Source: Burkholderia pyrrocinia
Lineage (GTDB): Bacteria > Pseudomonadota > Gammaproteobacteria > Burkholderiales > Burkholderiaceae
Reading direction: 5' to 3'
DNA: 64,000 nt
Assembly: GCF_018417535.1 (NCBI RefSeq)
Contig: NZ_CP070977.1
Span: 3,782,001-3,846,000, forward strand
A program made the translations under genes and the position numbers. Positions 1-64,000 of the stretch are shown piece by piece. Within the stretch, counting starts at the first letter, position 1, and every line of letters starts with the position of its first letter. The notes beneath the pieces were generated by a model that saw nothing but the letters and a program-made list of their open reading frames with translations, was not told where the DNA came from and did no database searches.

Positions 1-253
1 CGTCGCGGCCCGCGAGCCGTTCGCCGAGCGCGCCCATCCCGATCCCGGCCGCGAGCGTGAAGCCGACCATCCCCCAGATCGGCGAGATGCCGAGCAGTAC
101 CGCGCCCGTCGCGCCGGTGAAGCCGACGTGCGACAGCGCATGGCCGGCGAAGGTCTGCCCGCGCAGCACCAGGAAGTAGCCGACGATGCCCGCGAGCACC
201 GCGACGATGCCCGACGCCGCGAAGGCGTTGATCATGAAGTCGTATTCAAACAT
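1..253 (-). CDS. znuB: Metal (zinc) ABC transporter permease ZnuB, N-terminal part
   Basis: This is the inner-membrane channel subunit that carries the metal delivered by ZnuA into the cytoplasm. Only the first 84 residues lie in the window and the gene runs off its left edge. They begin MFEYDFMINAF and hold two hydrophobic segments (about residues 12-30 and 48-75) around the FAGHALSHVGF motif typical of ABC-3 family permeases. The ATG at 253 overlaps the end of znuC by 8 nt, so the two are probably translationally coupled in zur-znuA-znuC-znuB. Family membership is clear; zinc rather than manganese specificity rests on the adjacent zur gene. Confidence 0.93.
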   Translation of the reverse strand, partial: MFEYDFMINAFAASGIVAVLAGIVGYFLVLRGQTFAGHALSHVGFTGATGAVLLGISPIWGMVGFTLAAGIGMGALGERLAGRD

Positions 254-1136
254 CGTGCGAATGCCCGGGATGAGCGTGTCCGTGGTGGTGATGGCCGTGT
301 CCGCCGCCGCCGCCGTGCGAGTGGCCGTCGTCGTCCTCGTGTTCGTGGTCGTGCTTCTCGATCTCGACGTCGCCCGACATCACGAAGATCTTGCCGTTCA
401 CGCGCATCACGTCGATCGGCGACCCGTAGAGCCGCGACAGCACGGGCTTCGTGATCACCTCGTCGACGGTGCCGAGCGCCGCGACGCCGTTGCCGAGATA
501 CAGCACGCGGTCGAGCGCGTTCAGCAGCGGATTCAGTTCGTGCGCGGAGAACAGCACGGTGATGCCGAGCTCGCGCTGCACGTTGCGCACGAGTTCGACC
601 ACGCCGCGCTGGTGGTTCGGATCGAGGCTGATCAGCGGCTCGTCGAGCAGCAGCAGCTTCGGGTTGCCGAGCAGGCATTGCGCGAGCAGCAGGCGTTGCC
701 GCTCGCCGCCCGACAGTTCCGACAGCGGCCGGCGCGCGAGCGCCGGGCCGCCGACGAGGTCGAGCACGCGGTCGACCTCGCGGCGCGTCGCCGCGTTCGT
801 GTGCGGCAACCCCCAGCGGTGGCCGTCGGCGGCCATCGCGACGAAGTCGTAGCCGCGCATCCGGCGGTTCGCGAGGCCGCTCCTGATCTGCGGCATGTAG
901 CCGATCGACGCGTTGCCGCGCACGACCGGCACGCCGCCGACGGACAGCGTGCCGGCCGAGACGGGGACGAGGCCGAGCACCGCGCGCATCAGCGTCGTCT
1001 TGCCCGCGCCGTTCGGCCCGAGCACGCCGACGAATTCGCCGGGTTCGATCGAGAAGCTGACGTCGCGCAGGATCGTGCGTCCGCCCAGTTCGAGCGTGAC
1101 GCGATCGACTGCGAGTGCGTGGGGAGTGGCGGTCAT
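246..1136 (-). CDS. znuC: Metal (zinc) ABC transporter ATP-binding protein ZnuC with His-rich tail
   Basis: This cytoplasmic ATPase powers the ZnuABC importer. The 296-residue protein has a Walker A GPNGAGKT at about 40-47, an ABC signature LSGGE at 141-145, a Walker B LLLLDEP at 161-167 and an H-loop histidine near 199. I chose the ATG at 1136 (MTATPHAL), 14 nt after the znuA stop; longer in-frame starts run into znuA. Residues 261-296 form an unusual low-complexity tail with 14 histidines among Asp, Glu and Gly, which could bind metal in the cytoplasm. Most ZnuC proteins end soon after the ATPase domain. Confidence 0.95.
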   Translation of the reverse strand: MTATPHALAVDRVTLELGGRTILRDVSFSIEPGEFVGVLGPNGAGKTTLMRAVLGLVPVSAGTLSVGGVPVVRGNASIGYMPQIRSGLANRRMRGYDFVAMAADGHRWGLPHTNAATRREVDRVLDLVGGPALARRPLSELSGGERQRLLLAQCLLGNPKLLLLDEPLISLDPNHQRGVVELVRNVQRELGITVLFSAHELNPLLNALDRVLYLGNGVAALGTVDEVITKPVLSRLYGSPIDVMRVNGKIFVMSGDVEIEKHDHEHEDDDGHSHGGGGGHGHHHHGHAHPGHSHDV

Positions 1137-1150
1137 TTCGTTGCGGTCGT

Positions 1151-2065
1151 TTATTTCCTGGCGGCCGAAAGCGCGGCGGAGAGTGCATCGAGCTGGCCGG
1201 CCATCCATTGCTGGAAGGTCTTGCCGGCCGGCTGCGTCTCGGTGACGCTGACGGTCGGCACGCCGCCGTCGCGCGCAATCTTCAGCATCCGCTTGGTCAT
1301 CGGTTCTTCAGCCTGGCTGTTATAGATCAGCACGCGCACCTGCTTCTTGCGCAGGTCGTTCTCGAACGCGGCGACGTCCTGCGCGCTCGCTTCGGTGTTG
1401 TTCATCGTCGCGAGCTGGAAGCGCTGGTTGCGCATGTCGAGGCCGATCGCGTCGGACATGTAGCCGAACACGGGCTCGGTGGCCGTCACCGGCACGCCCT
1501 TGTACTGTGCGCGCAGCGCGGCGACCTTGTCGTCGACGGGCTTCAGCGACGCGACGAACTTCTGCAGGTTCGCGTCGTAGTCGGCCTGGTTCGCCGGGTC
1601 GGCACGGCCGAGCTCGGCCGCGATCGCGCGCGCGGCGGCCGGCATCGTCGCCGGGTCGTACCACAGGTGCGGGTTGTCACCGGTCTTCTTGCCGACGAGA
1701 TCGGCGACGACGATCGTCGTGCGCTTCGCCTGCTTCGACGCGCCGAGCAGCTTGCCCATCCACGGATCGTAGTCGGCGCCGTTGTAGATCACGACCTGCG
1801 CGTGCTGGAGCGCGCGGGCGGTCTTCGGGCTCGCTTCGAACAGGTGCGGATCCTGGTCGGGATTGCTGAGGATGCTCGTGACCGCGACGTGGCGGCCGCC
1901 GATCTGCGACACGACATCGCCATAGAAGTTCTCGGCGGCGACGACGTTGACGGTCGCGGCCTGCGCGAACGCGGGTGCCGCGAGCGACAGCGCGGCGGCA
2001 GCGGCGGCAAGCCAGCGGACAGGCGACAGGGCGCGCCGCGGCGCGCGCTTCAGGGCAATGGACAT
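1151..2065 (-). CDS. znuA: Metal ABC transporter periplasmic binding protein ZnuA
   Basis: This cluster A-I solute-binding protein captures the metal in the periplasm and hands it to ZnuB. The 304-residue precursor starts at the ATG at 2065 (MSIALKRAPRR) and has a signal peptide with cleavage near residues 34-37. Likely ligands are His74 in DPHLFE, His133 in NPHLWYD and Glu197 in TEPVFGY; a fourth could be Glu276. The long His/Asp-rich loop usual in ZnuA is absent. A Glu at the third ligand is more typical of Mn-type proteins such as PsaA, so specificity is open although zur lies 47 nt upstream. It is followed at 14 nt by znuC. Confidence 0.93.
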   Translation of the reverse strand: MSIALKRAPRRALSPVRWLAAAAAALSLAAPAFAQAATVNVVAAENFYGDVVSQIGGRHVAVTSILSNPDQDPHLFEASPKTARALQHAQVVIYNGADYDPWMGKLLGASKQAKRTTIVVADLVGKKTGDNPHLWYDPATMPAAARAIAAELGRADPANQADYDANLQKFVASLKPVDDKVAALRAQYKGVPVTATEPVFGYMSDAIGLDMRNQRFQLATMNNTEASAQDVAAFENDLRKKQVRVLIYNSQAEEPMTKRMLKIARDGGVPTVSVTETQPAGKTFQQWMAGQLDALSAALSAARK

Positions 2066-2112
2066 GGAACTCCTCGTTGGATGGGGCGGCGCATGCGCCG
2101 CGCGATGCGGCG

Positions 2113-2574
2113 TCAGCGTTGCGCGGGCTTGCGCTTGCAGTGCCCGCACAGGCCGCTCAGCTCGACGACCTGGTGGTGGACTTCGAAACCGTGCGCCGGC
2201 TCGCTCGCGGACAACTGCTTCGCGAGGTCGCCGCCGGGGATCTCGACGGTGTCGCCGCACGAATCGCAGATCAGGAACTGGCCTTCGTGCGGCACGCCGA
2301 TCTCGCAGCACGCGAAGAATGCGTTCTTCGATTCGATCCGGTGGATGAAGCCGTGCTCGACGAGGAAATCCAGCGCGCGATAGACGGTCGTGGGCGGCAC
2401 GCGGCCGCGCTGCGGTTCGAGCTCGGCGAGCAGGTCGTACGCGCCGATCGGGCGCTGTGCGGCCAGCACGCGTTCGTAGACCTGGCGGCGCAGCGGCGTC
2501 CACGCGAGCCCGTGCTCGGCGGCGAATGCGTCGGCCCGGGACAGCCGGGCGTCAATGGACGATGAGGTAGCCAT
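2113..2574 (-). CDS. zur: Fur-family zinc uptake regulator Zur
   Basis: This Zn-responsive repressor should shut the znu genes off when zinc is plentiful. The 153-residue protein has a winged-helix DNA-binding domain with PTTVYRALDFL at 61-71, a CDSC pair (Cys103, Cys106) and a CGHC pair (Cys143, Cys146) that form the structural zinc site of Fur proteins, and a His-rich dimerisation region containing EVHHQVVEL. It is the first gene of zur-znuA-znuC-znuB, and a Zur-like palindrome lies 33 nt upstream of its ATG, so autoregulation is likely. The operon context separates it from Fur. Confidence 0.93.
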   Translation of the reverse strand: MATSSSIDARLSRADAFAAEHGLAWTPLRRQVYERVLAAQRPIGAYDLLAELEPQRGRVPPTTVYRALDFLVEHGFIHRIESKNAFFACCEIGVPHEGQFLICDSCGDTVEIPGGDLAKQLSASEPAHGFEVHHQVVELSGLCGHCKRKPAQR

Positions 2575-2606
2575 GGCGTGAAGCAGGCAGTGAAACAGAG
2601 TACGGC

Positions 2607-2625
2607 GATGATATAACGTATCGTC
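2607..2625 (-). promoter_or_regulatory. Candidate Zur box upstream of zur-znuACB
   Basis: A 19-bp interrupted palindrome, GATGATA-TAACG-TATCGTC, has 6 of 7 arm positions matching. It is AT-rich within very GC-rich DNA and lies 33 nt upstream of the zur start. Fur-family operators have this size and symmetry, so Zur autoregulation is the natural reading. Confidence 0.55.
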
Positions 2626-2787
2626 GCGCAGTGCAGCGCGAATTCCCTATCCAGTCCACGCTCCGTCCCCTTCATCGCCGATCCGGCCGCACCGCACCGC
2701 GCGTGCCGCGCCTTGCCGGGCGTGCGCTGCCGGCCGTTGCCGTGCGCCGTTGTGCCGCAGCGCGTCATAGAAAGCCGTCACGTCGCC

Positions 2788-2816
2788 TTGACAGCGCGTA
2801 TCGCGTATCCGATGAT
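2788..2816 (+). promoter_or_regulatory. Promoter of the polyol (smo-like) operon
   Basis: A perfect -35 TTGACA (2788-2793) is followed after 17 nt by a GATGAT -10 (2811-2816, 4 of 6 matches). Transcription would start near 2823, about 80 nt before the dehydrogenase start. The -10 is the left edge of the operator at 2811-2841, which suits repression or co-activation. Confidence 0.55.
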
Positions 2817-2841
2817 TCGATCAACAACAGAGCAATTGATC
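2811..2841 (+). promoter_or_regulatory. Polyol operator, copy 1 (12-7-12 imperfect palindrome)
   Basis: Half-sites GATGATTCGATC (2811-2822) and GAGCAATTGATC (2830-2841) are separated by 7 nt. The same layout and 22 of 31 bases recur in front of dalD on the opposite strand (18770-18740), also 17 nt after a TTGAC -35. A shared regulator, probably the SorC-type protein at 14654-15610, is inferred. Confidence 0.6.
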
Positions 2842-2902
2842 GGTCAGCGAGCGTTAGCTCACATCGTGACCGTCGTGCAGCAGAACGAACCGGAGACAAC
2901 CA

Positions 2903-3679
2903 GTGAGACTGGAAGACAAGGTCGCGATCCTGACTGGCGCCGCAAGCGGCATCGGCGAGGCGGTCGCGCAACGCTATCTGGACGAGGGCGCGCGCTGCGT
3001 GCTCGTCGACGTGAAGCCGGCAGGCGGCTCGCTCGCGCGGCTCATCGACGCGAATCCCGGCCGCGCGGTGGCCGTCACCGCCGACGTCACGCGCCGCGAC
3101 GACATCGAGCGGATCGTCGCCACCGCGGTCGAGCGCTTCGGCGGCGTCGACATCCTGTTCAACAACGCGGCGCTGTTCGACATGCGCCCGATCCTCGACG
3201 AATCGTGGGACGTGTTCGACCGGCTGTTCGCGGTCAACGTGAAAGGGCTGTTCTTCCTGATGCAGGCCGTCGCGCAGCGGATGGTCGAGCAGGGGCGCGG
3301 CGGCAAGATCGTCAACATGTCGTCGCAGGCCGGCCGGCGCGGCGAGGCACTCGTTTCGCACTACTGCGCGACCAAGGCCGCGGTGATCAGCTACACGCAG
3401 TCGGCCGCGCTCGCGCTCGCGCCGCACCGGATCAACGTGAACGGCATTGCGCCGGGCGTCGTCGACACGCCGATGTGGGAGCAGGTCGACGCGCTGTTCG
3501 CGCGCTACGAGAACCGGCCGCTCGGCGAGAAGAAGCGGCTCGTCGGTGAAGCCGTGCCGCTCGGCCGCATGGGCGTGCCGGGCGACCTGACGGGCGCCGC
3601 GCTGTTCCTCGCGTCGGCCGATGCCGACTACATCACCGCCCAGACGCTGAACGTCGACGGCGGCAACTGGATGAGCTGA
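2903..3679 (+). CDS. SDR-family polyol dehydrogenase (sorbitol/galactitol 2-dehydrogenase-like)
   Basis: This cytoplasmic NAD-dependent dehydrogenase should oxidise a hexitol to a ketohexose. The 258-residue classical SDR has the cofactor loop TGAASGIG at 11-18, Asp36 after the second strand (NAD preference), NNAA at 87-90 and the catalytic Ser140, Tyr154 and Lys158. It starts at GTG 2903, 6 nt after a GGAGAC ribosome site. It resembles SmoS/L-iditol 2-dehydrogenase. As the first gene before a sugar kinase and a PF08013 enzyme, it could convert galactitol to tagatose or sorbitol to fructose; sequence alone does not decide which. Confidence 0.85.
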   Translation: MRLEDKVAILTGAASGIGEAVAQRYLDEGARCVLVDVKPAGGSLARLIDANPGRAVAVTADVTRRDDIERIVATAVERFGGVDILFNNAALFDMRPILDESWDVFDRLFAVNVKGLFFLMQAVAQRMVEQGRGGKIVNMSSQAGRRGEALVSHYCATKAAVISYTQSAALALAPHRINVNGIAPGVVDTPMWEQVDALFARYENRPLGEKKRLVGEAVPLGRMGVPGDLTGAALFLASADADYITAQTLNVDGGNWMS

Positions 3680-3775
3680 CATGGCGCCGCTCGCACGCGC
3701 AACCTGCCGGCCGGCCTGCGACGACGCGGCATCGCCGCACGCCGCGGCCGCCGTCGAACGAGGAGGGCACGCCTG

Positions 3776-4732
3776 ATGGCCGCGATCGTCGTCGCCGGCG
3801 AGCTGCTCGCCGAATTCGTCGCCGCCGAGCGCGGCCAGGGTTTCGACACGCCGGGCCTGTTCGCCGGGCCGTTCCCGAGCGGCGCGCCCGCGATCTTTGC
3901 CGATCAGGCCGCGCGGCTCGGCGCGCGCGTCGCGTATGCGGGCTGCGTCGGTCGCGACGCGTTCGGCGACGCGATCGTCGCGCGGCTCGAACGCGACGGC
4001 GTCGATGTCGCGCGCATCCGCCGCGTCGCGCGCCCGACCGGCACCGCGTTCGTCGCGTATCGCGACGACGGCTCGCGCAGCTTCGTCTTCAGTCTCTCCA
4101 CCAGCGCGGCCGCGTGCGTCGATGCCTCCGACGTCGACACGGCCATGTTCGACGGCTGCCGTTATTTCCATGTGATGGGTTCGTCGCTGACGAGCGAATC
4201 GGCGATCGCGGCGGTCCAGCGCGGCGTGATCGAGGCCGCGCGCGCCGGCGCGAAGGTGTCGTTCGATCCGAACGTGCGCCCGGAGATGCTGAGCTTCCGC
4301 CCGATGCGCGCGGCGCTCGACGAGATGCTCGCCGCGTGCCACCTGTTCCTGCCGAGCGAGGCCGACCTGCCGTTCTTCTGCGGGCCGCAGCCGGCCGAGC
4401 GCGCGATCGCGGGCCTGCTCGCGACGCATCCGCTGCTCGAGCGTGTCGTGCTGAAGCGCGGCTCGGCAGGCAGCGTCGCGTTCGACCGCGCGAGCCGTGT
4501 CGACGCGCCGGCTTTTCAGGTCGACGAAATCGACCCGACCGGCGCCGGCGACTGCTTCGGCGGCACGCTGGTCGCAAGCCTCGTCGCGGGCGTGCCGATC
4601 GAGGTCGCGCTGCGCCGTGCGAACGCGGCCGGCGCGATCGCGGTCACGCGGCGCGGCCCGATGGAAGGCAACAGCAGCGTGGCCGAGATCGACCGTTTCC
4701 TGACCGAACGAGGTGTCGCATGTCCGGCCTGA
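3776..4732 (+). CDS. PfkB-family sugar kinase (candidate D-tagatose kinase)
   Basis: This cytoplasmic ATP-dependent kinase should phosphorylate the ketohexose made by the upstream dehydrogenase. The 318-residue ribokinase-fold protein has a substrate-side SFDPNVRPE segment at 162-170 and the C-terminal PfkB signature DPTGAGDCF at 253-261, whose second Asp is the catalytic base. The general family includes 2-keto-3-deoxygluconate and fructokinases. Its 13-nt overlap with the PF08013 gene argues for a joint reaction sequence, and a PF00294 kinase paired with a PF08013 protein is known to be D-tagatose kinase in Agrobacterium tumefaciens C58. A 96-nt gap separates it from the dehydrogenase. Confidence 0.82.
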   Translation: MAAIVVAGELLAEFVAAERGQGFDTPGLFAGPFPSGAPAIFADQAARLGARVAYAGCVGRDAFGDAIVARLERDGVDVARIRRVARPTGTAFVAYRDDGSRSFVFSLSTSAAACVDASDVDTAMFDGCRYFHVMGSSLTSESAIAAVQRGVIEAARAGAKVSFDPNVRPEMLSFRPMRAALDEMLAACHLFLPSEADLPFFCGPQPAERAIAGLLATHPLLERVVLKRGSAGSVAFDRASRVDAPAFQVDEIDPTGAGDCFGGTLVASLVAGVPIEVALRRANAAGAIAVTRRGPMEGNSSVAEIDRFLTERGVACPA

Positions 4733-6081
4733 CGACCGTCGCGGAACGCTCGCGCACCGCGCACGCGGACGCCGTGCTGCGGATGATCTTCGATGCGAAC
4801 CGCGCGGACGCGCAGCGCGGCATCTATTCGATCTGCAGCGCGCACCGGCTCGTGCTGGAGGCCGCGTGCGAAGCCGCGCGCGCGGACGGCTCGCCGCTCC
4901 TGATCGAGGCGACCTGCAACCAGGTGAACCATCTCGGCGGCTATACGGGCATGACGCCCGCCGATTTCCGTCGCGACGTCGACGCGATCGCCGCGCGCTG
5001 CGGGCTCGCGCCGTCGGCGCTCGTGCTCGGCGGCGACCATCTCGGCCCGAACCCGTGGCGGCACCGCCGCGCGGCCGACGCGATGCGCGAGGCCGGCGCG
5101 ATGGTCGCCGCGTATGTCGAAGCCGGTTTCGAAAAGATCCACCTCGATGCGAGCATGGCGTGCGCGGACGATCCGGCGCGGCTCGACGACCGCACGATCG
5201 CCGCGCGCGCGGCCGAACTCTGCCGCGTGGCGGAAGACGCGGCGGCGCGCGCCGGTGTCGCGCCCGTCTACGTGATCGGCACCGAGGTGCCGACCCCGGG
5301 CGGCGAAGTCAGCGGCAATCCGGGCGATGCGGGCGACACGGCGATCGCGCAGATCGCGGTCACGCGCAGCGACAGCATCGCCGCGACGCTCGACGCGCAC
5401 CGCAGCGCGTTCGCGGCGGCCGGGCTCGACGATGCATGGACGCGCGTCGTCGCGATCGTCGCGCAGCCGGGCGTCGACTTCGACGATCGCCACGTGCTCG
5501 ACTACGACAGCGCGAAGGCCGCGTCGCTCGGCGCGAGTATCCTGCAGACACCGCGCCTCGTGTTCGAGGCGCATTCGACCGATTACCAGACCGAGGGTGC
5601 GCTTGCCGCGCTCGTGCGCGACCACTTCGCGGTGCTGAAGGTCGGCCCCGCGCTGACGTTCGCGCTGCGCGAGGCGCTGTTCGCGCTGACATTCATCGAG
5701 GATGCGCTGATCGACGACGTCGCGCAGCGATCGCGGTTGCGCGACGTCGTCGATGCCGCGATGCGCGCGCAGCCCGAGCACTGGGCACCGTACTACCGCG
5801 GCGACGAAACCGAGCAGCGGCTCGCGCGCCAGTTCAGCTACAGCGACCGCATTCGCTACTACTGGCTGCAGCCGGCCGTTGCGGCCGCGGTCGAGCAACT
5901 GTTCGGCAACCTCGCGCGGCAGCCGGTGCCCGAGACGCTCGTCGCGCAGTGGCTGCCGGATGTCTACGCGGCGTGCCGCGCGGGCGGGCTCGCGAAGGAG
6001 CCGCGCGCGTGGGTGCGCCACCGGATACGCGACGTGATCGCGCACTATGCGCGCGCGTGCGGAATGCAGCGGCCGGCTTGA
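4720..6081 (+). CDS. GatZ/KbaZ-family (PF08013) protein, likely D-tagatose-6-phosphate 4-epimerase
   Basis: The 453-residue protein is a full-length member of the family long annotated as the non-catalytic subunit of tagatose-bisphosphate aldolase. Visible family stretches include GIYSICSAH near the N terminus, LIEATCNQVNHLGGYTGMTP, GGDHLGPNPW, YVIGTEVPTPGG and LKVGPALTFALREALF. No catalytic aldolase partner (GatY/KbaY) is encoded anywhere in the window. Members of this family in A. tumefaciens epimerise D-tagatose 6-phosphate to D-fructose 6-phosphate, so this role is inferred here. The ATG at 4720 overlaps the kinase gene by 13 nt. Confidence 0.85.
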   Translation: MSGLTTVAERSRTAHADAVLRMIFDANRADAQRGIYSICSAHRLVLEAACEAARADGSPLLIEATCNQVNHLGGYTGMTPADFRRDVDAIAARCGLAPSALVLGGDHLGPNPWRHRRAADAMREAGAMVAAYVEAGFEKIHLDASMACADDPARLDDRTIAARAAELCRVAEDAAARAGVAPVYVIGTEVPTPGGEVSGNPGDAGDTAIAQIAVTRSDSIAATLDAHRSAFAAAGLDDAWTRVVAIVAQPGVDFDDRHVLDYDSAKAASLGASILQTPRLVFEAHSTDYQTEGALAALVRDHFAVLKVGPALTFALREALFALTFIEDALIDDVAQRSRLRDVVDAAMRAQPEHWAPYYRGDETEQRLARQFSYSDRIRYYWLQPAVAAAVEQLFGNLARQPVPETLVAQWLPDVYAACRAGGLAKEPRAWVRHRIRDVIAHYARACGMQRPA

Positions 6082-6138
6082 CGGGCCGCGAAGGAAACGC
6101 AGGACCGACGACACTTCGAACAACACAGGAGACATGCC

Positions 6139-7464
6139 ATGCAACGAAAGATGCTCGACGCCGCCGCACGCTGCTTCGCCGGAGCCGCGCTCGCGACGGC
6201 CGCCTGCGCCGCGTCCGCGGGCACGCTGACGATCGCGACGCTGAACAACCCCGACATGATCGAGCTGAAGAAGCTGTCGCCGGCGTTCGAGAAGGCGAAC
6301 CCCGACATCAAGCTGAACTGGGTGATCCTCGAGGAAAACGTGCTGCGCCAGCGCGCGACGACCGACATCACGACCGGCAGCGGCCAGTTCGACGTGATGG
6401 CGATCGGCACCTACGAGACGCCGCAGTGGGGCAAGCGCGGCTGGCTCGCGCCGATCACGGGCCTGCCAGCCGACTACGACCTCAACGACATCGTGAAGAC
6501 CGCGCGCGACAGCCTGTCGTACAACGGCCAGCTCTATGCGCTGCCGTTCTACGTCGAAAGCTCGATGACGTTCTACCGCAAGGACCTGTTCGCGGCGAAG
6601 GGGCTGAAGATGCCCGACCAGCCGACCTACGACCAGATCGCCGAGTTCGCGGACAAGCTCACCGACAAGTCGAAGGGCACCTACGGGATCTGCCTGCGCG
6701 GCAAGGCCGGCTGGGGCGAGAACATGGCGTTCGTGTCGACGGTCGTGAACACGTTCGGCGGGCGCTGGTTCGACGAGAACTGGAACGCGCAGCTCACGTC
6801 GCCCGAATGGAAGAAGGCGATCACGTTCTACGTGAACCTGCTGAAGAAGGACGGCCCGCCGGGAGCGAGCTCGAACGGCTTCAACGAGAACCTGACGCTG
6901 ACCGCGTCGGGCAAGTGCGCGATGTGGATCGACGCGACGGTCGCGGCCGGGATGCTCTATAACAAGCAGCAGTCGCAGGTCGCCGACAAGATCGGCTTCG
7001 CGCCCGCGCCGGTCGCCGTCACGCCGAAGGGCTCGCACTGGCTGTGGGCGTGGGCGCTGGCCGTGCCGAAAACGTCGAAGCAGCAGGACGCCGCGCGCAA
7101 GTTCATCGCGTGGGCGACGTCGAAGCAGTACATCGAGATGGCCGGCAAGGACGAGGGCTGGGCGTCGGTGCCGCCGGGCACGCGCACGTCGACCTATCAG
7201 CGTCCCGAGTACAAGGCTGCCGCGCCGTTCTCGGACTTCGTGCTGAAGGCGATCGAGACGGCCGACCCGAACGACCCGTCGCTGAAGAAGGTGCCGTACA
7301 CGGGCGTGCAGTACGTCGGGATTCCTGAATTCCAGTCGTTCGGCACGGTGGTCGGCCAGTCGATCGCAGGTGCGGTTGCCGGCCAGATGACGGTCGACCA
7401 GGCGCTCGCCGCCGGGCAGGCCGCCGCCGACCGCGCGGTACGGCAGGCCGGCTACAAGAAGTAA
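6139..7464 (+). CDS. Polyol ABC transporter periplasmic binding protein (SmoE-like)
   Basis: This extracellular solute-binding protein of the type 1 (MalE-like) family captures the polyol in the periplasm. The 441-residue precursor has a signal peptide of about 27 residues ending ACAASAG. The mature protein starts TLTIATLNNPDM, and the aromatic stretch GSHWLWAWALAVPKTSK lies near residue 300. Its order before two MalF/MalG-type permeases and a MalK-type ATPase matches the sorbitol/mannitol SmoEFGK systems. A strong hairpin just after its stop could keep its mRNA more abundant than the permease mRNA. Ligand choice (sorbitol, mannitol, galactitol or arabinitol) cannot be read from sequence. Confidence 0.88.
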   Translation: MQRKMLDAAARCFAGAALATAACAASAGTLTIATLNNPDMIELKKLSPAFEKANPDIKLNWVILEENVLRQRATTDITTGSGQFDVMAIGTYETPQWGKRGWLAPITGLPADYDLNDIVKTARDSLSYNGQLYALPFYVESSMTFYRKDLFAAKGLKMPDQPTYDQIAEFADKLTDKSKGTYGICLRGKAGWGENMAFVSTVVNTFGGRWFDENWNAQLTSPEWKKAITFYVNLLKKDGPPGASSNGFNENLTLTASGKCAMWIDATVAAGMLYNKQQSQVADKIGFAPAPVAVTPKGSHWLWAWALAVPKTSKQQDAARKFIAWATSKQYIEMAGKDEGWASVPPGTRTSTYQRPEYKAAAPFSDFVLKAIETADPNDPSLKKVPYTGVQYVGIPEFQSFGTVVGQSIAGAVAGQMTVDQALAAGQAAADRAVRQAGYKK

Positions 7465-7470
7465 CGCGGC

Positions 7471-7502
7471 CCCGCACCGTGCGCCGACGCGTGCGGTGCG
7501 GG
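7471..7502 (+). promoter_or_regulatory. Intercistronic hairpin after the binding-protein gene
   Basis: CCCGCACCG (7471-7479) pairs perfectly with CGGTGCGGG (7494-7502), 7 nt after the binding-protein stop and about 60 nt before the first permease gene. No U-run follows, so it is more likely an mRNA-stabilising or attenuating element, as in the malE-malF gap, than a full terminator. Confidence 0.6.
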
Positions 7503-7564
7503 CGCCCAAGCCGAAAGGCGGGCAGGCCGTTCGCGCCCGCGCATCAACCGGAGGGACCCTGATC

Positions 7565-8512
7565 ATGCGTCACCTGCGTCTTCCCCTGAGCCACGCGCCG
7601 TCGGTCGGCGACGCGTCGTCGCCGCCGGGCGCGCCGCGCCGCGCGCGCGGCGGCGCGAGCTGGCTCGTGTCGCCGTCCGTCGCGGTGCTGCTGCTGTGGA
7701 TGTCGATCCCGCTCGCGATGACGATCTGGTATTCGTTCTCGCGCTACAACCTGCTGAACCCGGATGTGAAGGGTTTCGCGGGGCTCGACAACTACCGTTT
7801 CCTAGCAACCGATCCGTCGTTCCTGCCCGCGATCTGGCACACGCTCGTGCTGATCGGCGCGGTACTCGCGATCACGGTGATCGGCGGCGTGCTGATGTCC
7901 GTGCTGTTCGATCGCAAGTTCTATGGGCAGGGCATCGCGCGGCTGCTCGCGATCGCGCCGTTCTTCGTGATGCCGACGGTATCCGCGCTGATCTGGAAGA
8001 ACATGATCCTGCACCCGGTGTACGGGCTCGTCGCGAATGCGATGCGCGCGCTCGGGATGACGCCGATCGACTGGTTCGCCGATTACCCGCTCACCGCGGT
8101 GATCATGATCGTTGCGTGGCAATGGCTGCCGTTCGCGTTCCTGATCCTGTTCACCGCGATCCAGTCGCTCGACCAGGAACAGAAGGAAGCCGCGCGCATC
8201 GACGGCGCGGGCCCGATCGCGATGTTCTTCTACATCACGCTGCCGCACCTGAAGCGCGCGATCGCCGTGGTCGTGATGATGGAGACGATTTTCCTGCTGT
8301 CGATCTTCGCGGAGATCTACACGACGACCGGCGGCGGCCCGGGCGACGCGACGACCAACCTGTCGTACCTGATCTACGCGCTCGGCCTGCAGCAGTTCGA
8401 CGTCGGCCTCGCGTCCGCCGGCGGCATCATCGCCGTCGTGGTCGCGAACGTCGTGTCGTTCTTCCTCGTGCGGATGCTCGCGCGCAACCTGAAGGGAGAG
8501 TACGAGAAATGA
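7565..8512 (+). CDS. Polyol ABC transporter permease 1 (SmoF/MalF type)
   Basis: This is one of the two inner-membrane channel subunits of the importer. The 315-residue protein has six hydrophobic segments and the cytoplasmic EAA loop motif EAARIDGAGP near residue 215, through which it contacts the ATPase. I chose the ATG at 7565 (MRHLRLPLSH) because a GGAGG ribosome site lies just upstream. Its stop overlaps the start of the second permease by 4 nt (ATGA), which is typical of coupled translation of equal amounts. Confidence 0.92.
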   Translation: MRHLRLPLSHAPSVGDASSPPGAPRRARGGASWLVSPSVAVLLLWMSIPLAMTIWYSFSRYNLLNPDVKGFAGLDNYRFLATDPSFLPAIWHTLVLIGAVLAITVIGGVLMSVLFDRKFYGQGIARLLAIAPFFVMPTVSALIWKNMILHPVYGLVANAMRALGMTPIDWFADYPLTAVIMIVAWQWLPFAFLILFTAIQSLDQEQKEAARIDGAGPIAMFFYITLPHLKRAIAVVVMMETIFLLSIFAEIYTTTGGGPGDATTNLSYLIYALGLQQFDVGLASAGGIIAVVVANVVSFFLVRMLARNLKGEYEK

Positions 8513-9360
8513 GCGATCTGACCTTCGAAGGCCGGCGCGTGCCGGCCGTGTTCGACCTCGCGCGGCGCGCGCTGCCCGGCGCGCTCGCGTGGCTGATCGC
8601 GCTGCTGCTGTTCTTCCCGATCTTCTGGATGGCGATCACCGCGTTCAAGACCGAGCAGCAGGCGTATGCATCGTCGCTGTTCTTCATGCCGACGCTCGAC
8701 AGCTTCCGCGAGGTGTTCGCGCGCAGCAACTACTTCTCGTTCGCGTGGAATTCGGTGCTGATCTCGGCGGGCGTCACGGTGATCTCGCTGCTGTTCGCGG
8801 TGCCGGCCGCCTATGCGATGGCGTTCTTCCCGAACCACCGCACGCAGAAGGTGCTGCTGTGGATGCTGTCGACGAAGATGATGCCGTCGGTCGGCGTGCT
8901 CGTGCCGATCTACCTGCTGTGGAAGAACGCGGGGCTGCTCGACACGGTGTCGGGCCTCGTGATCGTCTACACGCTGATCAACCTGCCGATCGCGGTGTGG
9001 ATGACCTTCACGTACTTCAACGAGATTCCGAAGGATATCCTGGAAGCCGGGCGCATCGACGGTGCATCGACGTGGCAGGAGATCGTCTACCTGCTGATGC
9101 CGATGGCGCTGCCCGGGCTTGCGTCGACCGCGCTGCTGCTGGTGATCCTGTCGTGGAACGAGGCGTTCTGGAGCATCAACCTGTCGAGCTCGAACGCGGC
9201 GCCGCTGACCGTGTTCATCGCGTCGTACTCGAGCCCCGAGGGGCTGTTCTGGGCGAAGCTGTCCGCCGCTTCGCTGCTCGCGGTCGCGCCGATCCTGATC
9301 GTCGGCTGGCTGTCGCAGAAGCAGCTCGTGCGCGGGCTCACGTTCGGGGCGGTCAAGTGA
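8509..9360 (+). CDS. Polyol ABC transporter permease 2 (SmoG/MalG type)
   Basis: This is the second inner-membrane subunit. The 283-residue protein has six predicted membrane segments and an EAA-loop LEAGRIDGASTWQ in its C-terminal half. It starts at ATG 8509, which overlaps the previous stop, and is followed directly by the HAD gene with another 4-nt overlap (GTGA). Together with the upstream permease it would form the heterodimeric channel. Confidence 0.92.
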   Translation: MSDLTFEGRRVPAVFDLARRALPGALAWLIALLLFFPIFWMAITAFKTEQQAYASSLFFMPTLDSFREVFARSNYFSFAWNSVLISAGVTVISLLFAVPAAYAMAFFPNHRTQKVLLWMLSTKMMPSVGVLVPIYLLWKNAGLLDTVSGLVIVYTLINLPIAVWMTFTYFNEIPKDILEAGRIDGASTWQEIVYLLMPMALPGLASTALLLVILSWNEAFWSINLSSSNAAPLTVFIASYSSPEGLFWAKLSAASLLAVAPILIVGWLSQKQLVRGLTFGAVK

Positions 9361-10055
9361 GCGCGGCCGGCCAGGGTGCGAACGTGCTGATCTGCGATTG
9401 CGACGGCGTGCTGATCGACAGCGAGGCCGTCGCCGCTGACGTGATCGTGCGCGAGCTCGATGCGCGCTGGCCGGGCGTCGATGCACGGCCGGCCGTGATG
9501 CCGCTGCTCGGACTGCGCATCGAACGCGTGCTGGCAGGCGCGGCCGACGCCGTCGGCCGCACGTTGTCGGCGGACGACGTCGATGCGATCCGCCGCGCGG
9601 TCGAGGCGGCGGCCGTCAATGCGCCGATGGTCGACGGCATCGACGCGGCGCTCGGCGCGATTCGGTTGACGACGGCCTGCGCGAGCAACAGCTACCGCGC
9701 CTACGTCGAGGCGGCGCTCGCGCGCACGGGCCTCGCGCGCTTCTTCGGCGACCGGCTGTTCTGCGCGGATGCCGTCGCGCGGCCGAAGCCGGCGCCGGAC
9801 GTGTATCTCGCGGCCGCGCGCACGCTTGGGGTGGCGCCCGCGCAGTGCCTGGTCGTCGAGGACAGCGTGACCGGCATCACCGCGGCGGCCGCAGCCGGCA
9901 TGACCGTGCTCGGCTTCGTCGGCGGCGGGCATGCGTCGGCCGCGCAGATCGACGCGCTGCGCGGCATCGGCGCGCGTCACGTATTCGACGACATGCACGA
10001 GCTGCCCGGTTACGTCGCGCGCTGGCAGGCGACGGGCGCGGTGCTGCCGAACTAG
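9357..10055 (+). CDS. HAD-superfamily hydrolase (beta-PGM-like) inside the polyol transporter operon
   Basis: This cytoplasmic phosphatase or phosphomutase-like protein has 232 residues. HAD motif I is DCDGV (residues 14-18, nucleophile Asp14), motif II lies around TTACASNSY, the motif III lysine is in ARPKPAPDVY, and motif IV is VVEDSVTG. The GTG start at 9357 overlaps the permease stop by 4 nt. Its place between the permease and ATPase genes suggests it removes phosphate from a sugar- or polyol-phosphate that builds up during catabolism, but the substrate is unknown. Confidence 0.85.
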   Translation: MSAAGQGANVLICDCDGVLIDSEAVAADVIVRELDARWPGVDARPAVMPLLGLRIERVLAGAADAVGRTLSADDVDAIRRAVEAAAVNAPMVDGIDAALGAIRLTTACASNSYRAYVEAALARTGLARFFGDRLFCADAVARPKPAPDVYLAAARTLGVAPAQCLVVEDSVTGITAAAAAGMTVLGFVGGGHASAAQIDALRGIGARHVFDDMHELPGYVARWQATGAVLPN

Positions 10056-10110
10056 CAACGATTGCGCGCCGCGTGCCACGCGGCGCATCACGAACGAACG
10101 GAGACAGATC

Positions 10111-11220
<1,110 letters not shown>

Positions 11221-11233
11221 CGGCCGCGATCGG

Positions 11234-12118
11234 TCAGAGGCGCAGGTTTGCAGCCATGAAGTCGACGAACGCGCGCAGCTTCGGCGTCGGATGGCGGCCT
11301 GACGGCCACAACACGTAGATCGGCGTGCAACTCGCGACGTGCTCGTCGAGCACCGCGCACAGCGTGCCGTCGTCGAGCGAATCGCGTACGAAGAACTCGG
11401 GCAGGCACGCGATGCCGAGCCCGCGCAGCGTGAAGCACAGGCGCGCTTCCGCGTTGTTGCTGACCATCGATACGGGCACCTCGGGCAGCGTGCCCGTGCG
11501 CGGTACGCGCAGCGGCCAGGTTTCGAGCTTGCCGCTGCTCGGAAAGCGGTAGTGCAGGCAGCGGTGCAGCGCGAGATCGGCCGGGGTGCGCGGCGTGCCA
11601 TGCCGGGCGAGGTAGTCGGGCGACGCGACGAGGTGCTGGCGGAAATGGCGGAGCAGCCGCGACGACAGGCGTGAATCCGTCGGCTGGCCGGTGCGCAGCA
11701 CCGCGTCGAATCCTTCTTCGACGACGTCGACGAGCCGGTCGCTGAAATCGATATCGAGTTCGATTTCCGGATACGCGGCCATGAAATCGGCGAGCACCGG
11801 CAGCAGCAGCGTGCCGATCGTCGGCAGGCTCACGCGCAAACGCCCGCGCGGCGCTTCGGCGCTGTGCGTCAGTTCCTGCTCGGCCGCGTCGATCTCGGCG
11901 ATCACGCGCCGGCAGCGCTCGAGAAAACGCGTGCCTTCGGCCGTCAGCGTGATGCTGCGCGTGCTGCGGTGAAACAGCCGCACGTTCAGGCGCGCCTCGA
12001 GCCGCGCGATGCGCTTGCCGATTGCCGATGCCGACAGCCCGAGCGCGCGGCCGGCCGCGACGAAGCTGCGCGTTTCCGCGACCTGGACGAACACGACGAA
12101 CCCGCCGAGATTTTCCAT
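11234..12118 (-). CDS. LysR-family transcriptional regulator
   Basis: The 294-residue protein has an N-terminal winged helix-turn-helix (roughly residues 1-60, including SFVAAGRALGLSASAIGKRIARLE) and a C-terminal effector-binding domain. It belongs to the large LTTR group close to the CrgA/DmlR type. It is transcribed away from the serine hydrolase/MFS pair, and the 114-nt gap contains repeated GTCCG half-sites, so that pair is its most likely target. A role in polyol control is possible but less supported. The effector is unknown. Confidence 0.9.
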   Translation of the reverse strand: MENLGGFVVFVQVAETRSFVAAGRALGLSASAIGKRIARLEARLNVRLFHRSTRSITLTAEGTRFLERCRRVIAEIDAAEQELTHSAEAPRGRLRVSLPTIGTLLLPVLADFMAAYPEIELDIDFSDRLVDVVEEGFDAVLRTGQPTDSRLSSRLLRHFRQHLVASPDYLARHGTPRTPADLALHRCLHYRFPSSGKLETWPLRVPRTGTLPEVPVSMVSNNAEARLCFTLRGLGIACLPEFFVRDSLDDGTLCAVLDEHVASCTPIYVLWPSGRHPTPKLRAFVDFMAANLRL

Positions 12119-12133
12119 GCAAGTTTCCGATTG

Positions 12134-12158
12134 CGGACACCAGCGTCCGGAGTGTCCG
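12134..12158. promoter_or_regulatory. Repeated GTCCG half-sites between LysR and hydrolase genes
   Basis: CGGAC (12134-12138) and GTCCG (12145-12149) form a short inverted repeat, and a second GTCCGGA copy follows at about 12154-12160. This cluster in a LysR divergent promoter is a plausible operator, though the elements are short and GC-rich. Confidence 0.3.
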
Positions 12159-12232
12159 GAACTCTAACCCGGTTTTTCTTCTTGCGTCGGCTCCCTACGA
12201 TGGACGCTCGTTCATTGTCGAGAGGTCACGCC

Positions 12233-13429
12233 ATGTCATCCCTGCCTGTCACCGCTTCCCGCGCCGAACCGGACGCCGCACTGCGCCACCGGCTCGACGA
12301 CGCGCTCGATCGCGCACTCGCCGACGAGCGCATGGTCGGCGCGGTCGTGCTGGTCGCGCGCGACGGCGAGCTGTGCTATGCGCGCGCCGCCGGGCTCGCC
12401 GATCGCGAAGCCGGTACGCCGATGCGGGAAGACGCGCTGTTCCGGCTCGCGTCGGTCACGAAGCCGGTCGTGACGGCCGCCGCGATGCGGCTCGTCGCGG
12501 CGGGGCGCATCGCGCTCGACGAACCCGTCGCGCGCTGGTTGCCCGAATTCCGCCCCGCGCTGCCCGATGGCGCGGCCGCCGCGATCACGTTGCGCCATCT
12601 GCTGTCGCATACGGCCGGCCTCGGCTACCGCTTCCTCGAAGCCGACGGCGACGGCCCGTATGCGCGCGCCGGCGTGTCCGACGGGATGGATCGCGCGGGC
12701 ATCTCGCTCGCCGAGAATGTGCGGCGCATCGCCAGCGTGCCGCTGCAGTTCGCGCCCGGCACGGCGTGGGGCTATTCGCTCGCGACCGACGTGGTCGGCG
12801 CGCTGATCGAGGCGGTCGACGGCCGGCCGCTCGCCGACGCAGTGGCCGCGCTCGTCACGACACCGCTCGGGATGACCGACACCGCGTTCGTCGCGCACGA
12901 CGCCGCGCGCTTCGCGACGCCTTACGTGAGCACGCCGGGCGCACCGCGCCGGATGGCCGACATCGATCTCGTGCCGGCGTTCGACGGCATGATCGGCATC
13001 CGCTTCGAACCGGCGCGCGTGTTCGACGGCGATGCGTGGCCGTCGGGCGGCGCGGGGATGGTCGGCACCGCGCGCGATTGCGTGACGCTGCTCGACGCGC
13101 TGCGCACCGGCCGCGACGGCTGGCTCGAACCCGCGTGGATCGACGAGATGGCGCGCATCCAGCCGGGCGCGCACGAACTGCAGGATGCGCCAGGCTTCGG
13201 CTTCGGGCTCGGCTTTTCGGTGCTGCGGGATCCGGCGGCCGCGCAGTCGCCGGAATCGGTCGGCACCTGGCGCTGGGGCGGCGCGTACGGGCATGCATGG
13301 TTCGTCGACCGCGCGGCCGGGCTGACGGTCGTCGCACTGACCAACACGCTGTACGAGGGCATGCACGGGCGGATCGTGACCGATGTGCGCGATGCGGTGT
13401 ACGGCGTCGAGGTCGGGAGCGCGGCATGA
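12233..13429 (+). CDS. Serine hydrolase of the beta-lactamase/EstB-like family
   Basis: The 398-residue protein belongs to the class C beta-lactamase-fold family that includes esterases and D-aminopeptidases. The SxxK nucleophile motif is SVTK (74-77) and the second motif is YSL at Tyr181. The third region is GGAYGH rather than a clear KTG. There is no convincing signal peptide, which argues for a cytoplasmic esterase rather than a secreted penicillin-degrading enzyme. I chose the ATG at 12233 because AGAGG lies at good spacing; an in-frame ATG exists at 12200. The gene overlaps the next MFS gene by 4 nt, so the hydrolase and transporter likely act on related compounds. Confidence 0.8.
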   Translation: MSSLPVTASRAEPDAALRHRLDDALDRALADERMVGAVVLVARDGELCYARAAGLADREAGTPMREDALFRLASVTKPVVTAAAMRLVAAGRIALDEPVARWLPEFRPALPDGAAAAITLRHLLSHTAGLGYRFLEADGDGPYARAGVSDGMDRAGISLAENVRRIASVPLQFAPGTAWGYSLATDVVGALIEAVDGRPLADAVAALVTTPLGMTDTAFVAHDAARFATPYVSTPGAPRRMADIDLVPAFDGMIGIRFEPARVFDGDAWPSGGAGMVGTARDCVTLLDALRTGRDGWLEPAWIDEMARIQPGAHELQDAPGFGFGLGFSVLRDPAAAQSPESVGTWRWGGAYGHAWFVDRAAGLTVVALTNTLYEGMHGRIVTDVRDAVYGVEVGSAA

Positions 13430-14637
13430 GCGACTGCACACCGATTGACGGCGCGGTTTCCGTCGGGCCGGCGCAAGCGCGCGAGCGCCTGCCGGTCGCG
13501 AACCTGCTGGCGCTCGCGACGGCCGCGTTCATCACGATCCTCACCGAAGCGTTGCCGGCCGGACTGCTGCCGCTGATGAGCGTCGACCTGCGCGTACCCG
13601 ACGCGCTGATCGGCCAGCTCGTGACCGTGTATGCGCTCGGCTCGATCGTCGCGGCGATTCCGCTCGTCGCCGCGACGCGCACGATGCGCCGGCGCCGCCT
13701 GCTGCTCGCGGCGCTGGCCGGCTTCGTCGTGTCGAATGCGCTGACCGCCGCGTCGCCGTACTACGCGCTCACGCTCGCCGCGCGCTTCGTCGCGGGCATG
13801 TCGGCCGGGCTGCTGTGGGCGTTGCTGGCCGGCTATGCGAGCCGGATGGTCGAAGCGTCGCTGCGCGGCCGCGCGATCGCGGTCGCGATGCTCGGCGCGC
13901 CGGTCGCGATGTCGATCGGCATTCCGGCCGGCACCGCGCTGGGCGCGGCGCTCGGCTGGCGCGTCGCGTTCGCGTTGATTACGCTCGCGGCGCTTGCGCT
14001 GATCGGCTGGATCCGCTTGCGCGTACCCGATTACCCGGGGCTGCAGGCCGGCGCGCGCGAACCGGTGCTCGGCGTGTTGACGCTGCCCGGCGTGCGGCCG
14101 GTGCTGATCGTGATGTTCGCGTACGTGCTCGCGCACAACATGCTGTACACGTACGTCGCGCCGTTCCTCGCGGGCATGCGGATGGGTGCGCAGGTCGACG
14201 TGGTGCTGTTGGTGTTCGGCATCGCGTCGCTGGTCGGCATCGCGCTGACGGGCGCGTGGATCGGCGCCGCGCAACGGCGCCTGACGCTCGCCAGCATCGC
14301 GCTGTTCGCGCTCGCGGCGGCGATGCTCGGCGCCGGATCGGGGATGACGATCGTCTATGCGGGCGTCGCGCTGTGGGGGCTTGCCTTCGGCGGCGCGCCG
14401 ACGCTGTTCCAGACCGCCGCCGCGAACGCCGCGGGGGAGTCGGCCGACGTCGCGCAGTCGATGCTCGTGACGGTGTGGAATCTCGCGATCGCCGGTGGCG
14501 GCATCGCGGGCGGGATGCTGCTCGGCGCAACCGGCGCCGGCGCGATTCCGTGGGTGCTCGTGGCGCTGCTGGCGGCCGCGTGGATCGGTGCGTGGCGCGC
14601 GCGCCGGCATGCGTTTCCGGCGCCGCGCACGGCCTGA
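13426..14637 (+). CDS. MFS transporter, DHA1 (AraJ-like efflux) type
   Basis: The 403-residue inner-membrane protein has about 12 hydrophobic segments and the early stretch ITILTEALPAGLLPLMSVDL common to DHA1 drug and sugar exporters. The cytoplasmic loop between segments 2 and 3 contains TRTMRRRRLLL. The ATG overlaps the hydrolase stop (ATGA). It probably exports the substrate or product of the upstream hydrolase; which compound is not visible. Confidence 0.87.
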   Translation: MSDCTPIDGAVSVGPAQARERLPVANLLALATAAFITILTEALPAGLLPLMSVDLRVPDALIGQLVTVYALGSIVAAIPLVAATRTMRRRRLLLAALAGFVVSNALTAASPYYALTLAARFVAGMSAGLLWALLAGYASRMVEASLRGRAIAVAMLGAPVAMSIGIPAGTALGAALGWRVAFALITLAALALIGWIRLRVPDYPGLQAGAREPVLGVLTLPGVRPVLIVMFAYVLAHNMLYTYVAPFLAGMRMGAQVDVVLLVFGIASLVGIALTGAWIGAAQRRLTLASIALFALAAAMLGAGSGMTIVYAGVALWGLAFGGAPTLFQTAAANAAGESADVAQSMLVTVWNLAIAGGGIAGGMLLGATGAGAIPWVLVALLAAAWIGAWRARRHAFPAPRTA

Positions 14638-14653
14638 GCGTTCGACTGCGGCG

Positions 14654-15610
14654 TCAGTCGGCCTTCGCGTCGAGCGCGGCGCGCGCGCAGGTTTCGTCGG
14701 TGACGAGCCCCGACACCCAGCCGCCGCGCAGCGCGGCGATCACCGCGTCGCGTTTCTTTGGGCCGCCCGCGAACGCGATCGTCGGGCGTTTCGGCGGCGC
14801 GGCGAGCGACACGCTCGTCACGCGCGCGCTGGTCGACACGTCGATCAGCTTGCCGTGCGCGTCGATCGGCATGCCGAGCAGCTCGGCCACCGCGCCGAGT
14901 GCGGTCATTTCGTCGCGCTCCTGTTCGGTGATGAAGCCGTCTTCGTAGAGCGGGCAGTGCGGGCCGGTGTTGCCGATCCCGACGAACGCGACGTCGGCCT
15001 TGCCCGACAGCGCCTCGACGATCCGGTACAGCCGGTGGTTGCACCACTGCGCGCGCTCGGCGGGGCTGTCGGCGAACAATGGCGCGGGCAGCAGGAAGTG
15101 CTTGCTGCCGGTCTTCTCGGAGATGTACTGCGCGACGTCGTAGCGGTTCGACGAGCCGTCGGCCGCGATCGCGCCGACCATCGACACGAGCCGGTGCTGC
15201 GGGCGGTCGATCTGCGCGATCTGCGCGACGGCGGCCTTCAGCGTCCGGCCGCTGCTGACGGCGATCACCATCGGCCGCGTCTCGCCCAGGTAGCGCTCCA
15301 TCACCTGCGCGCCGGCGACCGCGAGCTTGCGGTCGATTGCTTCGGGCGCATCGGCATCGACGGGCACGACTTCGCACATCGCGAGGCCGTAGCGCTTCGA
15401 CAGCTGCGCGCCGAGATCGAGACAGTCGGCGAGCTGGTGGTCGACGCGCACGCGGATCAGGTTCTTCTCGACCGCGAACGCGACGAGGCGCTGCGCGACC
15501 GGGCGCGACACCTGCAGTTTTTCGGCGATTTCGTTCTGCGTGTCGCCCGCGACGTAGTAGAGCCACGCGGCACGCGTGGCGAGATCGAGTTTTTCTGAGG
15601 ACTTGGACAC
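14654..15610 (-). CDS. SorC/DeoR-type sugar-binding transcriptional regulator
   Basis: The 318-residue protein has an N-terminal helix-turn-helix around residues 23-45 (TQNEIAEKLQVSRPVAQRLV) and a C-terminal sugar-phosphate-binding domain of the SorC family, with SSGRTLKAAVAQI and the FVGIGNTGPHCPLY region. I chose the GTG at 15610 (then SKSSEKLDL), which gives the usual family length; an in-frame ATG at 15661 is also possible, and neither has a strong ribosome site. It is the last gene of dalD-xylB-sorC and the best candidate to bind the twin operators at 2811-2841 and 18740-18770. Confidence 0.88.
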   Translation of the reverse strand: MSKSSEKLDLATRAAWLYYVAGDTQNEIAEKLQVSRPVAQRLVAFAVEKNLIRVRVDHQLADCLDLGAQLSKRYGLAMCEVVPVDADAPEAIDRKLAVAGAQVMERYLGETRPMVIAVSSGRTLKAAVAQIAQIDRPQHRLVSMVGAIAADGSSNRYDVAQYISEKTGSKHFLLPAPLFADSPAERAQWCNHRLYRIVEALSGKADVAFVGIGNTGPHCPLYEDGFITEQERDEMTALGAVAELLGMPIDAHGKLIDVSTSARVTSVSLAAPPKRPTIAFAGGPKKRDAVIAALRGGWVSGLVTDETCARAALDAKAD

Positions 15611-15719
15611 GATAGCGATTCGATTCGGATCTGGGCCGGCCGGCGGGCCGCACGACGGCATCCACTGTACCGCATGTCTTGCGCGCGGCCGACGGCCGGT
15701 TGGCGCGCCGCGGCGGCGC

Positions 15720-17201
<1,482 letters not shown>

Positions 17202-17305
17202 GAGCGAACCGTTCCGTCAGAGAGGAGCCGCTACTTTAGCCGTGCCGCACGGCATGTGCCAAGCGGGTTTGCCCGGCTGCGTGGCCGGGTGCCGGCTCTC
17301 ACGCG

Positions 17306-18700
17306 TCAACGCGGCGCGAGCCATGCGTCGACGCGTGCGAGTGCGGCGCGCAGCGCCTCGAGCAGCGCGGCGTTGCCGGCGAGCGAGCCCCACAGCGGGC
17401 GGCTCGCGCACAGCGCGACGACCGGATCGTCCGCTTCGACGATCGCCCGCGCGGCGCTTTCGTCCATCACGCCGTCCTGGTACGCATACGGCAGCGTGCC
17501 GCGTGCCCAGCGTTCGAGAAAGCGCAGGAACAAGGCGGGCAGCACGGCGGTGGCGACCGGCGCGGCGCCGCGCGCGAACGATTCGACGAGCGTCGGCGCG
17601 ATGAAGCCGGGGATCTTCGAGAAGCCGTCGGCCGCGACGCGCTGGTTCGTGTCGAGCACGTACGGATTGCCGAACCGTTCGAGCACGACGTCGCGGTAGC
17701 GCGCGAGATCGAGCGGGCTCGGGGTCAGGCACGGGATCACGTCCTGCGTCACGTAGTCGTGCGCGAAGCGGCGGATCGCCGCGTCGTGCGTGCCTTCGTG
17801 AATGTAGGTGTAGCCCGCGAGCGTACCGGCCCACGCGATGCAGCTATGCGTCGCGTTGAGGATGCGGATCTTCGCTTCCTCATACGGGTGCACGTCGTCG
17901 ACGAGCTCCGCGCCAGCCAATTCCCAGCGCGGCCGGCCGGCCGCGAAGCGGTCCTCGATCACCCACTGGATGAACGATTCGCCCATCACCGGGCATGCGT
18001 CGTCGATGCCGGTGGCCGCCAGCACGCGTTCGCGCACGTCGGCGGTCGGGCGCGGCGTGATGCGGTCGACCATCGCGCTCGGCGTGGCGACGTTCGCGTC
18101 GAACCACGCGAGCAGGTCGGCTGCGCCGCGCCGTTCGAGGAATTCGCGCATCCCCGCGCGAAAGCGCGCGCCGTTGTTGCGCAGGTTGTCGCAGCTCTGC
18201 AGCGTGAGCGGGCCCGCGCCGCGCTGCATGCGTTCGGCGAGCAGCGCCGCGAGCGCGCCGTACAGCGTCGTGCGCGCGCCCTGCAGGTCGGCCGCGAGAT
18301 CGGCATTCGCGATGTCGAGCCGGTTGTGTTCGTCGAGGTAGTAGCCGCCTTCGGTCACCGTGAACGACACGATCCGGCAGGCCGGGTCGGCGCCGGCGTC
18401 GATCAGCGCGGCGAGATCGATCGACCAGGGCAGCACGCGCGTGATCGCGCGGATCGTCTCGTATGCGCGCTCGCCTTGCGGCGTGACGGTTTCGAGCGTG
18501 TATTCGCCGTGCTGCGCGGCGAGCGCGTCCATCGTCGCGCGCATGTCGTCGCGGATGTTGCCGATGGTCAGCGACCAGCGTTCGTCGGCCGGCACGGCCG
18601 CGTTCACGCGATGCAGATACCACGCCTGGTGCGCGCGGTGAAACGAACCCGCGCCGATGTGCAGCAGCACGGGCGCGCGGGCGGAGGACGATTCGCTCAT
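17306..18700 (-). CDS. dalD: D-arabinitol 4-dehydrogenase (mannitol dehydrogenase family)
   Basis: This polyol-specific long-chain dehydrogenase should oxidise D-arabinitol to D-xylulose with NAD. The 464-residue protein opens with [20 protein letters not shown], which closely resembles Klebsiella DalD, and has [12 protein letters not shown], the central VDRITPRP and the catalytic-lysine region [14 protein letters not shown] chose the ATG at 18700 ([10 protein letters not shown]), with GGAGAC 5 nt upstream, over the earlier in-frame ATG. A mannitol 2-dehydrogenase function is the main alternative, but pairing with xylB favours arabinitol. It is first in dalD-xylB-sorC. Confidence 0.88.
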
Positions 18701-18739
18701 CCGGTGTCTCCTGTTCGTGCCAGTCATTCCTGTCGACTA

Positions 18740-18770
18740 GATCATTTGCTCGTCATGTGAGCGAATGATC
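18740..18770 (-). promoter_or_regulatory. Polyol operator, copy 2, upstream of dalD
   Basis: On the minus strand, half-sites GATCATTCGCTC and GAGCAAATGATC are separated by 7 nt and match as an inverted repeat at 11 of 12 positions. Its centre lies about 55 nt upstream of the dalD ATG. It matches the operator at 2811-2841 in sequence, spacing and position relative to the -35. Confidence 0.65.
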
Positions 18771-18793
18771 GTATCCGGCCGAACGAAAGTCAA
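18765..18793 (-). promoter_or_regulatory. Promoter of the dalD-xylB-sorC operon
   Basis: On the minus strand TTGACT (18793-18788) is followed after exactly 17 nt by GATCAT (18770-18765). The -10 overlaps the first operator half-site, just as in the other polyol promoter. Confidence 0.5.
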
Positions 18794-18883
18794 GGCGGGG
18801 ACACGGCATTTCGATGGTGCGCTGCGGCGGCGCGCGGGCAGCGCGGGAAGGGGCGCGAACAGGCGGCCGGTCGGGAAAGGGCG

Positions 18884-19795
18884 TCAGCGCCCTTCGCGCG
18901 TGAGCGCGACGAGTTCGTCGAGCAGCTTGCCGGCCGGCCCCGGCAGGATCCCGTGGCGGCGCCGGAACGCGGTGAGCGTGCGCACCGCGACGACCTCGCG
19001 CACGGGCAGCGTGTCGATCGTGCCGGCGGCCTGCTCGGCGCCGTACATCGGCTCGGCCATCCAGCTCAGGAACCCGGCATGCGCGACGAGGCTCTTCAGC
19101 GTCGTGACCGAGCGCGTCTCGACCGCGATGTCGGGCAGCGCGAGCCCGTGCGCGTCGAAGGTCGCGCGCATATGGTCGAACGGCGCGGTGCCGCGCGGCG
19201 GAATTGCCCAGCGCGCGTGCAGTGTGTCGGCGAGCGTCGGCGCGCGGCCGAGCGCGCGCAACGGATGGTGCGGCGCCGCAACGATATGGCTGCGATCTTC
19301 CCAGCGGCACTCGGGAATCGCGACGATCTCGTCGGTGTCGGGCCCGTGCGCGGACAGCGCGAGATCGATCTCGTGCTTGTTCAGTCCTTCGGCGAGGCGG
19401 TCCCACACGCCTTCGAGGATCTCGACGCGCAGGTTCGGCCAGCGGTCGAGCACGCGGCCGACCGCGATCGGCAGCACGAGGCTCGCGATGCTGCCCACCG
19501 CGCCGACCTTGATCGTGCCCTTCGCGAACCCGCGCATTGCGTCGAGCTCCTCGCGCGCGTGCTCGGCCTCGTGCTGCAGCAGCGTCGCATGCGGCAGCAG
19601 CGCGTCGCCGAACGCGGTGAGCTGCACGCCCTTCGAATGGCGCTCGAACAGCGGCGCGCCGACCTGGTCCTCGAGCCGCTTCAGGATCCGGCTCAGCGCC
19701 GGCTGCGTCACGTGCAGCGCGTCGGCCGCGCGGCCGAGGCTGCCGCACGCGACGATCGTCGTGAAGGCGCGCAATTGTCGGAGATCGAAAGTCAT
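18884..19795 (-). CDS. LysR-family regulator divergent from benzoylformate decarboxylase
   Basis: The 303-residue protein starts MTFDLRQLRAFTTIVACGSL with a clear helix-turn-helix (LGRAADALHVTQPALSRILKRLE, about residues 20-42) and a C-terminal effector domain. Its start lies 99 nt from the divergent mdlC start, and an interrupted palindrome sits between them. It therefore probably activates the decarboxylase operon in response to mandelate, benzoylformate or a related aromatic acid; this is inferred from position only. Confidence 0.92.
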   Translation of the reverse strand: MTFDLRQLRAFTTIVACGSLGRAADALHVTQPALSRILKRLEDQVGAPLFERHSKGVQLTAFGDALLPHATLLQHEAEHAREELDAMRGFAKGTIKVGAVGSIASLVLPIAVGRVLDRWPNLRVEILEGVWDRLAEGLNKHEIDLALSAHGPDTDEIVAIPECRWEDRSHIVAAPHHPLRALGRAPTLADTLHARWAIPPRGTAPFDHMRATFDAHGLALPDIAVETRSVTTLKSLVAHAGFLSWMAEPMYGAEQAAGTIDTLPVREVVAVRTLTAFRRRHGILPGPAGKLLDELVALTREGR

Positions 19796-19825
19796 GTCGG
19801 AATGTAATGGCTTATCGCAAAAAAT

Positions 19826-19860
19826 ACAGTATCCGAGAATGGCTTGCGCTTCGATACTGT
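19826..19860. promoter_or_regulatory. Interrupted palindrome in the LysR-mdlC divergent promoter
   Basis: ACAGTATC (19826-19833) and GATACTGT (19853-19860) are perfect inverted copies separated by 19 nt. They lie midway between the two start codons, 31 and 35 nt away, which fits a regulator site that controls both directions. Confidence 0.45.
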
Positions 19861-19894
19861 GGAAACCGCCAAGCCATCGAGGAGATACCCGAGC

Positions 19895-21502
19895 ATGTCC
19901 GGCCATCCGCCCCCATCCGCCGCATCGATCACCGTTCGCGATGCGGTCATCGACCTGCTTCGCCAGTTCGGCATCGACCGCGTGTTCGGCAATCCCGGTT
20001 CGACCGAACTGCCGATGTTCCGCGACTTTCCCGCCGATTTCCGCTACGTGCTCGGCTTGCACGAGGCCGTCGTGGTCGGGATGGCCGACGGCCATGCGCA
20101 GGCCACCGGCAATGCGGCGGTCGTCAACCTGCATTCGGCGGCGGGCGTCGGCAACGCGATGGGCAATCTCTTTACCGCGTTCAAGAATCGCACGCCGCTG
20201 ATCGTCACCGCGGGCCAGCAGGCGCGCGCGATCTTGCCGTTCGACCCGTTCCTCGGCGCAACGCAGGCCGCCGAGCTGCCGAAGCCGTACGTGAAATGGA
20301 GCATCGAGCCCGCACGTGCGCAGGACGTGCCGGCCGCAATCGCGCGTGCGTACCGCATCGCGATGCAGGAGCCGCGCGGCCCCGTGTTCGTATCGATCCC
20401 GGTCGACGACTGGGACCATCCGGCCGAACTGCTGCCGCGGCGCGACGTCAGCAGCGTCGTGCGGCCCGATCCCGACGCGCTCGCGCGGCTCGGCGATGCG
20501 CTCGACGCCGCGCGGCGTCCCGCGTTCGTGGTCGGCGCGGCCGTCGATCGCGCGGGTGCGTGGGACGATGTCGTGCGGCTTGCCGAGCGGCACCGTGCGC
20601 GCGTGTACGTCGCGCCGATGTCGGGGCGCTGCAGCTTCCCCGAGGACCATCCGCTGTTCGCCGGCTTCCTGCCCGCGATCCGCGAGAAGATCGTCGCGCG
20701 GCTCGACGGGCACGACCTCGTGTTCGCGTTCGGCGCGCCCGCGTTCACCTATCACATCGAAGGCTTCGGCCCGCACGTGCCGCCGGGTGCGACGCTCGTG
20801 CAGCTCGTCGACGATCCGGGCGTCGCCGCGTGGACGCCGGCGGGCGATGCGGTCGTCGGCAACCTGCGGCTCGCCGCGCGCGACCTGCTGGCGCGGCCGG
20901 CACCGCCCGAGCGGCCGATGCCTGCGCCGCGCCCGCCGTCCGCGCGCGTCGACGCCCCGGCCGCCGGCGAGCGCATGTCGGTCGCGTTCGCGCTGCAGAC
21001 GCTCGCCGACGTGCGCGACGCGCACGACATCGTCGTCGAGGAAGCGCCGAGCGCGCGGCCGATGATGCAGGAACACCTGCCGTTCACACTCAGCGGCACG
21101 TTCTACACGATGGACAGCGGCGGGCTCGGCTACGGGATGCCGGCTGCGGTCGGCGTCGCGCTCGCGCAGCCGGGCCGGCGCGTGATCGGGCTGATCGGCG
21201 ACGGGTCGAGCCTGTACTCGATCCAGGCACTGTGGAGCGCCGCGCAGTTGAAGTTGCCGATCACGTTCGTGATCCTGAACAACCGGCGCTACGCGGCGCT
21301 GCAGGACTTCGCGCCCGTGTTCGGCTTCGGCCCCGGCGATCCCGTGCAGGGCACCGATCTGCCCGACCTGGATTTCGTCGCGCTTGCCGAAGGGATGGGT
21401 TGCCGCGGCGTGCGGGTCGCCGATGCGGCGCACCTGCGCGACACGCTGACCGACGCGCTGCGTGCCGCGACGCCGGTCGTCGTCGAAGTCGAGATTGCCT
21501 GA
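19895..21502 (+). CDS. mdlC: Benzoylformate decarboxylase
   Basis: This thiamine-diphosphate enzyme converts benzoylformate to benzaldehyde and CO2 in the mandelate pathway. The 535-residue protein carries residues equivalent to the Pseudomonas putida active site: Ser36 in GNPGSTEL, Glu57 in GLHEAVV, His80 in NLHSAAGVGNAMG and His287 in FTYHIEG. The ThDP-Mg motif runs from GDGSS (435) to LNN (461-463). The ATG at 19895 follows a GAGGAGA ribosome site. It is the first gene of a plus-strand run with an aldehyde dehydrogenase, 29 nt downstream. Confidence 0.92.
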   Translation: MSGHPPPSAASITVRDAVIDLLRQFGIDRVFGNPGSTELPMFRDFPADFRYVLGLHEAVVVGMADGHAQATGNAAVVNLHSAAGVGNAMGNLFTAFKNRTPLIVTAGQQARAILPFDPFLGATQAAELPKPYVKWSIEPARAQDVPAAIARAYRIAMQEPRGPVFVSIPVDDWDHPAELLPRRDVSSVVRPDPDALARLGDALDAARRPAFVVGAAVDRAGAWDDVVRLAERHRARVYVAPMSGRCSFPEDHPLFAGFLPAIREKIVARLDGHDLVFAFGAPAFTYHIEGFGPHVPPGATLVQLVDDPGVAAWTPAGDAVVGNLRLAARDLLARPAPPERPMPAPRPPSARVDAPAAGERMSVAFALQTLADVRDAHDIVVEEAPSARPMMQEHLPFTLSGTFYTMDSGGLGYGMPAAVGVALAQPGRRVIGLIGDGSSLYSIQALWSAAQLKLPITFVILNNRRYAALQDFAPVFGFGPGDPVQGTDLPDLDFVALAEGMGCRGVRVADAAHLRDTLTDALRAATPVVVEVEIA

Positions 21503-21531
21503 CGCGCGCCGCGCGTCTTTCCGGAGACTCC

Positions 21532-22983
21532 ATGCAAACCGTATCGATGCTGATCGGCGGCGAACGCCGCCATTCATCCAGCGGCGCGACCTTCGTGCGC
21601 CGCAACCCGCTCGATGGCGAAGTCGCGTCCGCGGCGCCCGCGTGTACCGTCGACGATGCGCGTGCGGCGGCCGACGCGGCTGCCCGCGCATTTCCCGAAT
21701 GGGCCGCGCTCGGCCCGGGCGCGCGCCGCGCGCTGCTGCTGAAGGCGGCCGCCGCGCTCGAAGCGAAGCATGAACAGTTCGTCGCCGCGATGGCGGCCGA
21801 GACGGGCGCGTCCGCGCTGTGGGCCGGCTTCAACGTGCACCTTGCCGCGAGCGGGCTCGTCGAGGCCGCGTCGCTGACCACGCAGGTCGGCGGCGAGCTG
21901 ATTCCGTCCGACGTGCCCGGTTCGCTCGCGATGGGCGTGCGGCAGCCGGCCGGCGTCGTGCTCGGCATCGCGCCGTGGAACGCACCGGTGATCCTCGCGA
22001 CGCGCGCGCTCGCGCTGCCGCTCGCATGCGGCAACACGGTCGTGCTGAAGGGCTCGGAGCTGTGTCCCGTCACGCACGGGCTGATCGTCGAGGCGCTGCA
22101 GGAGGCCGGGCTGCCGCCGGGCGTCGTCAACTTCGTGACGAATGCGCCCGAGGACGCGGGGGCGGTCGTCGATGCCTTGATCGCGCATCCGGCCGTGCGC
22201 CGCGTGAACTTCACCGGCTCGACGCGCGTCGGCAGGATCGTCGCCGAAGCGTGCGCGCGCCACCTGAAGCCGTCGGTGCTGGAGCTTGGCGGCAAGGCAC
22301 CGTTCGTCGTGCTCGACGATGCCGATATCGACGCAGCGGTCGCGGCGGCCGCGTTCGGCGCGTTCGCGAATTCCGGGCAGATCTGCATGTCGACCGAGCG
22401 GATCGTCGTCGATGCATCGATCGCCGATGCATTCGTCGCGAAGCTTGCCGACAAGGCTGCGTCGCTGCCGCTCGGCGATCCGCGCAACGGGCCGGTCGTG
22501 CTCGGCTCGCTGATCGACATGAAGGCCGTCGAGCGCTGCAACGCGCTGATCGACGATGCGCTCGCGCACGGCGCGACGCTGCTGTGCGGCGGCAAGGCCG
22601 ACAGCACGCTGTTCCCGGCGACGCTGCTCGATCGCGTGAGCCCGGCGATGCGCATCTATGCCGAGGAATCGTTCGGCCCGGTGAAGGGCATCGTGCGCGT
22701 CGACGGCGAGGACGCCGCGATCCGCTGCGCGAACGACAACGCGTTCGGGCTGTCGTCGGCCGTGTTCAGCCGCGATGTCGCGCGCGCGCTGCGCGTCGCG
22801 GCACGCATCGAATCGGGCATCTGTCACGTGAACGGCCCGACCGTGCACGACGAGGCGCAGATGCCGTTCGGCGGCGTGAAAGAAAGCGGCTTCGGCCACT
22901 TTGGCGGCAAGGCCGGCATCGCGGCCTTCACGGACCTGCGCTGGATCACCGTGCAGACCGCGCCGCGCCACTATCCGTTCTGA
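21532..22983 (+). CDS. NAD(P)-dependent aldehyde dehydrogenase (benzaldehyde/vanillin/salicylaldehyde type)
   Basis: The 483-residue protein has the complete ALDH catalytic set: Asn150 in APWNAP, Lys173 in VLKGSE, the FTGSTRVG nucleotide loop, Glu251 in LELGGKAP and Cys285 in NSGQICMS. The GKGSE-like segment and the hydrophobic N-terminal half resemble aromatic aldehyde dehydrogenases. Placed right after benzoylformate decarboxylase, it most likely oxidises benzaldehyde to benzoate. Confidence 0.9.
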   Translation: MQTVSMLIGGERRHSSSGATFVRRNPLDGEVASAAPACTVDDARAAADAAARAFPEWAALGPGARRALLLKAAAALEAKHEQFVAAMAAETGASALWAGFNVHLAASGLVEAASLTTQVGGELIPSDVPGSLAMGVRQPAGVVLGIAPWNAPVILATRALALPLACGNTVVLKGSELCPVTHGLIVEALQEAGLPPGVVNFVTNAPEDAGAVVDALIAHPAVRRVNFTGSTRVGRIVAEACARHLKPSVLELGGKAPFVVLDDADIDAAVAAAAFGAFANSGQICMSTERIVVDASIADAFVAKLADKAASLPLGDPRNGPVVLGSLIDMKAVERCNALIDDALAHGATLLCGGKADSTLFPATLLDRVSPAMRIYAEESFGPVKGIVRVDGEDAAIRCANDNAFGLSSAVFSRDVARALRVAARIESGICHVNGPTVHDEAQMPFGGVKESGFGHFGGKAGIAAFTDLRWITVQTAPRHYPF

Positions 22984-22997
22984 CGAGGCCACCGACG

Positions 22998-23942
22998 ATG
23001 AGGATCGCGATTCTGGGTGCGGGCGCGATGGGCTCGCTGTTCGGCGGGCTGCTGGCCGAAAGCGGCGAGGCCGTCACGCTGATCGACGTGAACGACGCGC
23101 ATCTCGACGCGATCCGCCGCGACGGGCTGCGCATCGACGACGCTCGCGGCGAACGGCGCATTCGCGCGTTGCAGGCCATGCGGCCGGAAGCCGCGAACGC
23201 GGACGCGGCTGCAGCGCCCGACGCATCGTTCGACCTGCTGATCGTTTTCACGAAATCGCTGCATACGCGCAGCGCGCTCGATGGCGTGCGCGCGCTGCTG
23301 ACGCCGCACACGCACGTGCTGACATTGCAGAACGGTCTCGGCAACGTCGAGACGCTGAATGCGTTCGTGCCGCTCGAGCGCATCCTGGTCGGCGTGACGA
23401 CGTGGCCGGCCGATGCTGCGGGGCCTGCGCACGTTCGCTCGCACGGCGCGGGCACGATCCGCATGATGACGGCCGACGGGGCGGCACGCCCGTTCGCGAC
23501 GGCCGTGGCCGATGCGCTGTCGCGCGCGGGGCTCGCTTGCACGCTTGACGCCGACGTATGGGCCGCGATCTGGGAGAAGGTCGCGTTCAACGCGGCGCTC
23601 AACACGCTGTGCGCCGCGACGGGCTGCACGGTCGACCAGCTCGGCAACCATCACGACGGGCCGCGGCTCGCGCTCGCGATCGCGGCCGAGACGGCCGCCG
23701 TCGCCCGCGCGAAGGGGATTGCTGTAGACGGCGAACGCATTGCGCGCAACGTCGAACACGCCATCGGCGAGCATCGCGGCCATCGCCCGTCGATGCTGCA
23801 GGACGTGCTCGCGGGGCGCCGCACGGAAATCGACGCGATCAGCGGCAAGGTTGTCGCGGCTGCACGCGACGCGGGCGTCGCGGTGCCGCACACCGAGACG
23901 TTGCTCGCGCTCGTCCGGCTGATCGACGCACGGATGAACTGA
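22998..23942 (+). CDS. Ketopantoate-reductase-family (PanE/ApbA) 2-oxoacid reductase or D-2-hydroxyacid dehydrogenase
   Basis: The 314-residue protein has the Rossmann motif GAGAMG at 7-12, the catalytic Lys194 in IWEKVAFNAALNT and Glu277 in GRRTEID, as in E. coli PanE. It may reduce ketopantoate in pantothenate synthesis. Here, however, it sits 14 nt behind an aromatic aldehyde dehydrogenase in a mandelate-like operon, and the D-mandelate dehydrogenase of Enterococcus faecalis belongs to this family. D-mandelate to benzoylformate oxidation is therefore a serious alternative. Confidence 0.85.
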   Translation: MRIAILGAGAMGSLFGGLLAESGEAVTLIDVNDAHLDAIRRDGLRIDDARGERRIRALQAMRPEAANADAAAAPDASFDLLIVFTKSLHTRSALDGVRALLTPHTHVLTLQNGLGNVETLNAFVPLERILVGVTTWPADAAGPAHVRSHGAGTIRMMTADGAARPFATAVADALSRAGLACTLDADVWAAIWEKVAFNAALNTLCAATGCTVDQLGNHHDGPRLALAIAAETAAVARAKGIAVDGERIARNVEHAIGEHRGHRPSMLQDVLAGRRTEIDAISGKVVAAARDAGVAVPHTETLLALVRLIDARMN

Positions 23943-24208
23943 GCATCAGACTGGCGGCGCCGCGTGCGCCGCGCAACGATACGAGCGCGTCGCACGCAGA
24001 CGACGGCGCCGGATCGAGACGGGTTGGACAAGACACCGGGGCCAGCGCAGACGCGCTGACGCCGGCCGACCGCGCAGTACGAGATCCGGGCACGCGCCGA
24101 CGCGCCAGCCCGGGCAACTGGAGACGCCATGAAAGCCATCGAATGCCGTTGTCTTGCCGCGCGCCGTTCGCGCACGTCGCCGCCGCCGCGCGGCGCACGG
24201 GAGGTCGC

Positions 24209-25606
24209 ATGAGCACGCGCGACGGATTGCAGCCGCCGTCGGTCGACATCGGCACGACGCTCGACGACGGGCCGTTCACGACGATGCAGCGCTGCGTGGT
24301 GCTGCTCGCCGCGCTCGCGATCGTGCTCGACGGCTTCGACGGCCAGTTGATCGGTTTCGCGATTCCGGTGCTGATCCGCGAATGGGGCATCACGCGCGGC
24401 GCGTTCGCGCCGGCCGTCGCGGCCGGGCTGATCGGGATGGGCATCGGCAGCGCGTGCGCGGGGCTCGTCGCGGACCGCTTCGGCCGCCGCCAGGCCGTGA
24501 TCGGCAGCGTGTTCCTGTTCGGCGTCGCGACCTGCGCGATCGGCTTCGCGCCCGATGTCGCGGCGATCGCGATGCTGCGCTTTTGCGCGGGGCTCGGGAT
24601 CGGCGGCGCGCTGCCGACCGCCACGACGATGACGGCCGAATACACGCCCGCGCGGCGCCGCACGATGATGGTGACCGCGACGATCGTCTGCGTGCCGCTC
24701 GGCGGGATGCTGGCCGGCCTGTTCGCGCACGCGGTGCTGCCGCGCTACGGCTGGCGCGGCCTGTTCTTCGCGGGCGGCGCGCTGCCGCTCGTGCTCGGTT
24801 TCGTGCTCGTGCTCGCGCTGCCCGAATCGCCGCGTTATCTCGCGCGACGCCCCGCGCGCTGGCCGGAGCTCGGCGCGCTGCTCGCGCGGATGCAGCGGCC
24901 GGTCGCGCCGGGCACCGTGTTCACCGATACGAAAGACGCACGCGCGCCCGGCGGCCGCGGCGGCTTCGGCGCGCTGTTCGCGAGCGGCCAGGCGCGCGAC
25001 ACGATCGCGCTGTGGTGCGCGTTCTTCATGTGTCTGCTTGCTGTCTACGCGGCGTTCAGCTGGTTGCCGACGATGCTGGCCGCGAACGGGCTCAGCGTGT
25101 CGGTCGCGGGCGCTGGGCTCACCGCGTACAACCTCGGCGGCGTGATCGGCGCGCTGCTGTGCGCATGGGCGATCGCGCATGCCGGGTCGCGCTGGCCGCT
25201 CGCGCTGTGCAGCATCGGCGGCGCGGCGAGCGCGGTGTGGCTGATGGGCGTCGATGCGAGCCGGCACACGAGCTGGCTGATCGTCGGGCTCGGCCTGCAC
25301 GGGCTGTTCGTCAACGCGGTGCAGTCGACGATGTATGCGCTGTGTGCGTACATCTACCCGACGGCCGTGCGCGCGACGGGCACCGCGAGCGCGCTTGCAT
25401 TCGGCCGGCTCGGCGCGATCCTCAGCGCGTTCGCGGGCGCGATCGTGATCACGACGGGCGGCACGAGCGCGTACCTGACGATGCTGGCCGCCGCGATGGG
25501 CGTCGTGTGCATCGCGCTGCTGGCGGTGCGGCGGCACATTCCGCGGCTGTCGCGCGCGCAGTCGCTGCCGCGCGAAGGAGAGGAACTGGCCCGCACGTCG
25601 TCGTGA
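24209..25606 (+). CDS. MFS aromatic acid:H+ symporter (AAHS/PcaK type)
   Basis: The 465-residue inner-membrane protein has 12 predicted segments. The first carries LDGFDGQLIGF, the Asp-rich signature of 4-hydroxybenzoate and benzoate carriers, and the loop between segments 2 and 3 carries the MFS motif ADRFGRRQAV. Cytoplasmic loop ALPESPRYLARR follows segment 6. The ATG at 24209 has GGGAGG just upstream. It probably imports the aromatic acid handled by the upstream enzymes, such as mandelate or benzoylformate, although a 266-nt gap separates them. Confidence 0.88.
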   Translation: MSTRDGLQPPSVDIGTTLDDGPFTTMQRCVVLLAALAIVLDGFDGQLIGFAIPVLIREWGITRGAFAPAVAAGLIGMGIGSACAGLVADRFGRRQAVIGSVFLFGVATCAIGFAPDVAAIAMLRFCAGLGIGGALPTATTMTAEYTPARRRTMMVTATIVCVPLGGMLAGLFAHAVLPRYGWRGLFFAGGALPLVLGFVLVLALPESPRYLARRPARWPELGALLARMQRPVAPGTVFTDTKDARAPGGRGGFGALFASGQARDTIALWCAFFMCLLAVYAAFSWLPTMLAANGLSVSVAGAGLTAYNLGGVIGALLCAWAIAHAGSRWPLALCSIGGAASAVWLMGVDASRHTSWLIVGLGLHGLFVNAVQSTMYALCAYIYPTAVRATGTASALAFGRLGAILSAFAGAIVITTGGTSAYLTMLAAAMGVVCIALLAVRRHIPRLSRAQSLPREGEELARTSS

Positions 25607-25615
25607 CGTGCGGGC
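25589..25615. terminator. Convergent hairpin between the MFS and kynA genes
   Basis: GCCCGCACGTC and GACGTGCGGGC form a perfect 11-bp stem with a GTCGT loop, spanning the MFS stop codon and ending 13 nt before the kynA stop. It has no T-run on either side, so any termination would be weak or factor-aided. Confidence 0.5.
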
Positions 25616-25627
25616 ACATCACGTGCG

Positions 25628-26587
25628 TTACAGCGTGGTGCGCACGTGCCAGAGCTCGGGGAACAGCACGACGTCGAGCATCTTGCGCAGATACGGCGCG
25701 CCGCTGGTGCCGCCGGTGCCCTGCTTGAAGCCGATGATGCGCTCGACGGTCGTCACGTGACGGAAGCGCCACTGACGGAACGCGTCCTCGAGATCGACCA
25801 GTTCCTCGGCCATCTCGTACAGCTCCCAGTGCTGCTGCGGGTGACGGTACACGTCGAGCCACGCGGCTTCGACCGTTTCGTCGTGCCGCGTCGGCTGCGT
25901 CCAGTCGCGCTCGAGCCGCTCCGGCGCGATCGGGAAACCGCGTCGCGCGAGCAGGCGCACGACCTCGTCGTAGAACGACGGCGCTTCGAGCGTCGCGCGC
26001 ACCTGTTCGAGGATGTCGGGCCGGTGCGCATGCGGCTGCAGCATCTGCACGTTCTTGTTGCCGAGCAGGAATTCGAGCTGGCGATACTGGTAGGACTGGA
26101 AGCCCGACGACTGCCCGAGATACGGCCGCATCGCCGAATACTCGGACGGCGTCATCGTCGACAGCACGTTCCACGCCTGCACGAGCTGCTCGAGGATGCG
26201 CGACACGCGCGCGAGCATCTTGAATGCGGGCGGCAACGCGTCGGCGCGCACCGCGTCGAGCGCGCCGCGCAGCTCGAACAGCGCGAGCTTCATCCACAGC
26301 TCGCTCGTCTGATGCTGGATGATGAACAGCATCTCGTTGTGATCGGGCGACAGCGGATGCTGCGCGTCGAGGATCGAATTCAGCGACAGGTAGTCGCCGT
26401 AGCTCATCGACTTCGAGAAATCGAGCTGCGCGTTGTGCCAGCCGGCTTGGCCCGAGGCATCGCCCGGCACGTGCGGCGCTTCGTGTGCCGCTGGCGCCGA
26501 ATGTGCCTGTTGCGCGGCGCGTGCGCCCGAGAACGGGCAGCCCGCCGGCGCGTCGTCGCCGGGTGGCTGCATATGACCAGAATTCAC
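25628..26587 (-). CDS. kynA: Tryptophan 2,3-dioxygenase
   Basis: This cytoplasmic haem enzyme opens L-tryptophan to N-formylkynurenine, the first step of the kynurenine route. The 319-residue protein has the substrate-side [18 protein letters not shown] (83-100, with active-site His92), the proximal haem ligand region RFRH (His277) and the glycine loop GTGGTSG (290-296). The first 50 residues are Ala/His-rich and poorly conserved in type. It is the last gene of kynB-kynU-kynA on the minus strand. Confidence 0.96.
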
Positions 26588-26664
26588 GACTTTCTCCAGG
26601 ATTGAATGACGGGGGCGCGGCGCGCAATCCGCACGTCACTGCGGCGCGCGCCGGCCGAAACCGG

Positions 26665-27918
26665 TCAGGTCACCGCGCCGCGTTCGGCGAACTCGGGCGC
26701 CTTCCATGCGTTGGTGGCCAGGATGTCGCGCAGCGTCTCGACGGCATCCCACACGTCGGCGAAGCGCACGTAGAGCGGCGTGAAGCCGAAGCGCAGCACG
26801 TACGGCTCGCGGTAGTCGCCGATCACGCCGCGCGCGATCAGCGCCTGCATCACTTCGTAGCCGTGCGGATGCTCGAAGCTCGCCTGCGAGCCGCGCTGGT
26901 GATGCGAGCGCGGCGTGACGAGCTTCAGCGACAGGCCCGCGCAGCGCGCTTCGACGAGCGCGATGAACGCGTCGGTCAGCGCGAGCGACTTGCGGCGGAT
27001 CGCCTGCATGTCGGTCTGCAGGAACACGTCGAGCCCGCATTCGACCATCGACATCGACACGATCGGCTGCGTGCCGCACAGGAAGCGCGCGATGCCCGGA
27101 TCGGGCGCGAAGCCGGGCTGCATCGCGAACGGCGCGCGGTGGCCCCACCAGCCGGACAGCGGCTGCGAGAAATGCGCGTGATGGCGCTGCGGCACCCACA
27201 CGAACGCGGGCGAACCGGGGCCGCCGTTCAGGTACTTGTACGTGCAGCCGACCGCGCCGTCCGCGCGCGCGCCGTTCAGGTCGACCGGCACCGCGCCGGC
27301 CGAGTGCGCGAGATCCCACAGCATCAGCGCGCCCGCGTCGTGCACGAGTTGCGTAACGGCCGGCATGTCGTGCATGGAGCCGGTGCGGTAGTTCACGTGC
27401 GTGATCATCGCGACGGCCGTGTCCGCGCCGAGCGCGTCGGGCAGGTCGGCCGGATCGTCGATCAGGCGCAGTTCGTAGCCACCGCCGAGCTGTTCGATCA
27501 GCCCCTGCGCGATATACAGGTCGGTCGGGAAGTTCGAGCGCTCCGACACGATCACGCGGCGCTCGGGCGCGCGCTCGGCCTGGTGGCGCAGCATCGCCGA
27601 CAGCAGCTTGAACAGGTTGATCGAGATGGTGTCGGTCACGACCGTTTCGCCGGGCGCGCCGCCGATCAGCGTCGCGAGCTTGTCGCCGAGACGGTGCGGC
27701 AGCGCGAACCAGCCGGCCGTGTTCCAGCTCCGGATCAGTCCTTCGCCCCATTCGGCGCCGATCACCTGCTGCGCGCGGGCAGCCGACGCGCGCGGCTGCG
27801 CGCCGAGCGAGTTGCCGTCGAGGTAGATCACGCCGTCGGGCAGTGCGAACTGGTCGCGCAGCGGGCCGAGCGGGTCGTCGCGGTCGAGGGCGAGCGCGTC
27901 TTCACGGGTCTTGATCAT
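26665..27918 (-). CDS. kynU: Kynureninase
   Basis: This PLP enzyme cleaves kynurenine to anthranilate and alanine. The 417-residue protein shows [12 protein letters not shown] at 32-43, [11 protein letters not shown] with the PLP-pairing Asp202, and the Schiff-base Lys228 in [11 protein letters not shown]. It lies 24 nt after kynB and 77 nt before kynA, in the tryptophan-to-anthranilate operon read from kynB. Confidence 0.97.
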
Positions 27919-27942
27919 GATGTGGGGTCGTAGGTCAGGTAA

Positions 27943-28584
27943 TCAGGAAGCACGCGCGGGCAGCGCGCGCAGCACCGCGCGCACGGGGCTCGCGTCGAGC
28001 GTCGCGAACTTCAGCGGCAATGCGATCAGTTCATAGTCGCCGGGCGGCACGTCGTCGAGCACGATGCCTTCGAGGATCGCCATCCGGTGCGCACGCACGC
28101 GGTGATGCGCATCCATCGTTTTCGATTCCTGCGGGTCGAGCGACGGCGTGTCGATGCCGATCAGCTTCACGCCATGCGCGGCGAGCAGGTCGATCGTTTC
28201 AGGCGCGACTGCGCAGAACTCGGGGTCCCATTGCGCGATCGGCGCTTGCGCACAGGTGCGCAGCAGCACGCGCGGCGGCACGCCGTCGAGCGCGGCCGCG
28301 ATATCGGCCGGCTGCACGACGGGCGATGCGCCGATGCAATGGATCACGCGGCAGGTGCCGAGATAGGTGTCGAGCGGCACGGCGCCGATCGGTGCGCCGT
28401 CGGCGTCGTAGTGCAGCGGCGCGTCGCAGTGCGCGCCCGTATGCGGCGACAGCGTCAGGCGCGCGACGTTGACCGGCGAGCCGGCCTCCATCCGCCACAC
28501 GCGTTCGACGGAAACCGGCGTATCGCCCGGCCACACGGGGGTGGCGGGGCTGACAGGCGGCGAGATGTCCCAGAGTGTGTCCAT
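27943..28584 (-). CDS. kynB: Kynurenine formamidase
   Basis: This metal-dependent cyclase-family amidase hydrolyses N-formylkynurenine to kynurenine and formate. The 213-residue protein carries the metal-binding [11 protein letters not shown] (His48, His52, Asp54). The ATG at 28584 (MDTLWDIS) begins the kynBUA operon. It is divergent from the Lrp-type kynR gene 130 nt away, which likely controls it. Confidence 0.96.
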
Positions 28585-28661
28585 GGCATGACGAATCGGT
28601 GAGTCGGTGCTTCGAATGATAGGTGGACGCTCGCAGAAAGTGCTTGCGAAATAAACATGGA

Positions 28662-28676
28662 CAATCCGCCGGATTG
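28662..28676. promoter_or_regulatory. 15-bp palindrome between kynB and kynR
   Basis: CAATCCG-C-CGGATTG is a perfect inverted repeat with a 1-nt centre. It lies 78 nt before kynB and 39 nt before kynR. An Lrp/AsnC dimer site of this length is expected in this gap, so it is a candidate KynR operator. Confidence 0.5.
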
Positions 28677-28714
28677 GCAGATAATTCGACTCAGAGGGAA
28701 AACGGGGACCAAAA

Positions 28715-29215
28715 ATGCACGCGATCACGCTCGATGCCACCGACTGCCGGATTCTGGCGGTACTGCAGGAGGAGGGCAGAATCAGCAATCTCGACCTGGC
28801 GGAACGGATTTCGCTTTCGCCGTCCGCCTGCCTGCGCCGCATGCGCCTGCTCGAGGAGCAGGGCGTGATCGAGCACTATCGCGCGTGCCTGAGCCGCGAG
28901 AAGCTCGGCTTCGAGCTCGAGGCGTTCGTGCAGGTGTCGATGCGCAACGAAGAGAATCAATGGCACGAGCGCTTCGCGGAAGCGCTGCGCGAATGGCCGG
29001 AGGTGGTCGGCGCGTTCGTCGTGACGGGCGAGAGCCACTATCTGCTGCGCGTGCTCGCGCACAACCTCAAGCACTATTCGGATTTCGTGCTGAACCGGCT
29101 CTACAAGGCGCCGGGCGTGATGGACATCCGTTCGAACATCGTGCTGCAGACGCTGAAGGACGAAGCCGGCGCGCCGGTCGGGCTGGCGCGCACGGGCGCG
29201 ATCAAAGCGGTGTAA
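28715..29215 (+). CDS. kynR: Lrp/AsnC-family regulator of the kynurenine pathway
   Basis: The 166-residue protein has an N-terminal helix-turn-helix ([21 protein letters not shown], about residues 23-43) and a RAM ligand-binding domain after residue 65 with [14 protein letters not shown]. The ATG at 28715 follows a GGGGA ribosome site. Its divergent position next to kynBUA matches the KynR gene of other proteobacteria, where kynurenine is the inducer. Its last 14 nt overlap the end of the convergent flavin reductase gene. Confidence 0.88.
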
Positions 29216-29711
29216 GGCCGTGGAAGCCGCCGCCGTGGAACACGAGCGGCGGCGTCGCGTCCGATGCGGCCCGCACGCCGCAGCGTTCCACTTCGCCGAC
29301 GAAGATGACGTGGTCGCCTTCGTCATAGCGGCTGCGGTTGTGGCATTCGAACCACGCGAGCGCGCCGTCGAGCACGGGCATCCCCGAGTTGCCGGCCACA
29401 TGCGCGATCCCTTCGAAGCGGTCGCCCTTGTAGGTCGAGAAACGCTTGCACAGGTCGACCTGCGACGCCGCGAGCACGTTCACCACGTAATGGCTGTTGC
29501 CGCGAAACACGGGCATCGACGCCGATTTGTGCGCGAGGCTCCACAGCACGAGCGGCGGATCGAGCGATACCGAGTTGAACGAGCTGGCGGTGATGCCGAT
29601 CAGCTGCCCGGACGGCGCGCGCGTCGTGATCACCGTCACGCCCGTCGCAAACTGGCCGAGCGCCTGGCGGAAGGCGGCCGAGTCGAAATCCGGCGGGTTG
29701 GCGTGGCTCAT
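29202..29711 (-). CDS. Flavin reductase-like (HpaC-type) protein
   Basis: This FMN-binding split-barrel protein probably supplies reduced flavin to a two-component monooxygenase. The 169-residue protein has FATGVTVITTRAPSGQLIGITASSF at about 21-45, the family flavin-site region, and VDLCKRFSTYKGDRFEG in the middle. No oxygenase partner lies nearby. It is convergent with kynR and shares 14 nt with it. Confidence 0.85.
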   Translation of the reverse strand: MSHANPPDFDSAAFRQALGQFATGVTVITTRAPSGQLIGITASSFNSVSLDPPLVLWSLAHKSASMPVFRGNSHYVVNVLAASQVDLCKRFSTYKGDRFEGIAHVAGNSGMPVLDGALAWFECHNRSRYDEGDHVIFVGEVERCGVRAASDATPPLVFHGGGFHGLTPL

Positions 29712-30017
29712 CGGGCGGCCATCCGGAACGAAACGGGCGGGCGCGGCGCGACGCGGGGGTGACGGGCGCGGCGGACGAAAGGCGACAAGGCGGTCGGTTG
29801 GGAAGTGGTGCGCATGGCCCGATTTTAGCGGAATCGGGGCCGCCGGGCCCGGCCGGACGGCGCAGTGCGGGGATAGCGTGACGTAGCGAACCCTGTGGCA
29901 CGATGCCGGCTTCGCGATGGCGCGCGGTTGGCATGGCCGTTCTGTCGCGTTTTTGTGCGGTGCCGTCGGTCCACCTGCCCATCCGCCGATCCGCCACGCG
30001 TGCCATCGACGCCCGCG
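29712..30017. other. Intergenic region, no gene seen
   Basis: This 306-nt stretch separates the flavin reductase start from the end of the membrane-protein gene. It should hold the flavin reductase promoter. I found no convincing gene, RNA or clear promoter in it. Confidence 0.5.
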
Positions 30018-30683
30018 CTATCGCGTCGCCGCCAGTCCGAGCGACAGCGCGCCCGTCACGATCAGGCTGGACGCCCAGGCCGCATCGAGGTTGAACCAGC
30101 TCCGCGACACGAATTTCAGCCCGAGATAGCGGTACACGAGCCACGCGAGCCCGCCGCCGGCGGCGATCATCGCGACCGCATGCACGGCCGCGACGACGAG
30201 TGCCATCCCGAGATGCGCATCGACGAGCGTGGCCGCCGCGCGGTGGCCGGCATCCCTGTCGAGCCCGCAGAGCCCGAGGTAGATCGGCACCAGCATCAGC
30301 CCCGCACCGTGCGCGATCGCAACCGCGAACGACCACAGGCCGAGCCGTGCGGGCGGGATCCGTGCGAGCGCACGCGGATGCCGGCGCCGGATCAGCAGCA
30401 CGGCGCCGAAGCCGATCACGAGCGCGCTCGCGCCGATCCGGATCGCCGATTGCCACGCGAGCAGCGCGGCGAGCAGCCCGAACGGCAGCATCACCGCGAA
30501 TACCGCGAGCGCATGGCCGAGCGCGAGAAAGCCGAGCGCCGCGACGAGCGCGCCGCCGCGGCGCGTCATCAGTGCGTTCGACACCGCGAGCGGCCAGCCC
30601 ATCGCGGGATTGAGCCCGTGATACACGCCGCTCGCGAGCACGGCCGCCCACAGCGCGAACTGCGCGTGAAGTCCGGTGTTCAA
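30018..30683 (-). CDS. Six-segment membrane protein with conserved intramembrane histidines
   Basis: The 221-residue protein is almost entirely hydrophobic with about six membrane segments. Histidines sit inside several of them: GVYHGLNPAMGWP in the first, LGHALAVFAVML in the second, AIAHGAGLML in the fourth and DAHLGMALVVAAVHAV in the fifth. This pattern recalls NicO/UreH-type metal permeases, but I cannot name the family. I infer a TTG start at 30683 that overlaps the stop of the upstream methanethiol-oxidase-like gene; any longer start would lie inside that gene. Coupled expression suggests it helps metal supply or another need of that enzyme. Confidence 0.68.
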   Translation of the reverse strand: MNTGLHAQFALWAAVLASGVYHGLNPAMGWPLAVSNALMTRRGGALVAALGFLALGHALAVFAVMLPFGLLAALLAWQSAIRIGASALVIGFGAVLLIRRRHPRALARIPPARLGLWSFAVAIAHGAGLMLVPIYLGLCGLDRDAGHRAAATLVDAHLGMALVVAAVHAVAMIAAGGGLAWLVYRYLGLKFVSRSWFNLDAAWASSLIVTGALSLGLAATR

Positions 30684-32086
30684 CGCTTGACCGACGGATA
30701 GCAGAACGAGTCGGTCGAGCAGTCGCCGCCTTCGAGCCGGATCTGGTGCGCGCGATAGCCGTCGGGGAACTCGACCCAGTAATCGTCGGCGAGCGTCAGC
30801 CCGCCGTCCGGCCCCGCATGCGCGAGCACTTGTGCGGCCGGCACCCCGTCCGGATAGAACTGGTCGTCCCACGTCGAATAGAGCGAGTTGGTCCAGTACA
30901 CGCGCCGACCGTCGCGGCTGATCTCGACCATCTGCGGGCCGCCCGCGAACGCGCGGCCGTTCGAGTGCGGCGCGCGGCGCACGATGCCGCCGATCCGCAC
31001 CGACCCCGCGAGCACCGGGTTATGCGGATCCGACACGTCGTACTGGCGCATCTCGCCGGTGCCCCAGCACGACACGTACAGGAAGCGGTCGTCGAGCGAC
31101 AGGTCGATGTCGGTCACGAGCGGCGGCACCGCGCCGAACCCTTTCAGCAGCGGCGGCAGTTCGTCGGCCGCGGCCGGTTCGGGCGGGATCGTCGCAGTCT
31201 TCTTCACATGGAACTTGCCGTCTTCGCGCCACCAGGTCCAGATCGAGCCTTCGAGATTCGTCGTATCGACCACGACGCCGACGAATCCGTATTCGCGCAC
31301 CGGGTCGTGCGCGGGCCGCACCTCGAGCGCCATCTGGTGCTGCGCGCCGAGATCGATCGTCTGCACGTTGCGCCGCGCGCGCAGGTCCCAGAAATGCAGC
31401 CGGTGCCCGTATTTGTTCGCGAGCAGGTCCTCGGGCACGATGCCGTTCTCGAATTGCGGCGGCAGCGCCCATTCGCTCGACACCATGTAGTCGCGCGGCA
31501 GGTTCCACCAGAAATCGTAGTGCTTGTCCTGCGGGCCGCGATCGATCTCCCAGCGGCCGAGCACGTCGAAGGTTTCGCAATCCATGATGAAGATGCCGGG
31601 CGCGCCGTCGGTGCCGTCCTTGCCCGCGCCGCCGAGCGTGCTCACGTAGATGCCCTCGGGGCCGCAGTGAACGGTGTGCGGCCGCGAATAACCGGTCTTC
31701 GCGAAGATCTCGTCGGGTTCGATGATCTTGTGGATGCGTGCCTGGGTCGGGTGCGGCTTCGTGTCGATCACGTAGATGCGCGACGAGCGCAGGCCGGGGA
31801 TGATCAGGAAGCGGCGTTCGAGGAACGCATGGCCGGTCAGCGGCGACAGCGCCGACGAGCACGCATTCCAGCCGAAGTGGTGAAACTCGTCGCCGGTGTT
31901 CGGCATCGTCACCGTGTGCACGATTTTTCCGTAGGTCGGCGAGCCGGGCTTCACGTCGATCACGGCGAGCGCGTCGGGTCTGGAAAAATCGGGGCTCAGC
32001 AACAACGTATAGGCAAACGCTTCCGCCGGCGCCTGCATCGCAAGCTCCGGCGAAGCGTGAAATGTCGGGTCAGGCCGCATGCTCAT
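30680..32086 (-). CDS. Selenium-binding protein 56 family, likely methanethiol oxidase
   Basis: The 468-residue protein is a full-length SBP56 family member. Visible segments are DEFHHFGWNACSS near 66-78, the CGPEGIYVSTLGG turn, KHYDFWWNLPRDYMVSSEWA, DIDLSLDDRFLYVSCWGTGE and the C-terminal SFCYPSVKR. Bacterial members such as MtoX of Hyphomicrobium oxidise methanethiol to formaldehyde, H2S and H2O2 with copper. I see no signal peptide at the chosen start (ATG 32086), unlike some periplasmic MtoX. It is coupled to a His-rich membrane protein gene. Confidence 0.88.
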   Translation of the reverse strand: MSMRPDPTFHASPELAMQAPAEAFAYTLLLSPDFSRPDALAVIDVKPGSPTYGKIVHTVTMPNTGDEFHHFGWNACSSALSPLTGHAFLERRFLIIPGLRSSRIYVIDTKPHPTQARIHKIIEPDEIFAKTGYSRPHTVHCGPEGIYVSTLGGAGKDGTDGAPGIFIMDCETFDVLGRWEIDRGPQDKHYDFWWNLPRDYMVSSEWALPPQFENGIVPEDLLANKYGHRLHFWDLRARRNVQTIDLGAQHQMALEVRPAHDPVREYGFVGVVVDTTNLEGSIWTWWREDGKFHVKKTATIPPEPAAADELPPLLKGFGAVPPLVTDIDLSLDDRFLYVSCWGTGEMRQYDVSDPHNPVLAGSVRIGGIVRRAPHSNGRAFAGGPQMVEISRDGRRVYWTNSLYSTWDDQFYPDGVPAAQVLAHAGPDGGLTLADDYWVEFPDGYRAHQIRLEGGDCSTDSFCYPSVKR

Positions 32087-32666
32087 GGTAAGTGCTCTCT
32101 CGGTGGTATCGAATCACGGACGCACGGCCGTGCGCTGCGCGCGTGCGGGTCGGGGGTGCCGCGCGGCGCGCATCGCGCCGGCGGGTGCGATCGGCAGGCG
32201 GCTGCACGCATCGGCGACACGTGCAGCGCCGTGCATCAGTTCGTGAAAGCGGGTGAAGACGAGGCGCGGGATCGTCGTGCCCGGGGCGACACGGGCGCAG
32301 GGCATCGCGATGGTGCGGCTGAAGCGTCGGCTCGCGACGTGGCGGCGACCGGGCCCGCGACGCGGGCTGTGTATGTGAAGGCGTGCATATCGATGTTCCG
32401 GCAGATGATGGGTGCATCAGGGACGGGCGTGCATCGGACGCTTTGCGTGGCCGGGCGGTTTGCGCCGCGGTTACGCGTGCCTAAGTGTAGTCGAGAAACG
32501 TGCGGCCGGTCGCGCGCCGCACCGGTGCGATCTGCCAGGTTCGCGCGCGAGTGAGATACTTGCCGAAGTGCCGCTGCGTCCCGTACCGCGGGCGGGCAGC
32601 GGCGAGACGGAACGGTGGCGCCGGCACCTGCGTGCCGGCCGCTGTCATCAACGAGGGGCTGATTTC
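32087..32666. other. 580-nt divergent intergenic region, no gene seen
   Basis: This gap separates the SBP56 gene from msrA. Open frames in it are short and lack ribosome sites or recognisable protein features. It should contain both promoters, but I cannot place them with confidence. Confidence 0.5.
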
Positions 32667-33227
32667 ATGGTGAACGAAATGCTTGAAACCGCGACGTTGG
32701 GAGGCGGGTGTTTCTGGTGCACGGAGGCCGTGTTTCTCGACGTCGACGGCGTGACTGCCGTCCAGTCGGGCTACGCGGGCGGCCATACGCGCAATCCGGG
32801 CTATCGCGACATCTGCGAAGGCGACACGGGCCACGCGGAAGTCGTCAACGTGACGTTCGATCCGGCGCGCATCGGCTATCGCGAGATCCTCGGGATCTTC
32901 TTCGCGACGCACGATCCGACCCAGTTGAACCGGCAGGGCAACGACGTCGGCACGCAGTACCGGTCGGTCGTGTTCACGCATTCGGATGCGCAACGCGATA
33001 CGGCGCTGGACGTGATCCGCGAGCTGGAGCGCGAGCAGGTGTTCGGGCAGCCGATCGTCACGCAGGTCGTGCCGCTCGACGGCAACTACTGGCCGGCCGA
33101 GGACTATCACCAGAACTACTACGCGCGTAACCCGGGGCAGGGCTACTGCTCGGTCGTGATCGGGCCGAAGCTCGCGAAATTCCGGCAGAAGTTCTCGCAC
33201 CGGCTGAAGTCGCTGCGCGGCGCGTAA
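32667..33227 (+). CDS. msrA: Peptide methionine sulfoxide reductase A
   Basis: This enzyme reduces methionine-S-sulfoxide in proteins, using thioredoxin. The 186-residue protein has the catalytic GGCFWCTE (Cys15 and Cys18), followed by YAGGHTRNPGYRDICEGDTGHAEVV and DPTQLNRQGNDVGTQYRS, which are hallmark MsrA stretches. The ATG at 32667 follows GAGGGG; an in-frame ATG 12 nt later is also possible. It is a stand-alone gene. Confidence 0.96.
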   Translation: MVNEMLETATLGGGCFWCTEAVFLDVDGVTAVQSGYAGGHTRNPGYRDICEGDTGHAEVVNVTFDPARIGYREILGIFFATHDPTQLNRQGNDVGTQYRSVVFTHSDAQRDTALDVIRELEREQVFGQPIVTQVVPLDGNYWPAEDYHQNYYARNPGQGYCSVVIGPKLAKFRQKFSHRLKSLRGA

Positions 33228-33260
33228 GCGCGCGACCGGCGCAAACCGGCGAAACCGACG

Positions 33261-34559
33261 TCAAGCCGCCTCGTTGCGCCACTGCGCGCACGCGGCGGCG
33301 ATCTCGCGCGCGAGCGCGATGCACGACAGCGGCGCGGAGCCTTCCGCCTTGTTGTTGATCGTGATGATCACCGGCTGCCCGGCCAGCGCATAGCGCGCGG
33401 CCAGTTCGGCGAGCGCCGAGCGCGTGGCCGGATCCTCGTCGACGAGCTTGTCGAACGGCTCGTACTTCGCTTTCGCCTGTTCGTACTTGAAGCCGCCGTG
33501 CAGGCTCCAGCGCACGATCAGCGGGCCCGGCGCGTCGCCGTCGAGCAGTGCGAGCGCGGCGGCCTGGCGCAGCGGGTCGGGCATTCGCGCGTGCAGGCCG
33601 ACGCAGTAGCGCACGCCGAGCGCGGCGAGTGCGCGGATGAAGCGCGGCGTGAGCAGGCTCGCGTCGCGGATCTCGATCGCGTAGCGCGGGCCGTCGGCTT
33701 CCGGCGGCAGCGGCGGCAGCGCCGCGAAGAACGCGGCCAGCCGGTCGATCAGTGCGGCCGGTTCGGCGAGCAGCCGGTCGGGCAGCGGCGAGAACTGGAA
33801 TACGAGCACGCCGGCTTTCCGGCCGAGCCCTTCGAGGCACGGCTGCACGAATTCGCGGGTGGCGAGCGGCGCGTCGAGGAAGGTCGGGTTCGGCCCCGAC
33901 GGCTCGCCGCGCCGGCCGCGCACGACCGCGTCGGTCACCGAGGCCGGCGCCTTCACGACGAAGCGGAAATCGTCGGGCACCTGCTGCGCGTAGCGCAGGT
34001 AGTCGGCGACGGACAGCGGGCCGTAGAACGACCGGTCGAGGCTCACGCTCTTCAGCAGCGGATGCGCGCCGTACGCTGCGAGCCCTTCGCGCGACAGCTT
34101 CGTCTGCGCGAAATCGCCGTCGTAGACGATGCCGTTCCAGCCGGGGAAGTACCACGACGACGTGCCGAGCCGGACGTTCGGCGGCAGGCCGGCCGCCGCG
34201 TCGGCGACGTCCGCCGCGATCGGCGCGGGCGGCACGCCGCGCGAGCGCCGGCCTTTCTTCGGCGGTGCGGCCGCCGGCGACGGTTCGTCCCACAGCAGGC
34301 CGGAGGCAGGCGGCGGTGCTTCGTCGGAAGGGGGGGAGGCTGCACGGGCGGGCGGTGCGTCGCGCGCATCGTCATGCGGGTCCGGCACTACGCGTTCGCT
34401 GGCGTTGGCGGAACGCGCGTCGTCCGCGGGCGGCGACGCGCGTGCAGCGTCCGTCGGCACGCCGAACAGGTCGAATTGCCCGTCGGCGTGCGACCCGTCC
34501 GTGTCGTCGTGCTGCTGTCGTTCCGGCGGCGCCTTGCGCCGCGTCCTGCCGTCACCCAT
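33261..34559 (-). CDS. DUF72 family protein with long disordered N-terminus
   Basis: The C-terminal 310 residues form a DUF72 (YecE-like) TIM-barrel domain, starting NVRLGTSSWYFPGWNGIVYDG and including FVVKAP, LVFQFSPLP, YAIEIRD and the late INNKAEGSAPLS. Before it lies about 118 residues rich in Pro, Ala, Asp and Arg, with no recognisable fold. I chose the ATG at 34559 because earlier starts reach into the cfa gene. The biochemical role of DUF72 is not established. Confidence 0.85.
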   Translation of the reverse strand: MGDGRTRRKAPPERQQHDDTDGSHADGQFDLFGVPTDAARASPPADDARSANASERVVPDPHDDARDAPPARAASPPSDEAPPPASGLLWDEPSPAAAPPKKGRRSRGVPPAPIAADVADAAAGLPPNVRLGTSSWYFPGWNGIVYDGDFAQTKLSREGLAAYGAHPLLKSVSLDRSFYGPLSVADYLRYAQQVPDDFRFVVKAPASVTDAVVRGRRGEPSGPNPTFLDAPLATREFVQPCLEGLGRKAGVLVFQFSPLPDRLLAEPAALIDRLAAFFAALPPLPPEADGPRYAIEIRDASLLTPRFIRALAALGVRYCVGLHARMPDPLRQAAALALLDGDAPGPLIVRWSLHGGFKYEQAKAKYEPFDKLVDEDPATRSALAELAARYALAGQPVIITINNKAEGSAPLSCIALAREIAAACAQWRNEAA

Positions 34560-34582
34560 GCATGCCCAGCGTGAAGTGCTGC

Positions 34583-35803
34583 CTAGCGCGGCAGCGCGTG
34601 TTCGTACATATAGCGCCGCGACCACGGCAGCGTTTTCGCGCTGCGTCCGGCCTTGCGGCACACGATCTGGAAGATCGACACGTCGTCGTGCTCGAACGCA
34701 TACGCGCAGCCGGCGAGATACACGCGCCAGATACGGAATTTTTCGTCGTCGACGAGGGCTTTCGCCTGTTCGGCCTTCGCCTCGAAGTTTTCCGTCCAGA
34801 TTTCGAGCGTGCGCGCATAGTGCCGCCGCAGGCTTTCGACGTCAACCGCTTCCAGCCCGCCGCGCTGCGCCGCTTCGAGCGCGAGGCTGATGTGCGGCAG
34901 CTCGCCGTCCGGGAACACGTAGCGGTCGATGAACTCGCCGCCGCCGAGTGCCGTTTCGCCGCTTTCCGCGTCGGTCGACGTGATGCCGTGGTTCATCGCG
35001 ATGCCGTCGTCGGCGAGCAGTTCGCGGATCCGCGAGAAATAGAGCGGCAGGTTCTTGCGGCCGACGTGCTCGAACATCCCGACGCTCGTGATGCGGTCGA
35101 ACTGGCCGTCGATCTCGCGGTAATCCTGCAGGCGGATCTCGATCTTGTCCTCGAGCCCCGCGGCCTTCACGCGCGCGGTCGCGAGGTCGAACTGGTTCTG
35201 CGACAGCGTCACGCCGAGACACGTCGCGCCGAACTTCTGCGCGGCGCGCAGCACGAGTGCACCCCAGCCGCAGCCGATGTCGAGCAGGCGCTGGCCCGGC
35301 TGCAACTGGATCTTCGTCAGGATGTGGTCGATCTTCTTGACCTGCGCGGTGGCAAGATCCTCGTCGCCGTTCTCGAAGTACGCGCACGAGTACACCATGT
35401 TCTCGTCGAGCCACAGCTTGTAGAACGCGTTCGAGACGTCGTAGTGATACTGGATCGCCTTTCTGTCGGTGTTTTTCGTGTGAGTGAAGTAGCGCTTCAC
35501 GCGCGCGAGCTTGCTCGCGCTCGTCACCGTGCTGCGCGCGAGCGAGTAGCCGATGTTGATGATGTCCGACAGCTTGCCTTCGATGTCGATCTTGCCCTTC
35601 ACGTACGCCTCGCCGAGATTGTCGAGGCTCGGTTCGAGCAGCAGCGGCAACGCCGACGCGCTGTTTACTTTCAGCGTGACCTGCGGCGCGCTGAAAGTGC
35701 CGAAATCGAGTTGATCGCCGTTCCACAGCACGAGACGCGCCGGTATGTTCGCTTTCGCCCGTACTTCGTCCGCCCACTGTGCCAGCTTCTTTTCCCAGAA
35801 CAT
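34583..35803 (-). CDS. cfa: Cyclopropane-fatty-acyl-phospholipid synthase
   Basis: This SAM-dependent enzyme adds a methylene across double bonds of membrane phospholipid chains, usually in stationary phase. The 406-residue protein has the SAM motif LLDIGCGWGALVLRAA, YSCAYFENG, the VGMFEHVGRKN active-site region and a C-terminal FQIVCRK. The ATG at 35803 (MFWEKKLAQW) follows GGAGAA. It lies 23 nt upstream of the DUF72 gene on the same strand. Confidence 0.95.
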   Translation of the reverse strand: MFWEKKLAQWADEVRAKANIPARLVLWNGDQLDFGTFSAPQVTLKVNSASALPLLLEPSLDNLGEAYVKGKIDIEGKLSDIINIGYSLARSTVTSASKLARVKRYFTHTKNTDRKAIQYHYDVSNAFYKLWLDENMVYSCAYFENGDEDLATAQVKKIDHILTKIQLQPGQRLLDIGCGWGALVLRAAQKFGATCLGVTLSQNQFDLATARVKAAGLEDKIEIRLQDYREIDGQFDRITSVGMFEHVGRKNLPLYFSRIRELLADDGIAMNHGITSTDAESGETALGGGEFIDRYVFPDGELPHISLALEAAQRGGLEAVDVESLRRHYARTLEIWTENFEAKAEQAKALVDDEKFRIWRVYLAGCAYAFEHDDVSIFQIVCRKAGRSAKTLPWSRRYMYEHALPR

Positions 35804-35921
35804 TTGGATTCTCCGTTTGTTCGTTGAATCGAATACAGCCAAGTATCTTGACCAGCGCCCCGCCGTGAAGCGGGCGCCCGGATGCAACACGAGACACGAC
35901 CGGCGTGCGCCGGCGCCGCGC

Positions 35922-36566
35922 TTACGGCGACAGGCGCGAGATCGTCCAGCCCTGCGACGTTTCGGCGTCGCGCGTATAGAGCAGGCGGTCGTGCAGCCGC
36001 GACGGGCGCCCCTGCCAGAACTCGATCGAGTCGGGCACGAGGCGGTAGCCGCCCCAGTGCGGCGGGCGCGGCGGGGTGTCGCCGTAGCGTTCGCTGACGG
36101 CCTTTTCGCGCGCTTCGAGCGTCGCGCGGCTGTCGATCACGGCGCTCTGCTCGGACGCCCATGCGCCGATGCGCGAGCCGAGCGGGCGCGACGCGAAATA
36201 GCGGTCGCTTTCTTCGGCGCTGGTTTTCTCGATCCGGCCTTCGATGCGCACCTGGCGCTCGAGCTCGATCCAGTAGAACAGCAGCGCCGCTTGCGGATGC
36301 GCGGCGAGATCGCGCCCCTTGCGGCTTTCGTAATTGGTAAAGAAGACGAACCCGCGTTCGTCGACGCCCTTGACGAGCACGATCCGGGCCGACGGCCGGC
36401 CGTCGGCGCCGACGGTCGCGAGCGTCATCGTGTTCGGCTCGGGCAGTTGGGCGGCGAGCGCCTCCTTGAACCAGCGGTCGAACTGGACGAAGGGGTCGTG
36501 GGCGGCATCGGCTTCGTCGAGCGAAGCACGTGAATAGTTGATGCGGAGATCGGCGAGAGTCGTCAT
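35922..36566 (-). CDS. pdxH: Pyridoxamine 5'-phosphate oxidase
   Basis: This FMN enzyme makes pyridoxal 5-phosphate, the last step of vitamin B6 synthesis and salvage. The 214-residue protein has [51 protein letters not shown] and the C-terminal [10 protein letters not shown] with WTISRLSP, all standard for PdxH. It is divergent from tcdA across 128 nt; a TATACT -10 lies at 36599-36594 on the minus strand. Confidence 0.97.
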
Positions 36567-36593
36567 GTTATGCAAACGCTTCAATCTGGGGCC

Positions 36594-36599
36594 AGTATA
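36594..36599 (-). promoter_or_regulatory. -10 element upstream of pdxH
   Basis: TATACT on the minus strand lies 28 nt before the pdxH ATG. I did not find a good -35, so this is only a -10 call. Confidence 0.35.
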
Positions 36600-36694
36600 G
36601 CGAACGCGCGAGAATCGTGCGTGCACAGTGGCGCGTGCGAGCGGGGAGTTCAGGCAAAATAGAGGGCTGCTCGACTTACGTTTTCCTTGCTGCC

Positions 36695-37552
36695 ATGTCC
36701 TCTGCCGACACTGCCCCGCCCAGTTCTTCTGATCTTACCCCGAGCCCGACAATCCAGCTTGACGTGGATCGTGAGCGGCGTTTCGGCGGCGTCGCACGGC
36801 TGTACGGCGCGCCGGCGGCGGCCGCTTTCGAGCGTGCGCATGTCGCGGTGATCGGGATCGGCGGCGTCGGGTCGTGGACGGCCGAGGCGCTCGCGCGCAG
36901 CGCGATCGGCACGCTGACGCTGATCGATCTCGACAACGTCGCCGAAAGCAATACGAACCGGCAGATCCATGCGCTAGACGGCAATTACGGCAAGCCGAAG
37001 GTCGATGCGATGGCCGAGCGGATCGCGCTGATCGATCCCGCGTGCCGCGTGAACCGGATCGAGGATTTCGCCGAGCCCGACAACTTCGACGCGCTGCTCG
37101 GCGGCGGTTTCGACTACGTGATCGACGCGATCGACAGCGTGCGCACGAAAGTCGCGCTGATCGCGTGGTGCGTCGCGAAGCGGCAGCCGCTGGTCACGGT
37201 CGGCGGCGCGGGTGGCCAGCTCGACCCGACGCGGATCCGGATCGACGATCTCGCGCTGACGATCCAGGATCCATTGCTGTCGAAGGTGCGCGCGCAGTTG
37301 CGCAAGCAGCACGGCTTCCCGCGCGGGCCGAAGGCGCGTTTCAAGGTCAGCGCCGTGTATTCGGACGAGCCGCTGATCTATCCGGAAGCGGCCGCGTGCG
37401 ACATCGAGGACGGCGCCGAGCCGTCGACGGCCGCGCACGTCGCGGGGCTCAACTGTGCGGGATTCGGTTCGAGCGTATGCGTGACCGCGAGCTTCGGTTT
37501 CGCGGCCGCCGCGCATGCGCTGCGTGCGATTGCTGTGCAGGCCGCCGGCTGA
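36695..37552 (+). CDS. tcdA: tRNA threonylcarbamoyladenosine dehydratase (TcdA/CsdL)
   Basis: This E1-like enzyme cyclises the t6A37 modification of tRNAs that read ANN codons. The 285-residue protein has the nucleotide motif GIGGVGSW (54-61), the [15 protein letters not shown] segment, DAIDSVRTK, a Gly-rich [10 protein letters not shown] and a C-terminal [12 protein letters not shown]. The ATG at 36695 has no clear ribosome site. It is convergent with the thioredoxin-TPR gene. Confidence 0.94.
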
Positions 37553-37620
37553 TCGGCGAGGCGCGAGCGTCGATTCATGCTGCGGCGCGGGACACGCGCT
37601 GCCAGCGATACGGCGACCCA

Positions 37621-37641
37621 GCCGGGCCGTTGCGGCCCGGC
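37621..37641. terminator. Convergent hairpin between tcdA and the thioredoxin-TPR gene
   Basis: GCCGGGCCG and CGGCCCGGC form a perfect 9-bp stem with a TTG loop, ending 11 nt before the thioredoxin gene stop. There is no T-run. Confidence 0.45.
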
Positions 37642-37651
37642 CGGTCGTTCG

Positions 37652-38500
37652 TCAGTTGAGCGCCATGCTCAGCTTGCGCCGCCATCCTGCGACGATATCG
37701 GGGCGGTCGCCCGCCAGCTCGAATACCGAAATCATCGTCTTGCGGCCGAGATCGTCGCCGTACGCGCGGTCGCGCGTCACGATTTCCAGCAACTGTTCCA
37801 GCGCACCTTCATACGCGCGCCGCGCGATCAGGCTCTGCGCGAGGTCGAAGCGCGCGTCGAGATCGCCGGGGTTCGCCGCGATGCGTGCTTCGAGCGCGTC
37901 GGTCGGCGGCAGGTCGGCTGTTGCGTCGAGCGCGTCGAAACGGGTCTTGATCGCCTGGTAGCGCGGATCGCCGCCTTCCACGATCTGCGGCGATAGCCGC
38001 TCGGCCTCGGCGCGCGCGAGTTCGACCTGGTTGCTCGCGAGCAGCAGTTCGATCAGGTCGAGCCGCGCGTCGTCGAAGCCGGGGTTCAGCGCGAGCGCCG
38101 CTTCGAGGTGCGTGAGCGCGTCGTCGTTGCGCGATTCGGCCATCGCGTACTGCGCGGCGCGGCGTTCCGCTTCCTCGGGCGCCGGCAGCAGCCGGTCGAG
38201 GAACGCGCGCAACTGGCCTTCGGGCAGCACGCCGACGAACTGGTCGACCGGGCGCCCGTCCGCGAACGCGATCACGTGCGGGATGCTGCGCGTCTGGAAG
38301 TGCGCGGCGAGTTCCTGGTTCTCGTCGACGTTGACCTTCACGAGCTTCCAGCGGCCTGCGTAATCGCCTTCGAGTTTTTCGAGCAGCGGGCCGAGCGTCT
38401 TGCAGGGGCCGCACCACGGCGCCCAGAAGTCGACCAGCACGGGCGTGTCCAGCGACGCCTCGATGACGTCTTTCTCGAATGTGGCAAGCGTGGTGTCCAT
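37652..38500 (-). CDS. Thioredoxin-TPR protein (CnoX/YbbN type)
   Basis: The 282-residue protein joins an N-terminal thioredoxin domain with active site WCGPC (29-33) to a C-terminal run of tetratricopeptide-like helices (about 115-280). E. coli CnoX has this design and works as a redox-regulated holdase that passes clients to GroEL. The E. coli protein has SXXC rather than CXXC, so this one with an intact CGPC may also act as a true reductase. It lies 52 nt upstream in sense from no other partner; the next minus-strand gene before it is the pirin gene. Confidence 0.9.
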   Translation of the reverse strand: MDTTLATFEKDVIEASLDTPVLVDFWAPWCGPCKTLGPLLEKLEGDYAGRWKLVKVNVDENQELAAHFQTRSIPHVIAFADGRPVDQFVGVLPEGQLRAFLDRLLPAPEEAERRAAQYAMAESRNDDALTHLEAALALNPGFDDARLDLIELLLASNQVELARAEAERLSPQIVEGGDPRYQAIKTRFDALDATADLPPTDALEARIAANPGDLDARFDLAQSLIARRAYEGALEQLLEIVTRDRAYGDDLGRKTMISVFELAGDRPDIVAGWRRKLSMALN

Positions 38501-38552
38501 GTCGTTCTCTTCCGTTCGAATATCGTCAGGATGGGGGCAGCGCGCCCCTTTT

Positions 38553-39434
38553 TCAACGCGGCTTCGACTCGGGCAGCGGAATCCACTCGGTCTCGCCCGG
38601 CACCTTGCCCATTTCCTGGCGCGTCCATGCCTGTTTCGCGCGCTCGATCGCATCGCGGCTGCTGGCGACGAAATTCCATTCGATGAAGCGCTCGCCGTCG
38701 ATCTTGTCGCCGCCGAGCAGCATCGCGCGCGCACCGGTGGCACTCGTCAGCGCGACCGTTGCGCCCGGCGCGAGCACGGCCATCCGCTCGGCCGGAACCG
38801 GCGTGCCGTCGATCGCGAGATCGCCGTCGACCACGTAGACCGCGCGCTCCTCGTGCGATGCATCGAGTTCGATGCGGCCGCCGGCCGCGAATTCGGCCGC
38901 GACATACAGCGTGCGCGAGAACGTCGTGACCGGCGAACGCAGCCCGAACGCGTCGCCGGCGATCACCGTCAGCGACACGCCGCCGTCGTCGTGCGTCGGC
39001 AGCGTGTCGGCCGCATGGTGCTCGAACGACGGCTCGGTGGTCTCGTGCGCGCGCGGCAGCGCGACCCAGGTCTGGATCCCGTGCACGGTGTGGCCGCTCG
39101 CGCGCTGGGCGTCGGGCGTGCGTTCGGAGTGGACGATCCCGCGGCCGGCCGTCATCCAGTTCACGTCGCCCGGCACGATTTCCTGCAGCGAGCCGAGGCT
39201 GTCGCGATGCAGGATCGCACCGTCGAACAGGTAGGTGACGGTCGCGAGCCCGATGTGCGGATGCGGGCGCACGTCGAGCCCCGTGCCGGCCGGCAGCATG
39301 GCGGGCCCCATGTGATCGAAGAAGATGAACGGACCGACGAGGCGCGCGGCGAGCGCGGGCAGCGTGCGGCGCACCTGCAGGTTGCCGATGTCGCGCACAT
39401 GCGGTTTCAGCAAGGCTTTGATCGGGACGGTCAT
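38553..39434 (-). CDS. Pirin family protein
   Basis: The 293-residue bicupin protein has the pirin metal ligands His58 and His60 in RPHPHIGLATVTYLF, then His102 and Glu104 in GIVHSERTP. The C-terminal cupin ends FIEWNFVASS. Bacterial pirins include quercetinases and regulators of pyruvate dehydrogenase, so the precise role is open. It precedes the thioredoxin-TPR gene by 52 nt on the same strand. Confidence 0.93.
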   Translation of the reverse strand: MTVPIKALLKPHVRDIGNLQVRRTLPALAARLVGPFIFFDHMGPAMLPAGTGLDVRPHPHIGLATVTYLFDGAILHRDSLGSLQEIVPGDVNWMTAGRGIVHSERTPDAQRASGHTVHGIQTWVALPRAHETTEPSFEHHAADTLPTHDDGGVSLTVIAGDAFGLRSPVTTFSRTLYVAAEFAAGGRIELDASHEERAVYVVDGDLAIDGTPVPAERMAVLAPGATVALTSATGARAMLLGGDKIDGERFIEWNFVASSRDAIERAKQAWTRQEMGKVPGETEWIPLPESKPR

Positions 39435-39599
39435 GGCGTGTCCTGTGGGGCGACGGGGGATGCGGGTCATTGTACTGGCCGCACGCGTTCGACGCGCGTG
39501 GCCGATTCCATGCGCCCCGCACGGGTATCCGGCCCCGCGATGAATCCCCGGTAGACTGGCCGGCTTCAGAACAACGATCAGACAATTGAGGAGATACCG

Positions 39600-40481
39600 A
39601 TGATGGCCCCGAAGGACTTGCTGCTCGCGCTGGTCGTGATCCTGGCGTGGGGCGTGAACTTCGTCGTGATCAAGGTCGGCCTGCACGGGATGCCGCCGAT
39701 GCTGCTCGGCGCGCTGCGCTTCACGCTCGCGGCCGTGCCCGCGGTGTTCTTCGTGCGCCGGCCGCAGATTCCGTGGCGCCTGCTGGTGCTGTACGGCGCG
39801 ACGATCCAGCTCGGCCAGTTCGTGCTCCTGTTCACCGGCATGTACGTCGGCATGCCGGCCGGCCTCGCGTCGCTCGTGCTGCAGTCGCAGGCGTTCTTCA
39901 CGCTGGTGTTCGCGATGCTGTTCCTCGGCGAGCGGCTGCGCGTGCAGAGCCTGATCGGGCTCGCGATCGCCGCGGGCGGGCTCGTCGTGATCGCGGCGCA
40001 GGGCGGCCGAGCGATGACGCTCGCGGGCTTCCTGCTGACGATCGGCTCGGCCGCGATGTGGGCGTTCGGCAACATCGTCACGAAGAAGGTCGGCAAGGCA
40101 AACCTCGTGTCGCTCGTCGTGTGGGCGAGCCTCGTGCCGCCCGTGCCGTTCTTCCTGCTGTCGCTGTGGTTCGAAGGGCCGCACCGGATCGCGACCGCGC
40201 TCGCCGGGCTGAACGGCGCGTCGATCTTCGCGGTCGTCTATCTCGCGTTCGTCGCGACGCTGCTCGGCTACGGGCTGTGGAGCCGCCTGATGTCGCGCTA
40301 TCCGGCCGCGCAGGTCGCGCAGTTCTCGCTGCTGGTGCCGATCGTCGGCCTCGCGTCGTCGTCGCTGCTGCTCGACGAGCACCTGACGCGCGCGCAACTG
40401 ATCGGCGCCGCGCTCGTGATGGGCGGGCTTGCGGTGAACGTGTTCGGCGGGAAACTGGTGCGCCGCTTCGCGGTGTCGTGA
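39600..40481 (+). CDS. EamA/DMT-family exporter
   Basis: The 293-residue inner-membrane protein has ten predicted segments arranged as two EamA repeats, with the first starting VVILAWGVNFVVIKVGLHGMP and the first repeat ending FLGERLRVQSLIGLAIAAGG. It resembles O-acetylserine/cysteine exporters such as EamA (YdeD), but the substrate cannot be assigned. A GAGGAGA ribosome site precedes the ATG at 39600; a second ATG follows immediately. Confidence 0.9.
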   Translation: MMAPKDLLLALVVILAWGVNFVVIKVGLHGMPPMLLGALRFTLAAVPAVFFVRRPQIPWRLLVLYGATIQLGQFVLLFTGMYVGMPAGLASLVLQSQAFFTLVFAMLFLGERLRVQSLIGLAIAAGGLVVIAAQGGRAMTLAGFLLTIGSAAMWAFGNIVTKKVGKANLVSLVVWASLVPPVPFFLLSLWFEGPHRIATALAGLNGASIFAVVYLAFVATLLGYGLWSRLMSRYPAAQVAQFSLLVPIVGLASSSLLLDEHLTRAQLIGAALVMGGLAVNVFGGKLVRRFAVS

Positions 40482-40483
40482 CG

Positions 40484-40508
40484 CGCCGGCACGCGCTGCG
40501 TGCCGGCG
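40484..40508. terminator. Convergent hairpin between the EamA and amiC genes
   Basis: CGCCGGCACGC and GCGTGCCGGCG form a perfect 11-bp stem with a GCT loop, 3 nt after the EamA stop and 24 nt before the amiC stop. There is no T-run. Confidence 0.5.
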
Positions 40509-40532
40509 GTGGGGCGGGGTGGGGTACGGCCG

Positions 40533-42059
40533 TCAGGCCATCCGGCCCTTCGCGAGCGGCGGATTCGCGGCGAAATAACGCTTGATGCCGCGGAAGATCG
40601 CGTCGGCCATCTCGTCGCGATAGCTGTCGTCGTTGAGCCTGCGCTCTTCGTCCGGGTTGCTGATGAACGCGGTCTCGACAAGGATCGACGGAATGTCGGG
40701 CGCCTTCAGCACCGCGAACCCGGCCTGCTCGACCGAGCCCTTGTGCAGCTTGTTGATGCCGCCGACTTCCTTCAGCACGTAGTTGCCGTAGCGCAGCGAG
40801 TCGCGGATCTGCGCGGTCGTCGACATGTCGAACAGCGCGCGGTTCACGGCGGCGTCCGCCGTCTTGATGTTGATGCCGCCGATCAGGTCGGACGAGTTTT
40901 CCTTGTTCGCCATCCAGCGCGCCGCGGCGCTCGTCGCGCCGTGGTCGGACAGCGCGAACACCGACGAGCCGCGCGCGGACGGCGTCGTGAACGCGTCCGC
41001 GTGGATCGACACGAAGAGATCGGCGCCGACGCGGCGCGCCTTCTGGACGCGCACGTTCAGCGGCACGAAGAAGTCGGCGTCGCGCGTCATCATCGCACGC
41101 ATGTTCGGCGCGCCGTCGATCTTCGCGCGCAGCTTCTTCGCGATGTCGAGCGCGATGTGCTTCTCGTACGTGCCGCCGCCGCCGATCGCGCCCGGATCCT
41201 CGCCGCCGTGGCCCGGATCGATTGCGACCGTCAGCAGGCGCACGGTGCCGCCCTTGCCGGATTTCGGCGCGGTGAACTTGTAGGTGTCGCCGTCGTCGTC
41301 GCTGTCGTCGCGGCGCGCGATGACGGGCGGCGGCTTGACGGCCGGCTTCGCGGGTGTCGAAGGCGTGGCCGCGGCGGGCGGCGTGCGCGGTGTGGCCGGC
41401 GTGTTCTGCGCGAAGCGCTGGAAGAACGCGTCGCTGTTGTCGCCGGCGGCAGGCGGCGGCGTGGCCGGCCCGTTCAGCGCGGTCGGCGGCTGCATCTGCT
41501 GCGCGCGCACCGTGTCGTTGAGCGCCTGTTCCTTGCGTTCCGTCTGCGCGATCAGGTCGGTCAGCGGATCGGGCGCGACGGCCGGATACAGGTCGAACAC
41601 GAGCCGGTACTTGTAGGTGCCGACCGGCGGCAGCGTGAACACCTGCGGCTTCACCGAGCCTTTCAGGTCGAACACCATCCGCACGACGTGCGGCTGATAC
41701 TGGCCGACGCGCACCGACTGGATCTGCGGATCGTTCGGCGCGATCTTCGACACGAGGTCGCGCAGCGCCTGGTCGAGATCGAGGCCGCTGAGGTCGACGA
41801 CGAGACGGTCGGGACCCTGCAGCAGTTGTTGGCTATTCTGCAGCGGCTGGTCGGATTCAATCGTGACGCGCGTGTAATCGCGCGCGGGCCACACACGCAC
41901 GCCGAGCACCGACGACGCGTGTGCGAGCCGCGGTGCGACGAGACCGAGCACCAGCGTCGACGCGCCCGCGCGCAGGATCTGGCGGCGCCGCCAGTTATGC
42001 GTCGCGGTGGCCGCCGATTCGATCGAGCGGAACGGTTTGATCAACATCTTTCGAGACAT
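40533..42059 (-). CDS. amiC: N-acetylmuramoyl-L-alanine amidase with AMIN domain
   Basis: This periplasmic zinc amidase splits septal peptidoglycan during daughter-cell separation. The 508-residue precursor has a Tat-type signal with WRRRQILRAG at 23-32 and cleavage near LAHA-SS (about 49). An AMIN targeting domain (about 50-170) and a Pro/Ala-rich linker precede the Amidase_3 domain with IDPGHGGEDPGA, EKHIALDIA, SIHADAF and LVETAFISN, which carry the zinc ligands and catalytic Glu. It overlaps tsaE by 19 nt. An in-frame ATG four codons later is an alternative start. Confidence 0.95.
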   Translation of the reverse strand: MSRKMLIKPFRSIESAATATHNWRRRQILRAGASTLVLGLVAPRLAHASSVLGVRVWPARDYTRVTIESDQPLQNSQQLLQGPDRLVVDLSGLDLDQALRDLVSKIAPNDPQIQSVRVGQYQPHVVRMVFDLKGSVKPQVFTLPPVGTYKYRLVFDLYPAVAPDPLTDLIAQTERKEQALNDTVRAQQMQPPTALNGPATPPPAAGDNSDAFFQRFAQNTPATPRTPPAAATPSTPAKPAVKPPPVIARRDDSDDDGDTYKFTAPKSGKGGTVRLLTVAIDPGHGGEDPGAIGGGGTYEKHIALDIAKKLRAKIDGAPNMRAMMTRDADFFVPLNVRVQKARRVGADLFVSIHADAFTTPSARGSSVFALSDHGATSAAARWMANKENSSDLIGGINIKTADAAVNRALFDMSTTAQIRDSLRYGNYVLKEVGGINKLHKGSVEQAGFAVLKAPDIPSILVETAFISNPDEERRLNDDSYRDEMADAIFRGIKRYFAANPPLAKGRMA

Positions 42060-42592
42060 GCCTTTCCTGAAGCGCTATACGCCCGGACGGTGAGGGCGCG
42101 GCCGTCGCCATCCACGTCGAGCGAGAAAACCAGATCGGGCACGCCGAGCAGTGCGCCCGCCTGTTGCGGCCATTCGACGAGGCAGATCGCGCTGGAATTG
42201 AAATACTCGCGAAAGCCTGCGTCGGACCATTCGGCCGGATCGTTGAATCGATACAGATCGAAGTGATAGACCTCGAGTTCCCCATCGCTGCGTTCGAGCG
42301 CGTAAGGCTCGACGAGCGTATAAGTTGGGCTGCGCACGCGTCCCTGGTGGCCGAGGCCGCGCAGGATCGCGCGCACGAGGCTCGTCTTGCCCGCGCCGAG
42401 ATCGCCGACCAGCTGGATCTGCAGCCCGTCGAACGCATGCGCGCGGGCGAGATCGATGCGCGCCGCGTCGAGCGCGTGCGCGAAGCGCGTGCCGAAGGCC
42501 TCGGTCGCCGCTTCGTCGGCGAGCGCGATCACGTGCTCCGCGAACGGGGCTGGCAGCATGACGGCATGAGGCGTATGGGACGTGGCTGGCAT
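42041..42592 (-). CDS. tsaE: tRNA threonylcarbamoyladenosine biosynthesis ATPase TsaE
   Basis: This P-loop ATPase works with TsaB and TsaD to make t6A37 in tRNA. The 183-residue protein has Walker A GDLGAGKTS (63-71), SPTYTLVEPY and a C-terminal VEWPQQAGALL, as in all TsaE. The ATG at 42592 lies only 17 nt from the divergent queG start, leaving no room for a normal ribosome site. An internal ATG at codon 12 is possible. Confidence 0.94.
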   Translation of the reverse strand: MPATSHTPHAVMLPAPFAEHVIALADEAATEAFGTRFAHALDAARIDLARAHAFDGLQIQLVGDLGAGKTSLVRAILRGLGHQGRVRSPTYTLVEPYALERSDGELEVYHFDLYRFNDPAEWSDAGFREYFNSSAICLVEWPQQAGALLGVPDLVFSLDVDGDGRALTVRAYSASGKACLERC

Positions 42593-42597
42593 TCTCG

Positions 42598-42604
42598 TAA
42601 AATA
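42598..42604. promoter_or_regulatory. Overlapping divergent -10 elements between tsaE and queG
   Basis: The 7-nt block reads TAAAATA. TAAAAT (42598-42603) faces queG and its reverse, TATTTT (42604-42599), faces tsaE. Each ends exactly 7 nt from the A of its own ATG, so each mRNA would begin at or next to its start codon. Confidence 0.5.
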
Positions 42605-42609
42605 GTGCG

Positions 42610-43845
42610 ATGAACCGATTACCGGAACTCGCCGCATCCGACAGGCCTTCGACTCGTGCCGAGGGCGCGGCGCCGTGCGCGCTCGACGAAGCGGCTTTGA
42701 CTGCGCTCGCCGCTCGCATCAGGGCGTGGGGGCGCGAATTGGGTTTCGGGGCGATCGGCATCAGCGATACCGATCTCTCGGATGCCGAAGCAGGCCTCGC
42801 CGCCTGGCTGGAAGCCGGATACCACGGCGAAATGGATTATATGGCGAAACATGGGATGAAACGCGCGCGTCCGGCCGAACTTGTGGCCGGTACGCGACGC
42901 GTGATTTCCGTGCGGCTCGCCTACCTGCCGGCCGAAACGCTCGCTGCCGGCGCGCCCGACGGCGAGCCTGGCGCGCACGCGCCGCACGACTGGCGCGCAC
43001 GCGAACGGGCGCGGCTCGACGATCCGCAGGCGGCCGTCGTGTCGATCTATGCGCGCGGCCGCGACTATCACAAGGTGCTGCGCAACCGGCTGCAGACGCT
43101 CGCGGAGCGCATCGAGCGCGAGATCGGCGCGTTCGGCTACCGCGTGTTCACCGATTCGGCGCCGGTGCTCGAGGTCGAGCTCGCGCAGAAGGCCGGCGTC
43201 GGCTGGCGCGGCAAGCACACGCTGCTGCTGCAGCGCGACGCGGGTTCGCTGTTCTTCCTCGGCGAGATCTACGTCGACCTTCCGCTGCCGACCGACGCGC
43301 ACACGTCGCCCGACACCGCCCCCGAGGCCCCCGGCGCGCACTGCGGCAGTTGCACGCGCTGCATCGACGCGTGCCCGACCGGCGCGATCGTCGAACCGTA
43401 CCGTGTCGACGCGCGCCGCTGCATCTCGTACCTGACGATCGAACTGAAAGGCAGCATCCCCGAGCCGCTGCGGCCGATGATCGGCAATCGCGTGTACGGC
43501 TGCGACGACTGCCAGCTCGTGTGCCCGTGGAACAAGTTTGCGCAGGCCGCACCCGTGGCCGATTTCGACGTGCGGCACGGCCTCGATCGCGCGACGCTCG
43601 TCGAACTGTTCGGGTGGGACGCGCAAGCGTTCGATACGCGGATGCAGGGCAGCGCGATCCGGCGCATCGGCTACGAAAGCTGGCTGCGCAATCTCGCGGT
43701 CGGGCTCGGCAATGCGCTGCGCGCAAACGCGGACCGGCTTGCGCCGCAGGCGCGCGACGCGATCGTCGCCGCGTTGCGCGCGCGGGCCGACGATCCGTCG
43801 CCCGTCGTGCGCGAGCATGTCGAATGGGCGCTGCGTGCCGCGTGA
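42610..43845 (+). CDS. queG: Epoxyqueuosine reductase
   Basis: This cobalamin and Fe-S enzyme reduces epoxyqueuosine to queuosine in the wobble base of tRNA(Tyr, His, Asn, Asp). The 411-residue protein has LGFGAIGISDTDL near the start, the active region GYHGEMDYM, and two [4Fe-4S] motifs CGSCTRCIDACPTGA and CDDCQLVCPW. A C-terminal HEAT-like repeat ends DDPSPVVREHVEWAL. The ATG at 42610 lacks a ribosome site. It is followed by ogt after 64 nt. Confidence 0.95.
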   Translation: MNRLPELAASDRPSTRAEGAAPCALDEAALTALAARIRAWGRELGFGAIGISDTDLSDAEAGLAAWLEAGYHGEMDYMAKHGMKRARPAELVAGTRRVISVRLAYLPAETLAAGAPDGEPGAHAPHDWRARERARLDDPQAAVVSIYARGRDYHKVLRNRLQTLAERIEREIGAFGYRVFTDSAPVLEVELAQKAGVGWRGKHTLLLQRDAGSLFFLGEIYVDLPLPTDAHTSPDTAPEAPGAHCGSCTRCIDACPTGAIVEPYRVDARRCISYLTIELKGSIPEPLRPMIGNRVYGCDDCQLVCPWNKFAQAAPVADFDVRHGLDRATLVELFGWDAQAFDTRMQGSAIRRIGYESWLRNLAVGLGNALRANADRLAPQARDAIVAALRARADDPSPVVREHVEWALRAA

Positions 43846-43909
43846 AGGCGGCGTAAAGTGTCGTCGGCGCGCGGCGGTGCCGCGCGCATCCATCGGTCAG
43901 GAGAAGGCA

Positions 43910-44380
43910 ATGTTCAACGCAGTCATCGACGCGCCGTTCGGCAAGGTCGGCATCCGTACGGACGCCGCGGTGGTGCGCGAGATCGTCTATCTGCCCGAGT
44001 CGGTGAAGTCGGTCGATCCGGATTCGCCGCTCGCGAAGCGCGCGGTCAAGCAGATCGAACGTTATTTCGAGCGCGCGTCGGCGCGCTTCGACCTGCCGCT
44101 CGCCGAAGTCGGCAGCGCGTTCCAGCACCGCGTGTGGGACGTGATCAGCGATATCCCGCCCGGCACGGTGCTGACTTACGGCCAGGTCGCGAAGCGGATC
44201 GGCAGTGCGCCGCGGGCGGTCGGCCAGGCGTGCGGCGCGAACTACTTTCCGCTCGTGATCCCGTGCCATCGCTTCGTCGCGGCGGGCGGCCTCGGCGGCT
44301 TCGCGAACCACGACGACAACGGTTATTACCAGAAGGTGAAGCGCTGGCTGCTGGCGCACGAAGGCGTGCCGTACCGATGA
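43910..44380 (+). CDS. ogt: Methylated-DNA-[protein]-cysteine S-methyltransferase
   Basis: This suicide repair protein takes alkyl groups from O6 of guanine onto its own cysteine. The 156-residue protein has the helix-turn-helix region VLTYGQVAKRIGSAPRAVGQA and the acceptor motif PCHRF with Cys119. It lacks the Ada DNA-binding extension, so it is an Ogt-type stand-alone enzyme. The ATG at 43910 follows GGAGAAGG, and the end overlaps xerD by 4 nt. Confidence 0.96.
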   Translation: MFNAVIDAPFGKVGIRTDAAVVREIVYLPESVKSVDPDSPLAKRAVKQIERYFERASARFDLPLAEVGSAFQHRVWDVISDIPPGTVLTYGQVAKRIGSAPRAVGQACGANYFPLVIPCHRFVAAGGLGGFANHDDNGYYQKVKRWLLAHEGVPYR

Positions 44381-45327
44381 GCGAACCCCTGATTTCCACC
44401 GACGCCGACGGCGATGCCGCCGCCGCATCGCCCGCGCTGCTCGCGAGCCGCGCGTCGATCGACGTGTTCTGCGATGCGCTGTGGCTCGAGCACGGGCTCG
44501 CGCGCAACACGCTCGACGCGTACCGGCGCGATCTGGTGCTGTTTTCCCAATGGCTGGCCGCGACGCACGATGCGCCGCTCGATTCGGCCGACGAGGCGAT
44601 GGTGACGGGCTACATCGCCGCGCGCAGCGACGGCAAGGCGACGTCGTCGAACCGGCGGCTGTCCGTGTTCCGTCGCTATTACGGTTGGGCCGTGCGCGAG
44701 CATCGCGCGAGCGCGGACCCGACGCTGCGGATCACGTCCGCGAAACAGGCGGCCCGGTTTCCATCGACGCTGTCCGAGGCGCAGGTCGAGGCGCTGCTCG
44801 GCGCGCCCGACATCGGCACGCCGCTCGGTCTGCGCGATCGCACGATGCTCGAACTGATGTATGCGAGCGGGCTGCGCGTGAGCGAGCTCGTGACGCTGAA
44901 GACCGTCGAGGTCGGCCTCAACGAAGGCGTCGTGCGCGTGATGGGCAAGGGTTCGAAGGAGCGGCTCGTGCCGTTCGGCGAAGTCGCGCACGGCTGGATC
45001 GAGCGCTACCTGCGCGACGCGCGGCCGGCATTGCTCGGCGCACGCGCGGCCGACGCGCTGTTCGTGACCGCGCGCGGCGACGGGATGACGCGCCAGCAGT
45101 TCTGGAACATCATCAAGCGCCACGCGCAGCAGGCCGACGTGCGCGCGCACCTGTCGCCGCACACGCTGCGGCATGCGTTCGCGACGCACCTGCTGAACCA
45201 CGGCGCCGACCTGCGCGTCGTGCAGTTGCTGCTCGGCCACAGCGACATCTCGACCACGCAGATCTATACGCACGTTGCGCGCGAGCGGCTGAAGACGCTG
45301 CACGCGCAACACCATCCGCGCGGCTAG
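44377..45327 (+). CDS. xerD: Tyrosine recombinase XerD
   Basis: This recombinase resolves chromosome dimers at dif with XerC and FtsK. The 316-residue protein has an N-terminal SAM-like domain, a lysine-bearing GKGSKERLVPFG, the catalytic Arg in ASGLRVSELV, HTLRHAFATHLL and the GHSDISTTQIYTH block with the nucleophile Tyr. It starts at the ATG at 44377 overlapping ogt. XerD rather than a phage integrase is supported by the housekeeping context and the absence of an att site or tRNA. Confidence 0.93.
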   Translation: MSEPLISTDADGDAAAASPALLASRASIDVFCDALWLEHGLARNTLDAYRRDLVLFSQWLAATHDAPLDSADEAMVTGYIAARSDGKATSSNRRLSVFRRYYGWAVREHRASADPTLRITSAKQAARFPSTLSEAQVEALLGAPDIGTPLGLRDRTMLELMYASGLRVSELVTLKTVEVGLNEGVVRVMGKGSKERLVPFGEVAHGWIERYLRDARPALLGARAADALFVTARGDGMTRQQFWNIIKRHAQQADVRAHLSPHTLRHAFATHLLNHGADLRVVQLLLGHSDISTTQIYTHVARERLKTLHAQHHPRG

Positions 45328-45388
45328 CGCATCGGGCGCGCGAATCCGGCACGGCGCGGGCTTTGCCGCGTGCGCCGGCCGGCTGGCG

Positions 45389-46951
45389 TCAGGCCAGGTC
45401 GCGCAGCTTGTGCTTCAGCACCTTGCCGGTCGATGCGGCTGGCAACGCGTCGAGCACGCGGATGCGAGCGGGGCGTTTGTAAGGCGCCAGGCGCTCCGCG
45501 CACCATGCGTGCAATGCCGCTTCGTCCGCCGCTGCGCCCGGCACCAGCTCGACGAACGCGAGCACTTCCTCGTTGCCTTCGATCGCGCGACCGATGACGG
45601 CCGCCTGCACGACGTCCGGATGCGCGTTCAGCACCTGTTCGACTTCGACCGGATACACGTTGAAGCCGGAACGGATGATCAGTTCCTTGCTGCGGCCAGC
45701 GATCGTCACCGCGCCGTCCGCTTCCTGCCGCGCGAGATCGCCGGTGCTCAGCCAGCCGTCCGGCGACACGGCCGCGCGCGTCGCATCCGCGTTGCGGTAG
45801 TAGCCGAGCATCACGTTTGGCCCGCGCACGCGGATCTCGCCGACTTCGCCCGGCGGCACGTCGGTGCCGTCCGGCGCGACGATCCGCATGTCCACGCCCG
45901 GAATCGGTACGCCGACCGAGCTGTCGGCACGCGGCGCGTCGAGCGGCGTCTGCGTGATCGTCGGGCTGCTTTCGGTCATCCCGTAGCCGTTGTGCAGCGC
46001 CACGCCGTACACGCGCTCGACGCGCGCTTTCAGGTTCGCGTCGAGCGGCGAGCCGCCCGAATACGCGAAGCGCAGGCGCGGCGCGTGCCATGCGTGGCCG
46101 TGCGTGTGCAGGTGTTCGAGCAGCTTCGCGTGCATCGCCGGCACGCCCTGGAAGATCGTGACGCCTTCGTCGGCGAGCGCGACGCGCACGGCCTCCGGCG
46201 CAAAGCGCGGCGCGAGCCGCAGCGTCGCGCCCGCATACAGGCTGCCGAGGCAGACCGACGCGAGCCCGTACACGTGCGACACCGGCAGCACCGTGTAGAC
46301 GACGTCGTCCGGCGACACGCGGCGCAGCGTGCTCGACGTCGCCGCGATGAACAACAGGTTGCGGTGCGACAGCATCACGCCTTTCGGCGCGCCGGTCGTG
46401 CCGGTCGTGTAGATCAGCGCCGCGCATTGCGCGGCACCGTCGGCGGCTACCGGTTCGCTCGGTGCGCTCGCGTCGACGTGATACGACCATGCGCCGATGT
46501 CGACCGGCAGCGCGCCGGCGGGCGTCGCGCCGAGTCGCGCCGCGTGGGCACGGGCGTCGGGCGATGCGTCCGTCGCGAACGCGATCAGCTTCGGACGCGC
46601 GTGCGCGGCGATCGCATCGAGTTCGCCGGCCGACAGCCGCGCGTTCGACACGAGCGCCCACGCGTCGACGCGGGCGACCGCGAACAGCAGCACGATCTGC
46701 GCGACGCAGTTTTCCGCGACGATCATCACGCGATCACCGCCTTGCACGCCGAGGCTCGCGAGCCGCGCGGCCGCCGCATCGACGGCCCGCGACAAGTCGC
46801 CGTACGACAGGCGGCGCGCGTCTTCGATCAGCGCCGGATGCGCGGGCGCCTGCGCGGCCCGGCGCGCGGGCACGTCGGCGATGCGGCCGGGCAGCGCGGC
46901 CAGCAGCGCTTCGACGTCGAGCGGCTCGGATGAACGGATGGACGAGGGCAT
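45389..46951 (-). CDS. AMP-dependent acyl-CoA synthetase (long-chain-fatty-acid type)
   Basis: The 520-residue ANL-superfamily enzyme activates a carboxylic acid to its acyl-CoA through an acyl-AMP. The P-loop is YTTGTTGAPKGVML, followed by NGYGMTESSPTITQTP, GWLSTGDLA and the C-terminal STGKVLKHKLRDLA with the adenylation lysine. The substrate cannot be fixed from sequence. It is divergent from ybaK. Confidence 0.9.
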   Translation of the reverse strand: MPSSIRSSEPLDVEALLAALPGRIADVPARRAAQAPAHPALIEDARRLSYGDLSRAVDAAAARLASLGVQGGDRVMIVAENCVAQIVLLFAVARVDAWALVSNARLSAGELDAIAAHARPKLIAFATDASPDARAHAARLGATPAGALPVDIGAWSYHVDASAPSEPVAADGAAQCAALIYTTGTTGAPKGVMLSHRNLLFIAATSSTLRRVSPDDVVYTVLPVSHVYGLASVCLGSLYAGATLRLAPRFAPEAVRVALADEGVTIFQGVPAMHAKLLEHLHTHGHAWHAPRLRFAYSGGSPLDANLKARVERVYGVALHNGYGMTESSPTITQTPLDAPRADSSVGVPIPGVDMRIVAPDGTDVPPGEVGEIRVRGPNVMLGYYRNADATRAAVSPDGWLSTGDLARQEADGAVTIAGRSKELIIRSGFNVYPVEVEQVLNAHPDVVQAAVIGRAIEGNEEVLAFVELVPGAAADEAALHAWCAERLAPYKRPARIRVLDALPAASTGKVLKHKLRDLA

Positions 46952-47193
46952 GGCGTCTCCAGAAAAAGGCGGGCGGCGGCTTGACGATGTTTGCGAACGA
47001 TCGTGCCATGACGGCGCGCGCGCCACAATCGGCCGATCGGGCAATAGCGCTTCGCGATGTCCGCAACGATGATGAGCGGAATCGTTGCGGCGATGTCGCC
47101 GGTCGCCCGGCGGATGGCCGCCCCGCGGAAAACGGGCCGCGAGTATACCGCCGGCGCGGGCACGCCATCGCGCGCCCGCCGGTCGTTCGCCAT

Positions 47194-47199
47194 TAGAAT
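47194..47199 (+). promoter_or_regulatory. -10 element adjacent to the ybaK start codon
   Basis: TAGAAT ends 7 nt before the A of the ybaK ATG, and there is no ribosome site between. Transcription would start at or next to the start codon. No good -35 was found. Confidence 0.4.
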
Positions 47200-47205
47200 G
47201 CCGCC

Positions 47206-47697
47206 ATGAGCAAATCCAGACACGTGTCCGAAACCCCTGCGACCCAGTTGTTGCGCCGCCACGGCGTCGCATTCGGCGAGCATCCGTACGAATACGTCGA
47301 ACACGGCGGCACCGGCGAATCGGCACGCCAGCTCGGCGTCGAAGAGCACAGCGTCGTGAAGACGCTCGTGATGGAGGACGAACACGCGAAGCCGCTGATC
47401 GTGCTGATGCACGGCGACCGTACCGTGTCGACGAAGAACCTCGCGCGGCAGATCGGCGCGAAGCGCGTCGAGCCATGCAAGCCCGAGGTCGCGAACCGCC
47501 ACTCGGGTTATCTCGTCGGCGGCACGTCGCCGTTCGGCACGCGCAAGACGATGCCCGTCTACGTCGAGGCGACGATCCTCGAATTGCCGACGATCTACCT
47601 GAACGGCGGCCGCCGCGGCTACCTCGTCAGCCTCGCGCCGGCGGTGCTCACGTCGCTGCTCGGCGCGCAGCCCGTGCAGTGCGCGAGCGTCGACTGA
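47206..47697 (+). CDS. ybaK: Cys-tRNA(Pro) deacylase YbaK/EbsC
   Basis: This tRNA-editing protein removes cysteine misloaded on tRNA(Pro). The 163-residue protein has the family block VVKTLVMED, the substrate-pocket KNLARQIGAKRVEPCKPE and GYLVGGTSPFGTRKTMPVYVE. The ATG at 47206 has no ribosome site upstream. It is followed after 108 nt by plsY on the same strand. Confidence 0.93.
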   Translation: MSKSRHVSETPATQLLRRHGVAFGEHPYEYVEHGGTGESARQLGVEEHSVVKTLVMEDEHAKPLIVLMHGDRTVSTKNLARQIGAKRVEPCKPEVANRHSGYLVGGTSPFGTRKTMPVYVEATILELPTIYLNGGRRGYLVSLAPAVLTSLLGAQPVQCASVD

Positions 47698-47805
47698 GGG
47701 TTTCACCTTCGTGGCAGGCCGCGCTCGTTCGGTAGAATGGGCGCCGTTTCGGCTTGCCGCGCACAGCCGTCCCTTTACCGATACGTTGAAAGAAGAGTCC
47801 TCCGC

Positions 47806-48444
47806 ATGCAGATCCTGCTCGCCGCCCTCGTTGCCTACCTGATCGGTTCGGTGTCGTTCGCCGTCGTCGTCAGCACCGCGATGGGCCTGGCCGACCCGCG
47901 TTCGTACGGGTCGAAGAATCCCGGCGCGACCAACGTGCTGCGCAGCGGCAACAAGAAAGCCGCGATCCTGACGCTCGTCGGCGACGCGTTCAAGGGCTGG
48001 GTTGCCGTCTGGCTCGCACGGCGCTTCGGCCTGCCCGACGTCGCGGTCGCATGGGTCGCGATCGCCGTGTTCCTCGGCCACCTGTATCCGGTGTTCTTCC
48101 GCTTCCAGGGCGGCAAGGGCGTTGCGACCGCGGCCGGCGTGCTGCTCGCCGTGCACCCGGTGCTCGGGCTCGCGACCGCGCTGACCTGGCTGATCGTCGC
48201 GTTCTTCTTCCGCTATTCGTCGCTCGCGGCGCTGGTGGCAGCGGTATTCGCGCCGGTGTTCGACGTGTTCCTGTTCGGCACGGGCCACAACCCGGTCGCG
48301 TGGGCCGTGCTCGCGATGAGCGTGCTGCTCGTGTGGCGTCACCGCGGCAACATTTCGAAGCTGCTCGCGGGGCAGGAGAGCCGGATCGGCGACAAGAAGA
48401 AGGCGGCCGCGGACGGCGGCGCGCAGGACGGCGGGAAAGCCTGA
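47806..48444 (+). CDS. plsY: Acyl-phosphate:glycerol-3-phosphate acyltransferase
   Basis: This inner-membrane enzyme transfers an acyl group from acyl phosphate to glycerol 3-phosphate, the first step of phospholipid synthesis. The 212-residue protein has [27 protein letters not shown] (substrate motif 1), [21 protein letters not shown] (motif 2) and the segment containing [16 protein letters not shown] -10-like hexamer lies at 47733-47738. Confidence 0.96.
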
Positions 48445-48521
48445 CGAAGCGGCGGCTGCCGCGTGCCGGGCGCGCCGCGTGTGCGGGGCCCGGCGGGATG
48501 ACGGGACGGATCGGCCCGCGA

Positions 48522-49007
48522 TCAGTCGCGGAAGTTGTTGAAGTCGAGCGGCGTATCGGTCACGTCCTTGCGCAGCATCGCGATCACGCCCTGCAGGTCG
48601 TCGCGCTTCGTGCCCGACACGCGCACCGCGTCGCCCTGGATGCTCGCCTGCACCTTGATCTTGCTGTCCTTCACGAGCCGCACGATCTTCTTCGCGAGAT
48701 CGCCCGTCACGCCTTTCTTCACGGTGACGATCTGCTTGACCTTGTCGCCGCCGATCTTCTCGACCTTGCCGTAGTCGAGAAAGCGCACGTCGACGTTGCG
48801 CTTGGCCAGCTTGCTGATCAGCACGTCCTTGACCTGGCCGAGCTTGAAATCGTCGTCGGCGAACAGCGTCAGCTCGCGTTCCTTCTGCTCGACGCGCGCG
48901 TCGGAGCCCTTGAAGTCGAAGCGCGTCGAAATTTCCTTGTTCGACTGCTCGATGGCGTTCTTCACTTCGATCATGTTCGCTTCGGAAACGACGTCGAACG
49001 ATGGCAT
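48522..49007 (-). CDS. yajQ: YajQ family cyclic-di-GMP/nucleotide-binding protein
   Basis: The 161-residue cytosolic protein starts [19 protein letters not shown] and has the two RNA-binding-like alpha/beta repeats of the YajQ (UPF0234) family, ending [12 protein letters not shown]. Members in Xanthomonas and Pseudomonas bind cyclic di-GMP and affect gene expression. A specific target is not visible here. It is convergent with plsY. Confidence 0.92.
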
Positions 49008-49056
49008 GGCATTCTCCCTTGAGATGCGGGCACCCGGCTCGCGCGCGGGCACTCGC

Positions 49057-49062
49057 TATAAT
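49057..49062 (+). promoter_or_regulatory. -10 element upstream of murB
   Basis: A perfect TATAAT lies 83 nt before the murB start. No good -35 is visible at 16-18 nt. Confidence 0.35.
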
Positions 49063-49144
49063 TGCGGACTGTTTGCCATTTTACCGATGCCCCTCCGTTT
49101 GCCCAAGACCGGCCGTGCGCCGGCCCGGGCCGACGTGACCGCGA

Positions 49145-50194
49145 ATGCCGATGCCTCCTGACGATTCCGCCCTGTCGCTGCTTCCCGACCATCCGCTCGC
49201 CGCGCACAACACGTTCGGCATTGCCGCGAACGCGCGCTTCGCCGCGCGCATCACGCATGCGTCGCAGTTCGAGGCGCTGCATCGCGACCCGCGCGTCGCG
49301 AACCTGCCGCAGCTCGTGCTCGGCGGCGGCAGCAATGTCGTGTTCACGCGTGATTTCGACGGCGTCGTGCTGCTCGACGAGATCGCGGGCCGCCGCGTCG
49401 TGCGCGAGGACGACGACGCGTGGTACGTCGAGGCCGGCGGCGGCGAGAACTGGCACGCGTTTGTCGCGTGGACGCTCGAGCACGGGATGCCGGGCCTCGA
49501 GAACCTCGCGCTGATTCCGGGCACGGTCGGCGCCGCGCCGATCCAGAACATCGGCGCGTACGGCCTCGAGATGAAGGCGTATTTCGACTCGCTGGTCGCG
49601 GTCGAGCTCGCGACGGGGCGCAGCGAGCGCTTCGACGCCGCGCGCTGCGCATTCGGCTATCGCGACAGCTTCTTCAAGCGGGAAGGACGCGGCCGGTTCG
49701 CGATCGTGTCGGTGACGTTCAGGCTGCCCAGGCAATGGACGCCGCGGCTCGGCTACGCGGACGTCACGCGCGAGCTCGACACGCGCGGCATCGCGCCCGA
49801 TGCGGCGACGCCGCGCGACGTGTTCGACGCGGTCGTCGCGATCCGCCGCGCGAAGCTGCCCGATCCGCTCGCGCTCGGCAACGCGGGCAGTTTCTTCAAG
49901 AATCCGGTGATCGATGCCGCGCAGTTCGATGCGCTGCGTCCGCGCGCGCCCGATGTCGTGTCGTATCCGCAGCCGGACGGGCAGGTGAAGCTCGCGGCCG
50001 GCTGGCTGATCGACCGCTGCGGCTGGAAGGGGCGTGCGCTCGGCGCCGCAGCCGTGCACGACCGCCAGGCGCTCGTGCTCGTCAATCGCGGCGGCGCGAC
50101 GGGCGCCGACGTGCTCGCGCTGGCGCGGGCGATCCAGCACGACGTGTTCGCGAAATTCGGTGTCGAGCTGGAGCCGGAGCCGGTTTGCCTGTGA
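49145..50194 (+). CDS. murB: UDP-N-acetylenolpyruvoylglucosamine reductase
   Basis: This FAD enzyme reduces UDP-GlcNAc-enolpyruvate to UDP-MurNAc in peptidoglycan synthesis. The 349-residue protein has [11 protein letters not shown], the FAD motif [43 protein letters not shown], and [11 protein letters not shown] with the catalytic Ser. Its length fits the type I enzyme of E. coli. The ATG at 49145 or the one two codons on are equally possible. Confidence 0.96.
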
Positions 50195-50402
50195 GCCGGG
50201 CCACGACGCCCGCGTAACGGAACCGCGCCGGTTTTTGCCGATTCCACACGGCAAACCGTCCCTTTTTCTCGACGCGCGCCGCCGTGTCCCGCATCGCGCA
50301 GCATCGCGCCGCACCGCTCGGCGGCGAGGCGCGCGTCGTTCCGTTCCGCCGCCCGTCCATCCACGCCGTCGCGTCATCGCGGCCGCCACACCCGTCATCC
50401 CC

Positions 50403-50431
50403 TTGACTCTCATTTAACCGTGAGGTTAAAT
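50403..50431 (+). promoter_or_regulatory. arsR promoter
   Basis: TTGACT (50403-50408), 17-nt spacer and TTAAAT (50426-50431). The -10 ends 7 nt before the A of the arsR ATG at 50438, so a leaderless mRNA is predicted. Confidence 0.55.
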
Positions 50432-50432
50432 G
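50411..50432 (+). promoter_or_regulatory. ArsR-type operator, perfect palindrome between -35 and -10
   Basis: CATTTAACC and GGTTAAATG are perfect 9-bp inverted copies with a GTGA spacer. The site covers the spacer and -10 of the arsR promoter. The arms and spacing are what is expected for autoregulating ArsR-family repressors. Confidence 0.72.
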
Positions 50433-50437
50433 AAATC

Positions 50438-50809
50438 ATGCGTTCCACATCCGATTCCCTTTCTGCGGTGTTCTCTGCGCTGGCCGACCCCACCCGGCGC
50501 GCGATCCTGGTGCGGCTGGCCGAGGGCGCGGCGCCCGTCAGCGAGCTGGCCCGGCCGTTCGACATGTCGGCGCCGGCGATTTCGAAGCACCTTCGCGTGC
50601 TGTCGGAGGCGGGGCTGATCGAGAGGGAAGTCAATGCGCGCTGGCGAATCTGCCGGTTGCGCGCGGACGGGATGCGCGATGCGCATGGATGGCTCGAAGC
50701 CTATCGGCAATATTGGGAAGAGAGCCTCGATCGATTGACGGCGTTCGTCGAATCGTGCGCGGGCGGCACGGCCGGCGACGACGCCTCACCTCGGCGGGAG
50801 AAGTCATGA
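50438..50809 (+). CDS. ArsR-family winged-helix transcriptional regulator
   Basis: The 123-residue repressor starts at ATG 50438 (MRSTSDSLSAVFSALADP) and has the winged helix-turn-helix stretch ALADPTRRAILVRLAEGAAPVSELARPFDMSAPAISKHLRVL. It lacks the CXC metal site of metal sensors. It resembles SdpR-like and other ArsR proteins that are paired with AHSA1/SRPBCC proteins. The stop overlaps the next gene by 4 nt (ATGA), and a perfect palindrome sits in its promoter. Confidence 0.92.
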   Translation: MRSTSDSLSAVFSALADPTRRAILVRLAEGAAPVSELARPFDMSAPAISKHLRVLSEAGLIEREVNARWRICRLRADGMRDAHGWLEAYRQYWEESLDRLTAFVESCAGGTAGDDASPRREKS

Positions 50810-51888
50810 GTCAGGCAGCGACGTTTCATCTCGAATTGAACCGGTTCATCCGCGCACCGCGCGAACGTGTTTTCGACGCGTTCACGAACGAAACTGCGCT
50901 GGCGACCTGGCATTGTCCGCGCGGGATGAGCGTGATCGAAGCGAGCGCCGACGCGCGGGTCGGCGGCAAGTACCGCATCGTGATGGGCGGGCGCGACGGT
51001 TCGCGCCACATCGCGGGCGGCGAATACCAGAAGGTCGATCGCGTCGACTTTCTGGCATACACATGGGCGTGGGAGGCCGGGTCGATGCCGGCCGACCTGA
51101 AGACGCTGATCGAGGTCACGTTCACCGACAAGGACGGTGGCACGCATCTGCACATGCGTCACAGCGGTTTTCCGGGCGAGGCCGAGCGCGATTCGCACAT
51201 GGGCGGGTGGCAATCGGTGTTCAACCGGCTCAGCGATCTGCTGGACCCGGAAGGCAGCGCGGGTACCGTCGTCGTGATCGGCGATCCGCGCAGCAGCTAT
51301 TGCCGGACCGTGCGCATGGCGCTCGCGGAAAAGGGCGTCGCGTACACGTTGCAGCCGCTGCCGCCGCATTCGCCGGAAGTGCTCGCGCACAACCCGTTCG
51401 GACGCATCCCGGCATTCTGCGACGGTCCGATCGAGTTCTACGAAACGCGTGCGATCCTCGGCTATATCGACGAAGCGTTCGACGGCCCGAGCCTGCTGGC
51501 CCAGTGGGGCGCCACCGCGCATGCGCGCGGCGAGCAATGGATCAGTCTGATCAACTGCCACGCGTACGACGCGATGGTGCGCCGCTACGTGCTGCAATAC
51601 GTCTTCCCGAAAGGCGAGGGCGGCCAGCCCGATCGCGCGGTGATCGACGCGGCGCTGCCTGAAATCGACAAGCATCTGCAGGTGTTCGACGCGGCGTACG
51701 GCGGTCGCGATTACCTGGTCGGCAGCGAGTTGTCGATGGCGGATCTGTTCCTGGCGCCGATCCTGGCTTACGTGGGCATGTTCCCCGAAGGGGCGGAATT
51801 GCTGCGGAAATACCCGAACGTCACGCGTGCGCAGGCGGTGATGCGTGAGCGGCCAAGCTTCGCCGCGACACAGCCGACGCCGGGCTGA
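50806..51888 (+). CDS. AHSA1 (SRPBCC)-GST fusion protein
   Basis: The 360-residue protein appears to be two domains in one chain. Residues 1-147 are an AHSA1/SRPBCC domain (HLELNRFIRAPRERVFDAFT, WHCPRGMSVIEA, GGWQSVFNRLSDLL). Residues 153-230 are a thioredoxin-fold GST N-terminal domain (VIGDPRSSYCRTVRMAL, cis-Pro in GRIPAF, ETRAI), followed by an all-alpha GST C-terminal domain. The coding sequence runs without a break across the junction. The ArsR gene is translationally coupled upstream. Separate AHSA1 proteins next to ArsR are common; this fusion is unusual to me. Substrate is unknown. Confidence 0.87.
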   Translation: MSQAATFHLELNRFIRAPRERVFDAFTNETALATWHCPRGMSVIEASADARVGGKYRIVMGGRDGSRHIAGGEYQKVDRVDFLAYTWAWEAGSMPADLKTLIEVTFTDKDGGTHLHMRHSGFPGEAERDSHMGGWQSVFNRLSDLLDPEGSAGTVVVIGDPRSSYCRTVRMALAEKGVAYTLQPLPPHSPEVLAHNPFGRIPAFCDGPIEFYETRAILGYIDEAFDGPSLLAQWGATAHARGEQWISLINCHAYDAMVRRYVLQYVFPKGEGGQPDRAVIDAALPEIDKHLQVFDAAYGGRDYLVGSELSMADLFLAPILAYVGMFPEGAELLRKYPNVTRAQAVMRERPSFAATQPTPG

Positions 51889-51930
51889 CGGGGGCATCGG
51901 CATGAGCGCGCATGCCGCGCGGGTGGCGGG

Positions 51931-51960
51931 AAAATAAAAAGCGCCGGGCTGTGCCGGCGC
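51931..51960 (-). terminator. argF terminator
   Basis: On the minus strand, the stem GCGCCGG/CCGGCGC (51941-51960) lies 28 nt after the argF stop and is followed by a T-rich run (51940-51931). Confidence 0.75.
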
Positions 51961-51987
51961 TTATCGCTTGCGACGAGGCCGCGCGCG

Positions 51988-52917
51988 TCAGTGCTTCAGC
52001 CGGCCGAGCAGCAGGAACTCCATCAGCGCCTTCTGTACGTGCAGGCGGTTTTCCGCCTCGTCCCACACGACGCTCTGCGGGCCGTCGATCACGCCGGCCG
52101 TCACTTCCTCGCCGCGGTGCGCGGGCAGGCAGTGCATGAACAGCGCGTCAGGGTTCGCGTGGCCCATCATTTCCTCGTCGACGCACCAGTCGGCGAACGC
52201 CTTCATCCGCGCTTCGTTCTCGGCTTCGAAACCCATGCTCGTCCAGACGTCGGTCGTGACGAGATCGGCGCCCTTGCACGCTTCGTTCGGATCGTCGAAC
52301 ACCTCGTAGAACGGCGCGCTGTCCGGCGCCACGAGCTTCATGTCGAGCGCATAGCCCGGCGGCGTCGACAGGCGCAGCTTGAAGCCGAGGATCTGCGCGG
52401 CTTCGATCCACGTGTAGAGCATGTTGTTCGCATCGCCGACCCACGCGACCGTCTTGCCGGCGATCGGGCCGCGGTGTTCGTAGTACGTGAAGATGTCGGC
52501 GAGCACCTGGCACGGGTGGTATTCGTTCGTCAGGCCGTTGATCACCGGCACGCGGGAGTTTTCCGCGAAGCGCTTGATGACCTCCTGCTCGAACGTGCGG
52601 ATCATGATGATGTCGACCATCCGCGAGATGACCTGCGCGGAATCCTCGACGGGCTCGCCGCGGCCGAGCTGCGTGTCGCGCGTGCTCATGAAGACGGCGT
52701 GGCCGCCGAGCTGGAAGATCCCGGCCTCGAACGACAGGCGCGTGCGCGTCGAGCTCTTCTCGAAGATCATCGCGAGCGTGCGGTCGTGCAGCGGGTGATA
52801 GGTCTCGTAGTTCTTGAACTTGCGCTTCAGGATACCCGTGCGTTCGAGCACGTACTCGTAGTCTTCCAGCGAGAAATCCTTGAACTGCAGGTAGTGACGA
52901 ATGGTTTTGGCGGTCAT
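51988..52917 (-). CDS. argF: Ornithine carbamoyltransferase
   Basis: This enzyme makes citrulline from ornithine and carbamoyl phosphate in arginine synthesis. The 309-residue protein has the carbamoyl-phosphate site EKSSTRTRLSFE, HPCQVLADIFT, WVGDANNMLYTWIEAA, VVTTDVWTSMG and the ornithine site MHCLPAHRGEEV. It starts at ATG 52917 (MTAKTIRHY). A hairpin with T-run follows the stop. Confidence 0.97.
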   Translation of the reverse strand: MTAKTIRHYLQFKDFSLEDYEYVLERTGILKRKFKNYETYHPLHDRTLAMIFEKSSTRTRLSFEAGIFQLGGHAVFMSTRDTQLGRGEPVEDSAQVISRMVDIIMIRTFEQEVIKRFAENSRVPVINGLTNEYHPCQVLADIFTYYEHRGPIAGKTVAWVGDANNMLYTWIEAAQILGFKLRLSTPPGYALDMKLVAPDSAPFYEVFDDPNEACKGADLVTTDVWTSMGFEAENEARMKAFADWCVDEEMMGHANPDALFMHCLPAHRGEEVTAGVIDGPQSVVWDEAENRLHVQKALMEFLLLGRLKH

Positions 52918-52984
52918 GAAGCGAAATACGACGGGTTTCACCCGGCAGCGAGGCCGGACGGCGCCGCCGTCGGGTGTGGATAAC

Positions 52985-53017
52985 TCAAAGCAGCATAAAG
53001 GATTTTCTGTGCTTTGA
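52985..53017 (-). promoter_or_regulatory. Inverted repeat upstream of argF
   Basis: TCAAAGCA (52985-52992) and TGCTTTGA (53010-53017) are perfect 8-bp inverted copies with a 17-nt gap, 68-100 nt before the argF ATG. It is a candidate operator or promoter element. Confidence 0.35.
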
Positions 53018-53109
53018 CGAGCCGCGGAGCGAAGCGGGGCGCGATCGCCGCGCGCGGCCGGCGGCGCGGGAAGGGGGCCGTCGGGACGACGCGCGATGGC
53101 GCGCTGCGG

Positions 53110-53115
53110 TATAAT
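53110..53115 (+). promoter_or_regulatory. -10 element upstream of the DUF3579 gene
   Basis: A perfect TATAAT lies 215 nt before the start codon. No good -35 was found. Confidence 0.35.
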
Positions 53116-53330
53116 CCAAAAGTTTTCTCCAGCCCGGCAGGCAAGCCTCCTCGCGCTCTGCCGGACACAAGCCGTGCGCTGCACAAATCCGGTGCAGCAC
53201 GCCGGCGGCGCGCATCGACATCCTGTTTTCGGGATATCGGAATGCTTGTGCCGCCGCGCATTCCAGCTTTGTGTTCGCGTATCCAGGCGCCATCGCCTGG
53301 GCATCGCCGGGCCGTCACTTGGGTAACCAC

Positions 53331-53651
53331 ATGGCTGAAACCCCTCCGACCGAATTTTTCATCCAGGGCATCACGAAAGACGGGAAAAAGTTTCGCCCGA
53401 GCGACTGGTCGGAACGTCTGGCCGGTGTGATGGCCTGCTTCGGGCCGGGGGCCAGCGGGCCGAATGCGCGTCTCAAGTATTCGCTGTACGTGCGCCCGAC
53501 GATGCTCGGCGACCTGAAATGCGTGATCCTCGATTCGCGGCTGCGCGACATCGAGCCGATGGCTTTCGATTTCGTGCTGAATTTCGCGAAGGACAACAAC
53601 CTCGTCGTCACCGAGGCGTGCGAGCTGCCGGACTACGGCGCGAAGAAATGA
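53331..53651 (+). CDS. DUF3579 family small protein
   Basis: The 106-residue cytosolic protein starts MAETPPTEFFIQGITKDGKK and contains PSDWSERLAGVMACFG and YVRPTMLGDLKCVILDSRLRD. This family is known mostly from betaproteobacteria and has no assigned function. The start codon at 53331 has only a weak ribosome site. A perfect palindromic terminator follows, shared with rpsT. Confidence 0.85.
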   Translation: MAETPPTEFFIQGITKDGKKFRPSDWSERLAGVMACFGPGASGPNARLKYSLYVRPTMLGDLKCVILDSRLRDIEPMAFDFVLNFAKDNNLVVTEACELPDYGAKK

Positions 53652-53726
53652 TGCCGACGGGCGAGGGCGCCTGGTGCGCCCGCCCTGGCTGTCGTCAGCC
53701 GGCGTGATGTCCGGACGACAGACGAC

Positions 53727-53754
53727 AAAAAAGCCCGCCTAGGCGGGCTTTTTT
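53727..53754. terminator. Bidirectional terminator between the DUF3579 gene and rpsT
   Basis: A perfect 28-bp palindrome: A6, then GCCCGCCT/AGGCGGGC, then T6. With a T-run in both directions, it can terminate both convergent genes. Confidence 0.88.
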
Positions 53755-53800
53755 GCGATCGCAGGAAACAGGAACGCCCGCGCGAGCGGGCGCACCGGAT

Positions 53801-54073
53801 TTACGCTGCTGCCTGCAGACCCTTGACGGCTGCGGCCAGGCGGCTCTTGCTGCGAGCGGCCTTGTTCTTGTGAACGATCTTCTTGTCGGCGATCGTGTCG
53901 ATCGTCTTCACGGCAGCCTTGAACAGATCGGCAGCCTTTGCGTGGTCGCCGGCTTCAACAGCCTTGCGAACCGACTTGATCGCGGTACGGAATTTCGAGC
54001 GCAGCGCCGAGTTGTGCGAGTTTGCCTTCGCGGCCTGGCGGGCGCGCTTGCGTGCTTGTGCGGAGTTAGCCAT
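53801..54073 (-). CDS. rpsT: 30S ribosomal protein S20
   Basis: This small basic ribosomal protein binds 16S rRNA early in 30S assembly. The 90-residue protein starts [22 protein letters not shown] and has the long helical body and K-rich [17 protein letters not shown] end of S20. It is read from a promoter at about 54249-54278 with a leader of roughly 170 nt, and ends at a bidirectional terminator. Confidence 0.99.
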
Positions 54074-54248
54074 GACGGTTCCTTATCCTGTCCTGTTTCC
54101 AGAGCTTGGAGCCTGACGGCCAAGCGCTGCTTTTCGATCCGTCCCCTGAGAACGATTGCCCAGGGGCGCATAAAAAAACGGTGATTTTAACCGAGGCCGG
54201 GACATGGAGACGGCAGTTGCCGTGCATGTACGAGCCCAGAAACCGGCG

Positions 54249-54278
54249 ATTATAGCAACAAAATCAAGCGAGTGGCAA
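54249..54278 (-). promoter_or_regulatory. rpsT promoter
   Basis: On the minus strand TTGCCA (54278-54273), an 18-nt spacer and a perfect TATAAT (54254-54249). Transcription would start near 54242. Confidence 0.6.
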
Positions 54279-54362
54279 GTTCAACGTGATGCCCGCCGGG
54301 TGGGCGGCCGGCGGCGTGCGCGCTTTTCGGCATCGGCCGCTGGCCGGGCCGCGCAACGTCCG

Positions 54363-54368
54363 TATAAT
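54363..54368 (+). promoter_or_regulatory. -10 element adjacent to the murJ start codon
   Basis: A perfect TATAAT ends 10 nt before the A of the murJ ATG, with no ribosome site between. A transcript of 0-3 nt leader is predicted. The -35 is poor. Confidence 0.5.
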
Positions 54369-54377
54369 AAGTGCCCC

Positions 54378-55928
54378 ATGAATCTATTCCGAGCCCTGCT
54401 GACGGTCAGCGGCTTCACGCTGCTGTCGCGCGTGACCGGACTGGCCCGCGAGACGCTGATCGCCCGTGCGTTCGGCGCCAGTCAATACACCGACGCATTC
54501 TACGTCGCCTTCCGTATCCCGAACCTGTTGCGGCGTCTTTCTGCGGAAGGCGCGTTCTCGCAGGCGTTCGTGCCGATCCTCGCCGAGTTCAAGAACCAGC
54601 AGGGGCACGATGCGACGAAGGCGCTCGTCGACGCGATGTCGACCGTGCTTGCGTGGGCGCTTGCCGTGCTGTCGGTCCTCGGGATCGCCGGCGCGTCGTG
54701 GGTCGTGTTCGCGGTCGCGTCCGGCCTGCACACAGACGGCCAGGCGTTCCCGCTCGCGGTCGCGATGACGCAGATCATGTTCCCGTACATCGTGTTCATC
54801 TCGCTGACGACGCTCGCGTCCGGCGTGCTGAACACGTACAAGAGCTTCTCGCTGCCCGCGTTCGCGCCGGTGCTGCTCAACGTCGCGTTCATCGCCGCGG
54901 CCGTGTTCGTCGCGCCGCACCTGAAGGTGCCGGTGTTCGCGCTCGCGTGGGCCGTCATCGTGGGTGGCGTGCTGCAGTTCCTCGTGCAACTGCCGGGCCT
55001 GAAGAAGATCGACATGGTGCCGCTGATCGGACTCAATCCGCTGCGCGCACTGCGTCACCCCGGCGTGAAGCGCGTGCTCGCGAAGATGGTGCCCGCGACG
55101 TTCGCGGTGTCGGTCGCGCAGCTTTCGCTGATCATCAACACCAACATCGCGTCGCGGCTCGGGCAGGGCGCCGTGTCGTGGATCAACTACGCCGACCGCC
55201 TGATGGAATTCCCGACGGCGCTGCTCGGCGTCGCGCTCGGCACGATCCTGCTGCCGAGCCTGTCGAAGGCGCATGTCGACGCCGATTCGACCGAATATTC
55301 GGCGCTGCTCGACTGGGGGCTGCGCGTCACGTTCCTGCTCGCGGCGCCGAGCGCGCTCGCGCTGTTCTTCTTCGCGACGCCGCTGACCGCGACCCTCTTC
55401 AACTACGGCAAGTTCGACGCGCATACCGTCACGATGGTCGCGCGTGCGCTCGCGACCTACGGGATCGGCCTGGTCGGCATCATCCTGATCAAGATCCTCG
55501 CGCCGGGCTTCTATGCGAAGCAGGACATCAAGACGCCCGTGAAGATCGCGATCGGCGTGCTGATCGTCACGCAGATCTCGAACTACGTGTTCGTGCCGCT
55601 GATCGGCCACGCGGGCCTCACGCTGAGCATCGGCGTCGGCGCGTGCCTGAACTCGCTGCTGCTGTTCCTCGGGCTGCGCAAGCGCGGCATCTACCAGCCG
55701 TCGCCGGGTTGGCCGCGCTTCTTCATGCAGCTCGTCGGCGCGACGCTGGTGCTCGCGGGCGTGATGCACTGGTTCTCGATCAGCTTCGACTGGACCGGGA
55801 TGCGCGCGCAGCCGCTCGATCGCATCGTGCTGATGGCCGCGTGCCTCGTGCTGTTCGCTGCACTATATTTCGGTATGTTGTGGGTGATGGGCTTCAAATA
55901 CGCTTACTTCAGAAGGCGCGCCAAGTGA
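54378..55928 (+). CDS. murJ: Lipid II flippase MurJ
   Basis: This MOP-superfamily membrane protein moves lipid II to the periplasmic face for peptidoglycan synthesis. The 516-residue protein has 14 predicted segments, beginning MNLFRALLTVSGFTLLSRVTGLARE, then RIPNLLRRLSAEGAFSQAFVPI, which matches the E. coli protein and confirms the start. No ribosome site precedes the ATG. It is followed by a SirB1-family gene with a 4-nt overlap. Confidence 0.96.
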   Translation: MNLFRALLTVSGFTLLSRVTGLARETLIARAFGASQYTDAFYVAFRIPNLLRRLSAEGAFSQAFVPILAEFKNQQGHDATKALVDAMSTVLAWALAVLSVLGIAGASWVVFAVASGLHTDGQAFPLAVAMTQIMFPYIVFISLTTLASGVLNTYKSFSLPAFAPVLLNVAFIAAAVFVAPHLKVPVFALAWAVIVGGVLQFLVQLPGLKKIDMVPLIGLNPLRALRHPGVKRVLAKMVPATFAVSVAQLSLIINTNIASRLGQGAVSWINYADRLMEFPTALLGVALGTILLPSLSKAHVDADSTEYSALLDWGLRVTFLLAAPSALALFFFATPLTATLFNYGKFDAHTVTMVARALATYGIGLVGIILIKILAPGFYAKQDIKTPVKIAIGVLIVTQISNYVFVPLIGHAGLTLSIGVGACLNSLLLFLGLRKRGIYQPSPGWPRFFMQLVGATLVLAGVMHWFSISFDWTGMRAQPLDRIVLMAACLVLFAALYFGMLWVMGFKYAYFRRRAK

Positions 55929-56779
55929 CGACCGCAATGACCCGCGTCCTCGACTACTTCAGCACGCTCGTGGCGGACGACGACAGCCTGCCCGTCACGG
56001 AGGCCGCGTTGTCGCTGGCGCAGGACGCGTATCCCGACCTCGACCTGCAGGGCACGCTGGCCGAACTCGACATGCTGGCGGCGCGGCTGCGCCGGCGGCT
56101 TACCGACGATGCGGACCTGAAAGGCCGCGTCGCCGCGCTGAACGATTTCTTCTTCCGCGAGCTCGGCTTCGCGTGCAATCACAACGATTACTACGACCCC
56201 GATAACAGCCACCTGAACGCCGTGCTGAAGCGGCGGCGCGGGATCCCGATCTCGCTGTCGGTGCTGTACCTGGAGCTCGCCGAGCAGGTCGGCGTGCCGG
56301 CGCGCGGCGTATCGTTCCCCGGCCATTTCCTGCTGCGCGTCACGCTGCCGGACGGCGACCTGATCATCGATCCGACCAATGGCCATTCGCTGTCCGAAGC
56401 CGAGATGGTCGAGATGCTCGAGCCGTACGTCGCGCGCGCGGCCGGCGCGGTCGACAGCGCATTGCGCGCGCTGCTGCAGCCCGCGACGAGTCGCGAGATC
56501 ATCGCGCGGATGCTGCGCAACCTGAAGACGATCTATCTGCAGACGGAACGCTGGCAGCGGCTGCTCGCGGTGCAGCAGCGGCTCGTGATCCTGCTGCCCG
56601 AGCACCTCGACGAGGTGCGCGACCGCGGTTTCGCGTATGCGCGGCTCGACTACCTGCGCCCCGCGCTCGAGGATCTCGAGCAGTATCTCGGCGAGCGGCC
56701 GGAAGCGGACGACGCGACCGTCGTCGAGTCGCAGGTGACCGAATTGCGGCAGCGGATGCAGCGCGACGGCGAGGACTGA
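55925..56779 (+). CDS. SirB1/YchA family transglutaminase-like TPR protein
   Basis: The 284-residue protein joins a transglutaminase-like core (FFFRELGFACNHNDYYDPDNSHLNAVLKRRRGIPISLSVLYLELA, then FPGHFLLRV and DPTNGH) to C-terminal tetratricopeptide repeats. The catalytic Cys of true transglutaminases seems replaced, as in SirB1 relatives. A GTG start at 55925 overlaps murJ by 4 nt (GTGA) after an AGAAGG site; an in-frame ATG is at 55937. The function of the family is uncertain. Confidence 0.88.
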   Translation: MTTAMTRVLDYFSTLVADDDSLPVTEAALSLAQDAYPDLDLQGTLAELDMLAARLRRRLTDDADLKGRVAALNDFFFRELGFACNHNDYYDPDNSHLNAVLKRRRGIPISLSVLYLELAEQVGVPARGVSFPGHFLLRVTLPDGDLIIDPTNGHSLSEAEMVEMLEPYVARAAGAVDSALRALLQPATSREIIARMLRNLKTIYLQTERWQRLLAVQQRLVILLPEHLDEVRDRGFAYARLDYLRPALEDLEQYLGERPEADDATVVESQVTELRQRMQRDGED

Positions 56780-56810
56780 GCCGGCCGCGCGACTGCCGGA
56801 ACCCGGAATG

Positions 56811-56836
56811 AAACGCCCGCATCGCGGGCGTTTTTT
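56811..56836 (+). terminator. Terminator after the SirB1-family gene
   Basis: AAACGCCCGC-ATC-GCGGGCGTTT is a 10-bp stem followed by T6, 32 nt after the SirB1-family stop. Reverse reading also ends the convergent SDR gene, though its T-run is short. Confidence 0.85.
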
Positions 56837-56845
56837 CATGCGCGC

Positions 56846-57604
56846 TTACTTCGGCTGCATCCGGATCGCGCCGTCGAGGCGGATCACTTCGCCATTGAGC
56901 ATCGGATTCTCGACGATCTGGCGTACCAGCATCGCGTATTCGGCCGGTTTGCCGAGCCGCGGCGGGAACGGCACCATCGCGCCGAGCGCGTCCTGCACGT
57001 CCTGCGGCATGCCGAGCAGCATCGGCGTCTCGAACAGGCCGGGTGCGATCGTCATCACGCGGATGCCGTGGCGCGACAGGTCGCGCGCGATCGGCAGCGT
57101 CATGCCCGCGACGCCGGCCTTCGAGGCCGCGTACGCGGCCTGGCCGATCTGTCCGTCGAACGCGGCGACCGACGCGGTGCTGACGATCACGCCGCGCTCG
57201 CCTTCCGCGGTCGGCGCGCTCGCGGCCATCGCGGCGGCCGCGAGCCGGATCATGTTGAACGTGCCGACGAGGTTCACGTTGATCGTCTTCGCGAATACGT
57301 CGAGCGGATGCGCGCCGTCCTTGCCGACGGTCTTCGCGGCCGGCGCGATGCCCGCGCAGTTCACGAGGCCGCGCAGCGTGCCCGCGCGCGTCGCCGCGTC
57401 GACGGCTGCCTGCGCGTCGGCCTCGCTCGACACGTCGCACCGTACGAAGATGCCGCCCAGCTCGGTCGCGAGCGCGACGCCTGCCGCCTCGTTCAGGTCG
57501 GCGAGCACGACCTTGCCGTCTGCCTGCGCGAGCATCCGCGCCGTTCCGGCGCCGAGGCCCGATGCGCCGCCCGTGATCAGAAAGACGTTGCCGCGAATCT
57601 CCAT
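56846..57604 (-). CDS. SDR oxidoreductase, type II 3-hydroxyacyl-CoA dehydrogenase-like
   Basis: The 252-residue classical SDR resembles HSD17B10-type 3-hydroxyacyl-CoA dehydrogenases. It has [10 protein letters not shown] (11-20), Asp36 for NAD, NCAG at 82-85, and Ser145, Tyr158 and Lys162. The late [20 protein letters not shown] is typical of this subgroup. The start at 57604 has GGAGAC just upstream. Two copies of a 50-bp repeat lie immediately ahead of it. Confidence 0.9.
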
Positions 57605-57617
57605 GACTGTCTCCTTT

Positions 57618-57716
57618 GTCGACCGCCCTTGGCGCTTCAGCGCTTAGGGAGGTCCCATGCAAAAGCGGTCGACCGCCCTTGGCGCTTCAGCGCTTGGGGA
57701 GGTTCCATGCAAAGCG
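57618..57716. repeat. 50-bp tandem direct repeat, two copies, upstream of the SDR gene
   Basis: Copy 1 (57618-57667, 50 nt) and copy 2 (57668-57716, 49 nt) start GTCGACCGCCCTTGGCGCTT and differ by two substitutions and one missing A. Each holds an imperfect palindrome centred on GCGCT-TC-AGCGC, flanked by CCGCCC and GGGAGG. The first copy ends at the ribosome site of the SDR gene. Confidence 0.92.
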
Positions 57717-57850
57717 GTTGTGCTGTCCGATGCGAAGCGATCGGTTCAAAAGCCGTGCGCCGGTTGGCGGGCGCATGCATTCGACCGATTGTACGGGGCG
57801 CCATTGCGCGGCGGCGAGACAAGAACGATCGTGCGAATCTCGGTCGGGCG

Positions 57851-57879
57851 AAAAAAAAAGCCGCCCGGACAGGGCGGCT
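57851..57879 (-). terminator. adk terminator
   Basis: On the minus strand the stem AGCCGCCC/GGGCGGCT (57879-57859) lies 21 nt after the adk stop and is followed by T9. Confidence 0.85.
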
Positions 57880-57899
57880 CGCGGTGCGCGACGCAGTGC

Positions 57900-58712
<813 letters not shown>

Positions 58713-58770
58713 TCAAGCGAGGACGCGCTGGTCGCGGACGGCTCGCACAATCGCCTGATTATGCCACGGG

Positions 58771-59562
58771 TTATTTTGAACCCGGCTGAAAAAGGGCCTG
58801 CACGCGCGCGAGATCGGCCGGCGTGTCGATGCCGGCTTCGGGCGCGGACTCGGTGATCAGCACTGCGATGCGCTCGCCGTGCCAGAGCGCGCGCAGCTGT
58901 TCGAGCTGCTCGGCCTGTTCGATCGGCGCCTGCGCGAGCGACGGATACGTGCGCAGGAAACGCGCGCGATATGCATAGAGGCCGATGTGCCGGTAGACCG
59001 GAAATGCAGGGGCCGGCATCGCCGCGACGTCCGGCCAGTGCGGCTGGTACGCATCGCGGCTCCACGGAATCGGCGCGCGCGAGAAGTACAGCGCGACGCT
59101 CTGCGCGTCGAGCGCGACCTTCACGACGTTCGGGTTGAACACGTCGGCCGCGTCGTGGATCGGGTGGGCCGCGGTCGCGATCGCGCAGGCCGGATGCGCG
59201 GCCAGGTGCGACGCTACGTCGCGCACGAGCACGGGGTCGATCAGCGGCTCGTCGCCCTGCACGTTGACGACGACGGTGTCGTCGCTCCACCCGAACGTCG
59301 CCGCGACTTCCGCGAGGCGGTCGGTGCCGGACGGATGATCGGCACGCGTCAGCACCGCTTCGAAGCCGTGATCGCGCGCCGCATCGAGCACGCTCTGCGC
59401 GTCGGAGGCGACGAGCACCTGCTGCGCGCCTGCTTCGCGCGCGCGCTCGGCGACGCGCACGACCATCGGCTTGCCGCCGAGATCGGCGAGCGGCTTGTTC
59501 GGGAGGCGCGTCGACGCGAGCCGGGCGGGAATGACGGCGATGAAGGGTTGCGGGTGAGTCAT
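58771..59562 (-). CDS. kdsB: 3-deoxy-manno-octulosonate cytidylyltransferase
   Basis: This enzyme makes CMP-Kdo for lipopolysaccharide inner core. The 263-residue protein starts [19 protein letters not shown] and has ATDAQS-like [30 protein letters not shown] and [10 protein letters not shown]. It lies just after the Trm112-like and lpxK genes, also for LPS, on the same strand. Confidence 0.97.
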
Positions 59563-59686
59563 CGGGGGAGCGGTGAGAAGGACGGGGCGGGTGGCGTGTC
59601 CGGAGCCGGTCGCCCGGCGGCGTTCGGCGACCCGGCCGGGGCCGGGTCGCCTTCGAATCGTTGCGCCGCTCGAGCGGCCTGGCGGC

Positions 59687-59881
59687 TTAGCGGCCGGCCG
59701 GGTCGACCGGCGTGCCTTCGACGGTCTGGCGCGCTTCGTCGACGAGCATCACGGGGATGCCGTCGCGGATCGGGTAGGCGAGCTTGTCCGCGTTGCAGAT
59801 CAGCTCCTGCGCGGCACGGTCATAGTGGAGCGGGCCTTTGCAGATAGGGCACACAAGGATTTCAAGCAGGCGAGCGTCCAC
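59687..59881 (-). CDS. Trm112-like (YcaR/UPF0434) zinc-ribbon protein
   Basis: The 64-residue protein has [13 protein letters not shown] near its start (Cys11 and Cys14) and [14 protein letters not shown] near its end. Only one CXXC pair is seen, as in many bacterial members. The GTG at 59881 follows GGAG and overlaps lpxK by 20 nt; an earlier ATG is at 59905. It commonly lies between lpxK and kdsB. Its role in bacteria is unclear. Confidence 0.85.
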
Positions 59882-60890
59882 GGAGTTTCTCCACAACGAG
59901 GGCAATGAGGCGAGGGTCGAGCGCGGCTTCGACGGGGACGACCCAGAGTCGAGCGTCGCGCCAGGAAGCGCCCAATTTTACTGCATCCTTCTCGGTGATC
60001 AGGATCGCATCGACGGCGTCGTCGACGAACGGATTGTCGGCGAACGCGTAGTGGTCGGGCAGCGCGCGCGTCGCCGGCGCGAGGCCGGCCGCGCGCAGCG
60101 TCGCAAAAAAGCGTTCCGGCGCGCCGATGCCGGCCGCGGCGAGCACGCGCTCGTGCGCGAACTGCGACAGCGGGCGGCGCAGCGCGGGCTGGTCGAGGTG
60201 CCACGCGGCGCCCGGCGCAAGCGCGAGCGCGTAGGTGTCGGGCCACGGCGGCAGCGCGCCGCTGTACGGATCGTTGACGAGCGTGGCGTCGCGGTGCCGC
60301 GACAGCGGCTCGCGCAGCGGGCCGGCCGGCAGCAGGAAGCCGTTGCCGCCGAGCCGGTGGTCGAACACGACGAGCTCGACCGTGCGCGCGAGGCGGTAGT
60401 GCTGCAGGCCGTCGTCGCTGACGATCACGTCGACGTCCGGATGCGCGGCGCGCAGCGCCTGCGCGGCCGCGACGCGGTCGGGGCACACCCAGACGGGCGC
60501 GCCGGTGCGGCGCGCGATCAAGAGCGGTTCGTCGCCGGCCGCGCCCGCGCGCGACGCGGGCGTGACGGCGGTCGGCGCTTTCACGTTCGCGCCGTAGCCG
60601 CGCGACACGACGCCGGGCGTGAAGCCGGCCGCGCGCAACGCGTCGACGAGCGCGATCACGGTCGGCGTCTTGCCGGTGCCGCCGACGGTCACGTTGCCGA
60701 CCACGACGACGGGCACGCCGACGTCGACCGGCTTCTTCCAGCCCTGCGCATAAGCGGTGCGCCGCAGCGCCGCGCACAGGCCGAACACGCATGCGAACGG
60801 CGTGAGCGCCCACGCGAGCGCGCCGCGCCTCTGCCATTCGCGTGTCAGGCGCGTTTCGAGCCGGGCGAGCGGGCCGCCGGGCGCGCTCAT
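59862..60890 (-). CDS. lpxK: Tetraacyldisaccharide 4'-kinase
   Basis: This inner-membrane kinase phosphorylates the 4' position to give lipid IVA. The 342-residue protein has a membrane-anchoring hydrophobic stretch around 23-42, the P-loop [12 protein letters not shown] (65-76), VVSRGYG, and [12 protein letters not shown] chose the ATG at 60890. It heads lpxK-Trm112-kdsB on the minus strand. Confidence 0.96.
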
Positions 60891-61340
60891 CGGGCCGGGC
60901 GCGGCGCGTCGTGCGCCGCGGCGTGGGACGGATTCGTCAAGGCGGGTTCTCCGTTGGGCGGCGCATGCCGCGGGGTCTGCGGAAGGCGGCACTCTAGCGC
61001 GCCGCATGCGGACGCGGCAAGCGCGACCGGCCGACGCAGCCCGCGGGGCCGGATCGCAAAGGGCTGTGGATAACTATGTGAAGAACTCCCCGGTCGATGG
61101 CCTCAAACGCCCGCCGGGCGGGCATCGAATCGGATGAGAATCATTCCGAAAGGTTTAAAAAACTATAAAAATCAATGCGTTATAGCGAATCGTCTGGTTT
61201 TTTTCGCGGTTTTAAAGCGTTTCACGCGGACGATTGCCAAAGTGTGGACACCTTCTGCGCGTCGCGATGCATGCGGTCGGCGCTGGACGCCGCGCGCGTG
61301 TCGGACTATCGTGTCGCCGCCAGCATTCATCCGACCGTCC
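60891..61340. other. Divergent region between lpxK and xseA
   Basis: No gene is seen. It contains a Fur-like core (61134-61145) and an AT-rich patch (about 61148-61215) that stands out from the GC-rich surroundings. Both divergent promoters should be here. Confidence 0.5.
61130..61148. promoter_or_regulatory. Fur-box-like sequence
   Basis: ATGAGAATCATT (61134-61145) matches all 12 central bases of the common Fur box, but the flanks do not, so the match is 12 of 19. No iron gene lies next to it. Confidence 0.4.
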
Positions 61341-62723
61341 ATGCCTTCCGACTCCCCTTTTGCCGCACCGGGCGCGACCCGCGGCGGCGACGAAGTGATT
61401 CCCGTTTCGGCGCTCAATCGCGCGATTTCGACGATGCTCGAGCGCTCGTTTCCGCTGCTGTGGATTTCGGGCGAAGTGTCGAATTTCACGCGCGCCGCGA
61501 GCGGCCACTGGTATTTCTCGATCAAGGACCAGCAGGCGCAGATGCGCTGCGTGATGTTCCGCGGCCGTGCGCAATACGCGGAATTCACGCCGCGCGAAGG
61601 CGACCGGATCGAGGTGCGCGCGGTCGTCACGATGTACGAGCCGCGCGGCGAAGTGCAGCTCAACGTCGAGGCCGTGCGGCGCACCGGGCAGGGGCGCCTG
61701 TACGAAGCGTTCCTGCGGCTGAAGGCGCAGCTCGAGAGCGAGGGCCTCTTCGCGCCCGAGCGCAAGCGGCCGCTGCCGGCCCACCCGCGCGCGATCGGCA
61801 TCGTCACGTCGCTGCAGGCCGCCGCGTTGCGCGACGTGCTGACCACACTCGCGCGCCGCGCGCCGCACATTCCGGTGATCGTCTATCCGGCGCCCGTGCA
61901 GGGTGCCGGTTCCGCCGAAAAGCTCGTCGCGGCCGTCGAGGCCGCGAATGTGCGTCGCGAGGTCGACGTGCTGCTGGTGTGCCGCGGCGGCGGCTCGATC
62001 GAGGATCTGTGGTCGTTCAACGACGAAGCGCTGGCGCGCGCGATCGCGGCGAGCGAGCTGCCGGTCGTCAGCGGCGTCGGGCACGAAACCGATTTCACGA
62101 TCGCGGACTTCGCGGCCGACGTGCGCGCGCCGACGCCGACCGGCGCGGCCGAACTCGCGAGCCCGCAGCGCGCGCTGCTGCTGCGCGAGGTCGGCGAGCG
62201 CCAGCGTGCGCTCGCGCGCGGCATGGAGCGCCGGCTCGAACAGCGCGCGCAGCAGCTCGACTGGCTTGCGCGCCGGCTCGTGAGCCCCGCCGAGCGGCTG
62301 CAGCGGCAGCGCACGCACGTCGAGCAGCTCGCGGTGCGGCTCGCGTCGGCGGCGTCGCGGCCGGTACGCGATGCACGCGCGCGTTTCGCGCTCGCGCAGT
62401 TGCGCTGGCAGCGCGCGCGGCCCGATCCGTCACAAGCACGCCAGGTGCTCGCGGGGCTGTCGCAACGTCTTGCGGTTGCATTGCAGCGCCGTCACGAACG
62501 CGACACGGCACGTGTGTCAGCCTGTGCGGCACGGCTCGAGGTGCTGAGCCCGCAGCGCACGCTCGAGCGCGGCTATGCGGCGCTCATCGATGCGCAGACG
62601 GGCCGCGCGGTGCGCGCGCCGAACGCGCTGAAGCCGCAGCGTCGCCTGACCGTGCATCTTGCCGACGGCTCGGCCGACGTAACGCTTGCCGACGTGCAGC
62701 CGCGCCTCACCGATACGATCTGA
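61341..62723 (+). CDS. xseA: Exodeoxyribonuclease VII large subunit
   Basis: This subunit, with XseB, degrades single-stranded DNA. The 460-residue protein has an OB-fold start ([24 protein letters not shown]) and the catalytic core [31 protein letters not shown] and [15 protein letters not shown], then a long coiled helix region. The ATG at 61341 gives the usual start. XseB is not in the window. Confidence 0.96.
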
Positions 62724-62863
62724 CGTTAACCGGCGCAAGCGAAGCGACGGGTCGAAACGAGTATCCTGCGGACGGGAACGGATGCTGCGCGTCGCCGGCT
62801 CGTCCTGCCGGACGTTGCGCAAACATCGCTTTTCCGCATACCGCGGATAAATGGCCCGTGAGT

Positions 62864-62892
62864 TTGCGGGGTTATTCGTCCTCGCCTACAAT
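62864..62892 (+). promoter_or_regulatory. sodB promoter
   Basis: TTGCGG (62864-62869), a 17-nt spacer and TACAAT (62887-62892). Transcription would start near 62899, with a leader of about 50 nt and an AAGGAA site before the ATG. Confidence 0.6.
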
Positions 62893-62949
62893 CGGACGCT
62901 CGGCAGCATTCAACACAAGCCCCCCTACATACTCAACGAAGGAATCGCC

Positions 62950-63528
62950 ATGGCTCATACGCTCCCGCCGCTCCCGTACGCTGAAGACGCACTCGCGCCG
63001 ACCATCTCGCTCGAGACGATCCAGTACCACTACGGCAAGCACCATCAGGCTTATGTGACGAACCTGAACAATCTGATCCCGGGCACGGAATTCGAAACCC
63101 TGTCGCTGGAAGAGATCGTGAAGAAGTCGTCGGGCGGCATCTTCAACAACGCCGCGCAAATCTGGAACCACACGTTCTTCTGGAACAGCCTGTCGCCGAA
63201 CGGTGGCGGCGCACCGACGGGCGCGCTGGGCGATGCGATCAACGCGAAGTGGGGTTCGTACGACGCATTCAAGGAAGCGTTCACGAAGGCTGCAGTCGGC
63301 ACGTTCGGTTCGGGCTGGGCATGGCTGGTGAAGAAGGCTGACGGTTCGCTCGACATCGTGTCGACGAGCAACGCAGCGACGCCGCTGACGACCGCCGACA
63401 AGGCACTGCTGACGATCGACGTGTGGGAACACGCGTACTACATCGACTACCGCAACGCACGTCCGAAGTTCGTCGAAGCGTTCTGGAACATCGTGAACTG
63501 GGACTTCGCAGCGAAGAACTTCGCGTAA
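62950..63528 (+). CDS. sodB: Superoxide dismutase, iron type
   Basis: This enzyme converts superoxide to oxygen and hydrogen peroxide. The 192-residue protein has metal ligands His27, His74, Asp157 and His161 in [20 protein letters not shown] and DVWEHAYY. Gln70 in NNAAQIWNH is the Fe-SOD marker. The start is ATG 62950, with a strong promoter and terminator. Confidence 0.97.
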
Positions 63529-63568
63529 GGTCCGGCGCCTGCGCGCCGCTATGGCGCGCGGTACCCAG

Positions 63569-63596
63569 AAAAAGCCCTCGAAACGAGGGCTTTTTT
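63569..63596 (+). terminator. Terminator after sodB
   Basis: AAGCCCTCG-AAA-CGAGGGCTT is a 9-bp stem followed by a T-run, 40 nt after the sodB stop. The reverse also has a T-run, so it may serve the convergent chrA gene too. Confidence 0.85.
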
Positions 63597-63632
63597 GCTT
63601 TTGTCCGGCAGGATCGTGCCGTTCTTGCCGGA

Positions 63633-64000
63633 TCAGGCGACCAGGCCGAGCACCCAGCCGAGCGCAGCGCTCGCGATCACGACGGCCCACGGCGGCACGC
63701 GCCAGAACACGAGCGCGACGAATGCGACGAGCGCGGCGGCCAGGTCGTGCGGCGCCACGATCGTGTCGGTCCAGACCGGGTGATAGAGCGCGGCGAGCAG
63801 CAGCCCGACGACGGCCGCGTTCACGCCCGCGAGCGCGGCCTGCATGCGCGTGCTGCGGCGCAGGTTCTCCCAGAATGGCGCGGTGCCGCCGACGAGCAGG
63901 AACGACGGCGCGAAGATCGAGACGAGCGCGATTGCGCCGCCGAGCCAGCCGTTCGGCGCATCGCGCAGCGAAGCGCCGAGGAATGCCGCGAACGTGAACA
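63633..64000 (-). CDS. Chromate transporter (ChrA family), C-terminal part
   Basis: Only the last 122 residues are in the window; the gene runs off the right edge. They read FTFAAFLGASLRDAPNG, then a hydrophobic segment, APFWENLRRSTRMQAALAGVNAAVVGLLLAALYHPVW and two final hydrophobic segments. This matches the CHR domain of chromate efflux proteins. The gene has no start here. Confidence 0.85.
   Translation of the reverse strand, partial: FTFAAFLGASLRDAPNGWLGGAIALVSIFAPSFLLVGGTAPFWENLRRSTRMQAALAGVNAAVVGLLLAALYHPVWTDTIVAPHDLAAALVAFVALVFWRVPPWAVVIASAALGWVLGLVA

Follow-up and report, generated by a model that had tools for sequence, protein, structure and literature searches.

Genes at the locus

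The window, a 64-kb stretch of the Burkholderia pyrrocinia genome, carries two polyol operons that we refer to as A and B. Operon A runs from 2903 to 11220 on the plus strand and operon B from 18700 to 14654 on the minus strand, and they are thus convergent, not divergently placed as the original prediction had it.

Operon A begins with an SDR gene (2903..3679, plus strand) for a SmoS-like L-iditol 2-dehydrogenase / sorbitol (galactitol) dehydrogenase, which scores 480 bits against NCBIfam NF005472 (cut-off 338) and has the GEAVA and DLTGA blocks that mark the lineage 1 sorbitol dehydrogenases, mainly of Burkholderiaceae (PMC3458964). The genes that follow, all on the plus strand, are for a PfkB-family kinase (3776..4732; PF00294), with tagatose kinase as the nearest model at a score below its cut-off (NF049991, 332 bits against 420); a GatZ/KbaZ-like protein (4720..6081; PF08013 605 bits, TIGR02810 639 bits with cut-off 569); an ABC transporter solute-binding protein (6139..7464; PF01547 206 bits), whose substrate we infer from the operon to be a polyol; two ABC permeases (7565..9360, being 7565-8512 and 8509-9360, with PF00528 in both); a HAD-family phosphatase (9384..10055; PF00702); and, as the last gene, a MalK-type ABC ATPase (10111..11220; PF00005, OB_MalK). 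The kinase gene at 3776 and the GatZ-like gene at 4720 were not found in the sister-genus loci (L065-L078 and L209-L265), which suggests a later gain in Burkholderia, or a loss in the sister genera, of a tagatose-type branch.

Operon B consists, on the minus strand, of dalD for D-arabinitol 4-dehydrogenase (17306..18700; NCBIfam NF043014 749 bits, cut-off 600), xylB for xylulokinase (15720..17201; TIGR01312 556 bits, cut-off 380) and a regulator gene of the SorC/DeoR subfamily (14654..15610), and it has no transporter genes. There are two other local regulator genes, LysR1 (11234-12118) and LysR2 (18884-19795, minus strand).

Clusters with the content of operon A (dehydrogenase, ABC genes, HAD gene and sometimes kinase and tagatose-bisphosphate aldolase) have already been described as the SDR196C clusters of Burkholderiaceae; the part of that account drawn on here mentions no operator and no dalD operon (PMC3458964). 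Upstream of operon A, at 1-2565 on the minus strand, are metal ABC transporter genes (ATP-binding and solute-binding, by eye from the list of open reading frames), and a neighbourhood of metal ABC transporter genes with a ferric uptake regulator is on record for Burkholderiaceae (PMC3458964). Beyond dalD, LysR2 is divergent from a thiamine-diphosphate enzyme gene (19895-21502, plus strand; benzoylformate-decarboxylase-like by eye), which is followed by an aldehyde-dehydrogenase-like gene. LysR2 is present in 16 of 80 loci from named relatives (the best 80 of 526) and in none of L209-L265, and with the thiamine-diphosphate enzyme gene it is a separate system that lies beside dalD in part of Burkholderia.

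Promoters and putative operators

Promoter A, upstream of the SDR gene, has the -35 hexamer TTGACA (2788..2793, plus strand), then 17 nt, then GATGATTCGATC (2811..2822), 7 nt and GAGCAATTGATC (2830..2841). Promoter B, on the minus strand upstream of the dalD start at 18700, has TTGACT (18788..18793), 17 nt, GATCATTCGCTC (18770-18759), 7 nt and GAGCAAATGATC (18751-18740), the whole operator being 18740..18770. Hexamers and spacings are as given in the original prediction, and a letter comparison bears out its statement that the two 31-base operators have 22 bases in common. It also took the first 12-mer as the -10. The spacing is right for this predicted -10, with GATNAT after 17 nt matching TATAAT at 4 of 6 positions.

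The 12-mers had been read as half-sites. However each is a quasi-palindrome in its own right, and we treat them as subsites, of which subsite 1 at A overlaps the predicted -10. The ideal form is GAGCAATTGCTC, and the 12-bp subsites recur every 19 bp. By coordinate arithmetic the outer GA/TC triplets are spaced 9, 10, 9, 10 and 9 bp apart, which is roughly one helical turn. Promoter A has a third subsite, GAGCGTTAGCTC (2849..2860, plus strand), in the same 19-bp register and 7 bases after subsite 2, that was missed earlier and is present at the transporter promoter only, operator B being without it.

With 21 fixed positions and up to 3 mismatches the motif occurs at just these two places in the window, and the same pattern gave 0 matches in 100 shuffles of the window. 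In the whole 8.54-Mb, three-contig genome it is again found only at these two places, and a reversed-pattern control gave 0 matches there. A random occurrence across the genome, which would have counted against the original prediction, is thereby excluded, and chance origin of the motif is ruled out by the shuffles, by its uniqueness in the genome and by its conservation in the genus. The feature is real and conserved, and it is almost certainly an operator pair.

Conservation of the motif and of its build

Within the genus 63 of 65 genomes match the motif, and the two that do not (G016 and G040) also lack the regulator; a further genome that is 82% complete (G057) has one motif match and no regulator hit. 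The matches listed cover 48 of these genomes, and each of the 48 has its two places on a single contig, separated by some 10-28 kb. The matches listed for these 48 genomes include 4 others, in G011, G031, G035 and G045, all at 3 mismatches and compatible with chance, and we have rejected the idea of another target elsewhere in the genus.

Across the family the motif (at most 2 mismatches) is in 186 of 398 genomes and in 6 of 25 genera, the reversed-pattern control giving 0 in every row for the 398 genomes. The regulator is in 201 of the 398 at E<=1e-60, and in a survey of the class at the same threshold in 4 of 369 genomes, our own included. Motif and regulator occur together in 184 of the family genomes, the motif alone in 2, the regulator alone in 17 and neither in 195. 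The two motif-only cases are G310, a reduced genome of 3.9 Mb with a broken transporter gene, and G381, in which the regulator gene is cut at a contig end. The 17 regulator-only genomes are in g15 (3), g17 (1, 70% complete), g21 (6) and g24 (7).

As the regulator is encoded in the same locus, its co-occurrence with the motif is partly mere linkage. Nor does joint absence identify the binder, since six near-complete genomes (99-100%) without the regulator, G016, G040, G143, G200, G344 and G183, are also without the transporter gene (E<=1e-60), and we have dropped co-absence as a proof of binding. In two more, G220 and G265, the transporter gene is in pieces.

The original prediction expected the motif mainly before polyol genes. 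In the named relatives (Burkholderia, Paraburkholderia, Caballeronia and Trinickia; best 80 of 526 loci) this is the case, a site preceding 58 of 58 SDR genes and 74 of 74 dalD genes whose start lies inside the locus, counts that exclude an SDR paralogue and the genes (3 SDR, 1 dalD) that are cut off where the locus stops. Put in terms of loci, the site is absent from 4 of 62 with an SDR hit (the three cut genes and the paralogue, at 36% identity) and from 1 of 75 with a dalD hit (the cut gene).

For the build of the operators we collected 104 non-redundant A sites and 105 non-redundant B sites. To be collected a site had to have TTGAC[AT] and to score well at subsites 1 and 2, and the invariance of TTGAC among them is a collection condition and no result; subsite 3 was not required. 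The mean conservation, which this filter raises, is 1.83 bits per column for subsite 1 and 1.72 for subsite 2 at A, and 1.85 and 1.79 for the two subsites at B. The 12-mers have on average 3.0-4.9 of 6 pairs complementary, as against 1.5-1.7 when shuffled, and the ideal forms GAGCAATTGCTC and GAGCGATCGCTC are both found outright among the sites. The clearest case of the subsite form is in L072 and L073 (g25), where operator A has two perfect palindromes, GAGCAATTGCTC and GAGCGATCGCTC.

The regulator and rearranged loci in relatives

The protein encoded third in operon B has the features expected of a SorC-family regulator. It has a C-terminal PF04198 effector domain (181 bits, gathering score 27) and the N-terminal homeodomain-like helix-turn-helix of the SorC/DeoR subfamily, and residues 18-70 match the DNA-binding domain of DeoR (7bhy) with E 5.9e-8, or 6e-12 with a profile. 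It also matches DeoR 8r7y, LsrR 4go1 and SorC 2w48. LsrR or DeoR proper can be ruled out as its identity, as the scores against the respective equivalogs are below cut-off (NF011947, 128 of 486 bits; NF053881, 120 of 420 bits) and indicate family kin only. Of ten aligned regulators, the seven whose genera have the motif in full all carry SRPVAQRLVAFA as their recognition-helix stretch, and it is altered in those of g15, g24 and g21, whose operators are altered too.

In some relatives the locus is rearranged, and the regulator gene is the only one of the regulator genes of our locus to accompany the motif through the rearrangements. In the sister genera g10, g13, g20 and g25 (16 loci) the regulator and site B are present in 16 of 16 and site A in 12 of 16; in L067, L071, L082 and L083 site A is further along the same contig. 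In g16 all the genes form a single operon, SDR-transporter-dalD-xylB-SorC, which is headed by one operator of two subsites. The g24 genomes have the regulator gene divergent from a transporter-dalD-xylB operon, with the operator in the gap between, and in g15 the regulator gene and an operon of this kind are convergent.

We trained a weight matrix on 33 distinct subsite pairs, taken from the window together with L065-L084 and L186-L265, and scored all positions of each locus. The best place was before the transporter/SDR operon in all 3 g15, all 4 g24 and all 3 g16 loci and in two of the three loci from distant families, the SorC proteins of these last two being 44% and 39% identical; the second of them (39%) again has TTGACA, 17 nt and the 12-7-12 build. 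In L151 and L162 the gene nearest to the best site is the divergent SorC gene, the site being in the common gap between SorC and transporter genes. TTGAC[AT] is 17 nt upstream of the site in the ten family loci (18 nt in g15). For none of the 3 g21 loci did the matrix place a site before the transporter, and it fails in L267, a locus with no transporter gene. Each of the 3 g21 loci (SorC 37-39%) has, upstream of the transporter, a single diverged 12-7-12 pair with CAYTTG cores. This pair was found by eye and checked for its spacing, and is thus weaker evidence; the other 20 spacings gave 3 matches in 60 cells. The site before the transporter operon thus persists, often diverged, whether the regulator gene is divergent, convergent or inside the operon.

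The g24 loci L151-L153 and L162 have in addition a second, weaker 12-7-12 pair (GTGCTTTTGCCC / GAGCATTTGCTT in L151) about 50 bp towards the SorC gene, which is perhaps the regulator's own operator.

Proposed mechanism and its alternatives

The suggestion that both operons answer to one regulator, most likely the SorC-type protein, is the reading best supported by these comparisons, on the strength of the co-occurrence in 184 of 398 genomes and the tracking through rearrangements. It is very probable that this protein is the ligand of the operator pair, and probable, by analogy, that it acts by repression. We suggest that it is a SmoC-like tetrameric repressor of the SorC/DeoR subfamily that binds both promoters, regulates its own synthesis and co-controls both operons, and put the probability of this at about 0.85.

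Each 12-bp quasi-palindrome would seat one pair of helix-turn-helix domains, and the spacing of the GA/TC triplets would bring the contacts to roughly the same side of the helix. One tetramer would span two adjoining subsites, and promoter A would offer it three. Once bound, the repressor would mask the predicted -10 together with the beginning of the transcribed region, as far as about +19 at B and +38 at A, and its occupancy would keep polymerase off both promoters. A polyol, or a sugar phosphate derived from one, may bind the PF04198 domain and release the repressor, turning on together operon A, with its transporter and sorbitol-type dehydrogenase, and operon B, with dalD, xylB and the repressor itself. 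Operon B, having no transporter of its own, would then rely on that of operon A. The likely sense of the shared operator is that it makes a transporter available for D-arabinitol, given that SmoEFGK carries D-arabitol and operon B is without transporter genes.

The sign of this control is the less certain part. EryD is a member of the SorC family. In Sinorhizobium it is both activator and repressor (quoted in PMC10433430), and because of this the SorC-type protein might bind both sites but mainly activate, or switch sign with its ligand. We think this unlikely, as the subsites overlap the predicted -10 or follow it, positions from which a bound protein would block polymerase and not recruit it, the -35 is near consensus, and loss of smoC gives constitutive expression (PMC10433430).

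It is also improbable, and somewhat more so, that a different regulator binds the motif, be it one encoded elsewhere or one of the local LysR proteins. SorC-family paralogues are present in some genomes, and a regulator encoded at a distance would escape our search of frames near the sites in five loci. That search covered 15 frames in L266, L151, L157, L149 and L268 and found one other regulator, of ROK type and near the SorC gene in L268; there was none among the nearby frames of the first four. For LysR1 and LysR2 the case is clearer, as they are present in 0 of 57 loci in L209-L265 (50 of Paraburkholderia, Caballeronia or Trinickia and 7 of Burkholderia sp.) and in 0 of 16 sister-genus loci, where the motif is present nonetheless; in two g24 loci there is just a 27% LysR match about 9 kb away. 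On their absence from the sister-genus loci we reject them as the regulators.

The repeats could in principle form an RNA hairpin, as a leader or attenuator, subsites 1 and 2 being partly complementary with a mean of 8.5 of 12 pairs at A and 9.9 of 12 at B. However palindromic subsites yield such complementarity anyway, subsite 1, if it is the -10, would precede the point where transcription starts, and two of the twelve pairs form in just 6% and 3% of the 104 A sites although both sides are conserved, and we reject this reading on the pairing table. A recent duplication of a promoter with no shared control would account for the CGCCTTGAC-17-subsite layout common to the two promoters, but is very hard to credit when in both copies and across genera the subsites have 1.5-1.85 bits per column (1 and 2 filtered, 3 not) and the 7-nt spacers 0.2-0.9.

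The SorC-type repressor thus remains our preferred reading, and it would explain how a D-arabinitol operon that lacks a transporter may obtain its substrate. For Burkholderia, Paraburkholderia, Caballeronia and Trinickia it would also give a defined operator of a polyol regulator of SorC/SmoC type, with which this regulon could be annotated from sequence alone.

The third subsite

A third subsite with a consensus score of at least 10 of 12 is present in 96 of the 104 A sites and in none of the 105 B sites, as against a background of 0.16% of the 12-mers in the window, and at the corresponding position the B sites have 0.18 bits. The sites at the A position without it are those of g16, g24 and one distant family, and two from Paraburkholderia (L211 and L242), in which the score is 9.

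We offer, tentatively and at somewhat less than even odds, the suggestion that the three-subsite operator is a real variant of SorC-family control, which would have arisen at the operon split discussed below. A tetramer would bind either at subsites 1+2 or at subsites 2+3, or all three would be covered by a larger assembly. If so, one repressor would grade its targets, and the transporter would be repressed more tightly than dalD and the repressor gene, or with different timing. Palindromes at such regular intervals, in sets of two or three, would also be a natural series for looking at how SorC-family tetramers count subsites.

Comparison with known systems

The kind of system described here is already known. 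The best comparison is with the smo locus of Sinorhizobium meliloti (smoC, smoEFGK, smoS, mtlK), in which the DeoR-type gene smoC, a negative regulator, adjoins a similar transporter and dehydrogenase operon, with a polyol ABC transporter, a sorbitol dehydrogenase, a mannitol/D-arabitol dehydrogenase and a putative phosphatase, and in which SmoEFGK carries sorbitol, mannitol and D-arabitol (PMC10433430). In the window and its relatives, too, the regulator gene is linked to genes for a polyol ABC transporter and for dehydrogenases of the sorbitol and the mannitol/arabitol type. However the transport and dehydrogenase genes are one operon in smo (PMC10433430), whereas here they are divided between two convergent operons, and the regulator gene has dalD and xylB next to it. 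Our likening to SmoC is by gene neighbourhood, and no SmoC operator is described in the part of that account used here (PMC10433430).

DeoR and CggR of Bacillus subtilis are by sequence in the same protein family as our regulator, and are tetramers that bind two-part operators from one side of the DNA (PMC11229326). The two-part palindromic form typical of SorC-family operators is present here, as 12-bp quasi-palindromes 19 bp apart, the binding itself being predicted, and the triplet spacing of about one turn fits the one-sided docking of the DeoR and CggR tetramers (PMC11229326). The dimensions differ, as DeoR has an 18-bp left half in a 39-bp operator and CggR an operator of 45 bp, as against 12 bp with a 19-bp period here and three subsites at promoter A; the positions also differ, at -60 to -21 for DeoR and +32 to +77 for CggR, neither being as in our promoters (PMC11229326). 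The half-site spacing of DeoR, taken from the printed operator, matches neither of the possible pairings of half-sites per dimer in ours.

EryD of Ochrobactrum, the erythritol repressor, is DeoR-type and similar to SmoC, and is again a repressor of polyol genes with a short promoter operator, of 29 bp (PMC10190533). It differs in the position of its operator, which is between -35 and -10 (PMC10190533).

In the literature searched, which is without subscription papers and RegPrecise, we found neither this operator nor any SorC-family operator of three subsites described. As far as those papers show, what is new is the operator, with its 12-7-12 build and third subsite, and the proposed shared control of both operons. 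With regard to expression, dalD of Burkholderia pyrrocinia is up (log2 1.43) when the cells are given root exudate, in which sorbitol and arabitol are present (PMC10061817), which is consistent with the proposed induction and not specific to it.

Operon history

In g15, g16, g24, g21 and one distant family (with a dalD-like gene, 36-44%) dalD is in the transporter operon or directly after it. With dalD within the transporter operon of these relatives, the splitting of one operon is the simplest history, and we infer that A and B are the parts of a single operon, with the operator kept at both heads. The regulator tree requires two changes of arrangement, and places the single operon of g16 inside the split group with weak support.

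The small g10 genomes G215, G230, G255, G330 and G310 (L098-L100, L104, L107, L111, L112 and L161) have a broken regulator, xylB, dalD or transporter gene and still one motif match each, and it seems that in these reduced genomes the locus is decaying.
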